The notes under the pieces were generated by a model that saw only the letters and a list, made by a program, of their open reading frames with translations, ran no database searches and was not told where the DNA came from. A DNA stretch of 51,562 nucleotides from Candidatus Omnitrophota bacterium. GTDB taxonomy: Bacteria; Omnitrophota; Gorgyraeia; Gygaellales; Profunditerraquicolaceae. A program made the translations under genes and the position numbers. The stretch lies in NCBI GenBank assembly GCA_025453395.1, contig JALOQK010000004.1:1-51562 (forward strand). Direction: 5' to 3'. Below, one piece after another: positions 1 to 51,562 of the stretch; within the stretch, counting starts at the first letter, position 1, and the number at the start of each line of letters is the position of its first letter.

Positions 1-453
1 TTCGCAAAACAAATCGCGGAGGTCCGCCTACGTGTTGTGGCGGAGTCTCTTGATTACTCAAGGTTTGCCTTTTACATAAGTATATATACTACATAAAGAG
101 CAAAATAATCTTATATATATAGTATAGATCTAATATACCCTATATTCAATGCTCCGGGGAATTTCTTGGAAAACGCTTTCTAAATTATAAGTTATTGCAT
201 ATCAATGGTTTACAAGATAAGAATCTTATTTTCAGGAGATTTTTACTAGATGAACCTTGACGGGGGCAGGGAAAAACTTTGTTTCCAGCTTTCAGCCTTC
301 AGCTATCAGCTATCAGCAAAAAACTAAAAGCGCAAAGCGAAAAGCCATAATTTAAAATTCAAAATTCTAAGTTTTAAGCTATAGTTTTGCCTGCCTTGCC
401 GGCAGGCAGGCGTTTTTACCTTTACACTCTGCGCTTTATTATCCTCTTGACCC
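1..453. other. Intergenic region, AT-rich, with repeat words
   Basis: No convincing gene. Positions 80-150 are very AT-rich, with alternating TA runs. Positions 250-327 hold a 25-codon open frame on the plus strand with AGGAG upstream, but its second half is only the TCAGC-type repeat. From 286 to 437 three repeat families lie back to back: TCAGC words (286-317), AAACTAAAAGC/AATTCAAAATT words (317-437) and a GCCTGCC...GGCAGGC hairpin (389-411). The first 70 bases may be the tail of something beyond the window edge. Confidence 0.6.
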
Positions 454-1107
454 TTAACTAATTTCCTGCTCCAACTTCGTGATCAACTTTGCGGTTTCCT
501 GTATCAAGGCATACGGCAACAGCTTTGAGATTTCTGCTTCCTGCTTAAGTGACTTCAAGGTGCCGATTAATCTTTTAACTGTCGTAACCTTCTTTACTTT
601 CTCCGCTTCTTCGGGGCCTAATTCCTTGCGCTCCCGAACCAACAAACCTAAATCATTTTTTAGCTGACGAACATCTTTTCCTTTTTCAAACACGCTTTCT
701 TTTAATTTCGCGTAATCGCCCTCTTCTATATCTTTCTTATTTTTGGCTAAACGCAAGAGGTTCACCGCTTCAAAACTTGGAATTTTTGCTGCCTTTTGCA
801 CGGTTGAAGAACCTTGCTCTAAATAAGCAGGCTCTTCCTTCTCAAGAAAATAATAAGACTTTAAAAGTTTTACCGCGGTTTCTTTTCTTACCCCCACTTC
901 TTTGGCAGTATAAAATTCAAATTCGCTGTATCCCCATTGTTTATAAAGCTTATCTTTCCAAACACTATAAAGCGAACGGCCCAACTCCACCCAGGAAACC
1001 TTAAAGTTCCTGGCTGTTTCAAGCACATGATAACGCACAGAACCCGGTTCAATCTCCTGCATTTTTTGATCAAGCTTATCCAGGAATTTTGGCTTAGAAA
1101 CATTCAT
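454..1107 (-). CDS. Conserved-looking hypothetical protein, 217 aa
   Basis: I do not recognise the family. The product is a soluble, highly charged, mostly helical protein with no signal peptide and no membrane segment. Residues 60-90 have a helix-turn-helix-like rhythm (TAKEVGVRKETAVKLLKSYYF), and the C-terminal half is rich in Lys and Glu, consistent with a long helix or coiled coil. The ATG at 1107 has a good upstream AGGAGG, which supports the start and shows this is a real gene. A DNA-binding role is possible but is only inferred from the helix pattern. It lies downstream of nth, separated by a 108-bp spacer with GAGTAATG-type repeat words, and appears to be a separate unit. Confidence 0.75.
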   Translation of the reverse strand: MNVSKPKFLDKLDQKMQEIEPGSVRYHVLETARNFKVSWVELGRSLYSVWKDKLYKQWGYSEFEFYTAKEVGVRKETAVKLLKSYYFLEKEEPAYLEQGSSTVQKAAKIPSFEAVNLLRLAKNKKDIEEGDYAKLKESVFEKGKDVRQLKNDLGLLVRERKELGPEEAEKVKKVTTVKRLIGTLKSLKQEAEISKLLPYALIQETAKLITKLEQEIS

Positions 1108-1215
1108 ATTCTCCTCCTGTTATCGTCTGATTAAATAATAAGAATGAGAAATGAGGACTCACCCCCACTCCCACCCTATACCCATAGCCCATTACTCACC
1201 ACTCATCCTATTTCC

Positions 1216-1866
1216 TTATCGGCTTTTTAAAACGCCTTTTTTTAAGCAATGTTTTTCTATTGGACAATTACTACAATAAGGAGAAACCGGCATACAGATA
1301 TGCTGGCCAAAAGCAACAAACCAAGTATTAAGGCCAATCCAGTATTTTTTAGGGATTATTTTTTCTAAAGCGCCTTCGGTATCTTCTGGGCGCTTGGTAA
1401 CAACCCAGCCCAGGCGATTAGAAACGCGATGCACATGCGTATCCACGCAAATTGCCGGAATATTAAAACCTAAACCTAAAACAAGAGCCGCTGTCTTAGG
1501 TCCAATTCCTTTGATCTTTAATAAATCTTCTCTTGTGTCCGGAACCTTGCTTTTATAATCCCGGATAATTATTTTACTTAAATTCCGGATTACTTCTGCC
1601 TTGGTATGATAAAACCCTACGGGATAAATTATTTTCGCGATGCGCTCAGAAGAGATCCCTAACATCTCTTGCGGGCTTTTTGCTTTAGCAAAGAGCGCAT
1701 TGGCCCTCTCCACGGTAACTTTATCTTTGGTGCGCAGGCTTAAAATACAGGAAACAAGCACTAAATACGGATCATGAAAGCGGGCAAATTCCGTGACTGA
1801 AGGAACGGCAAAATCTTTAACCGCGTTTTTAACAAGGCCAATTATTAATTCTTTTTTTTCTGACAC
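1216..1866 (-). CDS. nth: Endonuclease III (DNA glycosylase/AP lyase)
   Basis: Base-excision repair enzyme that removes oxidised pyrimidines and cleaves the abasic site. The helix-hairpin-helix around residues 117-131 carries the catalytic lysine (K124) in the KGIGPKT motif, and the catalytic aspartate is D142 in VDTHVHR. The C-terminal [4Fe-4S] ligands C191, C198, C201 and C207 have the classic C-x6-C-x2-C-x5-C spacing. At 216 aa the length is normal for the family. The start is GTG and overlaps the end of the upstream tRNA nucleotidyltransferase gene by 22 bp, which suggests translational coupling. It is the last gene of the long purD-to-nth gene train. Confidence 0.95.
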   Translation of the reverse strand: MSEKKELIIGLVKNAVKDFAVPSVTEFARFHDPYLVLVSCILSLRTKDKVTVERANALFAKAKSPQEMLGISSERIAKIIYPVGFYHTKAEVIRNLSKIIIRDYKSKVPDTREDLLKIKGIGPKTAALVLGLGFNIPAICVDTHVHRVSNRLGWVVTKRPEDTEGALEKIIPKKYWIGLNTWFVAFGQHICMPVSPYCSNCPIEKHCLKKGVLKSR

Positions 1867-3293
1867 TTCTTTAAGACCTTTGCCCCAAAATCTAAAGCCT
1901 CTTGTTTATCTTTTATCTTGCCAATAGCTTGCGCTTCTTCTATTTCTTTGAGGATTTTTCCCACTAATTCTGAAGGCTTTATGTTAAAAGCGCGCATGAT
2001 ATCATTACCATTAACAAGTTTAGGCAGTTTGACCTCTTTTGCCTTGCGGAAATATTCTTTGATCAAAAAAGCGCAGAGTTTTTCATGAGAAGACCGCGAC
2101 TGTTTTGTGGTTAACCTGCCGCGGGTGGCACGCTGGTCCGCTAAAGAAAGAGTCAATAGCCCCGGGGCATCGTTTCCTATATCACGAAAGAACCTAAAGG
2201 CCGCCCGGTCAGTTAATGTTTTATTGTCGGCCAAATACCCGGGCCTTAGATGCAAGAAAACAAGTTTATTCAAAAAAACTTCTTCATTATTAGACAATTT
2301 CATCTTGCGCGAAATTTCCCTTGTCAGGCGTGAACCAATCCATTCATGGCCATGGAAATAAAGCTTTCTTCCTTTTTTACGCTTGGCCTTGGGCTTGCCA
2401 ATATCATGAAGAAGTATCGCAAGTTTAATTAGTGCAAGGCGTTTATGTCCGGATGAAATTTCCTTATCCCAATATTCTTTAATATCACTATTCTTATTAA
2501 CTTTAACTAATTTATCAAATTGCTTCAAGGCCTCTAATGTATGCTCCCAAACATCCAGATGATGATAGGGGCCTTGGCTTATTTTGCGCATTACATCCAT
2601 TTCCGGCAAAAAAGCTTTAAGCACCCCATTTTTATCCATCATCCGGATATAAGAATATGTATCTTGAGTTTCTAATATTTTAAATAATTCTTCCCGGATG
2701 CGCTCAAATGAAACAGCAGACAATTTGTTTCTCTCTTTACGGATTTTCTTAAGGGTATCCGGGGAAATCTTAAAATCAAGCATGGCAGAAAAAGAAAACG
2801 CCCTCAATATCCTTAAGGGATCGTCTTGAAAAGTGTTCTTGGCTAAATGCCGGATGACCTTAGTCTCGATATCCCTTTGGCCATTCCAAGGATCAATAAA
2901 ATCCAACTTTCCAGTTAAGAATTTCTGATTCAACTCTATGGCCATGGCATTGATCGCAAAATCACGCAATCTTAAGTCGTCTTCTAAGGTAATCCCCCGG
3001 AAAGAAGAGATATCGATGGTATAGGTTTTACCCTCTACTTGTTTTAAAAGGCGGCAACAATCGTGTTGCTGGTCTAAAACTACAAAATCGGAATTAATCT
3101 TTCGGGAAAGCGCTTTTCCAAAAGAAATCGCATCTTTAGATAAACAAAAATCTATATCCGGATTTATTTTGCTGCGGTTTAAAAGAAGGTCGCGCAAAAA
3201 ACCTCCCACTAGGTACAATTGAACATTTTTCTCTTGGGAAAATACAAAAATATTTTCTAATAAGCCTTTTTCCTGCGGACTTAATTTTTTCAT
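1845..3293 (-). CDS. CCA tRNA nucleotidyltransferase/poly(A) polymerase family protein with HD domain
   Basis: Class II nucleotidyltransferase of the CCA-adding/poly(A) polymerase family. The head domain has VGGFLRD (29-35) followed by the metal-binding pair D46-x-D48. The flexible-loop motif LRDFAINAMA (109-118) and the DPLRILRA neck motif (158-165) follow. An HD phosphohydrolase domain (LLHDIGKP, H296/D297) lies in the C-terminal half. The role is 3'-CCA addition or repair of tRNA, or, if split into a specialised A-adding enzyme, only part of that. The family member cannot be decided from sequence alone. The 482-aa length fits HD-containing bacterial members. It sits 12 nt downstream of the bifunctional nuclease gene and overlaps nth. 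Confidence 0.9.
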   Translation of the reverse strand: MKKLSPQEKGLLENIFVFSQEKNVQLYLVGGFLRDLLLNRSKINPDIDFCLSKDAISFGKALSRKINSDFVVLDQQHDCCRLLKQVEGKTYTIDISSFRGITLEDDLRLRDFAINAMAIELNQKFLTGKLDFIDPWNGQRDIETKVIRHLAKNTFQDDPLRILRAFSFSAMLDFKISPDTLKKIRKERNKLSAVSFERIREELFKILETQDTYSYIRMMDKNGVLKAFLPEMDVMRKISQGPYHHLDVWEHTLEALKQFDKLVKVNKNSDIKEYWDKEISSGHKRLALIKLAILLHDIGKPKAKRKKGRKLYFHGHEWIGSRLTREISRKMKLSNNEEVFLNKLVFLHLRPGYLADNKTLTDRAAFRFFRDIGNDAPGLLTLSLADQRATRGRLTTKQSRSSHEKLCAFLIKEYFRKAKEVKLPKLVNGNDIMRAFNIKPSELVGKILKEIEEAQAIGKIKDKQEALDFGAKVLKKCQKKKN

Positions 3294-3305
3294 ATTAGAT
3301 ACTGC

Positions 3306-3722
3306 CTATATATTTTTATTCTTATTAAATATTTCGGATTGCTTGATCACTTCGTCTTCCACGAATATTGAAGCGTGGGCTCTTACTGCCAAGGCAATAC
3401 TATCGGAGGGCCTGGCATCAATGGTCTTGGTCTCTCCAGAAGAAGTGTGGATGACAAGTTTCGCGTGGAATGTGTCTTCTTCAAGCTTATCAATTATCAC
3501 CCTATCAAGGCGCGCCTGCAATTCTCCAAGCGCCAAATGCAATAGATCATGGGTCAATGGCCGAGGAGGGTTAAAACCGCTTATCTTTAACTTAATTGCC
3601 GATGCTTCAGCAAGGCCGATGACAATGGGCAAAAGCCGCTCGCCGTTTTTCTCTTTTAAAACAATAAGCTGATCATGCCTTTTCTCATCTATAACTATTT
3701 TATTCAATTCCATCTCTATCAT
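3306..3722 (-). CDS. Bifunctional nuclease domain (BFN/DUF151) protein
   Basis: A 138-aa protein matching the BFN/DUF151 family: an early LPIVIGLAEASAI segment, then PRPLTHDLL, and a C-terminal DARPSDSIALAVR signature. Family members have been reported with nuclease activity, but the physiological role in bacteria is unclear. No signal peptide. The ATG at 3722 has AAGGAGC six bases upstream, which fixes the start; an in-frame ATG three codons later is less well placed. It lies between nrdR and the CCA-type transferase, and a TCAGC word-repeat array fills the 47-nt gap to nrdR. Confidence 0.88.
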   Translation of the reverse strand: MIEMELNKIVIDEKRHDQLIVLKEKNGERLLPIVIGLAEASAIKLKISGFNPPRPLTHDLLHLALGELQARLDRVIIDKLEEDTFHAKLVIHTSSGETKTIDARPSDSIALAVRAHASIFVEDEVIKQSEIFNKNKNI

Positions 3723-3736
3723 GTATAGCTCCTTAT

Positions 3737-3774
3737 ATCAGCTATCAGCTGTCAGCTGTCAGCTGTCAGCTATC
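3737..3774. repeat. Family A word repeat (TCAGC-type), between nrdR and BFN gene
   Basis: Tandem, slightly drifting copies of CAGCTATCAGCTGTCAGC-type words. The array runs into the nrdR reading frame and supplies its TAG stop (complement of CTA at 3770-3772). The same words occur at 286-317, 4263-4333 and 23767-23915. Confidence 0.85.
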
Positions 3775-4261
3775 GACCTTTGGATTTGAGCTTCTTAATA
3801 GGTTTTTTTTCTTTCTTTAGAATATCATTTAATTCAACCATAAATTGCTCCACGTCTTTAAACTGCCGATACACAGAAGCAAACCTGACATAGGCAACAT
3901 CGTCTATTTCTTTTAATTTTTCCATAACCATTTCGCCGATACGCGTAACCGGAATCTCGCGCTCAAATTTTTTCTGGATATTGCGCTCAATCCAGGTAAC
4001 AATCTCTTCCATGCGCTCAACACCGACCGGCCTTTTCTCGCAGGCGCGCATGATTCCGGACAAGATCTTCTGCCGGTCAAAACCTTGCCTGCGGCCGTCT
4101 TTTTTTACTACCATTATTGCTAATTCTTCTATGTATTCATAGGTAGTGAATCTTTTAGCGCAACTCAAACATTCCCGCCTTCTTCTTATCGCAGATTCTT
4201 CCTGCGTCGCGCGGGAATCAACTACCTTGTCTTCTTTGTAACCGCAAAATGGACACTTCAT
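3770..4261 (-). CDS. nrdR: Transcriptional repressor NrdR
   Basis: Nucleotide-sensing repressor of ribonucleotide reductase genes. The N-terminal zinc ribbon has C3, C6, C31 and C34; an ATP-cone domain follows from about residue 49 ([16 protein letters not shown]) to about 140. Length (163 aa) is slightly above the usual 150-155 because of a basic tail. The start is fixed by the family N-terminus (MKCPFCG), yet there is no Shine-Dalgarno: the upstream sequence is a TCAGC word array that reaches the ATG. Another such array supplies the stop codon. No nrd gene or clear NrdR box is present in the window, so its targets lie elsewhere. Confidence 0.95.
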
Positions 4262-4262
4262 A

Positions 4263-4333
4263 GTCAGCTTTCAGTCGTCAGCTTTCAGTCGTCAGCTTTC
4301 AGCTGATAGCTGAAGGCTGATAGCTGATAGCTT
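4263..4333. repeat. Family A inverted word repeat upstream of nrdR
   Basis: Left half is built of TCAGCTTTCAGTCG words, right half of GCTGATAGCTGAAGG words, so the two halves are imperfectly self-complementary and could fold into a hairpin of about 30 bp. It fills the whole 78-nt spacer between the dCMP deaminase stop and the nrdR ATG. Confidence 0.85.
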
Positions 4334-4339
4334 AAAATA

Positions 4340-4831
4340 CTATTTGATTTTCCTTACTTTAATCTTGGCCTCTTTTAAAAACCCTGCCGACATTTCATCC
4401 GGATACTCGCCGGCAATGACAATTTCTTTGATCCCGGCGTTGATCAACATCTTAGCGCAAATAGAACAGGGCTGATTGGTAATATAAAGCATGCTGTCTT
4501 TGGTGCTTACCCCGTGCAAAGCCGCCTGCAATATAACATTCTGCTCGGCATGTAAACCCCGGCAGAGTTCGTGTCTTTGCCCCGACGGAACCTTTAACTT
4601 CTCTCTGATACATCCTATATCGCTGCAATGTGCTAAGCCTGAAGGCGCGCCATTATAACCGGTAGCAAGAATTTTCTTGTCTTTTACTAAAACCGCTCCG
4701 ACGTTACGCCTAAAACAAGTCGCGCGTTTGGACACAAGAAAAGCTACTTCCATAAAATATTCATCCCAAGTTGGACGCCTGCTAATAATTTGTCTGCGGG
4801 AACTTTTTAAGATGTCTTTTTTGTTTTTCAT
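4340..4831 (-). CDS. dCMP deaminase (ComEB-type)
   Basis: Zinc-dependent deaminase converting dCMP to dUMP, feeding thymidylate synthesis. The active site is H94-A95-E96 plus P121-C122-x2-C125, typical of the cytidine/deoxycytidylate deaminase superfamily. The extra Cys/His residues between 69 and 90 (HCSDIGC and RHELC) match the second metal site seen in dCMP deaminases. Length 163 aa is normal. It begins 3 nt after the glyA stop. The glyA-dCMP deaminase-nrdR neighbourhood ties one-carbon and deoxynucleotide metabolism together. Confidence 0.92.
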
Positions 4832-4834
4832 AGT

Positions 4835-6088
4835 TTAACCTAACTGTGGGTATAAAGGAAATCTCTTAGCAAGCTCTAAAACTTGGCCTCTTATTTTCTT
4901 AATCGTTTCTTTGTCATCTTTATTTTCAATAACGCTATTGATCAACCCGGCGATAAGGCGCATTTCTTCCTGCTTCATCTTGCGGGTGGTCAAAGATGGA
5001 GTTCCCAAGCGGATACCGCTTGTTACTGCTGGGCTTTTCTGATCATAAGGAATAAGGTTTTTATTTACGGTAATATTTGCCTCTTCTAAAACACCTGACG
5101 CATCAGAACCTGTAATATTCTTGGTGTTTAAATCTACAAGCATCAGATGCGTATCTGTCCCTCCGGCAACAATCCTAAACTTTAGTTTCTCTAAACTTGC
5201 AGCCAGTTCCCGGCTGTTTAATACGACTTGTTTTTGATAGGCCTTAAATTCCGGCAAGAGAGCCTCTTTAAAAGCCACAGCCTTGGCGGCAATTACATGC
5301 ATCAATGGCCCACCCTGCAGCCCGGGGAAAACCCGGGAATTAAGTTTTTTGGCGAATTCTTTTTTAGAAAGGATAAAACCGCCTCTGGGGCCGCGCAAAG
5401 TTTTATGCGTAGTAGAGGTAATAAAATCTGCGTAAGCAACCGGCGAAGGATGCACGCCTGCGGCAACTAATCCGGCAATATGCGCCATATCTACCATTAG
5501 ATACGCGCCAACCGCATCAGCTATGCTTCTAAATTTCTTAAAATCCAATTCTCTGGGATATGCCGAAGCGCCTGCTAAAACCAGTTTAGGCTTATGCTTC
5601 TTGGCAAGCTGCATAATATTATCATAATCCAACATTTCGGTTTTTCTGTCCACCCCATAAGTGGCAATATTATAAAACATCCCGGAGAAATTGTGCGCAT
5701 GCCCATGCGAAAGATGCCCCCCGCAGGCTAAATCCAAAGCCAGAATAGTGTCTTTGGGTTTTAAAGCTGCCATATAAACTGCCATGTTGGCTTGAGTTCC
5801 TGAATGCGGCTGAACATTAACGTATTCTGCGCCAAAAAGCTCTTTTGCCCGGGAAATCGCCAAATCCTCGGCGGTGTCCACGTTTCCGCAACCTCCATAC
5901 CAACGCGCCCCCGAGTAACCTTCAGCGTATTTATTAGTCAATACCGAAGCTTGTGTTTCCATGACCGCTAACGAAGTAAAATTCTCGGAAGCAATCATCT
6001 CCAAATTCTCTTCCTGCCGCTTTAGCTCGTTTTTAATTACCGCGTAAATATCCGGATCAGCCTGTTTTAAATGCGTAAAACCTTTCAT
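4835..6088 (-). CDS. glyA: Serine hydroxymethyltransferase
   Basis: PLP enzyme interconverting serine and glycine with transfer of a one-carbon unit to tetrahydrofolate, the source of 10-formyl-THF used by PurN and PurH. The PLP lysine is K229 in [13 protein letters not shown], at the same position as in the E. coli enzyme. Other family segments are [15 protein letters not shown] (52-66), QPHSGTQAN (93-101) and the VDMAHIAGL stretch. Length is 417 aa. The start overlaps rpiB by 4 bp (ATGA), so the two are translationally coupled. Confidence 0.97.
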
Positions 6089-6537
6089 ATTTTCATACCC
6101 TTCTCTATTTTATTGATTAAATCTACTCTGCGTTTATGCCTGCCGCCTTCAAAAGCGGTATCTAACCAAACTCTGGCCATTTTTTTGGCAAGTGCCGGCT
6201 TAACAAATAATGACCCCATAACCAAAATATTGCTATCGTTGTGCTGGCGGCTTAATTTCGCTGCTTCTAAATTATAAGCCAACGCCGCGCGCACTCTGGG
6301 GAATTTGTTGGCCACAATAGAATTGCCAATACCGCTTTTACAAATTAAAATTCCCTGCTTCAATCTACCCGAAGATACTTCTCTAGCCACAGCTGAAGCA
6401 GTGCTAGGATAATCACAACTTTCTTCTGAATAGGCCCCCACGTCTTTAACTTTGTACCCGGATTTAATAAGATAGGGCTTAAGCGATTCTTTTAAGGCAA
6501 AACCTCCATGGTCAGAACCAATAATTATCTTTTTCAT
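6085..6537 (-). CDS. rpiB: Ribose-5-phosphate isomerase B
   Basis: Interconverts ribulose-5-phosphate and ribose-5-phosphate, supplying ribose for PRPP and purines. The N-terminal [10 protein letters not shown] motif (7-16) and the catalytic cysteine C66 in ICKSGIGNS identify the RpiB/LacAB family. The basic [10 protein letters not shown] segment matches the phosphate-binding region. Length is 150 aa. The gene overlaps the TsaC fusion gene upstream and glyA downstream by 4 bp each. The order TsaC, phosphatase, RpiB, GlyA is the same as the ywlC-ywlE-ywlF-glyA order I recall from Bacillus. Confidence 0.95.
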
Positions 6538-7592
6538 ATAATATCAACTATCCTTTCTACTGCCTGCTTTATGGTTTCAGAGGTAGCCAGATAAAGATCT
6601 CCTGATGAGCCCATGGGATCTTCAATATTAAGATCCCCCTCATCCTCTATTTTAGCAAATTCTTTCAATAAAAACACTCTACTTTTTACATCCGGCGCCA
6701 TGGCCAAAACGCGCTCTTCATGCATCTTCTCCATAACAAGTATAATATCCGACTTTCTTAATAATTCCGGGGTGATCCTTTTGGAGCGATGCGCGGAAAC
6801 ATCTATACCGTTTTGGCTCATCACTTCTTTAGTCAAAGATGAAGCCCCGGAGCCCTCTAACAACATGATCCCGGCGGATAGAACCTCTACATCAGTACGA
6901 TTTTTCTTCTTTAGCCTGTCAACTAAGAAAGCTTCAGCCATAACTGAACGGCAGGAATTACCAGTACAGATAAAAAGCACAGTTTTCATAGAGAATTCTT
7001 TCTCAATCTCTTCTTTTGTGATAAACCCTTGCCGTAAGAGCTTAAATTTATTTTGAGTTACATCAATTACTGTAGATTCTTTACCTAAGCGCACCCTTCC
7101 GGCATCAAGGACCAAATCCACTTTTTCTACCAAAGAAGCCGATATCTCTTGCGCGCTAACAGCAGGCGGCTCCCCAGAGATATTTGCCGACGGACAGATA
7201 ACCGGGCAAGAACAATAAGATATTACTTTTAAGGCGATCTCATCATCCGGCATGCGCATGCCGACAGTAGAACCGTCTTTAGCCTTAAAAACTATTGTAA
7301 GCGCCCCCGGCCAAAACTTTGATACAAGTTTCCAAGTCCCAATAGAAATGTCTTTGGCATATTGGGTAACTTTATCCTTGGCAGCAATATGCAAAGAATA
7401 ACTCTTGTCTTCGGGCCTTTGTTTAACACAAGAAAGCCGCTCTACCGCTTTCCGGTTTGAGCTATCAACAGCTATCCCGTACACTGTTTCCGTGGGAATG
7501 ATTACTAAACCGCCATTTTTAATAATTTGCGCGGCTTCTTTAATAAGCTTTTCATCGGGCTGCTGCGGATCAATTTTAATGATTTTACCCAA
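6534..7592 (-). CDS. TsaC/Sua5-type threonylcarbamoyl-AMP synthase fused to low-molecular-weight phosphatase
   Basis: Two-domain fusion. Residues 1-200 form a YrdC/TsaC domain: IIPTETVYGIAVDSSN (31-46), the KQRP segment, SANISGEPP (135-143) and ESTVID (172-177). This domain makes the threonylcarbamoyl-adenylate needed for t6A37 in ANN-decoding tRNAs. Residues 203-352 form a low-molecular-weight phosphatase: P-loop C209-TGNSC-R215-S and the general acid D325 in EDPMG. Ser at the fifth P-loop position (Thr in the YwlE arginine phosphatase, Ile in many tyrosine phosphatases) makes protein-arginine specificity possible but unproven. An internal ATG (M202) at 6989 lies exactly at the domain border, so a separate phosphatase could also be made. 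It begins 2 nt after the purE stop and overlaps rpiB by 4 bp. Confidence 0.93.
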   Translation of the reverse strand: MGKIIKIDPQQPDEKLIKEAAQIIKNGGLVIIPTETVYGIAVDSSNRKAVERLSCVKQRPEDKSYSLHIAAKDKVTQYAKDISIGTWKLVSKFWPGALTIVFKAKDGSTVGMRMPDDEIALKVISYCSCPVICPSANISGEPPAVSAQEISASLVEKVDLVLDAGRVRLGKESTVIDVTQNKFKLLRQGFITKEEIEKEFSMKTVLFICTGNSCRSVMAEAFLVDRLKKKNRTDVEVLSAGIMLLEGSGASSLTKEVMSQNGIDVSAHRSKRITPELLRKSDIILVMEKMHEERVLAMAPDVKSRVFLLKEFAKIEDEGDLNIEDPMGSSGDLYLATSETIKQAVERIVDII

Positions 7593-7594
7593 AC

Positions 7595-8071
7595 TTACAC
7601 CTTGATTTTGGTATTTTTGATTTTCGCGCGCATGTCAGTGCGATACTGCACAAGCGCATCGCGTATTTTCTTGTCCGATACTGCCAGAATTGCCAAGGCA
7701 AAAAGAGCCGCATTCTTTGCGCCTGCTTTTCCAATAGCCATAGAAGCAACCGGGATACCTGCGGGCATCTGCACAGTGGAAAGCAATGAATCCATGCCTT
7801 TTAGGCTTTGGCTTTCCATAGGAATACCGATAACCGGCAATACCGTATGCGCGGCAATTACTCCGGCTAAAGCGGCAGCGCCTCCTGCAGCAGCAATAAA
7901 AACCTGCGTTCCCCGATAAGGAGCTTTCTCTACGTAAGAAGCTAATTCCTTGGGCGTTCTGTGCGCGGATAAAACCTTAACTTCAAATTTTATTTTGAAA
8001 TCCTTTAAAACATTGATTGCTTCCTGCACGGTTTCTAAATCCGATTGACTGCCCATAATAATACTAATCAT
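7595..8071 (-). CDS. purE: N5-carboxyaminoimidazole ribonucleotide mutase
   Basis: Purine-pathway enzyme that moves the carboxyl group to give CAIR. Family motifs are ISIIMGSQSDLE at the N-terminus, SAHRTP, and the AAAGGAAALAGVIAAHT glycine/alanine-rich active-site loop. I chose the ATG at 8071 (158 aa) because GGGAGGTG lies directly upstream; a longer frame exists but its extra residues come from repeat words and do not look like PurE. PurK is not in the window, so whether this is a class I mutase cannot be settled. It lies between purD and the TsaC fusion. Confidence 0.95.
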   Translation of the reverse strand: MISIIMGSQSDLETVQEAINVLKDFKIKFEVKVLSAHRTPKELASYVEKAPYRGTQVFIAAAGGAAALAGVIAAHTVLPVIGIPMESQSLKGMDSLLSTVQMPAGIPVASMAIGKAGAKNAALFALAILAVSDKKIRDALVQYRTDMRAKIKNTKIKV

Positions 8072-8084
8072 AAGCACCTCCCTT

Positions 8085-8165
8085 AGTGTAAAGTGTAAAG
8101 CTAAAAACGAAAAACTATAATTCAAAACTTAAAATTTTTAATTTTACGCTATAGTTTTACGCTAA
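8085..8165. repeat. Family B/E composite word repeat between purE and purD
   Basis: A left arm of GTGTAAAGCTAAAAACG words, a central AT-rich AATTCAAAACTTAAAATTTTTAATT palindrome-like core (about 25 nt) and a right arm TTACGCTATAGTTTTACGC, which is the approximate reverse complement of the left. The purD stop codon abuts it. The same design occurs at 317-437, 9456-9579 and 29220-29345. Confidence 0.8.
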
Positions 8166-9434
8166 CTATAAAGCTCTTCTTCCTATATCTTTTCTATAAT
8201 GCATGCCATCAAAACTTATTTTACCCACTGCTTGATAAGAAGTGGCAATGGCCTCTTTAATCGTCTTGCCCAATGCAGTAACTCCTAGGACGCGCCCGCC
8301 GCTGGTGATGTATTTTTTCTGCGAGCTATTCGTACCAGAGTGAAAAATGATAACATCATCCTTCTTGGAAGTTTCTTCCAAGCCAAAAATTTCATTTCCC
8401 TTTTTATAATCTCCCGGATAGCCTCCAGAAGCCAAAACCACAGTAACGCAAGCTCTATCATCCCATTCTAAATTGTGTACACGCGAAAGTTTTCCCTCGC
8501 AAACAGCAAGCATCACCTCTACTAGATCTGATTTTAAACGCGGCAATATTACTTGAGTTTCCGGATCACCAAAACGCGCGTTAAATTCCAAGGCCTTAGG
8601 CCCGTCTTTAGTAATCATAACCCCTGCGTAAAGAACGCCTTTATAAATTATCCCTTCTTTTACTAAACCATCAATGGTGCGGTAAACTATTTTTTCTAAA
8701 ATCTCTTTGAATAATTCCTTGGTCACAACTGGCGCCGGAGAATACGCGCCCATGCCGCCAGTGTTAGGGCCTTTATCATCGTCAAAAATTCTTTTATGAT
8801 CCTGGGCGCTATCTAAGGCAATTACTTCCTTAGAATCAGTCAAAACTAATATAGACGCCTCTTGCCCCTCTAAACAATCTTCAATAATAATCTTGCTTCC
8901 TGCTTCACCAAAGGCCAAATCTCGCAACATTAAATCCACAGCATTGTTTGCTTCATCAACTGACTTTGCAACTACAACACCTTTTCCCGCGGCCAAGCCA
9001 TCAGCTTTTATTACACAAGGAGCGCCTTTTTTTGCGATATATTTCTTGGCTTCGCCGGCATTATCAAAAACTCTAAAATCCGCGGTCGGGACTTTATATT
9101 TCTTCATCAACTCTTTGGAAAATATCTTACTTGCTTCCATCTGCGCGGCAAGCCTATTGGGCCCAAAGATCTTTATATGATACTTATCAAATTCATCCAC
9201 AATGCCAAAGGCTAAAGGGACTTCTGGCCCGACAACAGTTAAATCTATTCTTTCTTTTCTGGCAAATTCCAAAAGAGAAGATATATTCTCGGGCTTGATA
9301 TCCACACACTGGGCATCTTGGGCGATCCCGGCGTTACCGGGCGCGCAAAATATCTTATCCACTAATTTGGACTGTTTAATCTTCCAAACTAATGCGTGCT
9401 CCCTGCCACCTGAACCTACAACTAAAATACGCAT
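8166..9434 (-). CDS. purD: Phosphoribosylamine-glycine ligase (GAR synthetase)
   Basis: ATP-grasp ligase making glycinamide ribonucleotide from phosphoribosylamine, glycine and ATP. Features in order: N-terminal VVGSGGREHAL (5-15); ATP-grasp segment KADGLAAGKGVVVA; GPNTGGMGAYSPAP; and the metal/ATP motif EFNARFGDPETQ in the C-terminal third. Length 422 aa is full size. The ATG at 9434 has only a weak Shine-Dalgarno (CGAGA), and the upstream spacer is a word-repeat composite. It appears to open the purD-purE-tsaC-rpiB-glyA gene train. Confidence 0.97.
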   Translation of the reverse strand: MRILVVGSGGREHALVWKIKQSKLVDKIFCAPGNAGIAQDAQCVDIKPENISSLLEFARKERIDLTVVGPEVPLAFGIVDEFDKYHIKIFGPNRLAAQMEASKIFSKELMKKYKVPTADFRVFDNAGEAKKYIAKKGAPCVIKADGLAAGKGVVVAKSVDEANNAVDLMLRDLAFGEAGSKIIIEDCLEGQEASILVLTDSKEVIALDSAQDHKRIFDDDKGPNTGGMGAYSPAPVVTKELFKEILEKIVYRTIDGLVKEGIIYKGVLYAGVMITKDGPKALEFNARFGDPETQVILPRLKSDLVEVMLAVCEGKLSRVHNLEWDDRACVTVVLASGGYPGDYKKGNEIFGLEETSKKDDVIIFHSGTNSSQKKYITSGGRVLGVTALGKTIKEAIATSYQAVGKISFDGMHYRKDIGRRAL

Positions 9435-9455
9435 AATTAATTATCTCGTTATCTG

Positions 9456-9579
9456 AAAACGTAAAACTAAAAGCGGAAAATGTAAAACTATAGCGTAAAA
9501 TTAAAAATTTTAAATTTTGAATTATGGTTTTACCTGCCTGCCGGCAGGCAGGAGCTTTTTGCTTTACACTTTACGCTAT
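9456..9579. repeat. Family B/E composite repeat with a GC palindrome inserted
   Basis: GTAAAACTAAAAGC words, an AT-rich TTAAAAATTTTAAATTTTGAATT core and a complementary GGTTTTACC...GCTTTTTGCTTTACACTTTACGC arm. A perfect 20-bp palindrome, CCTGCCTGCCGGCAGGCAGG (9533-9552), interrupts the right arm. The same GC palindrome interrupts the equivalent arm at 389-411. Confidence 0.8.
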
Positions 9580-9659
9580 ATAAAATCCCCGCTAAAAATA
9601 AATAGAACCATCCCCTATTTTCCCCTTTACCTTGTTCCAAAAGATTTCTCAATAGCAAC

Positions 9660-10229
9660 TCAGGCATCAATATTGCCTTTCAAATAAATAAGCTTGGCCT
9701 TTAACACCTCATTAAGAAAGCTGCCACTTTTCCTACTCTCGCGGGAAAACTCCTGCTTAGAATAAATAGTATAGTTAATTTCTCTTTTTGTAATCTTCTC
9801 TATTTTTCTTATTTGCGTGATTAATTCATCTTCGTTTGTTTCGCCTACGACAAGTAAATCTATATCGCTATTGGCATTTTCTTCGTTTTTGGCAAATGAA
9901 CCGTAAATAAAAGCGGTTTCAACGCCTTTAATCTTTTTAATCGCGCTTTCCAAAAGCCCTTTGACACCTACCGTCTTAAAAACTATGCTTTTTATTTCCT
10001 CAAATAAAGGGTATTTTCTATCCGGGTAGTAATAAACAAGATTACCTTTTCTATTTGACGCAAAAACACCGTCTTTTTCCAAGCGCAAGAGCTCCTTACG
10101 GATCATACTCACGGGAATATCAAGAATACGCTCAAGCTCTCTTAAATAATACCGATTATCCGGGTTAGTAAAGAAGAGCCTAAACAAGTCTTGGCGGGTT
10201 TTAGACTTAAAGATATTGGTGACATCCAT
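9660..10229 (-). CDS. Nucleotidyltransferase (MNT-type) with N-terminal winged helix
   Basis: Residues 1-70 look like a winged-helix domain (YYLRELERILDIPVSMIRKELLRLEKDGVFASNRKGNLVYYY). Residues about 100-130 carry the Pol-beta-superfamily minimal nucleotidyltransferase signature: G110-S-F-A-K-x6-S121-D-I-D-L with the catalytic aspartates D122 and D124. Such wHTH-NTase proteins can be antitoxin-like regulators or AMP-transferases; no HEPN partner gene is next to it. The ATG at 10229 has TAGGAG ten bases upstream, lying between two copies of a ten-base direct repeat and beside a perfect 16-bp palindrome, a likely autoregulatory operator. The gene stands alone between two noncoding regions. Confidence 0.85.
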   Translation of the reverse strand: MDVTNIFKSKTRQDLFRLFFTNPDNRYYLRELERILDIPVSMIRKELLRLEKDGVFASNRKGNLVYYYPDRKYPLFEEIKSIVFKTVGVKGLLESAIKKIKGVETAFIYGSFAKNEENANSDIDLLVVGETNEDELITQIRKIEKITKREINYTIYSKQEFSRESRKSGSFLNEVLKAKLIYLKGNIDA

Positions 10230-10231
10230 AC

Positions 10232-10263
10232 TTGTAATACTCCTATATTACAATTGTAATACT
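10232..10263 (-). promoter_or_regulatory. Candidate autoregulatory operator
   Basis: TTGTAATACT occurs twice (10232-10241 and 10254-10263), 22 bp apart (two helical turns), and a perfect 16-bp palindrome TATTACAATTGTAATA spans 10246-10261. The ribosome binding site of the winged-helix nucleotidyltransferase gene lies between the repeats. I infer binding by the gene's own wHTH domain. Confidence 0.5.
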
Positions 10264-10483
10264 AATGGGTAACACTGTCAACACCAAATCTCAGACAAAA
10301 CTAACACACAAAGGTCACAAGTCACAATTTTAAAACAACTTGTAGAAATCCCAGCCAATCCACTGCGCTAAAATTAAATAGAACCTGCCTACGGCAGGCA
10401 GGCGTCCCCTTTATTCTTTGCTGAGGGATTTGGGAGCGCGCAACGCAACCTCAACTAAACCCAACCCCAAATCATAAGCTTGA

Positions 10484-10638
10484 TGGCTTTTGCTGAAGGC
10501 GCATTAGAAAATTTTTGGCAAAAGTGCGCAAGGATTTACGAGGAGCGCAGGATTGCCCGAAAGGATAAGTCGGAGCCGGAGCGACGAAGTAAACCGTAGC
10601 GCACGGCAAAAATTTTTGAGCGCCGGAAGCAAAAGCCA
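10484..10638. repeat. 155-bp imperfect inverted-repeat element (possible structured RNA or small mobile element)
   Basis: Arms of about 40-45 bp share, in order, TGGCTTTTGCT, GGCGC, AAAATTTTTG and GTGCGC with short mismatched gaps; the centre is about 70 nt and GC-rich. It begins 25 nt downstream of the SPFH stop on the minus strand. No T-run follows it, so it is not a standard intrinsic terminator. Confidence 0.6.
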
Positions 10639-10662
10639 GAAAGCTAAATTCAAAAGAGCAAT

Positions 10663-11544
10663 TTATTTCTTATTCTCTTCCTTCGTCTCTTTCTTAATCG
10701 GAAGAACACCGGCTAAGTCACCCACAACATTCACAAGTTCCGAACCCGCGGGAACAATAATCTTGGCATTGTTTTGCAGGGAATGTTCCACTGCCTCTAA
10801 TTTGCGCAAAACCTGGGCATTGCCCACAAAATATCTCTCTGCCGCCTCATTCACCAACTTTATAGCTTCGGCTTCGCCTTCCGCCTGCAATATCCTTGCC
10901 TGTCTTACGCCTTCAGCTTTTTTGATCTCAGCCCTCTTTTGCCCGTCGGCCGCAGTTTCCGTAGCAGTGGCAAAGTCAATAGCCGCGATTTTTTCATTCT
11001 CGGCTTTGACTACCTTGTTCATGGTTTCCTGAACATCCTTAGGCGGGTCAATTTCTTTTAGCTCGGTCCTGACAATCTCAATACCCCAATTTCCAGTTTC
11101 TTCCATAAGCGTCTTATGAAGCTCGGCATTAATCTTGCCGCGTTCGCTGTTGGCAGATTTCAAGGTAAGAGTACCAATAATATTTCTTAAAGTAGTGCGC
11201 GCTAAATTCACAATCTGATATTGATAGTTGAAAACATTATAAATTGCGCTTTTCACATCCTGTTCAGATGGCTTAACCTTAAAATAAACCTGCGCGTCCA
11301 CCTTGGCATTTAAATTATCATTGGTAATAATTTCCTGCGGCTCGGCATCTACCATCTGCTCGGTAATATTTACCTGATAGATATTCTCAACACCCGGAAT
11401 AATCCAGTTAAATCCCATATTCGCAAACCTATTGTATTTTCCAAATCTCTCAATCAATCCTCTGTGCGTGGGACGCACAATGCGAATCCCAATAAGAAAA
11501 ATAAAAATTACCGCCCCGATAATCAAACCCATTAATCCACCCAT
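10663..11544 (-). CDS. SPFH/band-7 (stomatin-like) membrane protein
   Basis: One N-terminal membrane segment (about residues 4-22), then the SPFH domain (RPTHRGLIERFGKYNR, then a long beta-rich part) and an Ala/Glu-rich coiled coil (about 185-250). The length of 293 aa fits stomatin/paraslipin proteins, which form membrane-bound oligomers and often scaffold proteases. No NfeD partner gene is adjacent, so the role is open. I chose the ATG at 11544 because AAGGAGG lies six bases upstream. The reading frame extends 41 codons further, but that part is made only of a duplicated 22-bp repeat and looks like leader RNA. Confidence 0.9.
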   Translation of the reverse strand: MGGLMGLIIGAVIFIFLIGIRIVRPTHRGLIERFGKYNRFANMGFNWIIPGVENIYQVNITEQMVDAEPQEIITNDNLNAKVDAQVYFKVKPSEQDVKSAIYNVFNYQYQIVNLARTTLRNIIGTLTLKSANSERGKINAELHKTLMEETGNWGIEIVRTELKEIDPPKDVQETMNKVVKAENEKIAAIDFATATETAADGQKRAEIKKAEGVRQARILQAEGEAEAIKLVNEAAERYFVGNAQVLRKLEAVEHSLQNNAKIIVPAGSELVNVVGDLAGVLPIKKETKEENKK

Positions 11545-11560
11545 TCTTTCCTCCTTCATA

Positions 11561-11627
11561 GTTAATGAACACCGGCGCAAATCCAATAAGCGCCGGGTGT
11601 TAACAGTTAATGAACACCGGCGCAAAT
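11561..11627 (-). promoter_or_regulatory. Leader of SPFH gene with two alternative hairpins
   Basis: A 22-bp sequence is perfectly duplicated (11561-11582 and 11606-11627). Between the copies, 11590-11601 (GCGCCGGGTGTT) is complementary, apart from one bulged base, to AACACCGGCGC in either copy (11568-11578 or 11613-11623). Only one of the two hairpins can form at a time. The nearer copy ends 17 bases from the SPFH start codon region. Confidence 0.5.
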
Positions 11628-11689
11628 TGCCCCACAAAGGGGCATACTTGGCAATCATTTTTGCCAAGGTACGATAAACACCGGGTACT

Positions 11690-12685
11690 TTAAATTACTT
11701 CAACCGTTTTATTCCCGCGCACAGCTTCACCGATCACAAAATTCTTTACCCCTTCAGTAGTCATAAATTTCTGCACCTTATCCACAGCATCAGGCGCAAC
11801 AATCAAAACCATGCCAATGCCCATATTCAAGGTATGGTACATTTCCTTATCATCTATTCCGCCCTTATTCTGGATAAAACGAAATAACTCTGGCGCTTTC
11901 CAGGAGTGCTTATTAATACGCACAGATATATCGCTGGGCAAGATACGCGCGATCTTATCATAAAACGCGCCACCTGTAATGTGGCTTATGCCATTAACCG
12001 CGTGATGACGCAGTAAATTTAACACTTGTTTTACATAAATTCTGGTTGGAATAAGCAATTCTTTACTCATGCTCAAGAGCTGCTTAGCGGATAAAACCTT
12101 ACGCACTAAAGAATAGCCATTGGAATGAATCCCAGAAGATTCCAAACCAATAACCACATCCCCAGCGCGAATGCGCGAACCATCAACAATCTTCTTCTTT
12201 TCTACAACTCCAGTACAAAAACCAGCTAAATCATATTCGTCATTTGCATACATCCCGGGCATCTCTGCGGTTTCTCCGCCCACAAGAGAACATCCTGACT
12301 GGACACAGCCAGCATTTATCCCTTTAACTACATCGCAAAGCACATCTGGATTTAGTTTTCCACAGGCAATATAATCCAGGAAAAACAAAGGCTGGGCGCC
12401 TGCGCAAAGAATATCATTCACATTCATGGCTACCAAGTCTATACCCACAGTATCATGCTTACCAACTAAAGAAGCAATCTTTAATTTTGTTCCTACTCCG
12501 TCAGTCGAAGCAACTAACACTGGCTCTTTATAACCAGAGGGCATGGAAAAAAAGCTGCCAAATCCTCCGATATCCTTTAAGACTTCTGGACGAAAAGACC
12601 CGCGCACCAAAGTTCTAATTTTGTTCTTGAAAACGCTCGCGCTTTTTATATCCACGCCTGATTTTTTATAAGTCATACTGTTCAT
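11690..12685 (-). CDS. purM: Phosphoribosylformylglycinamidine cyclo-ligase (AIR synthetase)
   Basis: Closes the imidazole ring of AIR from FGAM with ATP. Recognised from the N-terminal YKKSGVDI segment, the STDGVGTKLKIA and NVNDILCAGAQPLFFLDYIA stretches, VGGETAEMPGMY, and GGAFYDKIARILP near the C-terminus. The start at 12685 (331 aa) is chosen by CGGAG upstream and the usual family N-terminus; a longer frame is AT-rich spacer. It is the last gene of the purB-purM operon, 62 nt after purF, and that spacer contains TTTCATTTTGAATTTTAATT words. Confidence 0.96.
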   Translation of the reverse strand: MNSMTYKKSGVDIKSASVFKNKIRTLVRGSFRPEVLKDIGGFGSFFSMPSGYKEPVLVASTDGVGTKLKIASLVGKHDTVGIDLVAMNVNDILCAGAQPLFFLDYIACGKLNPDVLCDVVKGINAGCVQSGCSLVGGETAEMPGMYANDEYDLAGFCTGVVEKKKIVDGSRIRAGDVVIGLESSGIHSNGYSLVRKVLSAKQLLSMSKELLIPTRIYVKQVLNLLRHHAVNGISHITGGAFYDKIARILPSDISVRINKHSWKAPELFRFIQNKGGIDDKEMYHTLNMGIGMVLIVAPDAVDKVQKFMTTEGVKNFVIGEAVRGNKTVEVI

Positions 12686-12747
12686 ATAAACACTCCGCAA
12701 TGTTTTGTTTTTTCTTAATTTTTCATTTTTCATTTTGAATTTTAATT

Positions 12748-14190
12748 TTATACTCCCTGCCCGCAACAACGCTTCTCAAGCGAGAATTTGCTGTGCCTTT
12801 TCTCTGCCGCAATCGGATATCTTCCATCCCAACAAGCAGTGCAATAATTATCCTTGGAGCAGCCAAAACATGACAACATCCCCTCAAGGCTCAAATAGCC
12901 AAGGCTGTCCACCTCAAGATATTTTCTGATGCGCTCGGTAGTTTTATACTTATTGGCAATAAGCTCTTTGGCGCTATGAAAATCTATGCCATAGAAACAG
13001 GGAAATCTATGCGCCGGACAAGAAATACGCAAATGCACTTCTTTTACTCCTGCCTGACGCAAATTACGCACACGGATCTTAGAAGTTGTCCCGCGCACAA
13101 TAGAATCATCCACCACAACGATGCGCTTGCCCCTAAGGACACTTCTTAAGAGATTAAACTTTACTTTTACCCCTAAATCCCTAGAGTCTTGGGCAGGCTG
13201 AATAAAGGTCCTACCCACATAATGATTGCGGATAATCCCCATCTCAAGCGGAATGCCTGACCCTTGAGAATAACCCATTGCCGCGGAGAAACCAGAATCC
13301 GGCACCGGCACCACAAAGTCAGCGTCTGCAGGATGCTCAAAGGCAAGTTGTTCGCCTAATTTCTTCCTGACTAAATGCACGGTATCCGAAAAGACAATAG
13401 AGTCGGGCCTAGAAAAATAAACATGCTCAAAACTGCAAAAAGATTTTCTTTCTGAACAGGAAGGCCCGTGGAATTTTATGGAGTGCACGCCGCTTTTATT
13501 AATAATAACAATCTCCCCCGGTTCTACTTCCCGGATAAGTTTGGCGCCGACTAAATCAAAAGCGCAAGTCTCTGAAGCTAAAACCCAGGAATTATTTAAT
13601 TTCCCCAAAACAAGAGGCCGAAATCCAAAAGGATCGCGCACCCCAATAAGATTATGCTTATCCATCATCACCAGGGCGTAAGCGCCTTTTATTCTTTGCA
13701 AGGCATAAATCAGGCTTTGTTTGAAATCCGGCGCTTTTGCCTTTGCCATCAAGTGCACGATTAATTCCGAATCAGTCGTAGTCTGGAAAATAGAGCCGCT
13801 GTCTTCCAGGAATTTGCGAAGCGATAGCGAATTCACCAGGTTTCCATTATGGGCAATACAAACCGAACCCTTAGAACAGTCAATTAAAAGCGGCTGGGCG
13901 TTCTTGATCGTACTGGAGCCGGTAGTAGAATAACGCACGTGGCCGACTGAAATATTGCCTTTTAACTTAGATAAGATATCCTGGTTAAAAACATCGTTGA
14001 CCAATCCAGTGCCTTTATGGACGCTTAATACTCCATCATGGTTTGAGACTATGCCGCATGCCTCTTGTCCCCTGTGCTGCAAAGAATACAGCCCCAGATA
14101 CGTCAACCAGCTGGCGTCCTTATGGCCGTAAATCCCGAATAAACCACAATACTCTTTGGGGGCATCTTGCGATAGGCTCAAGTTATTCAT
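12748..14190 (-). CDS. purF: Amidophosphoribosyltransferase, Fe-S type
   Basis: First committed step of purine synthesis: PRPP plus glutamine gives phosphoribosylamine. The glutaminase nucleophile is C15, preceded by a 14-residue propeptide as in the Bacillus enzyme. Glutaminase residues HVRYST (84-89), HNGN (114-117) and TTDSE (138-142) are intact. The PRPP motif is VVVDDSIVRGTT (358-369). Cysteines C252, C398, C450 and C453 match the four [4Fe-4S] ligands of Bacillus-type PurF. Length is 480 aa. It lies 12 nt downstream of a glutaminase-deficient paralog and upstream of purM. Confidence 0.97.
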   Translation of the reverse strand: MNNLSLSQDAPKEYCGLFGIYGHKDASWLTYLGLYSLQHRGQEACGIVSNHDGVLSVHKGTGLVNDVFNQDILSKLKGNISVGHVRYSTTGSSTIKNAQPLLIDCSKGSVCIAHNGNLVNSLSLRKFLEDSGSIFQTTTDSELIVHLMAKAKAPDFKQSLIYALQRIKGAYALVMMDKHNLIGVRDPFGFRPLVLGKLNNSWVLASETCAFDLVGAKLIREVEPGEIVIINKSGVHSIKFHGPSCSERKSFCSFEHVYFSRPDSIVFSDTVHLVRKKLGEQLAFEHPADADFVVPVPDSGFSAAMGYSQGSGIPLEMGIIRNHYVGRTFIQPAQDSRDLGVKVKFNLLRSVLRGKRIVVVDDSIVRGTTSKIRVRNLRQAGVKEVHLRISCPAHRFPCFYGIDFHSAKELIANKYKTTERIRKYLEVDSLGYLSLEGMLSCFGCSKDNYCTACWDGRYPIAAEKRHSKFSLEKRCCGQGV

Positions 14191-14202
14191 AACAGACTCC
14201 TT

Positions 14203-15591
14203 TTATTTCCCGCGCCAGCAATACATACAAAGCTTATCTTCTGACAATCCGATTGCCTTGACCATATCCGAAAGTTTCTGAAATTTAAGGCTTGTGACTT
14301 TCAAATCTTTGGCAATCCAATCCACCATCTTTTTGTATTTAGGGCTTTTCTCATCAATATACAAGCTTACGTCTTCTATGTCTTTTCCTTCAATGGCCTT
14401 GATTGCCCGGCGGGCGGCCAATTCATTAAGTGTGCGCGTAGAATAATTAAATTTACAAGGAAACATCAGCGGCGGGCAGGCTATACGAAAATGAACCTCT
14501 CTTATTCCGCAATCCATTAATTTCTGGACAGTGTAATTTCTCAGCTGTGTGCCCCGGACGATAGAATCATCGCAAAAAACAATGCTTTTTCCCTTAATAA
14601 TCTCCGGAATAGGGATTAATTTCATCCGGGCAACTAAATCCCGCCTTTCCTGCAAAGCAGGAGTATAGCTTCTGTCAAATCCGGGCGTATATTTAACAAG
14701 AGGGCGGCGAAAAGCAAGCCCAGATTCCATAGCATAGCCAATCGCGTGGGCAGTGCCCGAGTCCGGGATACCAGCGACCATATCTGCTTTGACATCGTCA
14801 TTTTTAGCTAAACACGCGCCGCATCTTTCCCGGGACATCTCCACATTAAGCCCGTCATAAGAAGAGGCGGGAAAACCGGTATACACCCACAAGAAAGAAC
14901 AAATCTGGCACTTTTTGTTGCCTTTGGAACAAGATCCCAATCCGTTTTCATCTATAAAAATTATTTCTCCGGGCGCAAGGGGTTTTTCTATTTTAAATCC
15001 CAGATTATAAAATGCCGAAGTCTCAGTAGTAATCGCCCAAGAACCATTCTTGCTTCCTACGGTCAAAGGGCTGTAGCCCTGCCGGTCGCGCGCGGCATAA
15101 ATTCCTTTTTCAGTTAAAATCAAAAGCGAACAGGAGCCTTGAATCTTAGAAAACATCTCCTCTATCCCGGAAACCAGGTCCTTGCCCCGGATAATAAGTT
15201 TTGCCACTAATTCAGTGGAATTAACATTTCCTTCGGTAACTTCGCTAAAAGACCGGCCATCCTTATAAAGTTCATCCACCAAGCTATCAGCATTCTCAAT
15301 AAAACCATTGGTAACAATGGCAAAAGGCCCAAATTTAGAATGAATACATATCGGCTGTTCATCGTGCGCGCTTATTACGCCAATTCCCTTTGTGCCAGGC
15401 ATATTTTTGTAGTCTTCATAGAATTTGGCCTTAAATTGCGTGCCGCGGATATCGTGAATTTTACGCACTAATCCATCCGACCAAAATGCCAAACCGGCAA
15501 ATTGCGTGCCTAAATGCGAGTGATAATCCGTAGCGTAAAAAAGATCATCCTGGCAGCTATTCTTGGAGACAATACCGAATATTCCGCTCAT
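14203..15591 (-). CDS. PurF paralog lacking glutaminase catalytic residues
   Basis: 462-aa relative of amidophosphoribosyltransferase. It begins MSGIFGIV, with Ser where the nucleophilic Cys should be. The Arg of HVRYST is replaced (GVISAHD) and the Asp of TTDSE is replaced by Ser (VNSTE), though the TNG pair (94-96) remains. The phosphoribosyltransferase half is intact: PRPP motif VFCDDSIVRGTQ (338-349), and C231, C379, C455 and C458 match the Fe-S ligands. I infer a protein that cannot use glutamine. It could use ammonia or another amine, or regulate PurF next door. It sits 5 nt after purQ and 12 nt before purF, so it is made with the pathway. Confidence 0.88.
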   Translation of the reverse strand: MSGIFGIVSKNSCQDDLFYATDYHSHLGTQFAGLAFWSDGLVRKIHDIRGTQFKAKFYEDYKNMPGTKGIGVISAHDEQPICIHSKFGPFAIVTNGFIENADSLVDELYKDGRSFSEVTEGNVNSTELVAKLIIRGKDLVSGIEEMFSKIQGSCSLLILTEKGIYAARDRQGYSPLTVGSKNGSWAITTETSAFYNLGFKIEKPLAPGEIIFIDENGLGSCSKGNKKCQICSFLWVYTGFPASSYDGLNVEMSRERCGACLAKNDDVKADMVAGIPDSGTAHAIGYAMESGLAFRRPLVKYTPGFDRSYTPALQERRDLVARMKLIPIPEIIKGKSIVFCDDSIVRGTQLRNYTVQKLMDCGIREVHFRIACPPLMFPCKFNYSTRTLNELAARRAIKAIEGKDIEDVSLYIDEKSPKYKKMVDWIAKDLKVTSLKFQKLSDMVKAIGLSEDKLCMYCWRGK

Positions 15592-15596
15592 AGTGA

Positions 15597-16394
15597 TTAT
15601 ACCTTTCTTGCATGACCTACAGCGTTAACAAATATCTGCATGCCTTCTGCGAATTTGCTTTTATTGCCGGATTTTTTGTGGTTAGGATGCTGGAGAAAAT
15701 CTATATGCCTTTCCGGATGCGGCATCAAACCAAACACGCACCCGGATTCATCGCAAATACCTGCGATATGATCCTGTGAACCATTCGGGTTATCCGGATA
15801 ACCGGTTAAATTACCATAAGAATCGGAATACCGAAGAACAATTTGCCCATTTTCTTTTAAACGCTTCAGCAGCGAAGGACTTTTTACCACAAACTTCCCC
15901 TCTGCGTGCGCTACAGGCAAATAAATCACTTCTGGGAGGTCTTTTGTCCACACGCACTTTTGACTTTTTACTTTTTCCTTTTTACTTTTTAAATACACCC
16001 AGCGATCTTCAAATTTTCCTGAGTCGTTTAGAATAAGACTTACCTCCTGCTTAAATTCTTTGTTCCCCGGTAAAAGCCCGGCTTTCACCAAGACCTGAAA
16101 TCCATTACAGATGCCGATAACAAGTTTATTTTGCCGCACAAATTCCCGCAGGCTGTCTCTTAATTTATATTTCAATTCGTTAGCTAAGATTTTCCCGGCG
16201 GCCACATCATCGCCGTAACTAAAACCTCCGGGCAAAGCCAATATTTTATACTTGCCTAATTTTACTTTCCCGCAGGCAAACTGATTTATATGCACTAATT
16301 CCACAGAGGCGCCTGCCTTTTTAAAAGCAAAAGCAGTTTCCTTGTCGCAGTTAGTGCCGGCGGTGCGTAAAACACAGGTCAAAACTTTTTTCAT
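15597..16394 (-). CDS. purQ: FGAM synthase glutaminase subunit
   Basis: Class I glutamine amidotransferase that feeds ammonia to PurL. Motifs: LPGGFSYGDD, the nucleophile elbow GICNGFQ (C96 counting from the ATG at 16394) and the C-terminal catalytic HPER. The chosen ATG is one base after the LOG stop; an upstream TTG three codons earlier is possible but unlikely, and neither has a clear Shine-Dalgarno, so coupling to the LOG gene is likely. Residues about 136-146 (KSKKEKVKSQK) look like an in-frame insertion. Its DNA (15956-15993) consists of AAAAAGTCAAAAGT words that also occur in rnfC and in a spacer. Confidence 0.95.
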   Translation of the reverse strand: MKKVLTCVLRTAGTNCDKETAFAFKKAGASVELVHINQFACGKVKLGKYKILALPGGFSYGDDVAAGKILANELKYKLRDSLREFVRQNKLVIGICNGFQVLVKAGLLPGNKEFKQEVSLILNDSGKFEDRWVYLKSKKEKVKSQKCVWTKDLPEVIYLPVAHAEGKFVVKSPSLLKRLKENGQIVLRYSDSYGNLTGYPDNPNGSQDHIAGICDESGCVFGLMPHPERHIDFLQHPNHKKSGNKSKFAEGMQIFVNAVGHARKV

Positions 16395-16395
16395 C

Positions 16396-17061
16396 CTAAT
16401 CAACTTTGTGGTTATGATAAAAACTCTTGATTATGCCAACTACTTTCTTGGGGTCGTCTTCAATCTTTAAGATATTCATATCCCCCTTGGCAATGGCTCC
16501 GTGTTTCTCAACGGTTGCGTGAAGCCATTCTATCATACCTTTCCAATACTCTTTACCCATTAAAATAACCGGAAAGTGCCCTATACGGGATGTTTGGATT
16601 AAATTAAGCGACTCAAATAATTCGTCCAGCGTGCCAAAACCTCCGGGCATGATTACAAAGGCCTTAGCGTATTTGACAAACATAACTTTTCTCACAAAGA
16701 AATAATGGAAATTTAAAAGCGTATCCACATAGCGATTGGGCTTCTGCTCCATGGGTATCTGGATATTTAATCCGATGGAGTGGCCCTTAGCGCGGCGAGC
16801 GCCTTTATTGCCTGCCTCCATAATCCCGGGGCCGCTTCCAGTAATTACCGCATAACCTGCCTTGGCAAGCTGGAAAGATGTCTCCTCGGCTAAATCATAG
16901 TATTTACTCCCGCGCTGGATACGGCTTCCCCCAAAAACAGAAACCGCGTTTTCTACTTTAGATAATACCTCAAACCCATCTACAAACTCTGCCATAATCC
17001 TGAAAAGGCGCCACGTATCTTCTTTAGTAAAATCGTCTTTAATGTTTTTTATTCTTGCCAT
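16396..17061 (-). CDS. LOG family protein (nucleotide 5'-monophosphate phosphoribohydrolase-like)
   Basis: Rossmann-like protein with FGGSR (43-47), TGSGPGIMEAGNKGA (74-88) and the family motif PGGFGTLDE (139-147). LOG/YgdH/PpnN-type enzymes cleave nucleoside monophosphates to base plus ribose-5-phosphate; the specific substrate here is unknown. Length is 221 aa. The gene is embedded in the purine operon, 4 nt after purL and touching purQ, so a link to purine nucleotide turnover or feedback is a reasonable inference. Confidence 0.88.
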   Translation of the reverse strand: MARIKNIKDDFTKEDTWRLFRIMAEFVDGFEVLSKVENAVSVFGGSRIQRGSKYYDLAEETSFQLAKAGYAVITGSGPGIMEAGNKGARRAKGHSIGLNIQIPMEQKPNRYVDTLLNFHYFFVRKVMFVKYAKAFVIMPGGFGTLDELFESLNLIQTSRIGHFPVILMGKEYWKGMIEWLHATVEKHGAIAKGDMNILKIEDDPKKVVGIIKSFYHNHKVD

Positions 17062-17065
17062 TTTT

Positions 17066-19951
17066 TTACCACCTCAAGGGTTTTTGCCAGGCCTCTTTTA
17101 AGGCTTGGATATTTTCTCGTAAGCAGACTTTTTTATCTATAGAATAGGCCTTGAAATCTCTCGCGGCGACGCATCCGATAAGCCCGCAAGAAACACCATG
17201 CATCGCTTTTTCAAAGGCCTGTTGATTTTCTCTTTTTACCTCAACGATAAAACGCGAATTTGATTCGGAGAAAAGAATAAAATCATCGCGTTTTTCTTTT
17301 CCCTGATAAGGGACCTCGCCTAAAAACAACTCCATGCCTAATCCCCCGGCAAAGGCCATCTCCGCAGAAGCCACTGCCAAACCGCCTTCCGAACAATCAT
17401 GCATTGCCTCTATTATCCCCGAAGATGAAACTTTGCTTAAGGCATTGAAGATTTTCAGGGCTTTCTTTATATTTACGCGCGGCACATTATTTCCCAGTGC
17501 CCCATTATGCCCGTAGTAATGCGAACCGCCTAATTCATCATAAGTATCGCCGACAATATAAATAAGATCCCCGATATTCTTGGCATACATGGAAACTGTT
17601 TTTGAAACATCCTCCATCACGCTTATCGCCGAAATTAGAAGTGTCCCGGGTATGGCCATGGATTTACCATGCTGGCTGTACTCATTATAAAGACTGTCTT
17701 TACCGGAAATAAAAGGAACTCCAAAACCTTTGGCAATATCATAACAGCCGAATGCAGACCTTACCAATCCGCCCAGCCTGTCCGGCTTATCCGGATTCCC
17801 CCAACAAAAATTATCTAATATCGCGGTCTGTTTGAGGCTTCCTCCGGAAGAAATTACCTGGCGCAACGCCTCATCAATACAAGAAGCCGCCATCCAATAC
17901 GGGTCAATAAGCCCAAAACGGAAATTTATTCCGCAGGAAACAATTAAGCCCTTTTGGGAATCAAGTAACGGACGCACCACGCTTGCGTCTGATGGCCCGT
18001 CGTTTAATACGCCGGACATTGGTTTTAAAATAGAACCTCCCTGCACCTCATGGTCATACTGCCGGATCACCCATTCTTTGGAACAAATATCGTAACTGGA
18101 AAGAAGCTTCAACAAGCTGTTTCCTAAATCTTTGGGGCAGGCGAATTTCGGCTCTTTGTGTTTAGCCTGTATATAGACTGCCTTTTTCTCGGTCTGCGGC
18201 AAACCATGATGCAGGAATTGCATATCCAGATCGCAAACTTTATTATCCTTATAAAAAAGCTCTAATCTTCCTGTGCCGGGAAACTCTCCGATTACCACAG
18301 CCTCAACGCATTCATCAGAAAATACCTGCATTAATTTACTGGCGTTCTTGGGAGAAACCGCTAAAACCATCCTCTCCTGCGACTCGGAAATCCAGATTTC
18401 AGTATAAGATAATCCGGTATATTTAAGCGGGACTTTCTCCAGATAAACCCTAGCCCCTAATTCCTCTCCCATCTCGCCCACTGCGCTTGACAACCCCCCT
18501 GCTCCGCAATCAGTGATAGCATTATATAAATTCAGATCGCGCGCCTTCAAAATCGTATCCACCATCTTTTTTTCCTGAATGGGATTTCCTATCTGTACCG
18601 CAGAGCTTGAAATAGTTTCAGATTCATGGGTGAGTTCTCCCGAAGAGAAAGTCGCTCCGTGAATGCCGTCCCTGCCGGTTTTTCCACCCACAACCACGAT
18701 CAAATCTGCCTTGTGGACTTTCTTGAAACTTTTTTCCTTGGGCATGATCCCGGCTGTGCCGCAATAAACAAGGGGGTTGCCCACGAATTTATCATGAAAA
18801 TGTATCGCGCCGTTTACCGTAGGGATCCCCATTTTATTACCATAATCGCGCACACCGGAGACAACACCCTTCATTACTCTTTTAGGATGAAGCGTGCCTT
18901 TGGGGAGCCTGCTTGCCGGATAGTCAGGAGGCGCGAAACAAAAAACATCTGTATTTAAAATAGGTTTTGCCCCCAGGCCCGTGCCTAGGGGGTCACGGAT
19001 AACCCCTCCTATACCGGTGTTTGCTCCGCCAAAAGGCTCTAATGCCGAAGGGTGATTATGCGTTTCTACCTTAAAACAAACATTGTATTTATCGTCAAAT
19101 TTAATTACCCCGGCATTATCATGGAACACCGACACACACCACGGTTTTTTTAGCTCCTTGGTAACTTTAGCAATGGTGGATTTTAGAAGATTGTTTATTT
19201 TGTATTTTTTTATTTTGGAATTTGGGATTTTTTCTATATACTCTATTCTTCCCCGGAATGTCTTATGCGCGCAATGCTCTGACCAGGTCTGGGCAATAGT
19301 CTCAAGCTCACAGTCAGTAGGATTGCGTTTGTTTTTTGCAAAATATTTCCTGATCTGGAGCATCTCTTCCAAATTAAGAAATAACTGCCCATCTTTGCTT
19401 ATCTGAAGAAGTTTATCATCGGCCAGGAATAACAAATCTATATTATGAAGCTTAAATTGATAGGAAATAGTTTCTTTTCTTGTATCCCGGGTATTCGGGC
19501 CGACAATGTGCTGAATAAGCTTATTGTAAAGAAGCTTATCGGCAATAAATTTAATCTTCTCGTCGGAAATATCGCCCTCTAAAAGATATATTTTAGAAGT
19601 AGTAACGCTTGTCACGGAATCAATGCCTAAATCGCGTATGCCTTTAAGGATGGATTCTTCACAAGGGTCCATCACGCCCGGATTATAGGCAATTTCTAAT
19701 TCTTTGACTTTACCCTGCAAGGTAAACTTTTGGTTGATCGAATACTCTTGGGCTACCATGTCCACCAAAAGCTCTTCGCAAATTCTTCTTACTTCTTCCT
19801 GCTTCAAGTTACCATGGATATGGTAACCTTGCGCGAAACTTACGGATTGGATTTGTTCAATCCCCAGGTCAAGTATATCTTTTTTGACGCTGTTTCCCAC
19901 AGCATCAAAAATGCCAACAGCGTCTTTAACGATAATTTTCCAAGACATCAT
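17066..19951 (-). CDS. purL: FGAM synthase with two N-terminal PurS-like domains (PurS-PurS-PurL)
   Basis: ATP-dependent synthetase of FGAM synthase, 961 aa. Residues about 4-73 and 84-155 are each PurS-like (both contain a DLGI-x-x-V-x-SV core followed by a short helix and strand). The PurL catalytic part starts about 170, with TWSEHCAHKTF, VKVETHNHPSA, GGANTGIGGVIRD and DCGAGGLSSAVGEMG. The glutaminase is separate (purQ), so this is a form between the small three-subunit and large single-chain types. Two ATGs are adjacent; the second (19948) is better spaced from GGAG. A Lys-rich stretch near residue 245 (DNA 19195-19235) resembles word-repeat sequence. Confidence 0.95.
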   Translation of the reverse strand: MMSWKIIVKDAVGIFDAVGNSVKKDILDLGIEQIQSVSFAQGYHIHGNLKQEEVRRICEELLVDMVAQEYSINQKFTLQGKVKELEIAYNPGVMDPCEESILKGIRDLGIDSVTSVTTSKIYLLEGDISDEKIKFIADKLLYNKLIQHIVGPNTRDTRKETISYQFKLHNIDLLFLADDKLLQISKDGQLFLNLEEMLQIRKYFAKNKRNPTDCELETIAQTWSEHCAHKTFRGRIEYIEKIPNSKIKKYKINNLLKSTIAKVTKELKKPWCVSVFHDNAGVIKFDDKYNVCFKVETHNHPSALEPFGGANTGIGGVIRDPLGTGLGAKPILNTDVFCFAPPDYPASRLPKGTLHPKRVMKGVVSGVRDYGNKMGIPTVNGAIHFHDKFVGNPLVYCGTAGIMPKEKSFKKVHKADLIVVVGGKTGRDGIHGATFSSGELTHESETISSSAVQIGNPIQEKKMVDTILKARDLNLYNAITDCGAGGLSSAVGEMGEELGARVYLEKVPLKYTGLSYTEIWISESQERMVLAVSPKNASKLMQVFSDECVEAVVIGEFPGTGRLELFYKDNKVCDLDMQFLHHGLPQTEKKAVYIQAKHKEPKFACPKDLGNSLLKLLSSYDICSKEWVIRQYDHEVQGGSILKPMSGVLNDGPSDASVVRPLLDSQKGLIVSCGINFRFGLIDPYWMAASCIDEALRQVISSGGSLKQTAILDNFCWGNPDKPDRLGGLVRSAFGCYDIAKGFGVPFISGKDSLYNEYSQHGKSMAIPGTLLISAISVMEDVSKTVSMYAKNIGDLIYIVGDTYDELGGSHYYGHNGALGNNVPRVNIKKALKIFNALSKVSSSGIIEAMHDCSEGGLAVASAEMAFAGGLGMELFLGEVPYQGKEKRDDFILFSESNSRFIVEVKRENQQAFEKAMHGVSCGLIGCVAARDFKAYSIDKKVCLRENIQALKEAWQKPLRW

Positions 19952-19969
19952 TACTCCAGAATAATATAT

Positions 19970-21265
19970 TTATGAGAGGCCTACTTTGCGGAAAATCTTA
20001 TTCACATTGCGCAGGTAATAATCCACTTCAAAAATTATGTCCAGCTGTTTCTTGTCGAGGTATTTCCTGCCTTGTCTATCTTCAAGAAGCGCATTCTTAA
20101 AATCTATTGCCTCTTTCCATGCGCGCATGGCACAGCGCTGCACAACATCATAAGCCTGCATCCGGGGTAAACCTTTATCCATAAGCTTCAAAAGCACCCG
20201 CTGGGAAAACAATAATCCCTTGGTCTTGGCAAGGTTCAAAAGCATATTTTCCGGATAAACCAAAAGCCCATCCATAACATAGATGAATTTATTCAGCATA
20301 TAATCCAGGGCAATGGTAGAATCCGGCATAATCACGCGTTCCGCCGAAGAGTGGCTGATATCACGCTCATGCCAGAGGGCAACGTTTTCCATGCCTACCA
20401 TTGCATTCGCGCGCAAAACCCTAGCTAATCCGCAAATCCTCTCGCAAATAACCGGATTTCTTTTGTGCGGCATAGCCGATGAACCTTTTTGCCCCTTACC
20501 AAACGGCTCTTCCAATTCCCTGACCTCGGTCCTTTGCAAATGCCTTATTTCCAAAGCAAACTTTTCAAGGCTGGCGCCAATAACCGCCAGGGCCGCTAAA
20601 TACTGGGCGTAGATATCGCGCTGGATAATCTGGGTAGAGATATTCGCTGGCCTTAAACCTAGTTTCTTGCAGATATACGCTTCAATTTCCGGCCCGACAT
20701 TAGCATAAGTGCCCACAGCGCCTGATATTTTACCAACGGAAATTTCCTCTTTGGCATTTTTTAATCTTTCAATATTACGCCTGTTTTCATCATACCAAAG
20801 GGCAAATTTCAGGCCCAAGGTCACTGGTTCCGCGTGCACTCCATGCGTGCGGCCGATACAAACCATGTCCTTATATTTCAAGGCTTTTTGCGCGAGAATT
20901 CCTGAAAGTTTTTCTAAGTCTTTAAGAATAATTCCCGAAGCAGCCTTTAATTGCACGCCCAAAACAGTATCTAAGAGATCCGAAGAGGTCAGGCCAAAGT
21001 GAAAATATTTAGCATCGTTCCCGATATATTTAGATACACAGGCAACAAAAGCAACGATATCATGTTGGGTTTTCTCTTCTATCTTACGGATTTCTTTGAG
21101 GGTAAATTTGGCTTTTTTTCTAATTCTGGATACAGCCTGGGATGGGACTTTGCCTTGTTTTGACAAAGCTTCCAAGGTAAGAATTTCTATACCTAGCATG
21201 GTCTTAAATTTAAATTCATCAGACCATACACAAGAGATTTCCGGCAGACTATAACGCTCTATCAT
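19970..21265 (-). CDS. purB: Adenylosuccinate lyase
   Basis: Cleaves SAICAR to AICAR and adenylosuccinate to AMP. Family signature GSSAMPHKRNP in the flexible catalytic loop, plus TSSDLLDTVLG and GRTHGVHAEPVTLG. Length is 431 aa from the ATG at 21265, which has AAAGGAGG five bases upstream; a longer frame adding six residues is rejected. It is the first gene of the operon purB-purL-LOG-purQ-purF2-purF-purM, with a sigma70-like promoter just upstream. Confidence 0.97.
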   Translation of the reverse strand: MIERYSLPEISCVWSDEFKFKTMLGIEILTLEALSKQGKVPSQAVSRIRKKAKFTLKEIRKIEEKTQHDIVAFVACVSKYIGNDAKYFHFGLTSSDLLDTVLGVQLKAASGIILKDLEKLSGILAQKALKYKDMVCIGRTHGVHAEPVTLGLKFALWYDENRRNIERLKNAKEEISVGKISGAVGTYANVGPEIEAYICKKLGLRPANISTQIIQRDIYAQYLAALAVIGASLEKFALEIRHLQRTEVRELEEPFGKGQKGSSAMPHKRNPVICERICGLARVLRANAMVGMENVALWHERDISHSSAERVIMPDSTIALDYMLNKFIYVMDGLLVYPENMLLNLAKTKGLLFSQRVLLKLMDKGLPRMQAYDVVQRCAMRAWKEAIDFKNALLEDRQGRKYLDKKQLDIIFEVDYYLRNVNKIFRKVGLS

Positions 21266-21297
21266 ACGACCTCCTTTAGGCAAGAAAGAGAGTCTTT

Positions 21298-21325
21298 ATT
21301 ATATCAAAAATATCATAAAACACAA
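21298..21325 (-). promoter_or_regulatory. Promoter of the purB-purM operon
   Basis: On the minus strand: TTGTGT (21320-21325), 16-bp spacer, TATAAT (21298-21303), placing the start of transcription about 25-30 nt before the purB ATG. No purine riboswitch is visible in the short leader. Confidence 0.65.
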
Positions 21326-21326
21326 G

Positions 21327-21350
21327 GGGGCGTTTTGTGAAAAACGCCCC
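21327..21350. terminator. Hairpin between tRNA-fMet terminator and purB promoter
   Basis: Perfect 10-bp stem GGGGCGTTTT/AAAACGCCCC with a four-base loop. It is not followed by a strong T-run on either strand, so it may be a weak terminator or an insulator upstream of the pur promoter. Confidence 0.4.
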
Positions 21351-21394
21351 AGAAAAAGCTTTGAAGTGGTTAGCCGTTTACCTGTAGTGAGCAA

Positions 21395-21432
21395 GCAAAA
21401 ACCCCCATCTCAAAACGAAAGGGGGTTTTTGC
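21395..21432 (-). terminator. Intrinsic terminator after tRNA-fMet
   Basis: Stem GCAAAAACCCCC/GGGGGTTTTTGC with a 14-nt loop, starting 12 nt after the tRNA 3' end. The T-rich 3' strand is present on both strands, so it can work bidirectionally. It ends the eno-ftsB-tRNA-fMet unit. Confidence 0.85.
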
Positions 21433-21483
21433 GCGTCGAACTATTGCGGGGAGAGGATTTGAACCTCTGACCTCAAGGTTATG

Positions 21484-22128
21484 CATACTACTACAGTTTT
21501 CACTGCCCCCGACGTTTTTACGTCGGGGTTCGTAGTCTGGACTATATCTTCCCCCAAATGGGGGTCTGCCGTATAGTCTCTACACCTTCCCCCCGCTGCT
21601 TCGTTTTGCGAAGCAAAACGGCGGGGGACTTGGCTCGGTATTACCATTTAAAAGGCTTCACCGAATTTGACAGACTATCCTTTAGCCGTTACTGGCTAAG
21701 GAGCCCATCGGACAACAAATCCCATCTTTCTTTATACTTAGCTGATTGCGGTTTACGCTGCCTCTTATCTGTTTCTACTAGGGTAATGGTACTGCCATAG
21801 CGTGAGAAAACAGACACAGGCATTACGTAAAACACATGTAAATCAGCGAGGTATAGAATTGCGAAATCAAAATCATCGGCATTGTAACGGTGTCTTAGCA
21901 TTCTGCGTCGATTTGTCTTAGTTCTACGCGAATCAACAACATAACATTTTGATTTCGCATCAAACCAAGCTGCTTTGACTTGAACACGTATAAGCCGCCC
22001 CAGGATTTCGATTCCTAAATCATATGCGAATCGATCTCCTACTGGCCGTAACAGCCTAAACCCTCTTTTTAGAAGTTCAGTTGTTACGGCGGATTCCGCA
22101 ATATCAGATTTGAGCTTTGTGTCCATTG
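21484..22128 (-). mobile_element. Group I intron (645 nt) in tRNA-fMet with homing endonuclease gene
   Basis: Core elements on the minus strand: P3 TCTGTC (21674-21669) with GGCAGA (21570-21565); P4 TTCGGT (21665-21660) with ACCGAG (21639-21634); P6/P6a CCCCCGC...GCGGGGG enclosing a UUCG-capped stem; P7 GACTATA (21578-21572) with TATAGTC (21546-21540); P8 CCCCC/GGGGG (21564-21551); P9 ACTAC/GTAGT with two inner stems, one GAAA-capped. The AGAGACTATA and AAGATATAGTCC strings match the conserved R and S elements. P1 pairs exon GGCU (22132-22129) with GGCU (21705-21702), giving the U-G splice-site pair, and is extended by GGACA/TGTCC. AUG (21708-21706) can pair with the first bases of the 3' exon (P10). 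The last base is G (21484). Confidence 0.92.
21689..22126 (-). CDS. Intron-encoded homing endonuclease, PD-(D/E)XK type
   Basis: 145-aa basic protein encoded inside the group I intron. The candidate catalytic set is E11, D36 (AYDLGIE), Q49 and K51 (VQVKAAWF), the PD-(D/E)XK nuclease arrangement. The size, location and residue layout resemble I-Ssp6803I, which I recall from the cyanobacterial tRNA-fMet intron. The expected target is the intronless tRNA-fMet anticodon region. The ATG lies 2 nt inside the intron within P1. The only Shine-Dalgarno-like sequence, AAGG, is the tRNA anticodon stem. The stop codon lies in the P2 loop. A longer GTG-started frame begins in the tRNA and is rejected. Confidence 0.85.
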   Translation of the reverse strand: MDTKLKSDIAESAVTTELLKRGFRLLRPVGDRFAYDLGIEILGRLIRVQVKAAWFDAKSKCYVVDSRRTKTNRRRMLRHRYNADDFDFAILYLADLHVFYVMPVSVFSRYGSTITLVETDKRQRKPQSAKYKERWDLLSDGLLSQ

Positions 22129-22170
22129 AGCCTTGCGAGCTACCAGGCTGCTCCACCCCGCGAAATATTT

Positions 22171-22440
22171 TTACTGCTCTTGCGGCACGACCTTTACCGG
22201 GACTTCACCCTTGCGCACAATCCCCATTCTTTCCCGGGCTACCTTTTCTTTGTAAAAAGGGTCATCTTGTGCCTTGCGCGCGTCTTTTTCCAGAATAGTA
22301 TTCTCTATCTGCAAACGGCGAATCTTAGAATGCAAATCTCTATTTCTCTGGCGCAAATCCTGCATCCGGCTATAACCGGGCAAGAAAATCACAAAAAGCA
22401 AAACCGCCAAACCAAACAGCCAAAAGGCGTTCTTGAACAT
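22171..22440 (-). CDS. FtsB/DivIC-like septum formation initiator
   Basis: 89-aa bitopic membrane protein: a short cytoplasmic start, one transmembrane segment (about 5-22), then a coiled coil (about 25-60) and a short C-terminal tail with the FYKEKVARERMGIVRKGE segment typical of the FtsB/DivIC family. It is expected in the divisome at the inner membrane with FtsL and FtsQ. It starts 3 nt after the eno stop; the eno-ftsB order is also common in other bacteria. The intron-bearing tRNA-fMet begins 8 nt after its stop. Confidence 0.88.
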   Translation of the reverse strand: MFKNAFWLFGLAVLLFVIFLPGYSRMQDLRQRNRDLHSKIRRLQIENTILEKDARKAQDDPFYKEKVARERMGIVRKGEVPVKVVPQEQ

Positions 22441-22443
22441 TTT

Positions 22444-23706
22444 TTAACGGCGTAAAGTGCCGGCGTATACCGCAGACGCGCCCAATTCCTCTTCAATCCT
22501 TAAAAGTTCGTTGTATTTACAAATACGGTCTGTGCGTGATAAAGAACCGGTCTTGATCTGCCCCACGCCGGTTGCTACCGCAAGATGCGCGATAGTTACA
22601 TCTTCTGTCTCGCCTGAACGATGCGAGATGATCGCGCCATACTTATTGGCCTTGGCAATATCTACAACTTCCAGAGTTTCAGAAAGAGAACCGATTTGAT
22701 TTACCTTAACTAATATAGCATTACCTATGTTTTGTGCAATACCTTTTTTGAAAATCTGTGGGTTAGTGACAAAATTGTCATCTCCCACAAGCTGAATTTT
22801 TTTACCCAACTGCTTAGTCATCTCTATCCAGCCATTAGTATCATGTTCCCCCAATCCATCCTCGATAGAAAGTATGGGATATTTACCAAGCCACTTATCA
22901 TAAATGGCAATTAAATCTGCCGCTGTTTTCTTACCGGCTTCAAAGTTATATTGATCGGCTTCACAAAAAGAACTGGCCGCGCAATCAAGGGCCAAGCAAA
23001 TATCTCTCCCCGGCTTGTACCCTGCTTTTTCAATTGCAGCGATAATTAATTCCAGGGCCTCTTCATTGGATTTCAGGTTGGGAGCAAAACCGCCTTCATC
23101 ACCGACGGAAGTGGACAATTTTTTGGATTTAAGGATAGCTTTTAGGCTATGAAAAACCTCGGTTGCCTGCTGTAAGGCTTTTTTAAAAACCGGCGCTCCA
23201 ATAGGCATGATCATAAATTCCTGGATATCAAGGTTATTGTCCGCGTGCAGCCCGCCATTTAGAATGTTCATCAAAGGCACCGGAAGAATGTTAGCTTTAT
23301 CGCCTCCAATAAATTTATATAATGGTTTCTTGGCTTCTGCCGCGGCAGCGCGGGCGACTGCCATAGAAACACCTAAAATAGCGTTGGCACCAAGCTTTCC
23401 TTTATTAAAAGTGCCGTCTAAGGCAATGGTAAGTTTATCTATTGCTTTAAAATTAGGCTCCAAACCCTTTATTTTAGAGGTAATTATGTTATTTACATTA
23501 TCCACGGCCTTCAGTGTCCCCTTGCCCATATAACGCGCCTTGTCGCCATCGCGCAATTCCAAAGCTTCATTATCGCCTGTGGAAGCGCCTGACGGAACTG
23601 CCGCGCGGCCCAACACGCCGTTATCAAGGATTATATCTACTTCTACTGTGGGATTGCCGCGGGAATCAAGGATCTCTCTTGCTTTGACTTCTTTAATTTT
23701 TGCCAT
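22444..23706 (-). CDS. eno: Enolase
   Basis: Glycolytic enzyme converting 2-phosphoglycerate to phosphoenolpyruvate. Family features: [15 protein letters not shown] at the N-terminus, [16 protein letters not shown], the metal ligands in [16 protein letters not shown] and VGDDNFVTN, and the catalytic Lys/Ser region [14 protein letters not shown] with [10 protein letters not shown]. Length is 420 aa, full size. AGGAGG precedes the ATG, and a TTGACC-16-TATAAT promoter lies upstream. It leads the eno-ftsB-tRNA-fMet unit. Confidence 0.98.
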
Positions 23707-23732
23707 CGTATTACCTCCTAATGTAGAAAATC

Positions 23733-23760
23733 ATTATACACAGCCTGTGGCGCCGGTCAA
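23733..23760 (-). promoter_or_regulatory. Promoter of eno-ftsB-tRNA-fMet
   Basis: Minus strand TTGACC (23755-23760), 16-bp spacer, TATAAT (23733-23738); predicted transcription start about 20 nt before the ribosome binding site AGGAGG. Confidence 0.75.
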
Positions 23761-23766
23761 GGAAAA

Positions 23767-23915
23767 TCAGCTACCAGCCGTCAGTCATCAGCCGTCAGCT
23801 TTCAGCAAAACTAAAACCAAAACTAAAACAAAAAATAAGACTAAAGGTTAGTTTCGTTTAGTATTTAGTTTTTAGCTGAAGACTGATGGCTGATAGCTGA
23901 AAGCTGAAAACTGAT
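23767..23915. repeat. Nested imperfect palindrome between eno and the FtsH-like gene
   Basis: Outer arms are family A words (TCAGC type at 23767-23806, GCTGA type at 23871-23915). Inner arms are AAACTAAAACC words against TTAGTTTTTAG words. The whole 149 bp folds on itself and fills the spacer between the two divergent promoters. Confidence 0.8.
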
Positions 23916-23920
23916 TTCTA

Positions 23921-23949
23921 TTGACTACCAGAAAGCCTTATGATATCTT
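23921..23949 (+). promoter_or_regulatory. Promoter of FtsH-like gene, probably leaderless
   Basis: TTGACT (23921-23926), 17-bp spacer, TATCTT (23944-23949). The ATG at 23956 is where transcription would start, and no Shine-Dalgarno precedes it. Confidence 0.6.
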
Positions 23950-23955
23950 GCTTGC

Positions 23956-25623
23956 ATGAGTATGAAGAAATTTAAAATTTTTATAAGCATACATTGGGTA
24001 AAAGTGCTTGTTTGGGCGGCGATAGTCGTGCTGGGGATATCACTTGTCTTAATCGTTGGCCATGGCCTGGGCGCTTGGAATGAATCCGAATCTTATCTAA
24101 AACAATCGCAATTAGCAGTGTTGCCGCTACAGATGTATATGTGGCTGATCATGGGATTAGTCCAGGCAGTAACTTTTACCTATATGTATTACTGGATGTT
24201 CTTTAAGAAAGGCGCGAGCAACTTCTCTCAAACACGTAAAAAATCAATTGCGGGAAACACCATAGGAATAACTTGGGATGATGTTATTGGTATGGACGAA
24301 GCCAAGCAAGAAGCTTTAGAAGTAGTAAAATTGATCACTGACCGCGTGCAATTACAGCGCATCGGTGGAAAGATACTTCGCGGAATACTAATGATGGGCC
24401 CGCCCGGTTGCGGGAAAACTTATCTTGCCAAAGCTATTGCCACAGAAGCTAAACTTCCCTTTATCTCTATGTCAGGTTCGGAATTTGTGGAGATGTTTGT
24501 AGGTGTAGGAGCAGGACGCATCAGGAGTCTTTTTAAACAAGCCCGGCAGTTAGCGGAATTTGAAGGCGGCTGCATTATTTTTATTGATGAGATTGACGCT
24601 GTAGGCGCCCAGCGCTCTGTTGACAAGGGCTTTGGCGGACAGACTGAAGCCAACACTACTGTCAATCAGCTTCTTGTGGAAATGGATGGCCTGAAAGAAA
24701 AAGATACCAACATTGTTATTATAGGCGCCACAAACGCTCCAGAGAATTTTCTTGATCCGGCGCTTCTTCGCCCGGGGAGATTTGACAGAAAAATCCATGT
24801 AGATAAACCCAATCTTGAGGACCGCGAAAAGCTTTTTAATTATTACCTAAAGCAAGTCAAATACGACGTAAACGATGTCAAGGTTGACCGCCTGGCGCGC
24901 ATCACCGTAGGCCAAAGCCCGGCGGACATATACAACATTGTGCGTGAATCCGCGCTTATCGCGGTACGTAATAAAAAATCCTATATTACCATGAAAGAAA
25001 TTGACGAGGCCAGAGAGCGCATCGCCTTAGGAGTTAAAAGAAGAATTAAAATGCCGGATAAAGAAAGGCTGCAGACCGCCTATCATGAGGCTGGACACGC
25101 CATTGTCACATACTTACTTGTACCAACACAGGATGTTTTTAAAGTTACAATTACCCCGCGCGGCCATACAGGAGGGGTAACCTGGACCCCGGAAAAAGAA
25201 GAAACTTTTATTCACGACAGAAATAAGCTTTTGGGCAGGATAAAAACCGCGCTTGGCGCGTATGCCGCAGAAAAAATAAAAATGGGTGGTACTACCGCCG
25301 GGGTGGATATGGATTTTCAACAGGCGTATTACATCGCGCATAATATGGTTTGGCGTTGGGGCATGGGAAAATCAGGGTTAATTGGGAATTTTCATGTTAT
25401 TGACTCTCAATTCACCTCTTATATTTCAGAACAAATGAAATACCAATTAGATAATGATGTGCAAGAAATCCTTTCTACCTGCCTTAAAGAAACCGAAGAA
25501 CTCCTGCGCAAAGAAGAGCCGCTTCTTGAACGGCTCTCCCAAGAATTAGTTGCCAAAGAAGAACTTAATTATGACGAAATTGAAGCAATATTCAAAGAAT
25601 TTGGCAAGAGCCGCTCTTCTTAG
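23956..25623 (+). CDS. FtsH-like membrane AAA+ zinc metalloprotease
   Basis: Membrane-bound ATP-dependent protease related to FtsH, 555 aa and shorter than typical FtsH (about 610-650). Two membrane segments (about 13-34 and 57-82) enclose only about 22 residues outside, against the usual 70 or so. AAA domain: Walker A GPPGCGKT (148-155), pore loop FVGVGAGR (181-188), Walker B IIFIDE (207-212), Arg residues in LLRPGRFDR (270-278). Protease: HEAGH (377-381), with the third ligand likely in AGVDMD (448-453). The reduced outer domain suggests a specialised second FtsH rather than the housekeeping one. It is one of only two plus-strand genes and has no Shine-Dalgarno. Confidence 0.92.
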
Positions 25624-26461
25624 CCTGGCCTTTATTTTATCTTCCTGCGGCGATATCCCAAAAACTTCCTTTTATAAAACCAGCCAAATCCCCCAAGCCA
25701 TTTGTGATATCGCAAAGAATAAATACCAAATCAATTTAAAGGCTATACTAAAAGGAAAAACCCTCTGGATATACTTGCCGCTTGAGAATATTGTCGTAGA
25801 AGCTAAAACGCCATCTGTGCACAAAGAAATATTCAAGGCCGACCAAATATCCGCCCAGTTTGACCAGGATTTATTGCAACTAGCCTATAAAATACAAAAG
25901 GTCAAGCCCAAGGAAATTGCTAATAGCGCGGATTTCAGTGAAGATGCCAAAGACAAGATCGGAAACGTGCGCATGGGAACGTATGATGTCCTTTTTAACA
26001 TTGACCGTTCTGAAGAATCACCGCCCTTGTTTCTTTGTATGGTCATAGCGGATGTGAAAAATGGCTTTGAAATAAAAACTACCACCTACATCCCGGATTT
26101 AAAAAAAGCATTCTACAATATTATCTCCGGCGAAGAATTCCGCCATAGGTCCTGCGACGATATAATCTTTGGGCAGGAAATAAATAATGACTTATCCGGA
26201 ACGCATTTAAATTGCGAGGACATTACTATGAAGGAATTCATCCGCCTTCAGATAAACCAGCGTGTTCGGCTGAAATTTGAAAAGGAGAAAACACTTTCAG
26301 ATAACCCAGATATAGATAAAGAAATCATGGATACCGCGCTTTTTGTCTTAGAGATATACGGACATCAAAATATAAGCGGGATAGAGCTGGAGAATTTGAT
26401 CACCAGCGAAAAAACACTTTTGCGGGATTCTGAAATAGCAGATAGGATCAACGCTAGGTAA
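25571..26461 (+). CDS. Predicted lipoprotein of unknown function
   Basis: 296-aa protein with a lipoprotein signal: basic start, hydrophobic stretch ending in ILSSC, modified Cys at about residue 27. The mature part is soluble, mixed alpha/beta and rich in Asp, Glu and Lys; I recognise no domain. The ATG at 25571 lies inside the 3' end of the FtsH-like gene (53-bp overlap), so the two are almost certainly co-expressed and the lipoprotein may be a substrate or partner. A TTG further upstream is less likely. Its 3' end overlaps the convergent purN by 8 bp. Confidence 0.75.
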   Translation: MTKLKQYSKNLARAALLSLAFILSSCGDIPKTSFYKTSQIPQAICDIAKNKYQINLKAILKGKTLWIYLPLENIVVEAKTPSVHKEIFKADQISAQFDQDLLQLAYKIQKVKPKEIANSADFSEDAKDKIGNVRMGTYDVLFNIDRSEESPPLFLCMVIADVKNGFEIKTTTYIPDLKKAFYNIISGEEFRHRSCDDIIFGQEINNDLSGTHLNCEDITMKEFIRLQINQRVRLKFEKEKTLSDNPDIDKEIMDTALFVLEIYGHQNISGIELENLITSEKTLLRDSEIADRINAR

Positions 26462-27056
26462 TTCTTGTTTTCCTGCCACAAACCTTAATCCTGCCGGACA
26501 AGTATAATCTTACTGCCTCAGGATAAAGCTTATGTTCAACCTTATGGATCTTCTCTTCAAGACTTTTTAGTGTATCTCGGTGAGAAATCCCTACTTCTTG
26601 CTGCAAGATGATCGGGCCGTGGTCGGTTTTCTCGTCAACAAAATGCACCGTAACCCCAGTTTTCTTAACCCCGTAATCAAAGGCATCCTTAATCCCGTGC
26701 GCGCCTTTAAAAGAAGGCAAAAGCGCCGGGTGGATATTAATTATCCGGTTCTTAAATTGTTTAACAAAACCTGGGCTTAAAACTCGCATAAAACCGGCTA
26801 AAACGATTAAATCTATTTTATTTCTTTTAACTGCGCGGATAATTTCTTTTTCAAAAGATTCCCTGCTTAAGAAATCTTCTCTTCTTGCCAAAAATATTTT
26901 AATTGAAGATTTTCTTGCTTTTTCTAAAGCAGCTGCTTGGGGGTTATCACTTACCAATAAAGACAAATTCGCCTTTATTCTTTTATTCTTAACCGCATCA
27001 ATAATCGCCTGAAAATTACTTCCGCGTCCGGAAGCAAATACCGCGATGTTCTTCAT
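26454..27056 (-). CDS. purN: Phosphoribosylglycinamide formyltransferase
   Basis: Transfers the formyl group from 10-formyl-THF to GAR. Motifs: GRGSNFQAI near the N-terminus, the catalytic Asn-His in INIHPALLPSFKG and the catalytic Asp in DEKTDHGPII. Length is 200 aa, full size. It begins 3 nt after the rnfB stop, so this purine gene is carried at the end of the rnf transcript rather than with the other pur genes. Its 3' end overlaps the opposite-strand lipoprotein gene by 8 bp. Confidence 0.96.
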   Translation of the reverse strand: MKNIAVFASGRGSNFQAIIDAVKNKRIKANLSLLVSDNPQAAALEKARKSSIKIFLARREDFLSRESFEKEIIRAVKRNKIDLIVLAGFMRVLSPGFVKQFKNRIINIHPALLPSFKGAHGIKDAFDYGVKKTGVTVHFVDEKTDHGPIILQQEVGISHRDTLKSLEEKIHKVEHKLYPEAVRLYLSGRIKVCGRKTRIT

Positions 27057-27059
27057 CTG

Positions 27060-27845
27060 TTACCTCTTCCTTATTGTCTTCATCGGGCACGCCAAAAGGC
27101 ACTTGCCGCAAGAGATACATTTATTATAGTCAATACGCGCTAAATTATCAATTACCTTGATTGCCTGCGCCGGACAGACCTGTTCGCACTTGCGGCAGGC
27201 GATACAGCCCACAGGGCAGGCGGCGCGGGTATCTTTACCAGCGTCGGTACAGCTGCAGGCAACATAAATACTATGCGTTTGGGGGATCAAACTAAAAAGT
27301 TTCTTAGGACAAACTAAAACACATTTATTACAAGCGCGGCATTTGCCTTTATCCACTACAGGAAGCCCATCGCTAGACATTTTTATGGCATCAAAAGGGC
27401 ACACCCTCACGCAAGTGCCTAAACCTAAACACCCAAAGACGCATTCTTTATAACCGCCTAACACATTGCTTGCGGCGATACAATCCTGAAGGCCTTGGTA
27501 TTTAAATTTATTCTTAACTTTATTGCCGCCATTACAATGCAAACAGGCTACCTTGGGAGTTTGCTCCTCTAATTTCTGGCCTAAGACTTTGGCGATCTGT
27601 TCTTTGGCATTTGGAGAGCTGACCCGGCAGGCATTAACCGATGCCTTACCCTCTATCAAAGCTTCGGCCAATCCAAAACACCCTGCCATGCCGCAGGCGC
27701 CACAGTTGCTGCCCGGCAAAAGGCTTTGTATTTTTTCTAAACGCGGGTCTACCTCTACTTTTAATTTCTTAGAAGCTAATGACAAACCCACGCCAAACAA
27801 AAGCCCCAATCCGCCTAAGATCAAAATAGGCACTAGTATTTCCAT
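27060..27845 (-). CDS. rnfB: Rnf complex subunit B (ferredoxin-like Fe-S protein)
   Basis: Electron-entry subunit of the ferredoxin:NAD+ oxidoreductase. One N-terminal membrane helix (about 2-24), then the Rnf-specific cluster region CGACGMAGCFG (about 48-58 with a fourth Cys near 73), and several ferredoxin-type CxxCxxCxxxC motifs, for example GTCVRVCP, CRACNKCVLVCP, CIACRKCEQVCP and CISCGKCLLACP. Length is 261 aa. GAGG lies upstream of the ATG. It is the last rnf gene, preceded by a 166-bp spacer with an inverted word repeat. Confidence 0.95.
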   Translation of the reverse strand: MEILVPILILGGLGLLFGVGLSLASKKLKVEVDPRLEKIQSLLPGSNCGACGMAGCFGLAEALIEGKASVNACRVSSPNAKEQIAKVLGQKLEEQTPKVACLHCNGGNKVKNKFKYQGLQDCIAASNVLGGYKECVFGCLGLGTCVRVCPFDAIKMSSDGLPVVDKGKCRACNKCVLVCPKKLFSLIPQTHSIYVACSCTDAGKDTRAACPVGCIACRKCEQVCPAQAIKVIDNLARIDYNKCISCGKCLLACPMKTIRKR

Positions 27846-27858
27846 AATAAATACCTCA

Positions 27859-27995
27859 TTAAATAACCAAACACCAAATCACAAACACCAAACAAGCCCC
27901 AATAATCAATAACCAATTGACCAAACAAATTTGGTTCTTGGATATTGGTGTTTGATTATTATTTGGTTATTGTAAACTTGGTGATTGGTTATTTT
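27859..27995. repeat. Family D inverted word repeat between rnfA and rnfB
   Basis: Left half: AACCAAACACCAAATCAC-type words; right half: TTGGTGTTTGATTATT-type words; the centre is near CAAATTTG (27926-27933). The two halves are reverse-complement in style but not exact copies. The adjoining 27993-28009 is ACTTTTGACTTTTT, the same word found as in-frame inserts in purQ and rnfC. Confidence 0.8.
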
Positions 27996-28011
27996 CACTT
28001 TTGACTTTTTA

Positions 28012-28620
28012 TCAGAATTTAAACCCATTAAATCCCATAAAACTTAAGCTCATTAAACTGGCGATAATAAACCCCAGAGGAAATTCCTTCATTGCCTTTG
28101 GCACGTCACAATATTCCAGTCTTTCCCTGATGCCTGACATTAAGAACATTGCCAAGGTATAGCCTAACCCCACGCAAATGCCCTGGAAAAGCGCATAGAT
28201 AAAACTTCCCGGCACAGGCTGGCCGTTCTTAAAGAACATATCGCTGTTTAATACCGCCACCCCCAACACCGCGCAGTTAACTGTAATTAACGGCAGATAT
28301 ATCCCGAAAGCCCTGTACATTGCCGGGCTTATCTTACGGATAGCCATTTCCACTAACTGCACAAAAGTAGCAATAACCAGAATAAAAGAAATCGTGCGCA
28401 GGTATTCCAGGTGAAAAGGCATTAATAAAAACCGGTAAACCGCCCATGTGATTATAGAAGACATAACCGTAACGAACATAACCGCGCCGCTCATCGCCAC
28501 AGCAGGCTTGGTCTGTTTGGAAATAGCGATAAAAGAGCAAAGCCCTAAGAAGCGCGAAAGAATAACATTCTGGATAAATACCGCGGAAATAAATATGGTC
28601 AAAAGCTGGCTTAAGTGCAT
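28012..28620 (-). CDS. rnfA: Rnf complex subunit A
   Basis: Membrane subunit with about six transmembrane segments and the RnfA N-terminal signature FIQNVILSRFLGLCSF, whose Cys belongs to the membrane [2Fe-2S] site shared with RnfE. Length is 202 aa from the ATG at 28620, chosen because GAGG lies six bases upstream and family members start at this point. It overlaps the 3' end of rnfE by 10 bp. Confidence 0.95.
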   Translation of the reverse strand: MHLSQLLTIFISAVFIQNVILSRFLGLCSFIAISKQTKPAVAMSGAVMFVTVMSSIITWAVYRFLLMPFHLEYLRTISFILVIATFVQLVEMAIRKISPAMYRAFGIYLPLITVNCAVLGVAVLNSDMFFKNGQPVPGSFIYALFQGICVGLGYTLAMFLMSGIRERLEYCDVPKAMKEFPLGFIIASLMSLSFMGFNGFKF

Positions 28621-29210
28621 TTTTTCCTCGCTGCCCACCAATTAAAAAACCCTAAGAGAACTCCTATTACCAATAATGCCCCCGGAGGAAAACTAAAGAA
28701 TGCCACCGGATGAAAACCATTGATCAATTCATAGCCTAAAAGTTTGCCTGTGCCTAAGAATTCCCTGAGGGCGGAAATCAAAACAAGCGCTAAGGTAAAA
28801 CCAGCACCCATACCCAAAGCGTCAAAAAAAGAAGATAAAGCATTGTTTTTACAGGCATAGGCTTCGGCACGGCCCAAGACAATACAGTTAACCACTATCA
28901 AAGGTACATATATGCCTAAAGAACGGTCTAATTCCGGGCTATAGGCCTTCATCATCATTTCGGCTATAGTAACAAAGGTGGCGATGATCACAATGTAGCA
29001 GGGAATGCGTATCCCGTCGGGAATTGAGTTCTTGACCAAAGAAATGATTATATTTGACCCCAATAAGACAAATGTCGCGGCAATGCCCATTCCTATGGCA
29101 TTAGAAATAGATACTGACACTGCCAATGTCGGGCACAAACCTAAGACTAAAACAAAGGTCGGATTTTCCTTGATGATACCTTTTAGGAACTCTTTAAGTA
29201 GATTTCTCAT
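28611..29210 (-). CDS. rnfE: Rnf complex subunit E
   Basis: Paralog of RnfA with the diagnostic VLGLCPTLAV segment (Cys near 26, membrane Fe-S ligand) and about six membrane helices; 199 aa. It overlaps rnfA, which follows. The 139-bp gap from rnfD is filled by a family B/E word repeat. It works with RnfA to pass electrons across the membrane in ion-pumping Rnf. Confidence 0.95.
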   Translation of the reverse strand: MRNLLKEFLKGIIKENPTFVLVLGLCPTLAVSVSISNAIGMGIAATFVLLGSNIIISLVKNSIPDGIRIPCYIVIIATFVTIAEMMMKAYSPELDRSLGIYVPLIVVNCIVLGRAEAYACKNNALSSFFDALGMGAGFTLALVLISALREFLGTGKLLGYELINGFHPVAFFSFPPGALLVIGVLLGFFNWWAARKKCT

Positions 29211-29219
29211 AATAGAAGT

Positions 29220-29345
29220 GAGCGTAAAGTGTAAAACTAAAAGCTAAAAACCATAATTCAAAATTCAAAATTTTTAATTTTATTTGCTTTTTTTCGCTTT
29301 CAGTCTTACGCTTTAGTTTTGCGCTTTACGCTTTACGTTTTTCGC
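29220..29345. repeat. Family B/E composite word repeat between rnfD and rnfE
   Basis: GCGTAAAGTGTAAAACTAAA words, an AATTCAAAATTCAAAATTTTT core and a right arm of GCTTTAGTTTTGCGCTTTAC words (the approximate reverse complement). It sits inside the rnf operon. Confidence 0.8.
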
Positions 29346-29349
29346 TAAC

Positions 29350-30288
29350 CTATTTCCCGTAAACTCTAGGTTTGGTGTATCTATCAATAACCGGCACTGC
29401 CGCATTCATCATTAAAATAGCATACGATGCGCCCTCTGGATAGCCTCCCCAAAGCCGGATAACAGCGGTTAAAATCCCGCAGCCAATACCAAAGACAATC
29501 TGCCCAGTTCGCGAAAGAGGAGAAGTCACATAATCTGTGGCCATAAAAAACGCGCCCAATATTAACCCGCCGGATAAAATATGAAACAACCAGTCCCCCT
29601 TAAAGAATCCTTGAGGAGAAAAAATAAAAGTAAATAACGCTACTGTGGCAATATAGGTAAAGGGTATCTCTATTCCGATGTACCCCCTGATAAGAAGAAA
29701 TAACGCGCCTGCAAGCAAAGCCAGAATACAAACTTCTCCAATACAACCGCCGTGATTGCCTAAAAATAGGTCAAGATAAGAAACTGCTCCGATTCCTTTT
29801 CCCTCCTTAAGAAGTGTTAATGGCGTGGGAGAAGTTACCGCGTCTATCCCAAAGGGATTAGGAAAGCTTGTCATGTGCTGCGGCCACGAAGCCATTAAAA
29901 AAGCCCTGCCGGCTAAAGCAGGGTTAAAAATATTCTGCCCCAAACCGCCAAAAATCTGCTTGCCGATGGCTATAGAAAAAACTGAACCCGCGATAACAAG
30001 CCACATAGGAGCGCTGGAAGGCAAATTATATGCCAATAACAACCCGGTCATAAAAGCGCTGCCGTCGCAGATGGTAACTTTCTTTTTCATCATAACCTGC
30101 ACCAAGGCTTCAGTTACTACAGCGGTTATTACACAAGTTAGAATAACCCAAAAAGCCGGCATACCAAAAATATACACCCCAGCTGCGCCAGCTGGAATAA
30201 GGCTTAAAATCACAAACCACATGATCTGGGCAACAGATTCTTTTTTATATAGATGCGGAGCAGTATTGACTTGTAGATTAGCGCCCAT
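29350..30288 (-). CDS. rnfD: Rnf complex subunit D
   Basis: Integral membrane subunit of the NqrB/RnfD family, 312 aa with about nine hydrophobic segments. The FMN attachment region is DAVTSPTPL (149-157), with T155 the likely flavinylated Thr. The FNPALAGRAF segment (121-130) is also typical. It overlaps the end of rnfG by 11 bp. In most rnf operons I know, rnfD precedes rnfG; here the order is reversed. Confidence 0.95.
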   Translation of the reverse strand: MGANLQVNTAPHLYKKESVAQIMWFVILSLIPAGAAGVYIFGMPAFWVILTCVITAVVTEALVQVMMKKKVTICDGSAFMTGLLLAYNLPSSAPMWLVIAGSVFSIAIGKQIFGGLGQNIFNPALAGRAFLMASWPQHMTSFPNPFGIDAVTSPTPLTLLKEGKGIGAVSYLDLFLGNHGGCIGEVCILALLAGALFLLIRGYIGIEIPFTYIATVALFTFIFSPQGFFKGDWLFHILSGGLILGAFFMATDYVTSPLSRTGQIVFGIGCGILTAVIRLWGGYPEGASYAILMMNAAVPVIDRYTKPRVYGK

Positions 30289-30787
30289 TTTTCATAAGCT
30301 CCTTGATCTGCTGCGATTTAATTTTAACCGCTTCGATAACCGCGCGCGAAGAAATGGTCGCGCCGCTAATTGCCTGCACTTGATTTAAATCCTTACAAGA
30401 TCTGAAACGGCTGATAAAATCATCTTCGGCTACCTTAGAGCCTAATCCGGGAGTCTCATTAAGGCTTAATACTTTAATAGCGTTTATTGTTCCGTCATTA
30501 AACATCCCCACCATCACCTCAATAACGCTTGAGTAGCCTTTCCCCTGAGCCTTGAAACACACTCCGATTAGATTGTCTTTTTGATCATAGGCCTGATAAT
30601 ACCCTGCCTTATCAACAGCTTGAAAACGCGCAGCCATAGGCATAACTTCTTTAAGGCTTGCCTCTTCCTCAAGCTTTAATTGCCGGGCTATTTTATCTTT
30701 AGTCATAGCATTAACCCCTGCCAAAAGCCCGGAGGCAACTGAACATACGATAAAAAGCACCAAACCATAACGAATTGTCTGTTTCAT
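30278..30787 (-). CDS. rnfG: Rnf complex subunit G
   Basis: Single-span membrane protein with an external FMN-binding domain; 169 aa. The membrane anchor is about residues 7-27 and the covalent FMN motif is SGATISS (141-147; T144). The NETPGLGSKV stretch is characteristic of RnfG/NqrC. It lies 4 nt after rnfC. Confidence 0.95.
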   Translation of the reverse strand: MKQTIRYGLVLFIVCSVASGLLAGVNAMTKDKIARQLKLEEEASLKEVMPMAARFQAVDKAGYYQAYDQKDNLIGVCFKAQGKGYSSVIEVMVGMFNDGTINAIKVLSLNETPGLGSKVAEDDFISRFRSCKDLNQVQAISGATISSRAVIEAVKIKSQQIKELMKNGR

Positions 30788-30791
30788 AATC

Positions 30792-32069
30792 TCACTTGCG
30801 GGAAATTTCCGCCTTAGCCCTCTTTATTGCCTGTATTATATTGCGGTTTGCCGGACAAACATAACTGCAGCAACCGCATTCAATACAATCCATAACGCTA
30901 TTTTCCTTAGCCTGCTCCCATAATCCTTTTTCGGATAGCGCGTTAAGCAAACTTGGCACCAATCCCATAGGGCAACACCTCACACAACTGCCGCAACGAA
31001 TGCAAACTTGCGGAAGAATAGATTTTGCTTCTTTAGCGCTGAATAAAACCACCCCGGTGGTAGATTTAATTACCGGAACCTGATCTGTATATTGAGCAAG
31101 GCCCATCATCGGCCCGCCGATAATAATCTTTGCCGGTTCCTCTTTTAAAACCCCGCAGGCATCAATTAATTCTTTTATGGGTGTGCCTAAACGCACTAAA
31201 AGATTCTTGGGGTTCTCTAAACAGCTTCCTGACACAGTGACCACCCGCTCATACAAGCTTTTATTCTGATAAACCGCTTCATAAACAGCAAAGCTTGTAC
31301 TTATATTCTGCACCACAACTCCGATATCAAGCGGCAGTTTTCCCGAGGGGACTTGACGGCCCAAGACGCTTTTAACCAACTGCTTCTCCCCGCCCTGCGG
31401 ATAAGATGTTTTTAACACCTTGACTTTTAGTTTTTCGCTTTTAGCTTTAAGCTTTTCTATCGCCTCCGGTTTATTATCTTCTATGGCAATAAATATATCT
31501 TTTACCCCCAAACATCTTGCGATAACAAAAACGCCTTTTAATATTTCTTCGGTTTTCTCTACCATCAAACGGTAGTCGCCGGTCAAGAACGGCTCGCATT
31601 CAGCGGCGTTAATAATTAAAGTATCTACCGGCTTGGAGGGATTTAGTTTTATATAAGTTGGAAATGCCGCCCCTCCCATGCCCACAATGCCCGCCTCTTG
31701 CACTATGCCGCGTATTTGATCCGGGGTTAATTTTTCTATTTCTTCCTGACTTCTTACTTTTGACTTTTCACTTTTTACTTCTTCTGTATCACTATCTATC
31801 ACAATCGCCTTGCATCTTCCTAAAACAGGATGCGGCCAGTCTAAAATAGCAGAAACTCTACCGGAAATAGAAGAATGGATAGGGCTTGATACAGCAGATT
31901 GGGCATCGGCTATCTTCTGCCCCACAGACACAGAATCACCAATATTCACAATCGGCACACAGACCTTACCTAAATGCTGGATTAAGGGCAGGTAGGCCTT
32001 AAGAGGCGCTTGCAGTTTCTCTATTGCTTTATTCTCTGTAAGATGTTTATATTCTTCTAACTTGATCAT
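30792..32069 (-). CDS. rnfC: Rnf complex subunit C (NADH-binding side)
   Basis: Peripheral subunit with flavin/NADH-binding features (GIVGMGGAAFPTYIKL, AAECEPFLTGDYRLM) and two C-terminal ferredoxin motifs: CIRCGSCVRCCPMG and CIECGCCSYVCPAN. Length is 425 aa. Two Lys-rich stretches look inserted in frame: about residues 97-110 (EVKSEKSKVRSQEE) and about 205-219 (KLKAKSEKLKVK). Their DNA (31741-31792 and 31421-31452) is built of the same words as nearby intergenic repeats. The start overlaps the upstream MFS gene by 23 bp. Confidence 0.95.
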   Translation of the reverse strand: MIKLEEYKHLTENKAIEKLQAPLKAYLPLIQHLGKVCVPIVNIGDSVSVGQKIADAQSAVSSPIHSSISGRVSAILDWPHPVLGRCKAIVIDSDTEEVKSEKSKVRSQEEIEKLTPDQIRGIVQEAGIVGMGGAAFPTYIKLNPSKPVDTLIINAAECEPFLTGDYRLMVEKTEEILKGVFVIARCLGVKDIFIAIEDNKPEAIEKLKAKSEKLKVKVLKTSYPQGGEKQLVKSVLGRQVPSGKLPLDIGVVVQNISTSFAVYEAVYQNKSLYERVVTVSGSCLENPKNLLVRLGTPIKELIDACGVLKEEPAKIIIGGPMMGLAQYTDQVPVIKSTTGVVLFSAKEAKSILPQVCIRCGSCVRCCPMGLVPSLLNALSEKGLWEQAKENSVMDCIECGCCSYVCPANRNIIQAIKRAKAEISRK

Positions 32070-33309
32070 GGTGTGCGCAATGGTAAATAAAACTTGAGGC
32101 CCCTAAAACACCGACTATCACCCCTACAGAAGTAAGAATTACTTCTTTGGGCATGCGCTCTGCCAAGAAACTGCTCAAAAACATGGCCAACAGAAACCCC
32201 AAATGCATAACGATCTCAAGAGAGCTGAAGACTTTTCCGCGCATTTGCCGTTCGCTTGCGTTATGGATAATGGTATTTGAAGCGATAATAATCGGAGCAA
32301 CCACTATGCCTAAACACAAAGCAAGGCCGGCAGCCACCAAAGAAAAGGGATACCTTTTAAGTATCCCCACGAAAAGCACCAGCATTATACCACTTGTGAC
32401 TAGCGATGCAAATATTATCTTCTGATGCGAGATTTTCTGGCCAAACCTGCCATAGACAAGCGCTCCCAAGAATAGGCCAATACCTAAGAACATCGCTAAA
32501 ATACCCAAATCTTTAGTGGCAGTGCCTAAGGTTGTCTGCACAAAAACGATGATCACCGCATAAACCGCGCCCAATGCCGCCCAAAGAAAAAAATTGATCC
32601 ACGCGGTAAAGAAAATCGCCTTTTGGGTAAAGAAATAACCAAACCCCTCTTTAATTTCCTGCACCACTGATTTCTGGATCACCTCTACTATTTCTTTGCC
32701 GATTCTCCGGATATCAAATTTAGAGCTGTGCCGCGGAATAATAAAGAAAATAAGGGCTGCCGAAGCAAAAAAACTCAAACTGTTAAGATAAAAACCGCTT
32801 TTAGCGCCAAACCACTCTACCAAAATCCCGCTTAAGCCAAAACCTAAGATAGCGGCGATCATGCCGGTAGTATTAATTAAGGAATTAGCGATCAACAAGT
32901 CCTTCTCTTGCACCAAATCCGGGACAATGGCCAACTTCGCCGGAACAAAGAAGCGGCTCAAGGAAAACATAAGAAAAATAATTATATATACGGGTATGAT
33001 TTTATCTGCGGCTAGAAAAAATAAAGCAATGGTCAACACAAGTAGCGACCGGATAAGGTCTGATACGTACATCGTCTTTCTTCTATCCCAGCGGTCAACA
33101 TACACTCCTGCCAAGGGCCCGACTAAAAATACCGGGATGATCGTAAAGGAAAGTACCTTGGCAATCTGCATGGATGAGCCGGGAGCGCGCGAATAGACAA
33201 AGCCGATCAAGGCCATCTGGCCTAACCTCTCCCCAAATTGAGAAATAATTTGGCCGATCCAAAGCAAGAAGAAATTACGGTTCTTTAGTATTTTAGTAAA
33301 ACCTGCCAT
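32047..33309 (-). CDS. Major facilitator superfamily transporter
   Basis: 420-aa membrane protein with about 12 transmembrane segments, starting with NRNFFLLWIGQIISQFGERL and containing the loop 2-3 motif GVYVDRWDRRKTM, typical of the drug/enterobactin-exporter type MFS branch. Substrate unknown. It has no clear Shine-Dalgarno and starts 18 nt after tRNA-Thr with no terminator between, so it is probably read from the tRNA promoter. The 23-bp overlap with rnfC implies the rnf genes share that transcript. Confidence 0.85.
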   Translation of the reverse strand: MAGFTKILKNRNFFLLWIGQIISQFGERLGQMALIGFVYSRAPGSSMQIAKVLSFTIIPVFLVGPLAGVYVDRWDRRKTMYVSDLIRSLLVLTIALFFLAADKIIPVYIIIFLMFSLSRFFVPAKLAIVPDLVQEKDLLIANSLINTTGMIAAILGFGLSGILVEWFGAKSGFYLNSLSFFASAALIFFIIPRHSSKFDIRRIGKEIVEVIQKSVVQEIKEGFGYFFTQKAIFFTAWINFFLWAALGAVYAVIIVFVQTTLGTATKDLGILAMFLGIGLFLGALVYGRFGQKISHQKIIFASLVTSGIMLVLFVGILKRYPFSLVAAGLALCLGIVVAPIIIASNTIIHNASERQMRGKVFSSLEIVMHLGFLLAMFLSSFLAERMPKEVILTSVGVIVGVLGASSFIYHCAHHDQVRRI

Positions 33310-33327
33310 AGTTTTTCATGTAAAAAG

Positions 33328-33400
33328 AGCTGGCGAGAGGAGTTGAACCTCCGACCTTGACTTTACGAAAGTCCTGCTCTACCAACTGAGCTACGCCAGC
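33328..33400 (-). tRNA. tRNA-Thr(CGT)
   Basis: Full cloverleaf: acceptor GCTGGCG/CGCCAGC, D stem GCTC/GAGC, anticodon loop TTCGTAA (anticodon CGT), T arm GGAGG-TTCAACT-CCTCT, discriminator T. The top pair of the anticodon stem (27-43) is G-A. CCA is not encoded. A TTGACT-17-TATAAT promoter lies 15 nt upstream. Confidence 0.95.
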
Positions 33401-33414
33401 AATTAATCTTTCAC

Positions 33415-33443
33415 ATTATAAGCAATTACAGAGGATAAGTCAA
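33415..33443 (-). promoter_or_regulatory. Promoter of tRNA-Thr (and likely MFS-rnf-purN)
   Basis: Minus strand TTGACT (33438-33443), 17-bp spacer, TATAAT (33415-33420). No terminator lies between tRNA-Thr and the MFS gene. Confidence 0.75.
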
Positions 33444-33481
33444 AGAAAAACCAAGGCCACATCTCATACGCCCTAAAACAA

Positions 33482-33508
33482 AAACCTCTGGATATTTTCC
33501 AGAGGTTT
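33482..33508 (-). terminator. Hairpin, probable intrinsic terminator
   Basis: Stem AAACCTCTGGA/TCCAGAGGTTT (11 bp, 5-nt loop), followed on the minus strand by TTGTTTT. It separates tRNA-Phe from the tRNA-Thr promoter. Confidence 0.65.
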
Positions 33509-33610
33509 AATTTGAATATATTACCCCCCCCTAAACGTTCGAGAATTATTTTCGCTTGTCTGATTTGCCTTTCTAAAAAGAATGTCCCTGCAGCTATGCG
33601 CTTCGGGATA

Positions 33611-33643
33611 AAAATTACCCAGGCAGTATGCCTGGGTAATTTT
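33611..33643 (-). terminator. Intrinsic terminator after tRNA-Phe
   Basis: Perfect 15-bp stem AAAATTACCCAGGCA/TGCCTGGGTAATTTT with a 3-nt loop, directly after the tRNA-Phe 3' end; T-rich on both strands. Confidence 0.8.
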
Positions 33644-33646
33644 ATA

Positions 33647-33718
33647 TGCCGAGAGAGGGAATCGGACCCCCCACGCCGGCCTTTTCAGGGCCGCGCTCTA
33701 CCACTGAGCTATCTCGGC
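33647..33718 (-). tRNA. tRNA-Phe(GAA)
   Basis: Acceptor GCCGAGA/TCTCGGC, D stem GCTC/GAGC, anticodon stem CGGCC/GGCCG, loop CTGAAAA (anticodon GAA), discriminator A. The T loop reads TCCGATT, so position 55 is C instead of the almost invariant T. CCA is not encoded. Confidence 0.93.
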
Positions 33719-33979
33719 TATAAACTTTCTGTATACGGATTCCTGCGAAGCTCTACCATATTATTTTCTAGTCTAAGAGCGAAGCAGAATCGGCGCCGCT
33801 CACCAATGACCATCGTATCCCGCTATCGCGGGATAATTGTTAAAAAACCGTCTTTCGCTATTACCTTCTTTGCTTCTGGATTTTACCACAAACAAACTAA
33901 ATATCAAGTATGAAAATTAAAAAACCCTGCTTGAGGGGCAGCCCCTGCAAGCAGGGTTTGTTTTGTTTTTAGAAAGAAA
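33719..33979. other. Noncoding region between tRNA-Phe and cspA
   Basis: No gene seen. It holds a small hairpin TATCCCGC/GCGGGATA (33816-33835) and the cspA terminator at 33922-33959. No clear promoter for tRNA-Phe was found. Confidence 0.5.
33922..33959 (-). terminator. Intrinsic terminator of cspA
   Basis: Stem AAACCCTGCTTG/CAAGCAGGGTTT with an inner GGGGC/GCCCC stem, followed on the minus strand by a run of Ts; 20 nt after the cspA stop. Confidence 0.85.
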
Positions 33980-34180
33980 TTATATCTTTTTTACGTTGGT
34001 GGCCTGTTCACCTTTGGGCCCTTGAGTGACCTCAAATTCAACCTCATCGCCCTCATTGAGCGTCTTGTAGCCGTCACCCTGTATGGCGCTATAATGCAGA
34101 AAAACGTCTTTTCCATCCTCACGCGTGACAAAACCATACCCCTTTTGATTACTAAACCACTTCACTTTACCTTTAACCAT
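33980..34180 (-). CDS. cspA: Cold-shock domain protein
   Basis: 66-aa OB-fold protein with both RNA-binding motifs, KGYGFV (13-18) and DVFLHY (25-30). It binds single-stranded RNA/DNA and acts as an RNA chaperone; whether it is cold-induced cannot be told from the protein. AAAGGAG lies about 10 nt upstream of the ATG. A consensus promoter 163 nt upstream implies a leader of about 155 nt carrying a terminator-like hairpin, reminiscent of the long leaders of cold-induced csp genes. The symbol is used for the family. Confidence 0.95.
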
Positions 34181-34246
34181 GTGTTGCCGTTCTCCTTTCC
34201 TTGTTCACCAGCATGCAACCATTGCTACTGGCATACAACAAAAAAA

Positions 34247-34289
34247 CCGTAAAGCTTTATTTCAAGTTATTGTCTTCCAAGCTTTACGG
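34247..34289 (-). promoter_or_regulatory. Terminator-like hairpin inside the cspA leader (candidate attenuator)
   Basis: Stem CCGTAAAGCTT/AAGCTTTACGG (11 bp) followed on the minus strand by seven Ts, an intrinsic-terminator shape. It lies downstream of the cspA promoter and 66 nt before the ATG, so it would act on the cspA transcript. It could instead terminate read-through from the upstream lipoprotein gene. Confidence 0.55.
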
Positions 34290-34342
34290 TCCATGCGATC
34301 CAATACCCTTACACCTCTCTAAAACTTGTTATCTACAATTTA

Positions 34343-34370
34343 ATTATAGCAACCTGAAGCAACTTGTCAA
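34343..34370 (-). promoter_or_regulatory. Promoter of cspA
   Basis: Minus strand consensus TTGACA (34365-34370), 16-bp spacer, TATAAT (34343-34348). Confidence 0.8.
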
Positions 34371-34383
34371 TATTTTTTATTCC

Positions 34384-34800
34384 CTAATGCCACTCTTGCC
34401 TGCCGGCAGGCAGGCCAGCCTGTTCCATGATCTTGACAAAGATATCCTGCGCCAGATTAAAATTGGGCAATTTAAACTTCCTCGCCGAAACACAAATCTT
34501 ACTGGCAGCCTTAGTAATACGCGATATTTTAATCCAAACAATACTGGAATCAAATGTTATAAGCTTAATAGTGCCTTTATCGTAGTTATCATCTTTAATC
34601 GTGCCGCGGATACGAGCTATCTGCAAAGCAGTATCCCAAAGCGCGCTAAAATCTTTGTCTGTATCAGCACAAATTGTATCCTTACTTGCCGCGTAACCAC
34701 CCAACAAGCCGATGCCAGCGCCAACCACAAGAGGAGCGCAACCCATAAGATTAGCGCACAAACCTACAGCTAAAAGTAAAGTTACTAATATTCTCCTCAT
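34384..34800 (-). CDS. Small predicted lipoprotein
   Basis: 138 aa from the ATG at 34800, which has AAAGGAAA upstream; the longer open frame is rejected. A signal peptide ends in the lipobox LMGC, followed by a Gly-rich segment (GAGIGLLGGYAA) and a small domain. The layout resembles DUF3568-type lipoproteins, but I am not sure. The C-terminal residues (GLPAGRQ) come from a CCTGCCGGCAGG repeat element at 34398-34411 that has entered the reading frame, so the true ancestral C-terminus was probably shorter or different. Confidence 0.75.
   Translation of the reverse strand: MRRILVTLLLAVGLCANLMGCAPLVVGAGIGLLGGYAASKDTICADTDKDFSALWDTALQIARIRGTIKDDNYDKGTIKLITFDSSIVWIKISRITKAASKICVSARKFKLPNFNLAQDIFVKIMEQAGLPAGRQEWH
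34398..34411. repeat. GC palindrome (family F) inside a coding region
   Basis: GCCTGCCGGCAGGC, the same element as at 389-411, 9533-9552 and 10384-10402; here it is translated as part of the lipoprotein C-terminus. Confidence 0.8.
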
Positions 34801-34897
34801 TTGATTTCCTTTCTTGAAAATACCCGAATGAAGCAAAATAGCGAAAGAAAAATAATTACGCCCCAAGATAAAAATAAGAAAACCCAACCCGTAAACT

Positions 34898-36466
34898 TCA
34901 TCCTGTATGCCTTGCTAAGCGCTTCTTTTTATCCCAAGCTAATTTTACCAGAATTCCCAAAATAATAAAGATAAGAATTAACCCGAATCTGGTAAATAGA
35001 ATAAACATCTTATTGCCCTGCGGGATATTTTTCATGAATATGACATCAAACCACTGTTGGTACATCCACATCCCCAGTATAAAAAGAAGAAAACCCGGGG
35101 TAACAAACTTTATGATAAATTTATATATCTTAGGCAAGCGCATATCTGCCCCATGGTGTATTTCTTCCCATGCCTTATCAATGCCAAATACCCATCCAAA
35201 AAGAATAGTTTCAATGGCGGCGAACAAGACCAAAAAGAAAGTCCCGCCCCAGAAATCAAGCTCATCCACCACGCCGTTGCCTAAGAAGAAAATCGCCGGC
35301 TGGCAAAGAACAAATGAAACAACGCCGAATATGGCTACAGCTTTTTTTCTTGAGATATCAAATTCATCCTCTAAGAAAGCGACTGCCGGCTGAGCCAGAG
35401 ATACCGAAGAAGTAATGCCGGCCAAAAATAAGAGGAAAAACCACAAAAACCCTAAGACTTGCGCCAAGGGTAATTTATTTAACACAAGGGGCATGGTAAC
35501 AAACCCCAGATTGAATACTCCGGAATTAGCAATAGCCTCTATTTGTTGCGGCCCAAAGAAAACAAAAGCTGCTGGAATAATAATGCTTCCGCCTAAAATA
35601 ACTTCGGCTAATTCATTAGTACTTGCGGCAGTAAGCCCCGACAAAACTACATCATCGCCTTTCTTAAGATAGCTGGCATAGGTCAAGATTACTCCGATGC
35701 CAACACTTAAAGTAAAAAACACCTGCCCCGCGGCCTCAAGCCAAACCTTAGCACTTTTAAGCGCGGATAAATCCGGATTCCATAAAAAACCTAAACCATT
35801 TAAAACATTCCAATCCGGGTAAGACGGGTCAGGAGCGCCTAAACTAAAAACCCTGATCAATAAAATGATCCCAAAGAAAAATAAAAGCGGCATGGCGATC
35901 TTACAAAGCTTCTCAATGCCGCCTTTTATCCCGTAGTAAATAACTCCGATATTAATAGTAAAAGTAATAAGAAAAAACAGGTATGCTGTCCATACGCCGC
36001 TAAAAAACTGGTTTAGTTCTATACCTTGAAAACCTCGCAAGAAACTCTGCATCAGGGATTGATCGTGGATAGCCGTGTATTTACCGGCAAAAGCGAAGAA
36101 GCTATAGCCCAATGTCCATGCCTCTATATAGGTATAATATATAAAGATAACCAAGGGGCCGAAAATTCCGATAATCCCGAAATATTTAATAAAGCGGTTT
36201 TTCTGCCATACGCTGTGAAAGATGCCCGGAGCAGTGCCGTGGCCGAACCCTCCGCCATAACGCCCCAAGGTCCATTCAATCCACATAAGCGGAATACCCA
36301 GCAAAAACAGCGCAATAAAATAAGGGATCATAAACGCGCCGCCGCCGTTTGAGGCAGCCTTGGCAGGAAAACGCAAAAAATTACCTAAGCCGATGGCAGA
36401 GCCTGCCACCGCCATAATGATCCCTAAGCGCGAACCCCAACTATCCCTTTGCCTTTTTTGCTGCAT
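34898..36466 (-). CDS. Sodium:neurotransmitter symporter family (NSS) transporter
   Basis: 522-aa LeuT-fold transporter with about 12 membrane segments. The first helix has the diagnostic GSAIGLGNFLRFPAKAASNGGGAF pattern (about 22-45; Na+ and substrate site around the unwound GLGN), followed by IPLMWIEWTLGRYG. It probably takes up an amino acid or similar solute with Na+; the substrate is unknown. It begins 3 nt after the MazG-like gene and probably forms an operon with it. Confidence 0.92.
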   Translation of the reverse strand: MQQKRQRDSWGSRLGIIMAVAGSAIGLGNFLRFPAKAASNGGGAFMIPYFIALFLLGIPLMWIEWTLGRYGGGFGHGTAPGIFHSVWQKNRFIKYFGIIGIFGPLVIFIYYTYIEAWTLGYSFFAFAGKYTAIHDQSLMQSFLRGFQGIELNQFFSGVWTAYLFFLITFTINIGVIYYGIKGGIEKLCKIAMPLLFFFGIILLIRVFSLGAPDPSYPDWNVLNGLGFLWNPDLSALKSAKVWLEAAGQVFFTLSVGIGVILTYASYLKKGDDVVLSGLTAASTNELAEVILGGSIIIPAAFVFFGPQQIEAIANSGVFNLGFVTMPLVLNKLPLAQVLGFLWFFLLFLAGITSSVSLAQPAVAFLEDEFDISRKKAVAIFGVVSFVLCQPAIFFLGNGVVDELDFWGGTFFLVLFAAIETILFGWVFGIDKAWEEIHHGADMRLPKIYKFIIKFVTPGFLLFILGMWMYQQWFDVIFMKNIPQGNKMFILFTRFGLILIFIILGILVKLAWDKKKRLARHTG

Positions 36467-36469
36467 AAA

Positions 36470-36787
36470 TTAAAACTTTTTTCCGTGCCGATAAGGGCGC
36501 TTTTTATTGTATTCTATTTTTTTAAGAAGCGCTTCCTCTAGATTAATATCGCGCGCCCCGCAATAATCAAAAATGCGGATACAACAATCCGCCAGCTCCT
36601 CGGCAACATTATTTCCTTCCTGCGAAAGATGGCGCATAGCCTCCAGCGCTTCAGAAAGCTCCGAATGCATCAAGGCCACCAATTCTCCATCATTTCTGGG
36701 CGTATCCCACCAGCCTTTTTCTTTAGCAACTTTGTGGCAAATATTTATAAAATCTTTCACGGTAGTCTTACTTTTTTTCTGCATCAT
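36470..36787 (-). CDS. MazG-like nucleotide pyrophosphohydrolase
   Basis: 105-aa all-alpha NTP-PPase. Acidic metal-binding residues lie in SELSEALEAM (about 52-61) and EELADCCIRIFDY (about 73-85), the ExxE...ExxD pattern of the MazG superfamily. The likely role is removal of non-canonical nucleotides, possibly dUTP. It has a good Shine-Dalgarno (AAGGAGC). It is upstream of the NSS transporter with a 3-nt gap. Confidence 0.85.
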   Translation of the reverse strand: MMQKKSKTTVKDFINICHKVAKEKGWWDTPRNDGELVALMHSELSEALEAMRHLSQEGNNVAEELADCCIRIFDYCGARDINLEEALLKKIEYNKKRPYRHGKKF

Positions 36788-36843
36788 AGCTCCTTGTTAT
36801 CACGATAAGGATGTGCCGTGAGTCATTGGTAGTGAGTTTAGAA

Positions 36844-37671
36844 TTAGGGTTGGGATGAGTTTAATTGGATTATTGTCACTGTTCCATTTTTAAGCGTTGT
36901 CTTTGTTTTACCGTCGTTAAACTTAAACGATACTATCTCTAGCGTGCTTGTCCCTGGCTTGGCATCCGGGGCTATTTCCGCGGCAAGATTAAATAACACT
37001 CCCTGACCAGACGCGCTATTTACTCCATAAGAGGCTACTTTTACTTGTCCATCAGTAATATTATAAACTGGATTACCCCATGCAGAAACAATGCTTCCGG
37101 AATTATTCACTGAAGTAATCTTAATTGCCGCCGGGTCAAATTTGATGGTTGCCTCGCAGGCAATAAACCCTAAACCGCTTATATCGCTGGTAGATAAAGC
37201 AATAGTAATACCCTTATCATTTGCTTTGGCCTGGATATCCGATAAGCTGACCTCTATGGCGCGTTCACTGCGCGCCTTTTCTTCAAATGACTTTGATAAA
37301 GCTGAAGCTATGGATTCTTTAGCAAAGGTGCTGGGAGAGACCACTTCAATTACGGTAGATTGCCCGTTTTTGGTTAAGAATATCCCCACAGGCGTAGTAT
37401 CAGTTTCAGATAAATAAATCGCAATCATCTGCTTTTTGGGATCTTGGGCATAGATATAGGCCTTTGCCTTGTTAAGCGCGGACTGCACTTCTTTTAAAGT
37501 AGTATCATAATCATAGGCCACGGTATTTTTTATGGCATTGCCTCTTGATTGCTCCAGCTGTTCTGTGGATATTCCCGCGAATCCCTTTGCCGCTTCTTTT
37601 ACCTTCGCGCATCCGGATAATAAAATTACCGCCATAACTAAACCAAATACGCATAAATTATTGCTTTTCAT
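36844..37671 (-). CDS. Lipoprotein with cohesin-like domain
   Basis: 275 aa from the ATG at 37671 (GGAG upstream). Lipobox ILLSGC, Cys at 20. A helical middle part (about 30-150) contains an alpha/beta segment (IAIYLSETDTTPVGIFLTKNGQ). The C-terminal ~110 residues resemble the cohesin beta-sandwich: IKFDPAAIKITSVNNSG, then NITDGQVKVASYGV, then LFNLAAEI and a TSTLEIVSF strand. No dockerin protein is seen in the window. The longer open frame upstream is spacer repeat. I infer a surface-exposed adhesion or scaffolding role. Confidence 0.75.
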   Translation of the reverse strand: MKSNNLCVFGLVMAVILLSGCAKVKEAAKGFAGISTEQLEQSRGNAIKNTVAYDYDTTLKEVQSALNKAKAYIYAQDPKKQMIAIYLSETDTTPVGIFLTKNGQSTVIEVVSPSTFAKESIASALSKSFEEKARSERAIEVSLSDIQAKANDKGITIALSTSDISGLGFIACEATIKFDPAAIKITSVNNSGSIVSAWGNPVYNITDGQVKVASYGVNSASGQGVLFNLAAEIAPDAKPGTSTLEIVSFKFNDGKTKTTLKNGTVTIIQLNSSQP

Positions 37672-37693
37672 ATTTCTATGCTCCTTTCTAATT

Positions 37694-37804
37694 AGAATGG
37701 GTAATGAGCATGAGCAGTGGGGTTGGGGTGGGAATTGGAATGAGACATTTATCCTCACCCCCACCCTCATCCTATACTCACTACTCACCACTGATTACTC
37801 ATCC
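37694..37804. repeat. Family C inverted word repeat (GTAATGAG/CTCATTAC type)
   Basis: Left arm of GGGTAATGAGCATGAGCAG words with a GGGGTTGGGGTGGG run (37694-37745), right arm of CACCCCCACCCTCATCC and ACTCACTACTCACC words (37752-37804). Shorter relatives lie at 1142-1209, 36817-36860, 42955-42999 and 44481-44516. Confidence 0.8.
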
Positions 37805-37811
37805 TTACCTG

Positions 37812-39794
37812 TTATTCATTCACCAATTGTAATATTTTATCCAAATTCCTGCGTGCCTCCTCTTCTCCCCTTTTCACAAAATCCTGCGCGCGTGAAAGCT
37901 CCATCCAATGCAAACCTTTTGTGTCCGGATGAAGGATTATATCCGCAAGCTTGCCTTCCCTCTGGGCTAATTCAGACTGCATAAACTCTATACTGCTAAA
38001 CACAGCGTTAAAAATATTCATCTTCATTCTGTCTTTGTAATACTGACCCAGATTAAACCAGCTTCTCTTAACCGGCTTATCAATTGCTGCGGAAGATGCC
38101 AAATCCTCTTTTGACGGAGTAACATTAACCGCGATGATCTTTTTTACCCCCGCGCTAAACAATGGCTCTGTGGGAACCGGATGGATAAGGCCTCCGTCAA
38201 AAAGCACCTCGCCTTTAAAAAGAAAGGGGCGAAAAATCCCGGGCATAGAGCAGCTGGCCATGATCGCGTCTGCCAAAAGGCCTTTTTCAATAACCTTAGG
38301 CTGCTTTCTTTTCACATCGCTGGCTACTATCTTTAAAGGAAGGCGTAGATCATAAAAAGTCTTATTGCCAAAATGTTTTTTCAGGAAAGCGTAAAGCTTT
38401 TTCCCTTTGACAAAAGCAACTAACGGAAGAGTTAAATCAATTATCTCCCAGATATAACGCGGATCCTTAAAATCTTCGGTTGCCTGAAGGATCTCTTGGC
38501 TTGACTTTCCCATTGCCCATAACCCGGCGATTACCGCCCCCATGCTTGCCCCGGAGATAACGTCTATTGGTATATTCTCTTCTTCAATCACCTTCAGGAC
38601 CCCGACATGGCAGAAACCATACGCCACCCCTACTCCTAAAGCCAAGCCTACCTGCGTTTCTCCCACCTGACGGCAGATCCTGCGCACAGCTTGAGAATAT
38701 TCAGATGAAGCAGCATCTAAAATTAAGCGCTCTGAAGCGCTAAAACCTATGCGCGGCAAAGTGGCAAAAATATTGTGCTCTAAAAGTTCAGCCTGCTCAA
38801 GGTACGCAATCTTAGCCAGCTTATATTCATTGATCACTACTTTTATTTTATCTTCTGGAAATTCAAATTTTTCCCTTAGATGGTCGATCAAATTACGGGT
38901 CTTTTTTAAATCTACCGGGTCGGGGCTGGTTAAAAGGTGCAGCGCATCCGACTGGTTCAATACCCTGAAAACAAAATCATCCATAATCGACGGCAAATCA
39001 AGCACTACATAATTGTAATCATTGACCAAGAAATTCATAACATCTACTAACTTGCCAACACATTGCTCCTGCTGCGGCTGGTAATGAAAAAACGCTATAT
39101 CAATGCCGAAGTTGGTCCGCACAATAGCATCTTTTATATTATGATACTGGCTGCTTGAACAAAGATCAAAAATCTGATATTGTTCTTTTAAATCCAACCG
39201 CGAAGCTAAACTATGCCTGCGCTGGTCTGAACAAATATCCAAAATAATAAGCGGTTTATGCACCTGTTTGCTTAAGCCCAAAGCCAGATTAAGGGCGTAA
39301 ATGCTTTTCCCGGACTGCGAATAAGAGCTAAAAATCGAGATGACCGTGCTTTCAAATACAGTCTTGGGATGCAAATCTTTATTCTTAAGCCGCCGCGACA
39401 GGGTCCGGCTTAAATCTATCGCCAAACCGGGCAGCTTCTTAAGAAGCTGGTCAAAATCATCCTTCTTAATCTCTAAGATCAAACAATCATTAAGGGCCCT
39501 GGCGGTTACAGAATGCGGCTCACCGGTTAACAAAGAAATAATCCCGAAATACTTACCCCTGTGTAAATGCTCAAGCTGTATTTCATCACCGTGCTCGTCA
39601 TAAGTAAAAATAACCACCCTGCCTAAAATAATACAATAAAAGCAGGATACAGGAGCTTGTTGGGCATAAATAACCTGGCCCTTTTTATATTCCACGATTT
39701 GGCAAGAATCCCGAATACTCTTTAGATCTTCGGGGCTAAGCGCGGAAAACAAAGGAATGTCTTTTATTATTTTATCTTTATCGATTTGATCCAT
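37812..39794 (-). CDS. cNMP-binding / MinD-like P-loop / patatin phospholipase fusion
   Basis: 660 aa in three parts. Residues about 15-125 form a cyclic-nucleotide-binding domain (LFSALSPEDL..., GKYFGIISLLTGEPHSVTARA). Residues about 150-375 are a MinD/CpaE-like ATPase with a deviant P-loop SQSGKS (159-164), LDICSD and VVLDLPS strands. Residues about 382-600 are a patatin-like phospholipase with GASMG (415-419, nucleophile S417) and DGG (533-535). The layout is like bacterial relatives of neuropathy target esterase, but with a recognisable P-loop in the middle. The ATG at 39794 has no strong Shine-Dalgarno; an upstream TTG (39836) is possible. Confidence 0.85.
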   Translation of the reverse strand: MDQIDKDKIIKDIPLFSALSPEDLKSIRDSCQIVEYKKGQVIYAQQAPVSCFYCIILGRVVIFTYDEHGDEIQLEHLHRGKYFGIISLLTGEPHSVTARALNDCLILEIKKDDFDQLLKKLPGLAIDLSRTLSRRLKNKDLHPKTVFESTVISIFSSYSQSGKSIYALNLALGLSKQVHKPLIILDICSDQRRHSLASRLDLKEQYQIFDLCSSSQYHNIKDAIVRTNFGIDIAFFHYQPQQEQCVGKLVDVMNFLVNDYNYVVLDLPSIMDDFVFRVLNQSDALHLLTSPDPVDLKKTRNLIDHLREKFEFPEDKIKVVINEYKLAKIAYLEQAELLEHNIFATLPRIGFSASERLILDAASSEYSQAVRRICRQVGETQVGLALGVGVAYGFCHVGVLKVIEEENIPIDVISGASMGAVIAGLWAMGKSSQEILQATEDFKDPRYIWEIIDLTLPLVAFVKGKKLYAFLKKHFGNKTFYDLRLPLKIVASDVKRKQPKVIEKGLLADAIMASCSMPGIFRPFLFKGEVLFDGGLIHPVPTEPLFSAGVKKIIAVNVTPSKEDLASSAAIDKPVKRSWFNLGQYYKDRMKMNIFNAVFSSIEFMQSELAQREGKLADIILHPDTKGLHWMELSRAQDFVKRGEEEARRNLDKILQLVNE

Positions 39795-39855
39795 ATAGCC
39801 AGCCAATCTTTTTACTCTTCTGCGGCGAAATCCCAACCTCCGAAGCTTACTTCGC

Positions 39856-41085
39856 TCAATCGGGGCGCCGGGATAAACAATTCTCCTTACAAACCAAAGC
39901 GTATTTTAAAGCGCTGGGCCTTATTTCCCTTTCAAAAGTATTATAATCCACTTTCACAAGCCCAAAACGCGGAGCAAAGCCTTTATCCCATTCAAAATTA
40001 TCCAAAAGAGACCAATAGAAATAACCTTTGACTTTTGCCCCCTGTTTTATAGCTTCAAGCACCTGCTCTAAATGGGAACGGATAAATTCCCAGCGCAAAG
40101 TATCATCTTCTAGGCAAACGCCATTCTCAAGTATCACAATCGGCAGGTTATATTTTTTCATCCCGCATAATAGGCTAAGCAAACCTTGCGGATAAATATC
40201 CCAACCCATATAATTTTTGGGCAACCGGCTGTGATTTTGGGTGCAGACATCAAGCACTAAATTCCTAAAAAGCCAACCCTTCATCTCCACTAATTGCCGG
40301 GTGTAATAATTAATCCCGATATAATCAAGTGTTTTAGCGCGGAATAGTCTATTCAAAAAACTGTAATTATAATATTTATCCCTTATAAAACTGGCTACCG
40401 CGTTAATCATCTTCCCGGGGCAAGGCACAAAGGCCTGGATATTATGGGCAATGCTTACCATGGCAGATGGCAGATTATTTTTCTTGTAGAAATCGTGTAT
40501 TACCCGGTATGCCATTTGATGAGCAAGCGCAAAATTATTTTCGACTTGCCTTGCCTTGGAAAAAGATTTTTCCTGGGGAGGCCAAGCCCCCACAGCAAAA
40601 GAATGGTAGGAATAGACAAGCGGCTCATTAATGGTAACCCAATAACACACCTTTTCGCCAAGATGCTCTACGACATAATGGACATATTTGGCAAAATATT
40701 CTGCGCTCTTGGGGCACAGCCATCCTCCAATAGCGGCAAACCATAGCGGGTTGGTAAAATGATGCAAGGTCACCACGGGCTTAATACCGCGCTTTTTTAA
40801 CGCATCTAAAACTTGAGCGTAATGCTTGATTTCTTCAGAGGAAAATTCATCAGCAGTCGGCTGAATACGCGCCCACTCTAGAGACAGGCGATGGGCGTTG
40901 TGGTTTAGGGACCGGGCAATTTCAAAATCTTTTTCGTAAAGCTGGTAATGCTTGCAGGCATCCCCGGATCTTTGTTTCCCGGATTTAATTTCCCATTCCC
41001 GCCAATCAGAATTATTATTATTGCCCTCTACCTGATAAGAAGAACAAGACGCTCCCCAAAGAAACCCTTCTGGAAATTTAAGCAT
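39856..41085 (-). CDS. Glycoside hydrolase family 1 (beta-glucosidase-like)
   Basis: 409-aa (beta/alpha)8 enzyme, on the short side for GH1 (about 440-480). N-terminal FPEGFLWGASCSSYQVEG, acid/base Glu in TINEP, nucleophile Glu in ILENG, and C-terminal GYFYWSLLDNFEWDKGFAPRFGL. No signal peptide, so it is cytoplasmic, acting on beta-glycosides such as cellobiose or phospho-sugars; substrate not determined. A TATAAT box lies 10 nt before the ATG, so the transcript would be nearly leaderless. Confidence 0.92.
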   Translation of the reverse strand: MLKFPEGFLWGASCSSYQVEGNNNNSDWREWEIKSGKQRSGDACKHYQLYEKDFEIARSLNHNAHRLSLEWARIQPTADEFSSEEIKHYAQVLDALKKRGIKPVVTLHHFTNPLWFAAIGGWLCPKSAEYFAKYVHYVVEHLGEKVCYWVTINEPLVYSYHSFAVGAWPPQEKSFSKARQVENNFALAHQMAYRVIHDFYKKNNLPSAMVSIAHNIQAFVPCPGKMINAVASFIRDKYYNYSFLNRLFRAKTLDYIGINYYTRQLVEMKGWLFRNLVLDVCTQNHSRLPKNYMGWDIYPQGLLSLLCGMKKYNLPIVILENGVCLEDDTLRWEFIRSHLEQVLEAIKQGAKVKGYFYWSLLDNFEWDKGFAPRFGLVKVDYNTFEREIRPSALKYALVCKENCLSRRPD

Positions 41086-41094
41086 AGTATTCCT

Positions 41095-41124
41095 ATTATA
41101 ACATTGAACGATTTAAAAACTCAA
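41095..41124 (-). promoter_or_regulatory. Promoter of the GH1 gene
   Basis: Minus strand TTGAGT (41119-41124), 18-bp spacer, TATAAT (41095-41100). Predicted transcription start is within about 5 nt of the ATG. Confidence 0.5.
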
Positions 41125-41129
41125 CAAAA

Positions 41130-41186
41130 AAACGGCCAATAAAACAAACGGTTTATCGCTAACCCTTTTGCCTTTATCGGCCGTTT
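41130..41186 (-). terminator. Intrinsic terminator after the PG-binding lipoprotein gene
   Basis: Outer stem AAACGGCC/GGCCGTTT, extended by ATAAA/TTTAT with mismatches, followed on the minus strand by about seven Ts. It lies 16 nt after the stop codon at 41203. Confidence 0.75.
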
Positions 41187-41202
41187 AAAATAAACTGGAG
41201 TA

Positions 41203-41682
41203 TCAACGCGCTTTTTTCTGCGGAACCTGCTGTTCCGGAGGATTTAAATACGTGCTCAAAACCTCCCAAGTCTTTGGCCCTACTTTGCCGTCTGCCTTAA
41301 GATTGTTGGCCTTCTGGAACGCTTCTATCGCCTTCTTGCTCATAGGCCCAAGCTTACCATCAATATTTCCAGTATAGAAACCGGCATTCTTAAGAGCTGC
41401 CTGAATCTCTTGATTGCTGGGTTTATAGGGGCCCACCGGAGGAAGGCTTGTCGCCTGTATCCCGGCCGGGGCAGCCTGCTGCCCAACGGAAACATTGGCT
41501 TGCGGGGTAGTTTGCGGCATAGATTTATTATCCACTACTACGGAAGTCTGAGTCTTTAAAGAATCCATGGACTCTACGGATAAAGGCTCTTGCAATTCTT
41601 CCAAATCCTGCGGCTTTTTACTACAGCTTGATAAACCGATTGCCAAAAACGCTATTAACATTAAATATAATACCTTTTGCAT
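41203..41682 (-). CDS. Lipoprotein with C-terminal peptidoglycan-binding domain
   Basis: 159 aa. Signal peptide with lipobox LSSC (Cys at 20), a Gln/Pro/Thr-rich linker (about 30-85), and a PG_binding_1 domain (about 90-145: EIQAALKNAGFYTGNIDGKLG...AIEAFQKANNLKADGKVGPKTWEVL). Probably anchors in a membrane and touches the cell wall. A strong AAAGGAGGTG precedes the ATG and lies inside the end of the upstream MFS gene, so the two are coupled. A related lipoprotein lies at 49032-49424. Confidence 0.9.
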   Translation of the reverse strand: MQKVLYLMLIAFLAIGLSSCSKKPQDLEELQEPLSVESMDSLKTQTSVVVDNKSMPQTTPQANVSVGQQAAPAGIQATSLPPVGPYKPSNQEIQAALKNAGFYTGNIDGKLGPMSKKAIEAFQKANNLKADGKVGPKTWEVLSTYLNPPEQQVPQKKAR

Positions 41683-41686
41683 CTTT

Positions 41687-42895
41687 TCACCTCCTTTGGT
41701 GGTTATTGATTATTGTAATACTACCTTTTGCGAAAAGCAAATAAAAAAATATTAAACACAAAGATCCGGCTGCTAAGAAGGCCTGTGACGCGCCTATAAT
41801 TTGCGCCACCCACCCCGCGAATAAACTGCCCAAAGGCATTCCTCCGGAAAAGGTAAGCATAAAAATGCTGATTACCCGGGAGCGAAATTCATCCGGGGCA
41901 GAACTCTGCAAAATAGTATTAATAATGCTGGTAACGCTTACCGCACTATAGCCGATTAAAGATAAAAGAACAAGCGAAAGAATATACACCTTGCACAAAG
42001 AAAAAAGTATCAAACCCAAAGAAAAAATAAAAGCGTTTATAAAAAGAAACTTTTCCTTATTTCTGAAATCACCTACACTGGCTAAGCTTACCGCAGATAA
42101 CAATGCCCCCGCTCCGCTTGCGGACATCATCATCCCTAAGCCTGAAGGCCCCAAACCAAAAAAATCCTTTGCTAAAACCGGCAAAAGTACCACATATGAA
42201 AGCCCGAACACGCTTATTGTCCCAACCATCAGCATCAAAACTTTAATCCCGGGATTATTGCGCACAAAGCGCAAACCTTCGCGCAAATCACCAAGAAAAT
42301 CTTTCATGCCAGCGCGTTTATACGGGCTTAATTTAATCACCATTAAAGCGGCAAGCACCGCTAAGAAACTAAAACCATTTATGTAAAAACATCCTGCCAT
42401 GCCAAGGCTGGCAATAAAAATACCTCCCAGCGCCGGGCCTAAGACCCGCGCAGAATTAAAAGCTGCTGAATTTAGCGCTATAGCATTAAGCAAGTGCCTC
42501 TTCCCGACTAATTCCACCACGATTGACTGGCGCGTGGGAGAATCAAAAGCCATAACTATGCCATTTAAGAAAGCAATCATCATTATTGCCTGCACAGTAA
42601 CCAATTTCTCTTGCACTAAGAATGCCAAAGTAAACGCTAAGGCCATAAAAATAGTCTGGGTTAAAATAAGGATATTTTTCTTATTGAGCCTATCGGCAAA
42701 TACTCCGGCAAAAAGAGAAAAAACCAAAATAGGGGCTGTCCCCAAGAAAGCTACTACCCCTAAAAGCCAGGCAGAACCGGTTAAGTCAAAAACTAGCCAA
42801 CTCTGAGCAACCGTCTGCACCCATGAGCCGGTAAAAGAAACAAGCATGCCCAGCCAATAAACACGAAAATCTTTTATCTTAAACGCGTCAAACAT
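41687..42895 (-). CDS. Major facilitator superfamily transporter (EntS-like)
   Basis: 402 aa with about 12 membrane segments. The start FKIKDFRVYWLGMLVSFTGSWVQTVAQSWLVFDLTGS and the GVFADRLNKKNIL loop match the MFS_3/enterobactin-exporter branch, which also includes many drug efflux proteins. Substrate unknown. It is only distantly similar to the MFS gene at 32047-33309. Operon with the PG-binding lipoprotein that follows 4 nt later. Confidence 0.88.
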   Translation of the reverse strand: MFDAFKIKDFRVYWLGMLVSFTGSWVQTVAQSWLVFDLTGSAWLLGVVAFLGTAPILVFSLFAGVFADRLNKKNILILTQTIFMALAFTLAFLVQEKLVTVQAIMMIAFLNGIVMAFDSPTRQSIVVELVGKRHLLNAIALNSAAFNSARVLGPALGGIFIASLGMAGCFYINGFSFLAVLAALMVIKLSPYKRAGMKDFLGDLREGLRFVRNNPGIKVLMLMVGTISVFGLSYVVLLPVLAKDFFGLGPSGLGMMMSASGAGALLSAVSLASVGDFRNKEKFLFINAFIFSLGLILFSLCKVYILSLVLLSLIGYSAVSVTSIINTILQSSAPDEFRSRVISIFMLTFSGGMPLGSLFAGWVAQIIGASQAFLAAGSLCLIFFYLLFAKGSITIINNHQRR

Positions 42896-43001
42896 ATTAT
42901 TTTTATTTTCTTAAGGAAAATGAACGGATAATCCGGAGGGAGTCATTATTAATAGAATGAGAAATGAGTATGAGTAGTGATTAACCCACGACTCACCCCT
43001 G

Positions 43002-43973
43002 TTAATATATTTTTACGTTGAAAGCAAACTTCTTCTCCGTAAATAACTTTATGCAGGCCTCCGCTACTGCCATATCATAAAAAATGCCTTTTCTGCTATT
43101 TATTTCCTCCAGGGCTTTCTCTATGCCTAACGCCGGCCTGTAAGGCCTGTGAGATGCCATGGCCTCTACAACATCAGCCACGGCGATAATCTTGGATTCA
43201 AAAAGGATTTTATCAGCTGTCAACCCCGAAGGATAACCAGAACCATTGATGCGCTCATGATGCTGCAAAACAATATCCGCTATCGGCCAGGGGAATTCTA
43301 TGGGTTTTAAAATATCATAACCGACCTGCGGATGGATTTTAATAAGCGTGAATTCCGCTTCACTTAAGGTCCCGGGCTTGTTTAATATTTCCGAGGGAAC
43401 ATAGACTTTCCCGATATCGTGGATGACCGCGGCCATACTTACACCGCTTACCTCTTTTTCATTCAAACCCAGTTCCTTGGCCAACTGATAAGCTAATTGT
43501 GCCACTCTCTGCTGATGCCCGGCAGTATAAGGGTCTCTTTTTTCCACCGCCGATGACAAAGCGGCTACGGTTTCAGCTAAAAGATGCTCAATATTCTCAT
43601 AATAATGGTTTAAAAGATCCCTAAGCGATACTATCCCCACGATAGAGCCGTCTTTAACTACCGGCATATGGCGTACGCCATATTTTTGCATCAACTCCAT
43701 GACGCTAACATATGATTCATCGTGATTGGCGGTTTTAAGGCCTGTGGTCATAATGTCTTTTAGCTTAATTGAAGAAACGCCACCGGTTGCGATAAAATCC
43801 ACACGGGTCAACAAATCTCTTTCAGTAAATATTCCTACGGTATTGCCGCCTTCTTGGATTAAAAGCGAACTTACCGCGTGACGGCGCATAGCATTTATAG
43901 CTTCCAAGAGGCTGGATTGAGCGTCTATATTAACAATGTTTTTCTGCATATAGTCAGATACGGTCTTATCCAT
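43002..43973 (-). CDS. CBS-domain HD-GYP phosphodiesterase
   Basis: 323 aa from the ATG at 43973 (AAGGAGG upstream). Two CBS motifs (about 1-120: GIFTERDLLTRV and GIVSLRDLLNHY) precede an HD-GYP domain (about 130-320) with VIHDIGK, IKIHPQVGYDIL, LQHHERINGSGYP and GIEKALEEI. HD-GYP proteins hydrolyse c-di-GMP to GMP; the CBS pair probably senses an adenine nucleotide. It overlaps the PilZ gene upstream by 8 bp, its Shine-Dalgarno lying inside that gene, so a c-di-GMP receptor and a turnover enzyme are made together. Confidence 0.9.
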   Translation of the reverse strand: MDKTVSDYMQKNIVNIDAQSSLLEAINAMRRHAVSSLLIQEGGNTVGIFTERDLLTRVDFIATGGVSSIKLKDIMTTGLKTANHDESYVSVMELMQKYGVRHMPVVKDGSIVGIVSLRDLLNHYYENIEHLLAETVAALSSAVEKRDPYTAGHQQRVAQLAYQLAKELGLNEKEVSGVSMAAVIHDIGKVYVPSEILNKPGTLSEAEFTLIKIHPQVGYDILKPIEFPWPIADIVLQHHERINGSGYPSGLTADKILFESKIIAVADVVEAMASHRPYRPALGIEKALEEINSRKGIFYDMAVAEACIKLFTEKKFAFNVKIY

Positions 43974-44370
43974 TTTTGCCTCCTTGTGCAAAAAACAAGA
44001 AAGATTCAATATCTTTGCGCGCCTTATCCTTTACATCCACAAAACACACTCCCAATTTATACATATTATCTTTTTCCACAGTGCAATAACGCACCTGGCC
44101 CCTTAATTTTATATCGCCTGTTAAATCAAGGCCAAAATCTTTTACTTGGGCGAATGAAAATTGCACATAGAGTATTGACCCCACAGAAATATCCATGTGG
44201 CTAAGCAACGATATCCCGCCTTCGCTTATATCTAAAAGTAACCCCTTTTCGTTTTTATCGCCATGCCGGATGACAACATCAAGGACCGCCTCTCTACGAT
44301 AAGTAACGACAAGCTGTATTCTAAATCTTTTATGTTTGCGCTTATCAAAGCCGGAATAAGAAACAGTCAT
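43966..44370 (-). CDS. PilZ domain protein
   Basis: 134-aa stand-alone PilZ domain with the c-di-GMP-binding elements: RKHKRFR near the N-terminus (about 10-16) and DISEGGIS (about 47-54), the RxxxR and D/NxSxxG motifs. It probably relays c-di-GMP to motility or surface functions. No Shine-Dalgarno is seen before the ATG; the upstream region is AT-rich with 7-bp inverted arms GTAGTAA/TTACTAC. Confidence 0.9.
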   Translation of the reverse strand: MTVSYSGFDKRKHKRFRIQLVVTYRREAVLDVVIRHGDKNEKGLLLDISEGGISLLSHMDISVGSILYVQFSFAQVKDFGLDLTGDIKLRGQVRYCTVEKDNMYKLGVCFVDVKDKARKDIESFLFFAQGGKNG

Positions 44371-44557
44371 ATTATATTGATTTTTTATATAGAGTAAACC
44401 AAGTAGTAAGATTATACCTTAAAATATAATATTTTACTACGGAATTTTATAAACTAGCGAACATAATTGGTAAGGATCAGCAATGGGGCTGGGTAATGAG
44501 TTTAGGGCGGGGGCAAGAATAATAATAAGTTTAAGAGTTAGAACAAATCGGAAACGA

Positions 44558-46303
44558 TTATTTTATGTAAATCGGCCGCGCACGATAATGTGTGTGTAAA
44601 AGTTGATGCGCCTTCTGGCTTAATGGCTTCTCCAGGAATTGCGCGTATAATTTCTTTACATAAGGATTATCGTGAGAACAACGAAACTGTCTATCGCGGT
44701 CATCTTGATACAAGCCAGCGGCCCTCTTAATTCTTAACTCATCGGTAACTCCATAAGGCTGCCCGCCGCCGCCCACGCACCCACCGGGACAAGCCATAAC
44801 TTCAATAAAGTGATACGGCAGCTCTTGTTTGTTTTTCTTGGCTTCTCTTACTTTATTTAAAACATACTCCACGTTGCTTAAGCCATGGGCTACGGCAATA
44901 CGCACAGTAATATCTTTTATTTTTATTTGCGCCTCTTTTACCCCTTTTAAGCCGCGAGTTTCTTCTAGGTCCACTTTCCCTAAATTAGACCCGGTAATTA
45001 AATTATAAGCGGTGCGTAACGCCGCCTCCATAACTCCGCCAGTTGCCCCGAAAATTACTCCTGCTCCAGTGTAATCACCTAAGATATGATCCGGCGCCTC
45101 ATCAGGCAGATTCACAAAATCTATCCCTGCCTGCTTGATCATACGGGCTAATTCACGGGTAGTTAAAACTACATCCACGTCCTGGCATCCGGAAGCAAAC
45201 ATTTCATCGCAGCGCTGGATCTCATATTTCTTGGCAGTACAAGGCATGATAGAAACCATAAACATATCTTTGCGCTGAATCTTGTTTTGTTCGGCATAAT
45301 AAGTCTTGGCTAAAACCCCTAACATTTCTTGAGGTGATTTTGCCGAAGAGAAATTATCAACCATATCCGAATGGAATTTCTCCATAAAATCCACCCATGA
45401 AGGGCAGCAAGTGGTAATAAGCGGCAGATTCTCCGGGCGATTGGTAAATCTCTCCACAAATTCCGCGCTTTCCTCCATGATCGTCACATCGGCACTGAAA
45501 TTAGTATCAAAAACTGCCCTAAAGCCTAAGCGGCGTAAAAGCGCGTATAATTTACCGGTCAAATTTGTCCCTATGGGAAGGCCAAAGGCTTCTCCTATGG
45601 CAACTCTTACCGCCGGGGCAATTTGCACCACGCAATACTTTTGCGGGTTTTGCAGCGCCTCCCAGGCTCTGGCAGTTTCATCTTTTTCCACTATAGCCCC
45701 AGTCGGGCAATGCGCCGAGCACTGGCCGCAGCGCACACAAGGCGAATCAGCAAGTTTTATATCCCCCGCGGGAGAAATTCTTGTATTAAACCCTCTATCA
45801 AGAAAAGACAAGGCCCAAACATCCTGCACATCTTGACAGACCTGCACGCATCTGCCGCAAAGAACGCATTTCTGCGGTTCAAGCATTATTGTTCCAGTAG
45901 AATCATCTGCTGGCAAATCCTTCAGATAATTGCCGAATTCCTCTTCGCGAATACCAAAGTCAGCAGCTAATTTTTGTAATTCACAATTATTATTCCTGCC
46001 GCATTTTAAACAATCATTGGGATGCTTAGAGAGGATCAATTCTAATACCGTTCTTCTAATCGATACTATCTCCGGGTCATGAGTAATAATATCCATTTTA
46101 TCTTCTAAGGGCGTGCAGCAGGCACGAAGCATCTTGGCTGATCCTTTGATCCTGACAATGCAAATACCGCAGGCAGCCGAAGCGATTAAATCCGGATGCT
46201 TACAAAGAGTTGGTATTTTTATATATACCTTCTTTGCGGCATCAAGGATGCTTGTGCCTTCTTTTACTTCAACTTCTATGCCATTTATCTTTGCTTTTAC
46301 CAT
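44558..46303 (-). CDS. [FeFe] hydrogenase catalytic subunit of NAD(P)-linked complex (HndD-like)
   Basis: 581 aa. N-terminal [2Fe-2S] ferredoxin domain (C34, C45, C48, C62), a His/Cys [4Fe-4S] site (H94...C98, C101, C107), two [4Fe-4S] ferredoxin motifs (C146-C156 and C189-C199), and the H-cluster domain: TCCPSW (C299, C300), MPCTAKKYE (C355) and MACPGGCVGGGGQP (C505, C509). It makes or consumes H2 in the cytoplasm with HndABC. The usual C-terminal small-subunit-like tail is present. It starts 3 nt after the NuoF-like gene. Confidence 0.96.
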   Translation of the reverse strand: MVKAKINGIEVEVKEGTSILDAAKKVYIKIPTLCKHPDLIASAACGICIVRIKGSAKMLRACCTPLEDKMDIITHDPEIVSIRRTVLELILSKHPNDCLKCGRNNNCELQKLAADFGIREEEFGNYLKDLPADDSTGTIMLEPQKCVLCGRCVQVCQDVQDVWALSFLDRGFNTRISPAGDIKLADSPCVRCGQCSAHCPTGAIVEKDETARAWEALQNPQKYCVVQIAPAVRVAIGEAFGLPIGTNLTGKLYALLRRLGFRAVFDTNFSADVTIMEESAEFVERFTNRPENLPLITTCCPSWVDFMEKFHSDMVDNFSSAKSPQEMLGVLAKTYYAEQNKIQRKDMFMVSIMPCTAKKYEIQRCDEMFASGCQDVDVVLTTRELARMIKQAGIDFVNLPDEAPDHILGDYTGAGVIFGATGGVMEAALRTAYNLITGSNLGKVDLEETRGLKGVKEAQIKIKDITVRIAVAHGLSNVEYVLNKVREAKKNKQELPYHFIEVMACPGGCVGGGGQPYGVTDELRIKRAAGLYQDDRDRQFRCSHDNPYVKKLYAQFLEKPLSQKAHQLLHTHYRARPIYIK

Positions 46304-46306
46304 TTA

Positions 46307-48049
46307 TTAATCCTTGGAAATTGCCTGAAATTTGCATACCTCAAAACACTTCTCGCATTTTATGCATTTATCTAATTCAATATAAAAACCTTTTTCCCTG
46401 TCTCCGGCAATCGCGTTAACCGGGCAATTAGCCACACAGACGCGGCAACGCTTACATTTATCCTGAATAATACTATAGGTAATAAGGGTTTTGCATTTAT
46501 GCGACAGGCAGCGCTTATTAATAATATGTTCCTTGTATTCGGTTTCAAAATATTTTATCGTGGAAACAATCGGGTTAGAAGCAGTTTGCCCCAGCCCACA
46601 CAACGAAGCTTTTTGCATAGCCTGTGAAATCTTCTTAAGCTTGCTTATGTCTTCAAGTTTCCCATGCCCCTCGCAGATACGGTTTAATATATCAAGCATC
46701 TGAAAGCCTCCGATACGGCAAGGCGCGCATTTGCCACAGGATTCATCCACGCAAAAACCTAAATAAAATTTAGCGATATCTACCATACAATCGCTTTTAT
46801 CCATAACAATCATGCCGCCTGAACCCATGATCGAGCCTAATTTCTGCAGATTCTCATAATCTACCGCGGTATCGAGGTATTCCTGCGGGATAACCCCGCC
46901 CGAAGGCCCGCCTGTCTGCACTGCCTTTATGGGATACTGGGCGCCTAAACCTCCACAGATATCAAAAACAATTTCCTTCAAAGTCGTGCCCATAGGAACT
47001 TCCACAAGGCCCGAATTCTTAACTTTTCCGGTAATCGCGAAAACCTTTGTCCCTTTAGATTTATCTGTGCCGATCTTGGCGAAATTATCCCCGCCGTTTA
47101 GAATAATATAGGCAATGTTAGCTAAAGTCTCCACATTATTTATTGCTGTGGGCTTGCCCCACAAACCTTTAACCGATGGATACGGCGGCCTGGGGCAAGG
47201 CGTCCCGCGCCTTCCTTCTATAGAGGCAATCAACGCTGTTTCCTCTCCGCAGACAAACGCTCCGGCGCCTAAACGGATATCCACATTAAAAGAAAATTTA
47301 CTTCCTAAGATATTTTCCCCCAGGAATCCCCAATCACAGGCCTGCTTTATGGCTTTTTGGATCCTCTCTATGGCCAAAGGATACTCTGCGCGAACATAAA
47401 AATAACCTTTAGTCGCGCCGATAGCAAAACCGGCAATGATCATGCCTTCTATAACTGAATGAGGATCCCCCTCAAGCACACTTCTGTCCATATACGCGCC
47501 TGGATCCCCTTCATCCCCGTTACAAATAATATATTTCTGGTCCGCTTCAGGCTTTCTTGTAGCCAACCACTTCATCCAAGTAGGATACCCTGCTCCGCCT
47601 CTGCCGCGTAAACCGCTTTTCTTCATTTCTTCGATCACGGCTTCCGCGGACATAGATGACAAAACCTTAGAAAGGGCGGCATAGCCATCATTAGCAATGT
47701 AATCTTCAATACTTTCCGGGTCTATCAAACCGCAGTTGCGAAGCACTATCCTTAACTGCTTAGAGCTAACAGGGTGGTCTAATTCCTGGATCAACTGGCC
47801 GTCTTTGAGGGTTTTTTCAATGATCTTCTTTATGTCCTCTTCCTTAATATTAGCGTAAACAATCTCTCCGGGGAATATCTTTACCACTATGCCCTTGCCA
47901 TACACCCCGATGTCCGCTACCCTGACTATCTGCACATCATTCTCAATACCGGCTTCGCGCGCCTGATTCACGAAAGAAGTGTAGAAATCGCGCGTGCGAT
48001 CGGCTGCGCCAGAATTTGTATCTTTTAAGAACACTATTTTCTTTTCCAT
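46307..48049 (-). CDS. NAD(P)H/flavin subunit of [FeFe] hydrogenase (NuoF/HndC-like)
   Basis: 580 aa. NuoF core: GRGGAGYPTWMKW (FMN), ICNGDEGDPGAYMDR, RLGAGAFVCGEETAL, and the [4Fe-4S] motif CGKCAPCR. Two C-terminal ferredoxin motifs follow: CKRCRVCVANCP and CIKCEKCFEVC. The first ~85 residues fit a thioredoxin-like ferredoxin domain that has lost its cysteines (no Cys before about residue 110). The missing [2Fe-2S] function may be taken by the separate 120-aa protein encoded just upstream. Subunit of an NAD(P)/ferredoxin-linked, probably electron-bifurcating, hydrogenase. Confidence 0.95.
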   Translation of the reverse strand: MEKKIVFLKDTNSGAADRTRDFYTSFVNQAREAGIENDVQIVRVADIGVYGKGIVVKIFPGEIVYANIKEEDIKKIIEKTLKDGQLIQELDHPVSSKQLRIVLRNCGLIDPESIEDYIANDGYAALSKVLSSMSAEAVIEEMKKSGLRGRGGAGYPTWMKWLATRKPEADQKYIICNGDEGDPGAYMDRSVLEGDPHSVIEGMIIAGFAIGATKGYFYVRAEYPLAIERIQKAIKQACDWGFLGENILGSKFSFNVDIRLGAGAFVCGEETALIASIEGRRGTPCPRPPYPSVKGLWGKPTAINNVETLANIAYIILNGGDNFAKIGTDKSKGTKVFAITGKVKNSGLVEVPMGTTLKEIVFDICGGLGAQYPIKAVQTGGPSGGVIPQEYLDTAVDYENLQKLGSIMGSGGMIVMDKSDCMVDIAKFYLGFCVDESCGKCAPCRIGGFQMLDILNRICEGHGKLEDISKLKKISQAMQKASLCGLGQTASNPIVSTIKYFETEYKEHIINKRCLSHKCKTLITYSIIQDKCKRCRVCVANCPVNAIAGDREKGFYIELDKCIKCEKCFEVCKFQAISKD

Positions 48050-48054
48050 TAAAG

Positions 48055-48417
48055 TTACCTTTTTAAATTTAACTCGTAAATATGGTCTTTGACTAAAAGC
48101 CCTCCGCAGATATGCTTCTCCACGATCTTTGCCGCGCCTTCCTTATCCACTTTCCCATAAACCACATCCGGAAGCCCATCTACGTGCACCTCAACCAATG
48201 GCTCAACGCAGCACATCCCCAAGCATCCGCATTTTTTCACTTCTACATCCAGGCCTTTTTTCTTGATCTCTTCAACCATAGCATTATAAACTTCTTCGGC
48301 TCCGGCAGCCAACCCACAGGTGCTAGTGCCGATTTTAATCCACTTAGATGGCTTTTTCTTAGCCTTTAATCCTTTGGCCATTTCTTCAAAAGCATCTTTG
48401 GTTAATTTGTTCGCCAT
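48055..48417 (-). CDS. Thioredoxin-like [2Fe-2S] ferredoxin (HndB-like)
   Basis: 120 aa from the ATG at 48417. Thioredoxin-like ferredoxin fold with cysteines in STCGLAAGAEE and in KKCGCLGMCCVEP, the spacing of [2Fe-2S] HndB/HydE-type subunits. It probably transfers electrons between the NuoE-like and NuoF-like subunits. It lies 4 nt after hndA and 5 nt before hndC; the four-gene order matches hndABCD of Desulfovibrio as I recall it. Confidence 0.9.
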   Translation of the reverse strand: MANKLTKDAFEEMAKGLKAKKKPSKWIKIGTSTCGLAAGAEEVYNAMVEEIKKKGLDVEVKKCGCLGMCCVEPLVEVHVDGLPDVVYGKVDKEGAAKIVEKHICGGLLVKDHIYELNLKR

Positions 48418-48421
48418 ATTC

Positions 48422-48895
48422 CTACACCTGCTTCCCATATTTGGATAAAATATCCATGATCTCGTTTTTCTTTAATTTACCGTAGACTTTCCCATCTATG
48501 GTCATAACCGGTGAAAGCCCGCAGCAGCCTAAACAACGCACAATATCAAGCTGGAACATTCCATCCTTGGTAGTGCCGCCTTCAACTATATCAAGAATAC
48601 TTTTTATTTCATCAACGATCTGGGGGGCGCCTTTTAAATAACAGGCAGTTCCCAGGCATACGGCAATTTTATGCTTACCCGGAGGCTTAAGCTTAAAGAA
48701 ATTATAAAAGGTTATCACCTCATAAATTCTAGCTAAAGGAACATCTAATATCTTAGAAAGCTGTAAAGCGGCTTCACGCGGGACATACTCGTAGTGATTC
48801 TGTAATTCATGCAAAATCATGATTAAATTGCCCGGCTTGTCTTTCCATTTACTTACCAAGCTGGCAATTTCACTGTTGACTTCTGCTCTATCCAT
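48422..48895 (-). CDS. NuoE-like [2Fe-2S] subunit of hydrogenase (HndA-like)
   Basis: 157 aa from the ATG at 48895 (AGGAG upstream). Helical N-terminal part (NLIMILHELQNHYEYVP, VPLARIYEVITFYNFF) and a thioredoxin-like [2Fe-2S] domain with ligands in CLGTACYLKG and CLGCCGLSP. First gene of the hydrogenase operon. A consensus promoter lies 91 nt upstream, and a Rex/CRP-like palindrome lies between the promoter and the ATG. Confidence 0.94.
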   Translation of the reverse strand: MDRAEVNSEIASLVSKWKDKPGNLIMILHELQNHYEYVPREAALQLSKILDVPLARIYEVITFYNFFKLKPPGKHKIAVCLGTACYLKGAPQIVDEIKSILDIVEGGTTKDGMFQLDIVRCLGCCGLSPVMTIDGKVYGKLKKNEIMDILSKYGKQV

Positions 48896-48917
48896 CTTTT
48901 CTCCTGTTATTGCCACT

Positions 48918-48935
48918 CTGTGAAATTTATCACGA
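48918..48935. promoter_or_regulatory. Rex-like operator in the hnd leader
   Basis: CTGTGAAATTTATCACGA matches 11 of the 14 fixed positions of TTGTGAANNNNTTCACAA, the Rex consensus as I know it, and also fits TGTGA-N6-TCACG of the CRP type. It lies downstream of the predicted transcription start and 23 nt before the hndA ATG. Assignment to Rex is an inference from the NAD(P)H-linked function. Confidence 0.5.
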
Positions 48936-48985
48936 AGTAGACCTTTAAAAAAGAGGAACCCCTTCCCCCTATTAAAGTGAATGAC

Positions 48986-49014
48986 ATTATATAGGTATAG
49001 CTTTTTACTGTCAA
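48986..49014 (-). promoter_or_regulatory. Promoter of the hydrogenase operon
   Basis: Minus strand TTGACA (49009-49014), 17-bp spacer, TATAAT (48986-48991): a full sigma70 consensus. Confidence 0.85.
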
Positions 49015-49031
49015 GCTAATTTTCTAAAGAT

Positions 49032-49424
49032 TTATGGCTTTTTATCCAGATATTTGATCAACTTTTCCCAAGTGCGCGAGCCGCAGACCCCGTCAGGAGC
49101 GATGCCATTGGCCTGCTGGAATTTACGAAGCGCATCTTTAGTCTTTGAACCGATTTGGTTGTCAACTGGCCCTTTATAAAAGCCTGCCTTGATCAGCGCA
49201 GTTTGAATCTCGCCGGCTGTCGGCATGCGCACTTTTTCCTGCCGCGACTGTGATAAAATCTGGTTCAACTGGACAATCTGGTCTTTGAGGCTGGCGTTTT
49301 CATTCTTTAACGCCTCTACTTGCTGATTTTTTTGCTGGCTTGTAGTTTCTAATTCAGCATATTTATCGGCTGTTACGCATCCGCTTATAAACAAAACACC
49401 TAAACACAAAATCCACTTGTTCAT
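49032..49424 (-). CDS. Lipoprotein with coiled coil and peptidoglycan-binding domain
   Basis: 130 aa from the ATG at 49424 (GGAGG upstream). Lipobox FISGC, then a short coiled coil (about 27-65, YAELETTSQQKNQQVEALKNE...) and a C-terminal PG_binding_1 domain (about 72-125, EIQTALIKAGFYKGPVDNQIG...RKFQQANGIAPDGVCGSRTWEKL). The domain is clearly related to that of the lipoprotein at 41203-41682, suggesting an old duplication. It follows the protease-LysM gene by 17 nt. Confidence 0.88.
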   Translation of the reverse strand: MNKWILCLGVLFISGCVTADKYAELETTSQQKNQQVEALKNENASLKDQIVQLNQILSQSRQEKVRMPTAGEIQTALIKAGFYKGPVDNQIGSKTKDALRKFQQANGIAPDGVCGSRTWEKLIKYLDKKP

Positions 49425-49441
49425 CAAATCCTCCATTATTT

Positions 49442-50269
49442 TTAATCAGACATAAGTAATGGGTAATGGGTTTTCGGTATCTTCAACACTTGTCCCAATA
49501 TAATTACATCGCTATCTAAATTATTCTCTTCCTTAATACGCGCAACTGATACAGCAAAATCTTTCGCGATCTTATAAAGCGTGTCTTTTGATTTAACGGT
49601 GTAAGAAAAATATCTCTCGGGCTGGGTGAGCGCCCTAGCATCTTGCTTAAAAAGTTTCCTGGCGTAATTGATCGGCAAGGCAAAATTTATGTTCTGCCCG
49701 TCTAAGCGCGAAGCAGTAGTAATGCCGATAACCTGTCCCTTAGTGTTAAAAAGTGGGCCACCGCTGCTTCCATTTGAAACAGGGGTTGTTATTTGAAAGA
49801 CCTTAAAACCTTCATTGACTTTGCGCACCGAACTTACCATGCCGTCGGAAAAAGTATCCTCAAGGCCCAAAGGGTTACCTAAGGCAAAAACCCTGTCCCC
49901 GATTTTAACACTACTACTGTCTGCCAATGGCAAGGCCTTAAAATTATTGCCCCTGATCTTTAAGATCGCGATATCTTTTATTTCATCATAAGCCAAAAGT
50001 TTAACATTGGCGTATTCTTTACCTTTTAATTTCACTACTACCTTTTTCGCGTTATTTACTACATGCAGATTCGTAATCAATATTCCGTCTCTTGTTGCCA
50101 AGAAACCACTTCCAAAGGTAGTACTTTTGCTGGTCAGTGTCCCGATCAAAACCACAGAATCCAGAGAATTCTTATAGATACTAGCGGCGGATAATTCAGC
50201 TTCAGCTTTTGCCGTATGAATTACCGCAAAAGCAAAGATACTTAAGAAAATAAACCGCTTGAAACTCAT
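49442..50269 (-). CDS. Secreted trypsin-like serine protease with LysM domain
   Basis: 275 aa. Signal peptide (about 1-22), trypsin/HtrA-like protease domain (about 27-205) with the triad H69 (TNLHVV), D99 (IKDIAILK) and S169 (GSSGGP), and a LysM domain (about 222-265) that would bind peptidoglycan. There is no PDZ domain, unlike DegP/HtrA. Expected in the periplasm or at the wall. The last residues (HYPLLMSD) are encoded by ATTACCCATTACTTATG words of the family C repeat, so the C-terminus has probably been altered by the repeat. Next to a peptidoglycan-binding lipoprotein. Confidence 0.88.
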   Translation of the reverse strand: MSFKRFIFLSIFAFAVIHTAKAEAELSAASIYKNSLDSVVLIGTLTSKSTTFGSGFLATRDGILITNLHVVNNAKKVVVKLKGKEYANVKLLAYDEIKDIAILKIRGNNFKALPLADSSSVKIGDRVFALGNPLGLEDTFSDGMVSSVRKVNEGFKVFQITTPVSNGSSGGPLFNTKGQVIGITTASRLDGQNINFALPINYARKLFKQDARALTQPERYFSYTVKSKDTLYKIAKDFAVSVARIKEENNLDSDVIILGQVLKIPKTHYPLLMSD

Positions 50270-50283
50270 GGCTTTAATTGCTT

Positions 50284-50727
50284 TTAAGTTAAACGCTGTT
50301 TCACCAAATCGCTTACCACTTTAGGATCTGCCTTGCCGGCGATAATTACACCAACTTCTTTGATTACCTTACCCATATCCCTTATTCCTTGGGCGCCAAC
50401 CGAAGAAATAACCTCCGAGATGATCTTCTTGATCTGTTCTTCGGATAACTCTGCCGGGAGATAAGCCTTTAAAAGAACTAACTCTTTTTCTTCTTTGCCT
50501 GCTAAGTCCGCGCGGTTACCTTTTGTGAACTGCTCAATAGATTCCTGACGCGCCTTGATCTGCTTGCGGATCACCGCTATAGCATCGTTATCATCAAGTT
50601 TGTCTTTCTTTTTGTTCAAAGCAGCGTTGATCATTTCCGCGCGCAAGAAACTTAAAACAGATGTCTTCAAAGAATCCCTGTCTTTCATTGCCTGCTGGTA
50701 ATCTTTCAGTATTTTATCTTCTAACAT
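50284..50727 (-). CDS. GatB/YqeY domain protein
   Basis: 147 aa, all alpha. Matches the YqeY family: LKDYQQAMKDRDSLKTSVLSFLRAEM near the start, RKQIKARQESIEQF in the middle and the C-terminal KVIKEVGVIIAGKADPKVVSDLVKQRL. The domain is the tail domain of GatB and may bind tRNA; the role of the stand-alone protein is not established. The start has AAAGGAGG upstream. Followed 14 nt later by the protease gene. Confidence 0.92.
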   Translation of the reverse strand: MLEDKILKDYQQAMKDRDSLKTSVLSFLRAEMINAALNKKKDKLDDNDAIAVIRKQIKARQESIEQFTKGNRADLAGKEEKELVLLKAYLPAELSEEQIKKIISEVISSVGAQGIRDMGKVIKEVGVIIAGKADPKVVSDLVKQRLT

Positions 50728-50750
50728 GGTTCCTCCTTTAGATACTCTTA

Positions 50751-50984
50751 AATTTAGAATTAAAAATTAAAAATGCAAAATTAGATAATAAAAACAAAAA
50801 ACTTTAAAAAACTAAAAGCATAAATACTAAATACAATACAGAAATTCATAATTTTGAAACCTATAGGATGTCCCTTAACTTTAAAGCATGGTTTATTTTA
50901 ACCTTATTCCTTTTTTCTATTATTTTGTTTTCTGTTTCTTGGTTTATAATCTTTAATTTTAAATTTTTAATTTTTATTTTTTAA
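50751..50984. repeat. Family E word repeat between pfkB and yqeY
   Basis: Left side AAAAATTAAAAATGCAAAATT-type words, right side TTTAATTTTAAATTTTTAATT-type words around a less repetitive centre (about 50840-50910). AT-rich and imperfectly self-complementary. No gene seen here. Confidence 0.7.
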
Positions 50985-51562
50985 TTACAATCTACAAAAC
51001 TTCTTAAATTCCGCAAGCCTCTTATTTAAATCCTTAATGGACAACTTACTTGTCCGGCCAGGCCCAAAATCTTCCACATTAAAAGATGCCGCTACCGTAG
51101 CATAAGCCAAGGCTTTCCTAATGTTGACAGGCGACATATTGCCGAACTTTGCTAAATACCCCATAAAACCTCCGGCAAAGGTATCCCCGGCTCCAGTGGG
51201 GTCTATAACTTTATCTATTGGAAAAGCCGGAAGCGCGAAAATAAAATTATCACTGTAGAAAAACACGCCATGCTCGCCTTTTTTAATTAAAATAAACTTC
51301 GGGCCCATCCGGCGCAAGGATTTAGCTGCTCTAATAAGGTTGCTTTCTCCGGAAAGGTCTTTTGCCTCCTGGTCATTAGCCACATAGATATCTACTTTCT
51401 TCAAAACCTTTAGAAGAGAATCTCTTTTAGTATGGATCCAGTAATTCATGCTATCCAGGCCGACCAGGCGTAAATTTGGCATACTCTCAAGAAGGCTGTT
51501 TTGTATATCCGGGTCAACATTGGCAAGGAATAAATATTTTATATTCCTTTGCTTCTGGCTTA
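50985..51562 (-). CDS. PfkB-family carbohydrate/nucleoside kinase, partial
   Basis: Only the C-terminal ~191 residues are in the window; the reading frame stays open to the edge, so the 5' end is missing. The ribokinase/PfkB signature DPTGAGDTFAGGF, with its catalytic Asp, is present, as are VANDQEAKDLSG and KFILIKKGEHG. The LFLANVDPDIQ segment fits the ribokinase-like fold. The substrate is unknown. The MxYWIHTKRDSL stretch is seen in some adenosine-kinase-like members, but I cannot decide. Confidence 0.88.
   Translation of the reverse strand, partial: SQKQRNIKYLFLANVDPDIQNSLLESMPNLRLVGLDSMNYWIHTKRDSLLKVLKKVDIYVANDQEAKDLSGESNLIRAAKSLRRMGPKFILIKKGEHGVFFYSDNFIFALPAFPIDKVIDPTGAGDTFAGGFMGYLAKFGNMSPVNIRKALAYATVAASFNVEDFGPGRTSKLSIKDLNKRLAEFKKFCRL

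Follow-up and report, generated by a model that had tools for sequence, protein, structure and literature searches.

The tRNA-fMet gene of Synechocystis sp. PCC 6803 contains a group I intron of 655 nt that harbors a 150-aa open reading frame (ORF) for the homing endonuclease I-Ssp6803I, and a tRNA-fMet intron with such an endonuclease is listed from one cyanobacterium (PMC1995217). A different arrangement is represented by SegB of phage T4, which is described in PMC3984707 as a free-standing homing endonuclease beside phage tRNA genes. According to the same 2014 review, there is little to show that bacterial introns move horizontally from one species to another (PMC3984707). A recent preprint on the tRNA introns of Patescibacteria is cited in PMC12641178, a ribosome biogenesis paper that mentions Omnitrophota together with group I introns.

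The stretch of DNA analyzed here, termed the window, comprises 51,562 nt of a Candidatus Omnitrophota genome (GCA_025453395.1, contig JALOQK010000004.1). On its minus strand, tRNA-fMet(CAU) (22162-21444) carries a group I intron of 645 nt (22128-21484) directly behind U33. The locus is best read, with a probability of about 0.94, as a mobile self-splicing group I intron with an I-Ssp6803I-type endonuclease in the only initiator tRNA gene detected in the genome, its activities being predicted. The features of the locus are as follows.

22444-23706, minus strand: enolase gene, conserved neighbor and host yardstick (PF00113, E 4e-117)
22171-22440, minus strand: DivIC/FtsB-type septum protein gene, upstream, synteny neighbor (PF04977, E 8e-16)
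22129-22162, minus strand: 5' exon of tRNA-fMet, 34 nt, ending in GGCU (U33) (exon joins, ARAGORN intron mode, comparison)
21484-22128, minus strand: group I intron, 645 nt, with the conserved last G at its end (RF00028; ARAGORN i(36,645); 68 introns)
21689-22126, minus strand: homing endonuclease gene, 145 aa plus stop, PF11645 PDDEXK_5, I-Ssp6803I homologue (profile, PDB, alignment)
21518-21727, minus strand: catalytic core, P2 to P9 (RF00028, 62.3 bits, E 1.7e-13; covariation)
21703-21708, minus strand: internal guide sequence AUGGGC, in which GGC pairs with exon GCU as P1 and AUG with CAU of the 3' exon as P10 (sequence)
21590-21627, minus strand: 38-nt palindromic hairpin, which is P6a, with a 24-nt core at 21598-21621 (sequence comparison)
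21444-21483, minus strand: 3' exon of tRNA-fMet, 40 nt, starting with the anticodon CAU (exon joins, searches, ARAGORN intron mode)
19970-21283, minus strand: adenylosuccinate lyase (purB) gene, downstream (PF00206, PF10397)

An earlier, sequence-only reading of the window had proposed that two tRNA-fMet halves join into a 74-nt initiator tRNA around a 645-nt insert. Its coordinates proved exact, both in the exon joins and in ARAGORN, which calls a tRNA-Met(cat) with a 645-nt intron on the minus strand when introns are allowed. Plain ARAGORN does not call the split tRNA-fMet and reports only tRNA-Thr and tRNA-Phe elsewhere in the window, so that standard annotation may overlook such genes. Three neighboring exon joins yield an identical mature tRNA. 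In a comparison of 68 introns, a G always precedes CATAACC at the 3' end while the base that follows GGCU is either C or T; since the last G is invariant and the first intron base variable, the splice sites are fixed between U33 and C34. Both signals, GGCU before the 5' site and G at the intron end, are present in the window and in all 68 introns. A promoter scan found none on the minus strand.

The same reading had named a second intact tRNA-fMet, together with evidence that this copy is misassembled, as grounds against it. Searches of the draft genome (1.62 Mb, 14 contigs, 96.7% complete) found no second initiator tRNA, the tRNA counts being derived from searches rather than from full annotation, and the other tRNA-Met of the genome (L211) looks like an elongator. 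The split gene is apparently single, although a draft in 14 contigs may hide another copy.

The intron itself had been assigned to group I on the basis of drawable P3, P4, P6, P7, P8, and P9 helices and of R- and S-type conserved strings, with a search of 21484-22128 with the Rfam model RF00028 as the proposed check. The model matches 21727-21518 on the minus strand, and the match is moderate in score and exceeds the 50-bit cut-off. Covariation was counted in 53 aligned homologue cores against the structure drawn from the window sequence. In this alignment 91.5% of the cells are paired, compared with 81.8% after shuffling, and the covariation score of 0.367 (0.169 shuffled) was reached in none of 500 shuffles; the signal is lost when the pairing partners are slid along. 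Double-sided changes occur in 32 of the 48 pairs, including all pairs in P2 and P9.2 and six out of seven in P3, and the variable P7 pair occurs as AU, GC, UA, and CG. Covariation backs P2, P3, P4, P5, P7, P8, P9, and P9.2; P6a aligns poorly because its length varies. Together, the model match and the covariation support a conserved group I core of P3, P4, P6, P7, and P8, with the P3/P7 pseudoknot. The guide AUGGGC is complementary to the exon junction between GCU and CAU, and a U.G pair stands at the 5' splice site, as expected. The P1 helix of the earlier reading is present and short, consisting of GCU with GGC closed by U.G, and its possible P10 is formed by AUG with CAU, in columns that are paired in 83.6% of the cells across the 53 homologues. 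Nearly all homologues keep GGGC. The anatomy is near certain to be that of a group I intron in an initiator tRNA gene.

The endonuclease ORF occupies the P1 loop and continues across the guide into P2, covering its 5' strand. As the guide sits within the last codons of the ORF, the same bases serve both protein and ribozyme. The 145-aa product matches PF11645 PDDEXK_5 (E 1.7e-41) and one PDB sequence, 2OST, which is I-Ssp6803I, over 137 residues (E 3.7e-46). The comparison with I-Ssp6803I that had been suggested on the sequence-only reading is thereby one of clear homology, and the E11, D36, Q49, and K51 that it had placed in a PD-(D/E)XK layout are invariant in 22 aligned homologues. The deposited 2OST chain has Q opposite E11; the crystallized I-Ssp6803I is reportedly an inactive variant.

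A mechanism may be proposed from these elements. The guide 5'-AUGGGC-3' would hold the junction of the precursor, GGC pairing with GCU as P1 and AUG with CAU as P10; the ribozyme would cut after U33 using an external guanosine, and ligation of U33 to C34 would restore the CAU anticodon. The intron ORF would yield a PD-(D/E)XK endonuclease of the I-Ssp6803I type that cuts at the anticodon stem-loop of tRNA-fMet genes free of the intron, and repair from an intron-bearing copy would spread the intron. Self-splicing, endonuclease activity, and the endonuclease target are thus all predicted from sequence. Decay is seen among the homologues, some of which (L011, L020) carry stops in the endonuclease gene, and the genome is only a draft; the window copy might accordingly be a relic that has lost splicing and homing, its tRNA gene dead and translation started by another initiator tRNA. 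This is very improbable, as the window keeps both exons, the guide, every core helix, the last G, and the complete ORF intact, and no such other tRNA was found in the genome. An assembly artefact or chimera is the least probable explanation of all: metagenome assemblies can be chimeric, but nothing specific to this locus suggests it, and many independent genomes have the same intron at the identical site, with the same neighbors where these were checked.

The mobile intron reading gains weight from the distribution of occupied and empty sites. Close endonuclease homologues, defined by E below 1e-45, are present in 37 of 384 sampled Omnitrophota genomes. A pattern for the empty site occurs in 237 of the 384 genomes overall, but never among the 37 that have such a homologue (Fisher 1.6e-17); part of the sample has neither. 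The site is either filled or empty, not both, as is the rule for a homing endonuclease. Intron-free alleles, which had been suggested as a point to look for, thus exist among relatives, some with an intact tRNA-Met(CAU) at the same locus and in the same order of enolase, DivIC, and tRNA. Filled and empty genomes are both found within one genus (g5). The layout of the locus varies: the endonuclease gene lies within the intron in 42 loci, as in the window, and downstream of the split tRNA-fMet in 26 (for example L078, L093, L100, and L120), with 16 unsorted.

The history of the element was traced in an endonuclease tree, which is short and weakly resolved. An Omnitrophota-centered clade of 41 rows has an SH-aLRT support of 99, and the cyanobacterial copies, most of those from Bacteroidota, and other copies form a separate clade. 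The best 80 of 125 homologues from the genome scan were retained and the sample therefore leans to Omnitrophota; record titles name Bacteroidota, Cyanobacteriota, Melainabacteria, Chlamydiota, Myxococcota, Nitrospirota, Armatimonadota, Chloroflexota, and Planctomycetota. Titles of metagenome bins are fallible, and one in the sample is probably wrong: the match position of the copy labeled Planctomycetales (L068) agrees with that of L031 of G208, a genome of the same class as the one studied here, and L068 was consequently left out of the transfer evidence.

Vertical inheritance from an intron-bearing Omnitrophota ancestor, with many losses and hardly any horizontal movement, would account for most Omnitrophota copies falling within one well-supported clade, for an insertion site that is the same throughout, and for neighbors that are the same where checked. 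It is nevertheless unlikely. A topology that unites the 12 copies from the host's family in a single clade is rejected (p-AU 0.00028), which argues that the element moved between families. With enolase as a yardstick, the copy in a genome of a different family (G280; L006/L042) is 81% identical in the endonuclease and 64% in enolase, and both values are 78% for a genome of the host's own family (G124). A copy labeled Deltaproteobacteria within the Omnitrophota-centered clade is 71% identical in the endonuclease and 62% in enolase, and the intact and intron-bearing genomes of a single genus also speak against descent with loss. These comparisons support lateral movement between Omnitrophota families and suggest that it probably extended into some other phyla. 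The patchy occurrence of the element, within this phylum and in several others, suggests that it has moved between lineages more than once. A recent import from cyanobacteria has in its favor that the type system, I-Ssp6803I, is cyanobacterial (PMC1995217), but it is hardly credible, given that the Omnitrophota-centered clade contains neither sampled cyanobacterial copies nor I-Ssp6803I and that the sampled cyanobacterial genomic copies mostly have the other layout, in which the gene follows the tRNA. The sequence-only reading was right in placing the same kind of system in a host far from cyanobacteria, the host being a member of Omnitrophota. Its proposal of lateral transfer is supported for movement among Omnitrophota families and in the direction of some other phyla; a recent cyanobacterial source finds no support, as the clades are separate.

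Relatives of the endonuclease also occur outside introns. On four viral contigs (L122-L125), a free-standing homologue immediately precedes an intact tRNA-Met(CAU), within tRNA arrays in two cases; these copies are possible vectors. The endonuclease protein has no match in the phage and plasmid record collections. In Omnitrophota, weak homologues of ∼30-36% identity (L127-L134, L136-L139, L146) mostly lie immediately in front of an intact tRNA-Thr(TGT); PF11645 was found in both of those tested. The tRNA-Tyr gene next after tRNA-Thr(TGT) varies between genomes, some having a group I intron in it and others an intact copy.

The genome contains three further places that match RF00028. One is an ORF-less group I intron (L001, G000:C10:4757-4978) that splits a second tRNA, which from its halves is read as tRNA-Asn(GTT); the intron mode of ARAGORN assigns it differently, and the sole exact match to the joined anticodon pattern is not a tRNA. 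The other two (L003, L004; G000:C2:3700-4734) lie in the 23S rRNA gene, where one ORF encodes a LAGLIDADG endonuclease. In the host's family, 60 of 97 genomes have group I intron matches, with up to ten per genome (loci L169-L198), and the split tRNAs are those for Tyr, Lys, Asn, Phe, and Met, and probably Thr and Ser.

The 38-nt P6a hairpin of the tRNA-fMet intron is identical to one in the tRNA-Asn intron (L001 1602-1639), and exact copies of its 24-nt core are confined to these two introns in the genome. With at most one mismatch, the core is present in 15 of 384 Omnitrophota genomes, where it is found not only in further group I introns but also in RNase P RNA, in an FMN riboswitch, and at other sites; additional palindrome loci are L063, L150, L153, L155, and L156. 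Each flank of the palindrome pairs better with its own partner than with the partners found in other copies, which places the palindrome at hairpin tips; in 10,000 permutations none was as good, a figure that is only indicative because the copies are related and non-independent. The palindrome has no match in plasmids or viral contigs. A Y1 transposase gene (PF01797) is present in the genome, and nothing was found that links it to the palindrome. In a broader and tentative reading, which we hold to be somewhat doubtful, the initiator-tRNA intron would circulate widely across phyla, fed by free-standing phage copies beside tRNA-Met, and the P6 hairpin would be a second mobile element, a tiny palindrome whose landing sites are the hairpin tips of structured RNAs of Omnitrophota, such as group I introns, RNase P RNA, and the FMN riboswitch.

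The presence of filled and empty alleles at one locus, both within a genus, along with an endonuclease identity that exceeds enolase identity, makes the movement of an intron between species directly testable. The dependence of an essential and apparently single-copy tRNA on a ribozyme provides a clean natural test of the persistence of such elements. The intron belongs to a known kind of element and is phylum-wide in Omnitrophota; no description of this distribution was found in the literature searched.

The locus shares the traits of the I-Ssp6803I-type family, namely insertion in the anticodon loop of the initiator tRNA between U33 and C34 and a homologous PD-(D/E)XK endonuclease. Compared with the intron of Synechocystis sp. 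PCC 6803, the host gene is the same, the ORF is homologous over 137 residues with the same aligned catalytic residues, and the lengths are nearly equal (645 versus 655 nt for the intron, 145 versus 150 aa for the ORF). In contrast, the host belongs to Omnitrophota, the endonuclease falls in a separate clade, the anticodon-stem sequence of the exons differs from that of cyanobacterial exons, and P6a is a palindrome common to another intron of the same genome. Natural variants of the anticodon stem include GCAAGG, GTCAGG, and GTTGGG. The introns of cyanobacterial tRNA-Leu, proteobacterial tRNA-Arg and tRNA-Ile, and Patescibacteria likewise place a small group I ribozyme in the anticodon loop, but of a different tRNA. 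Most of these introns are not known to carry an endonuclease gene. The SegB type, with an endonuclease gene beside a tRNA, resembles the viral contigs and the weak homologues adjacent to tRNA-Thr, whereas the endonuclease of the window lies inside an intron and belongs to the PD-(D/E)XK family.
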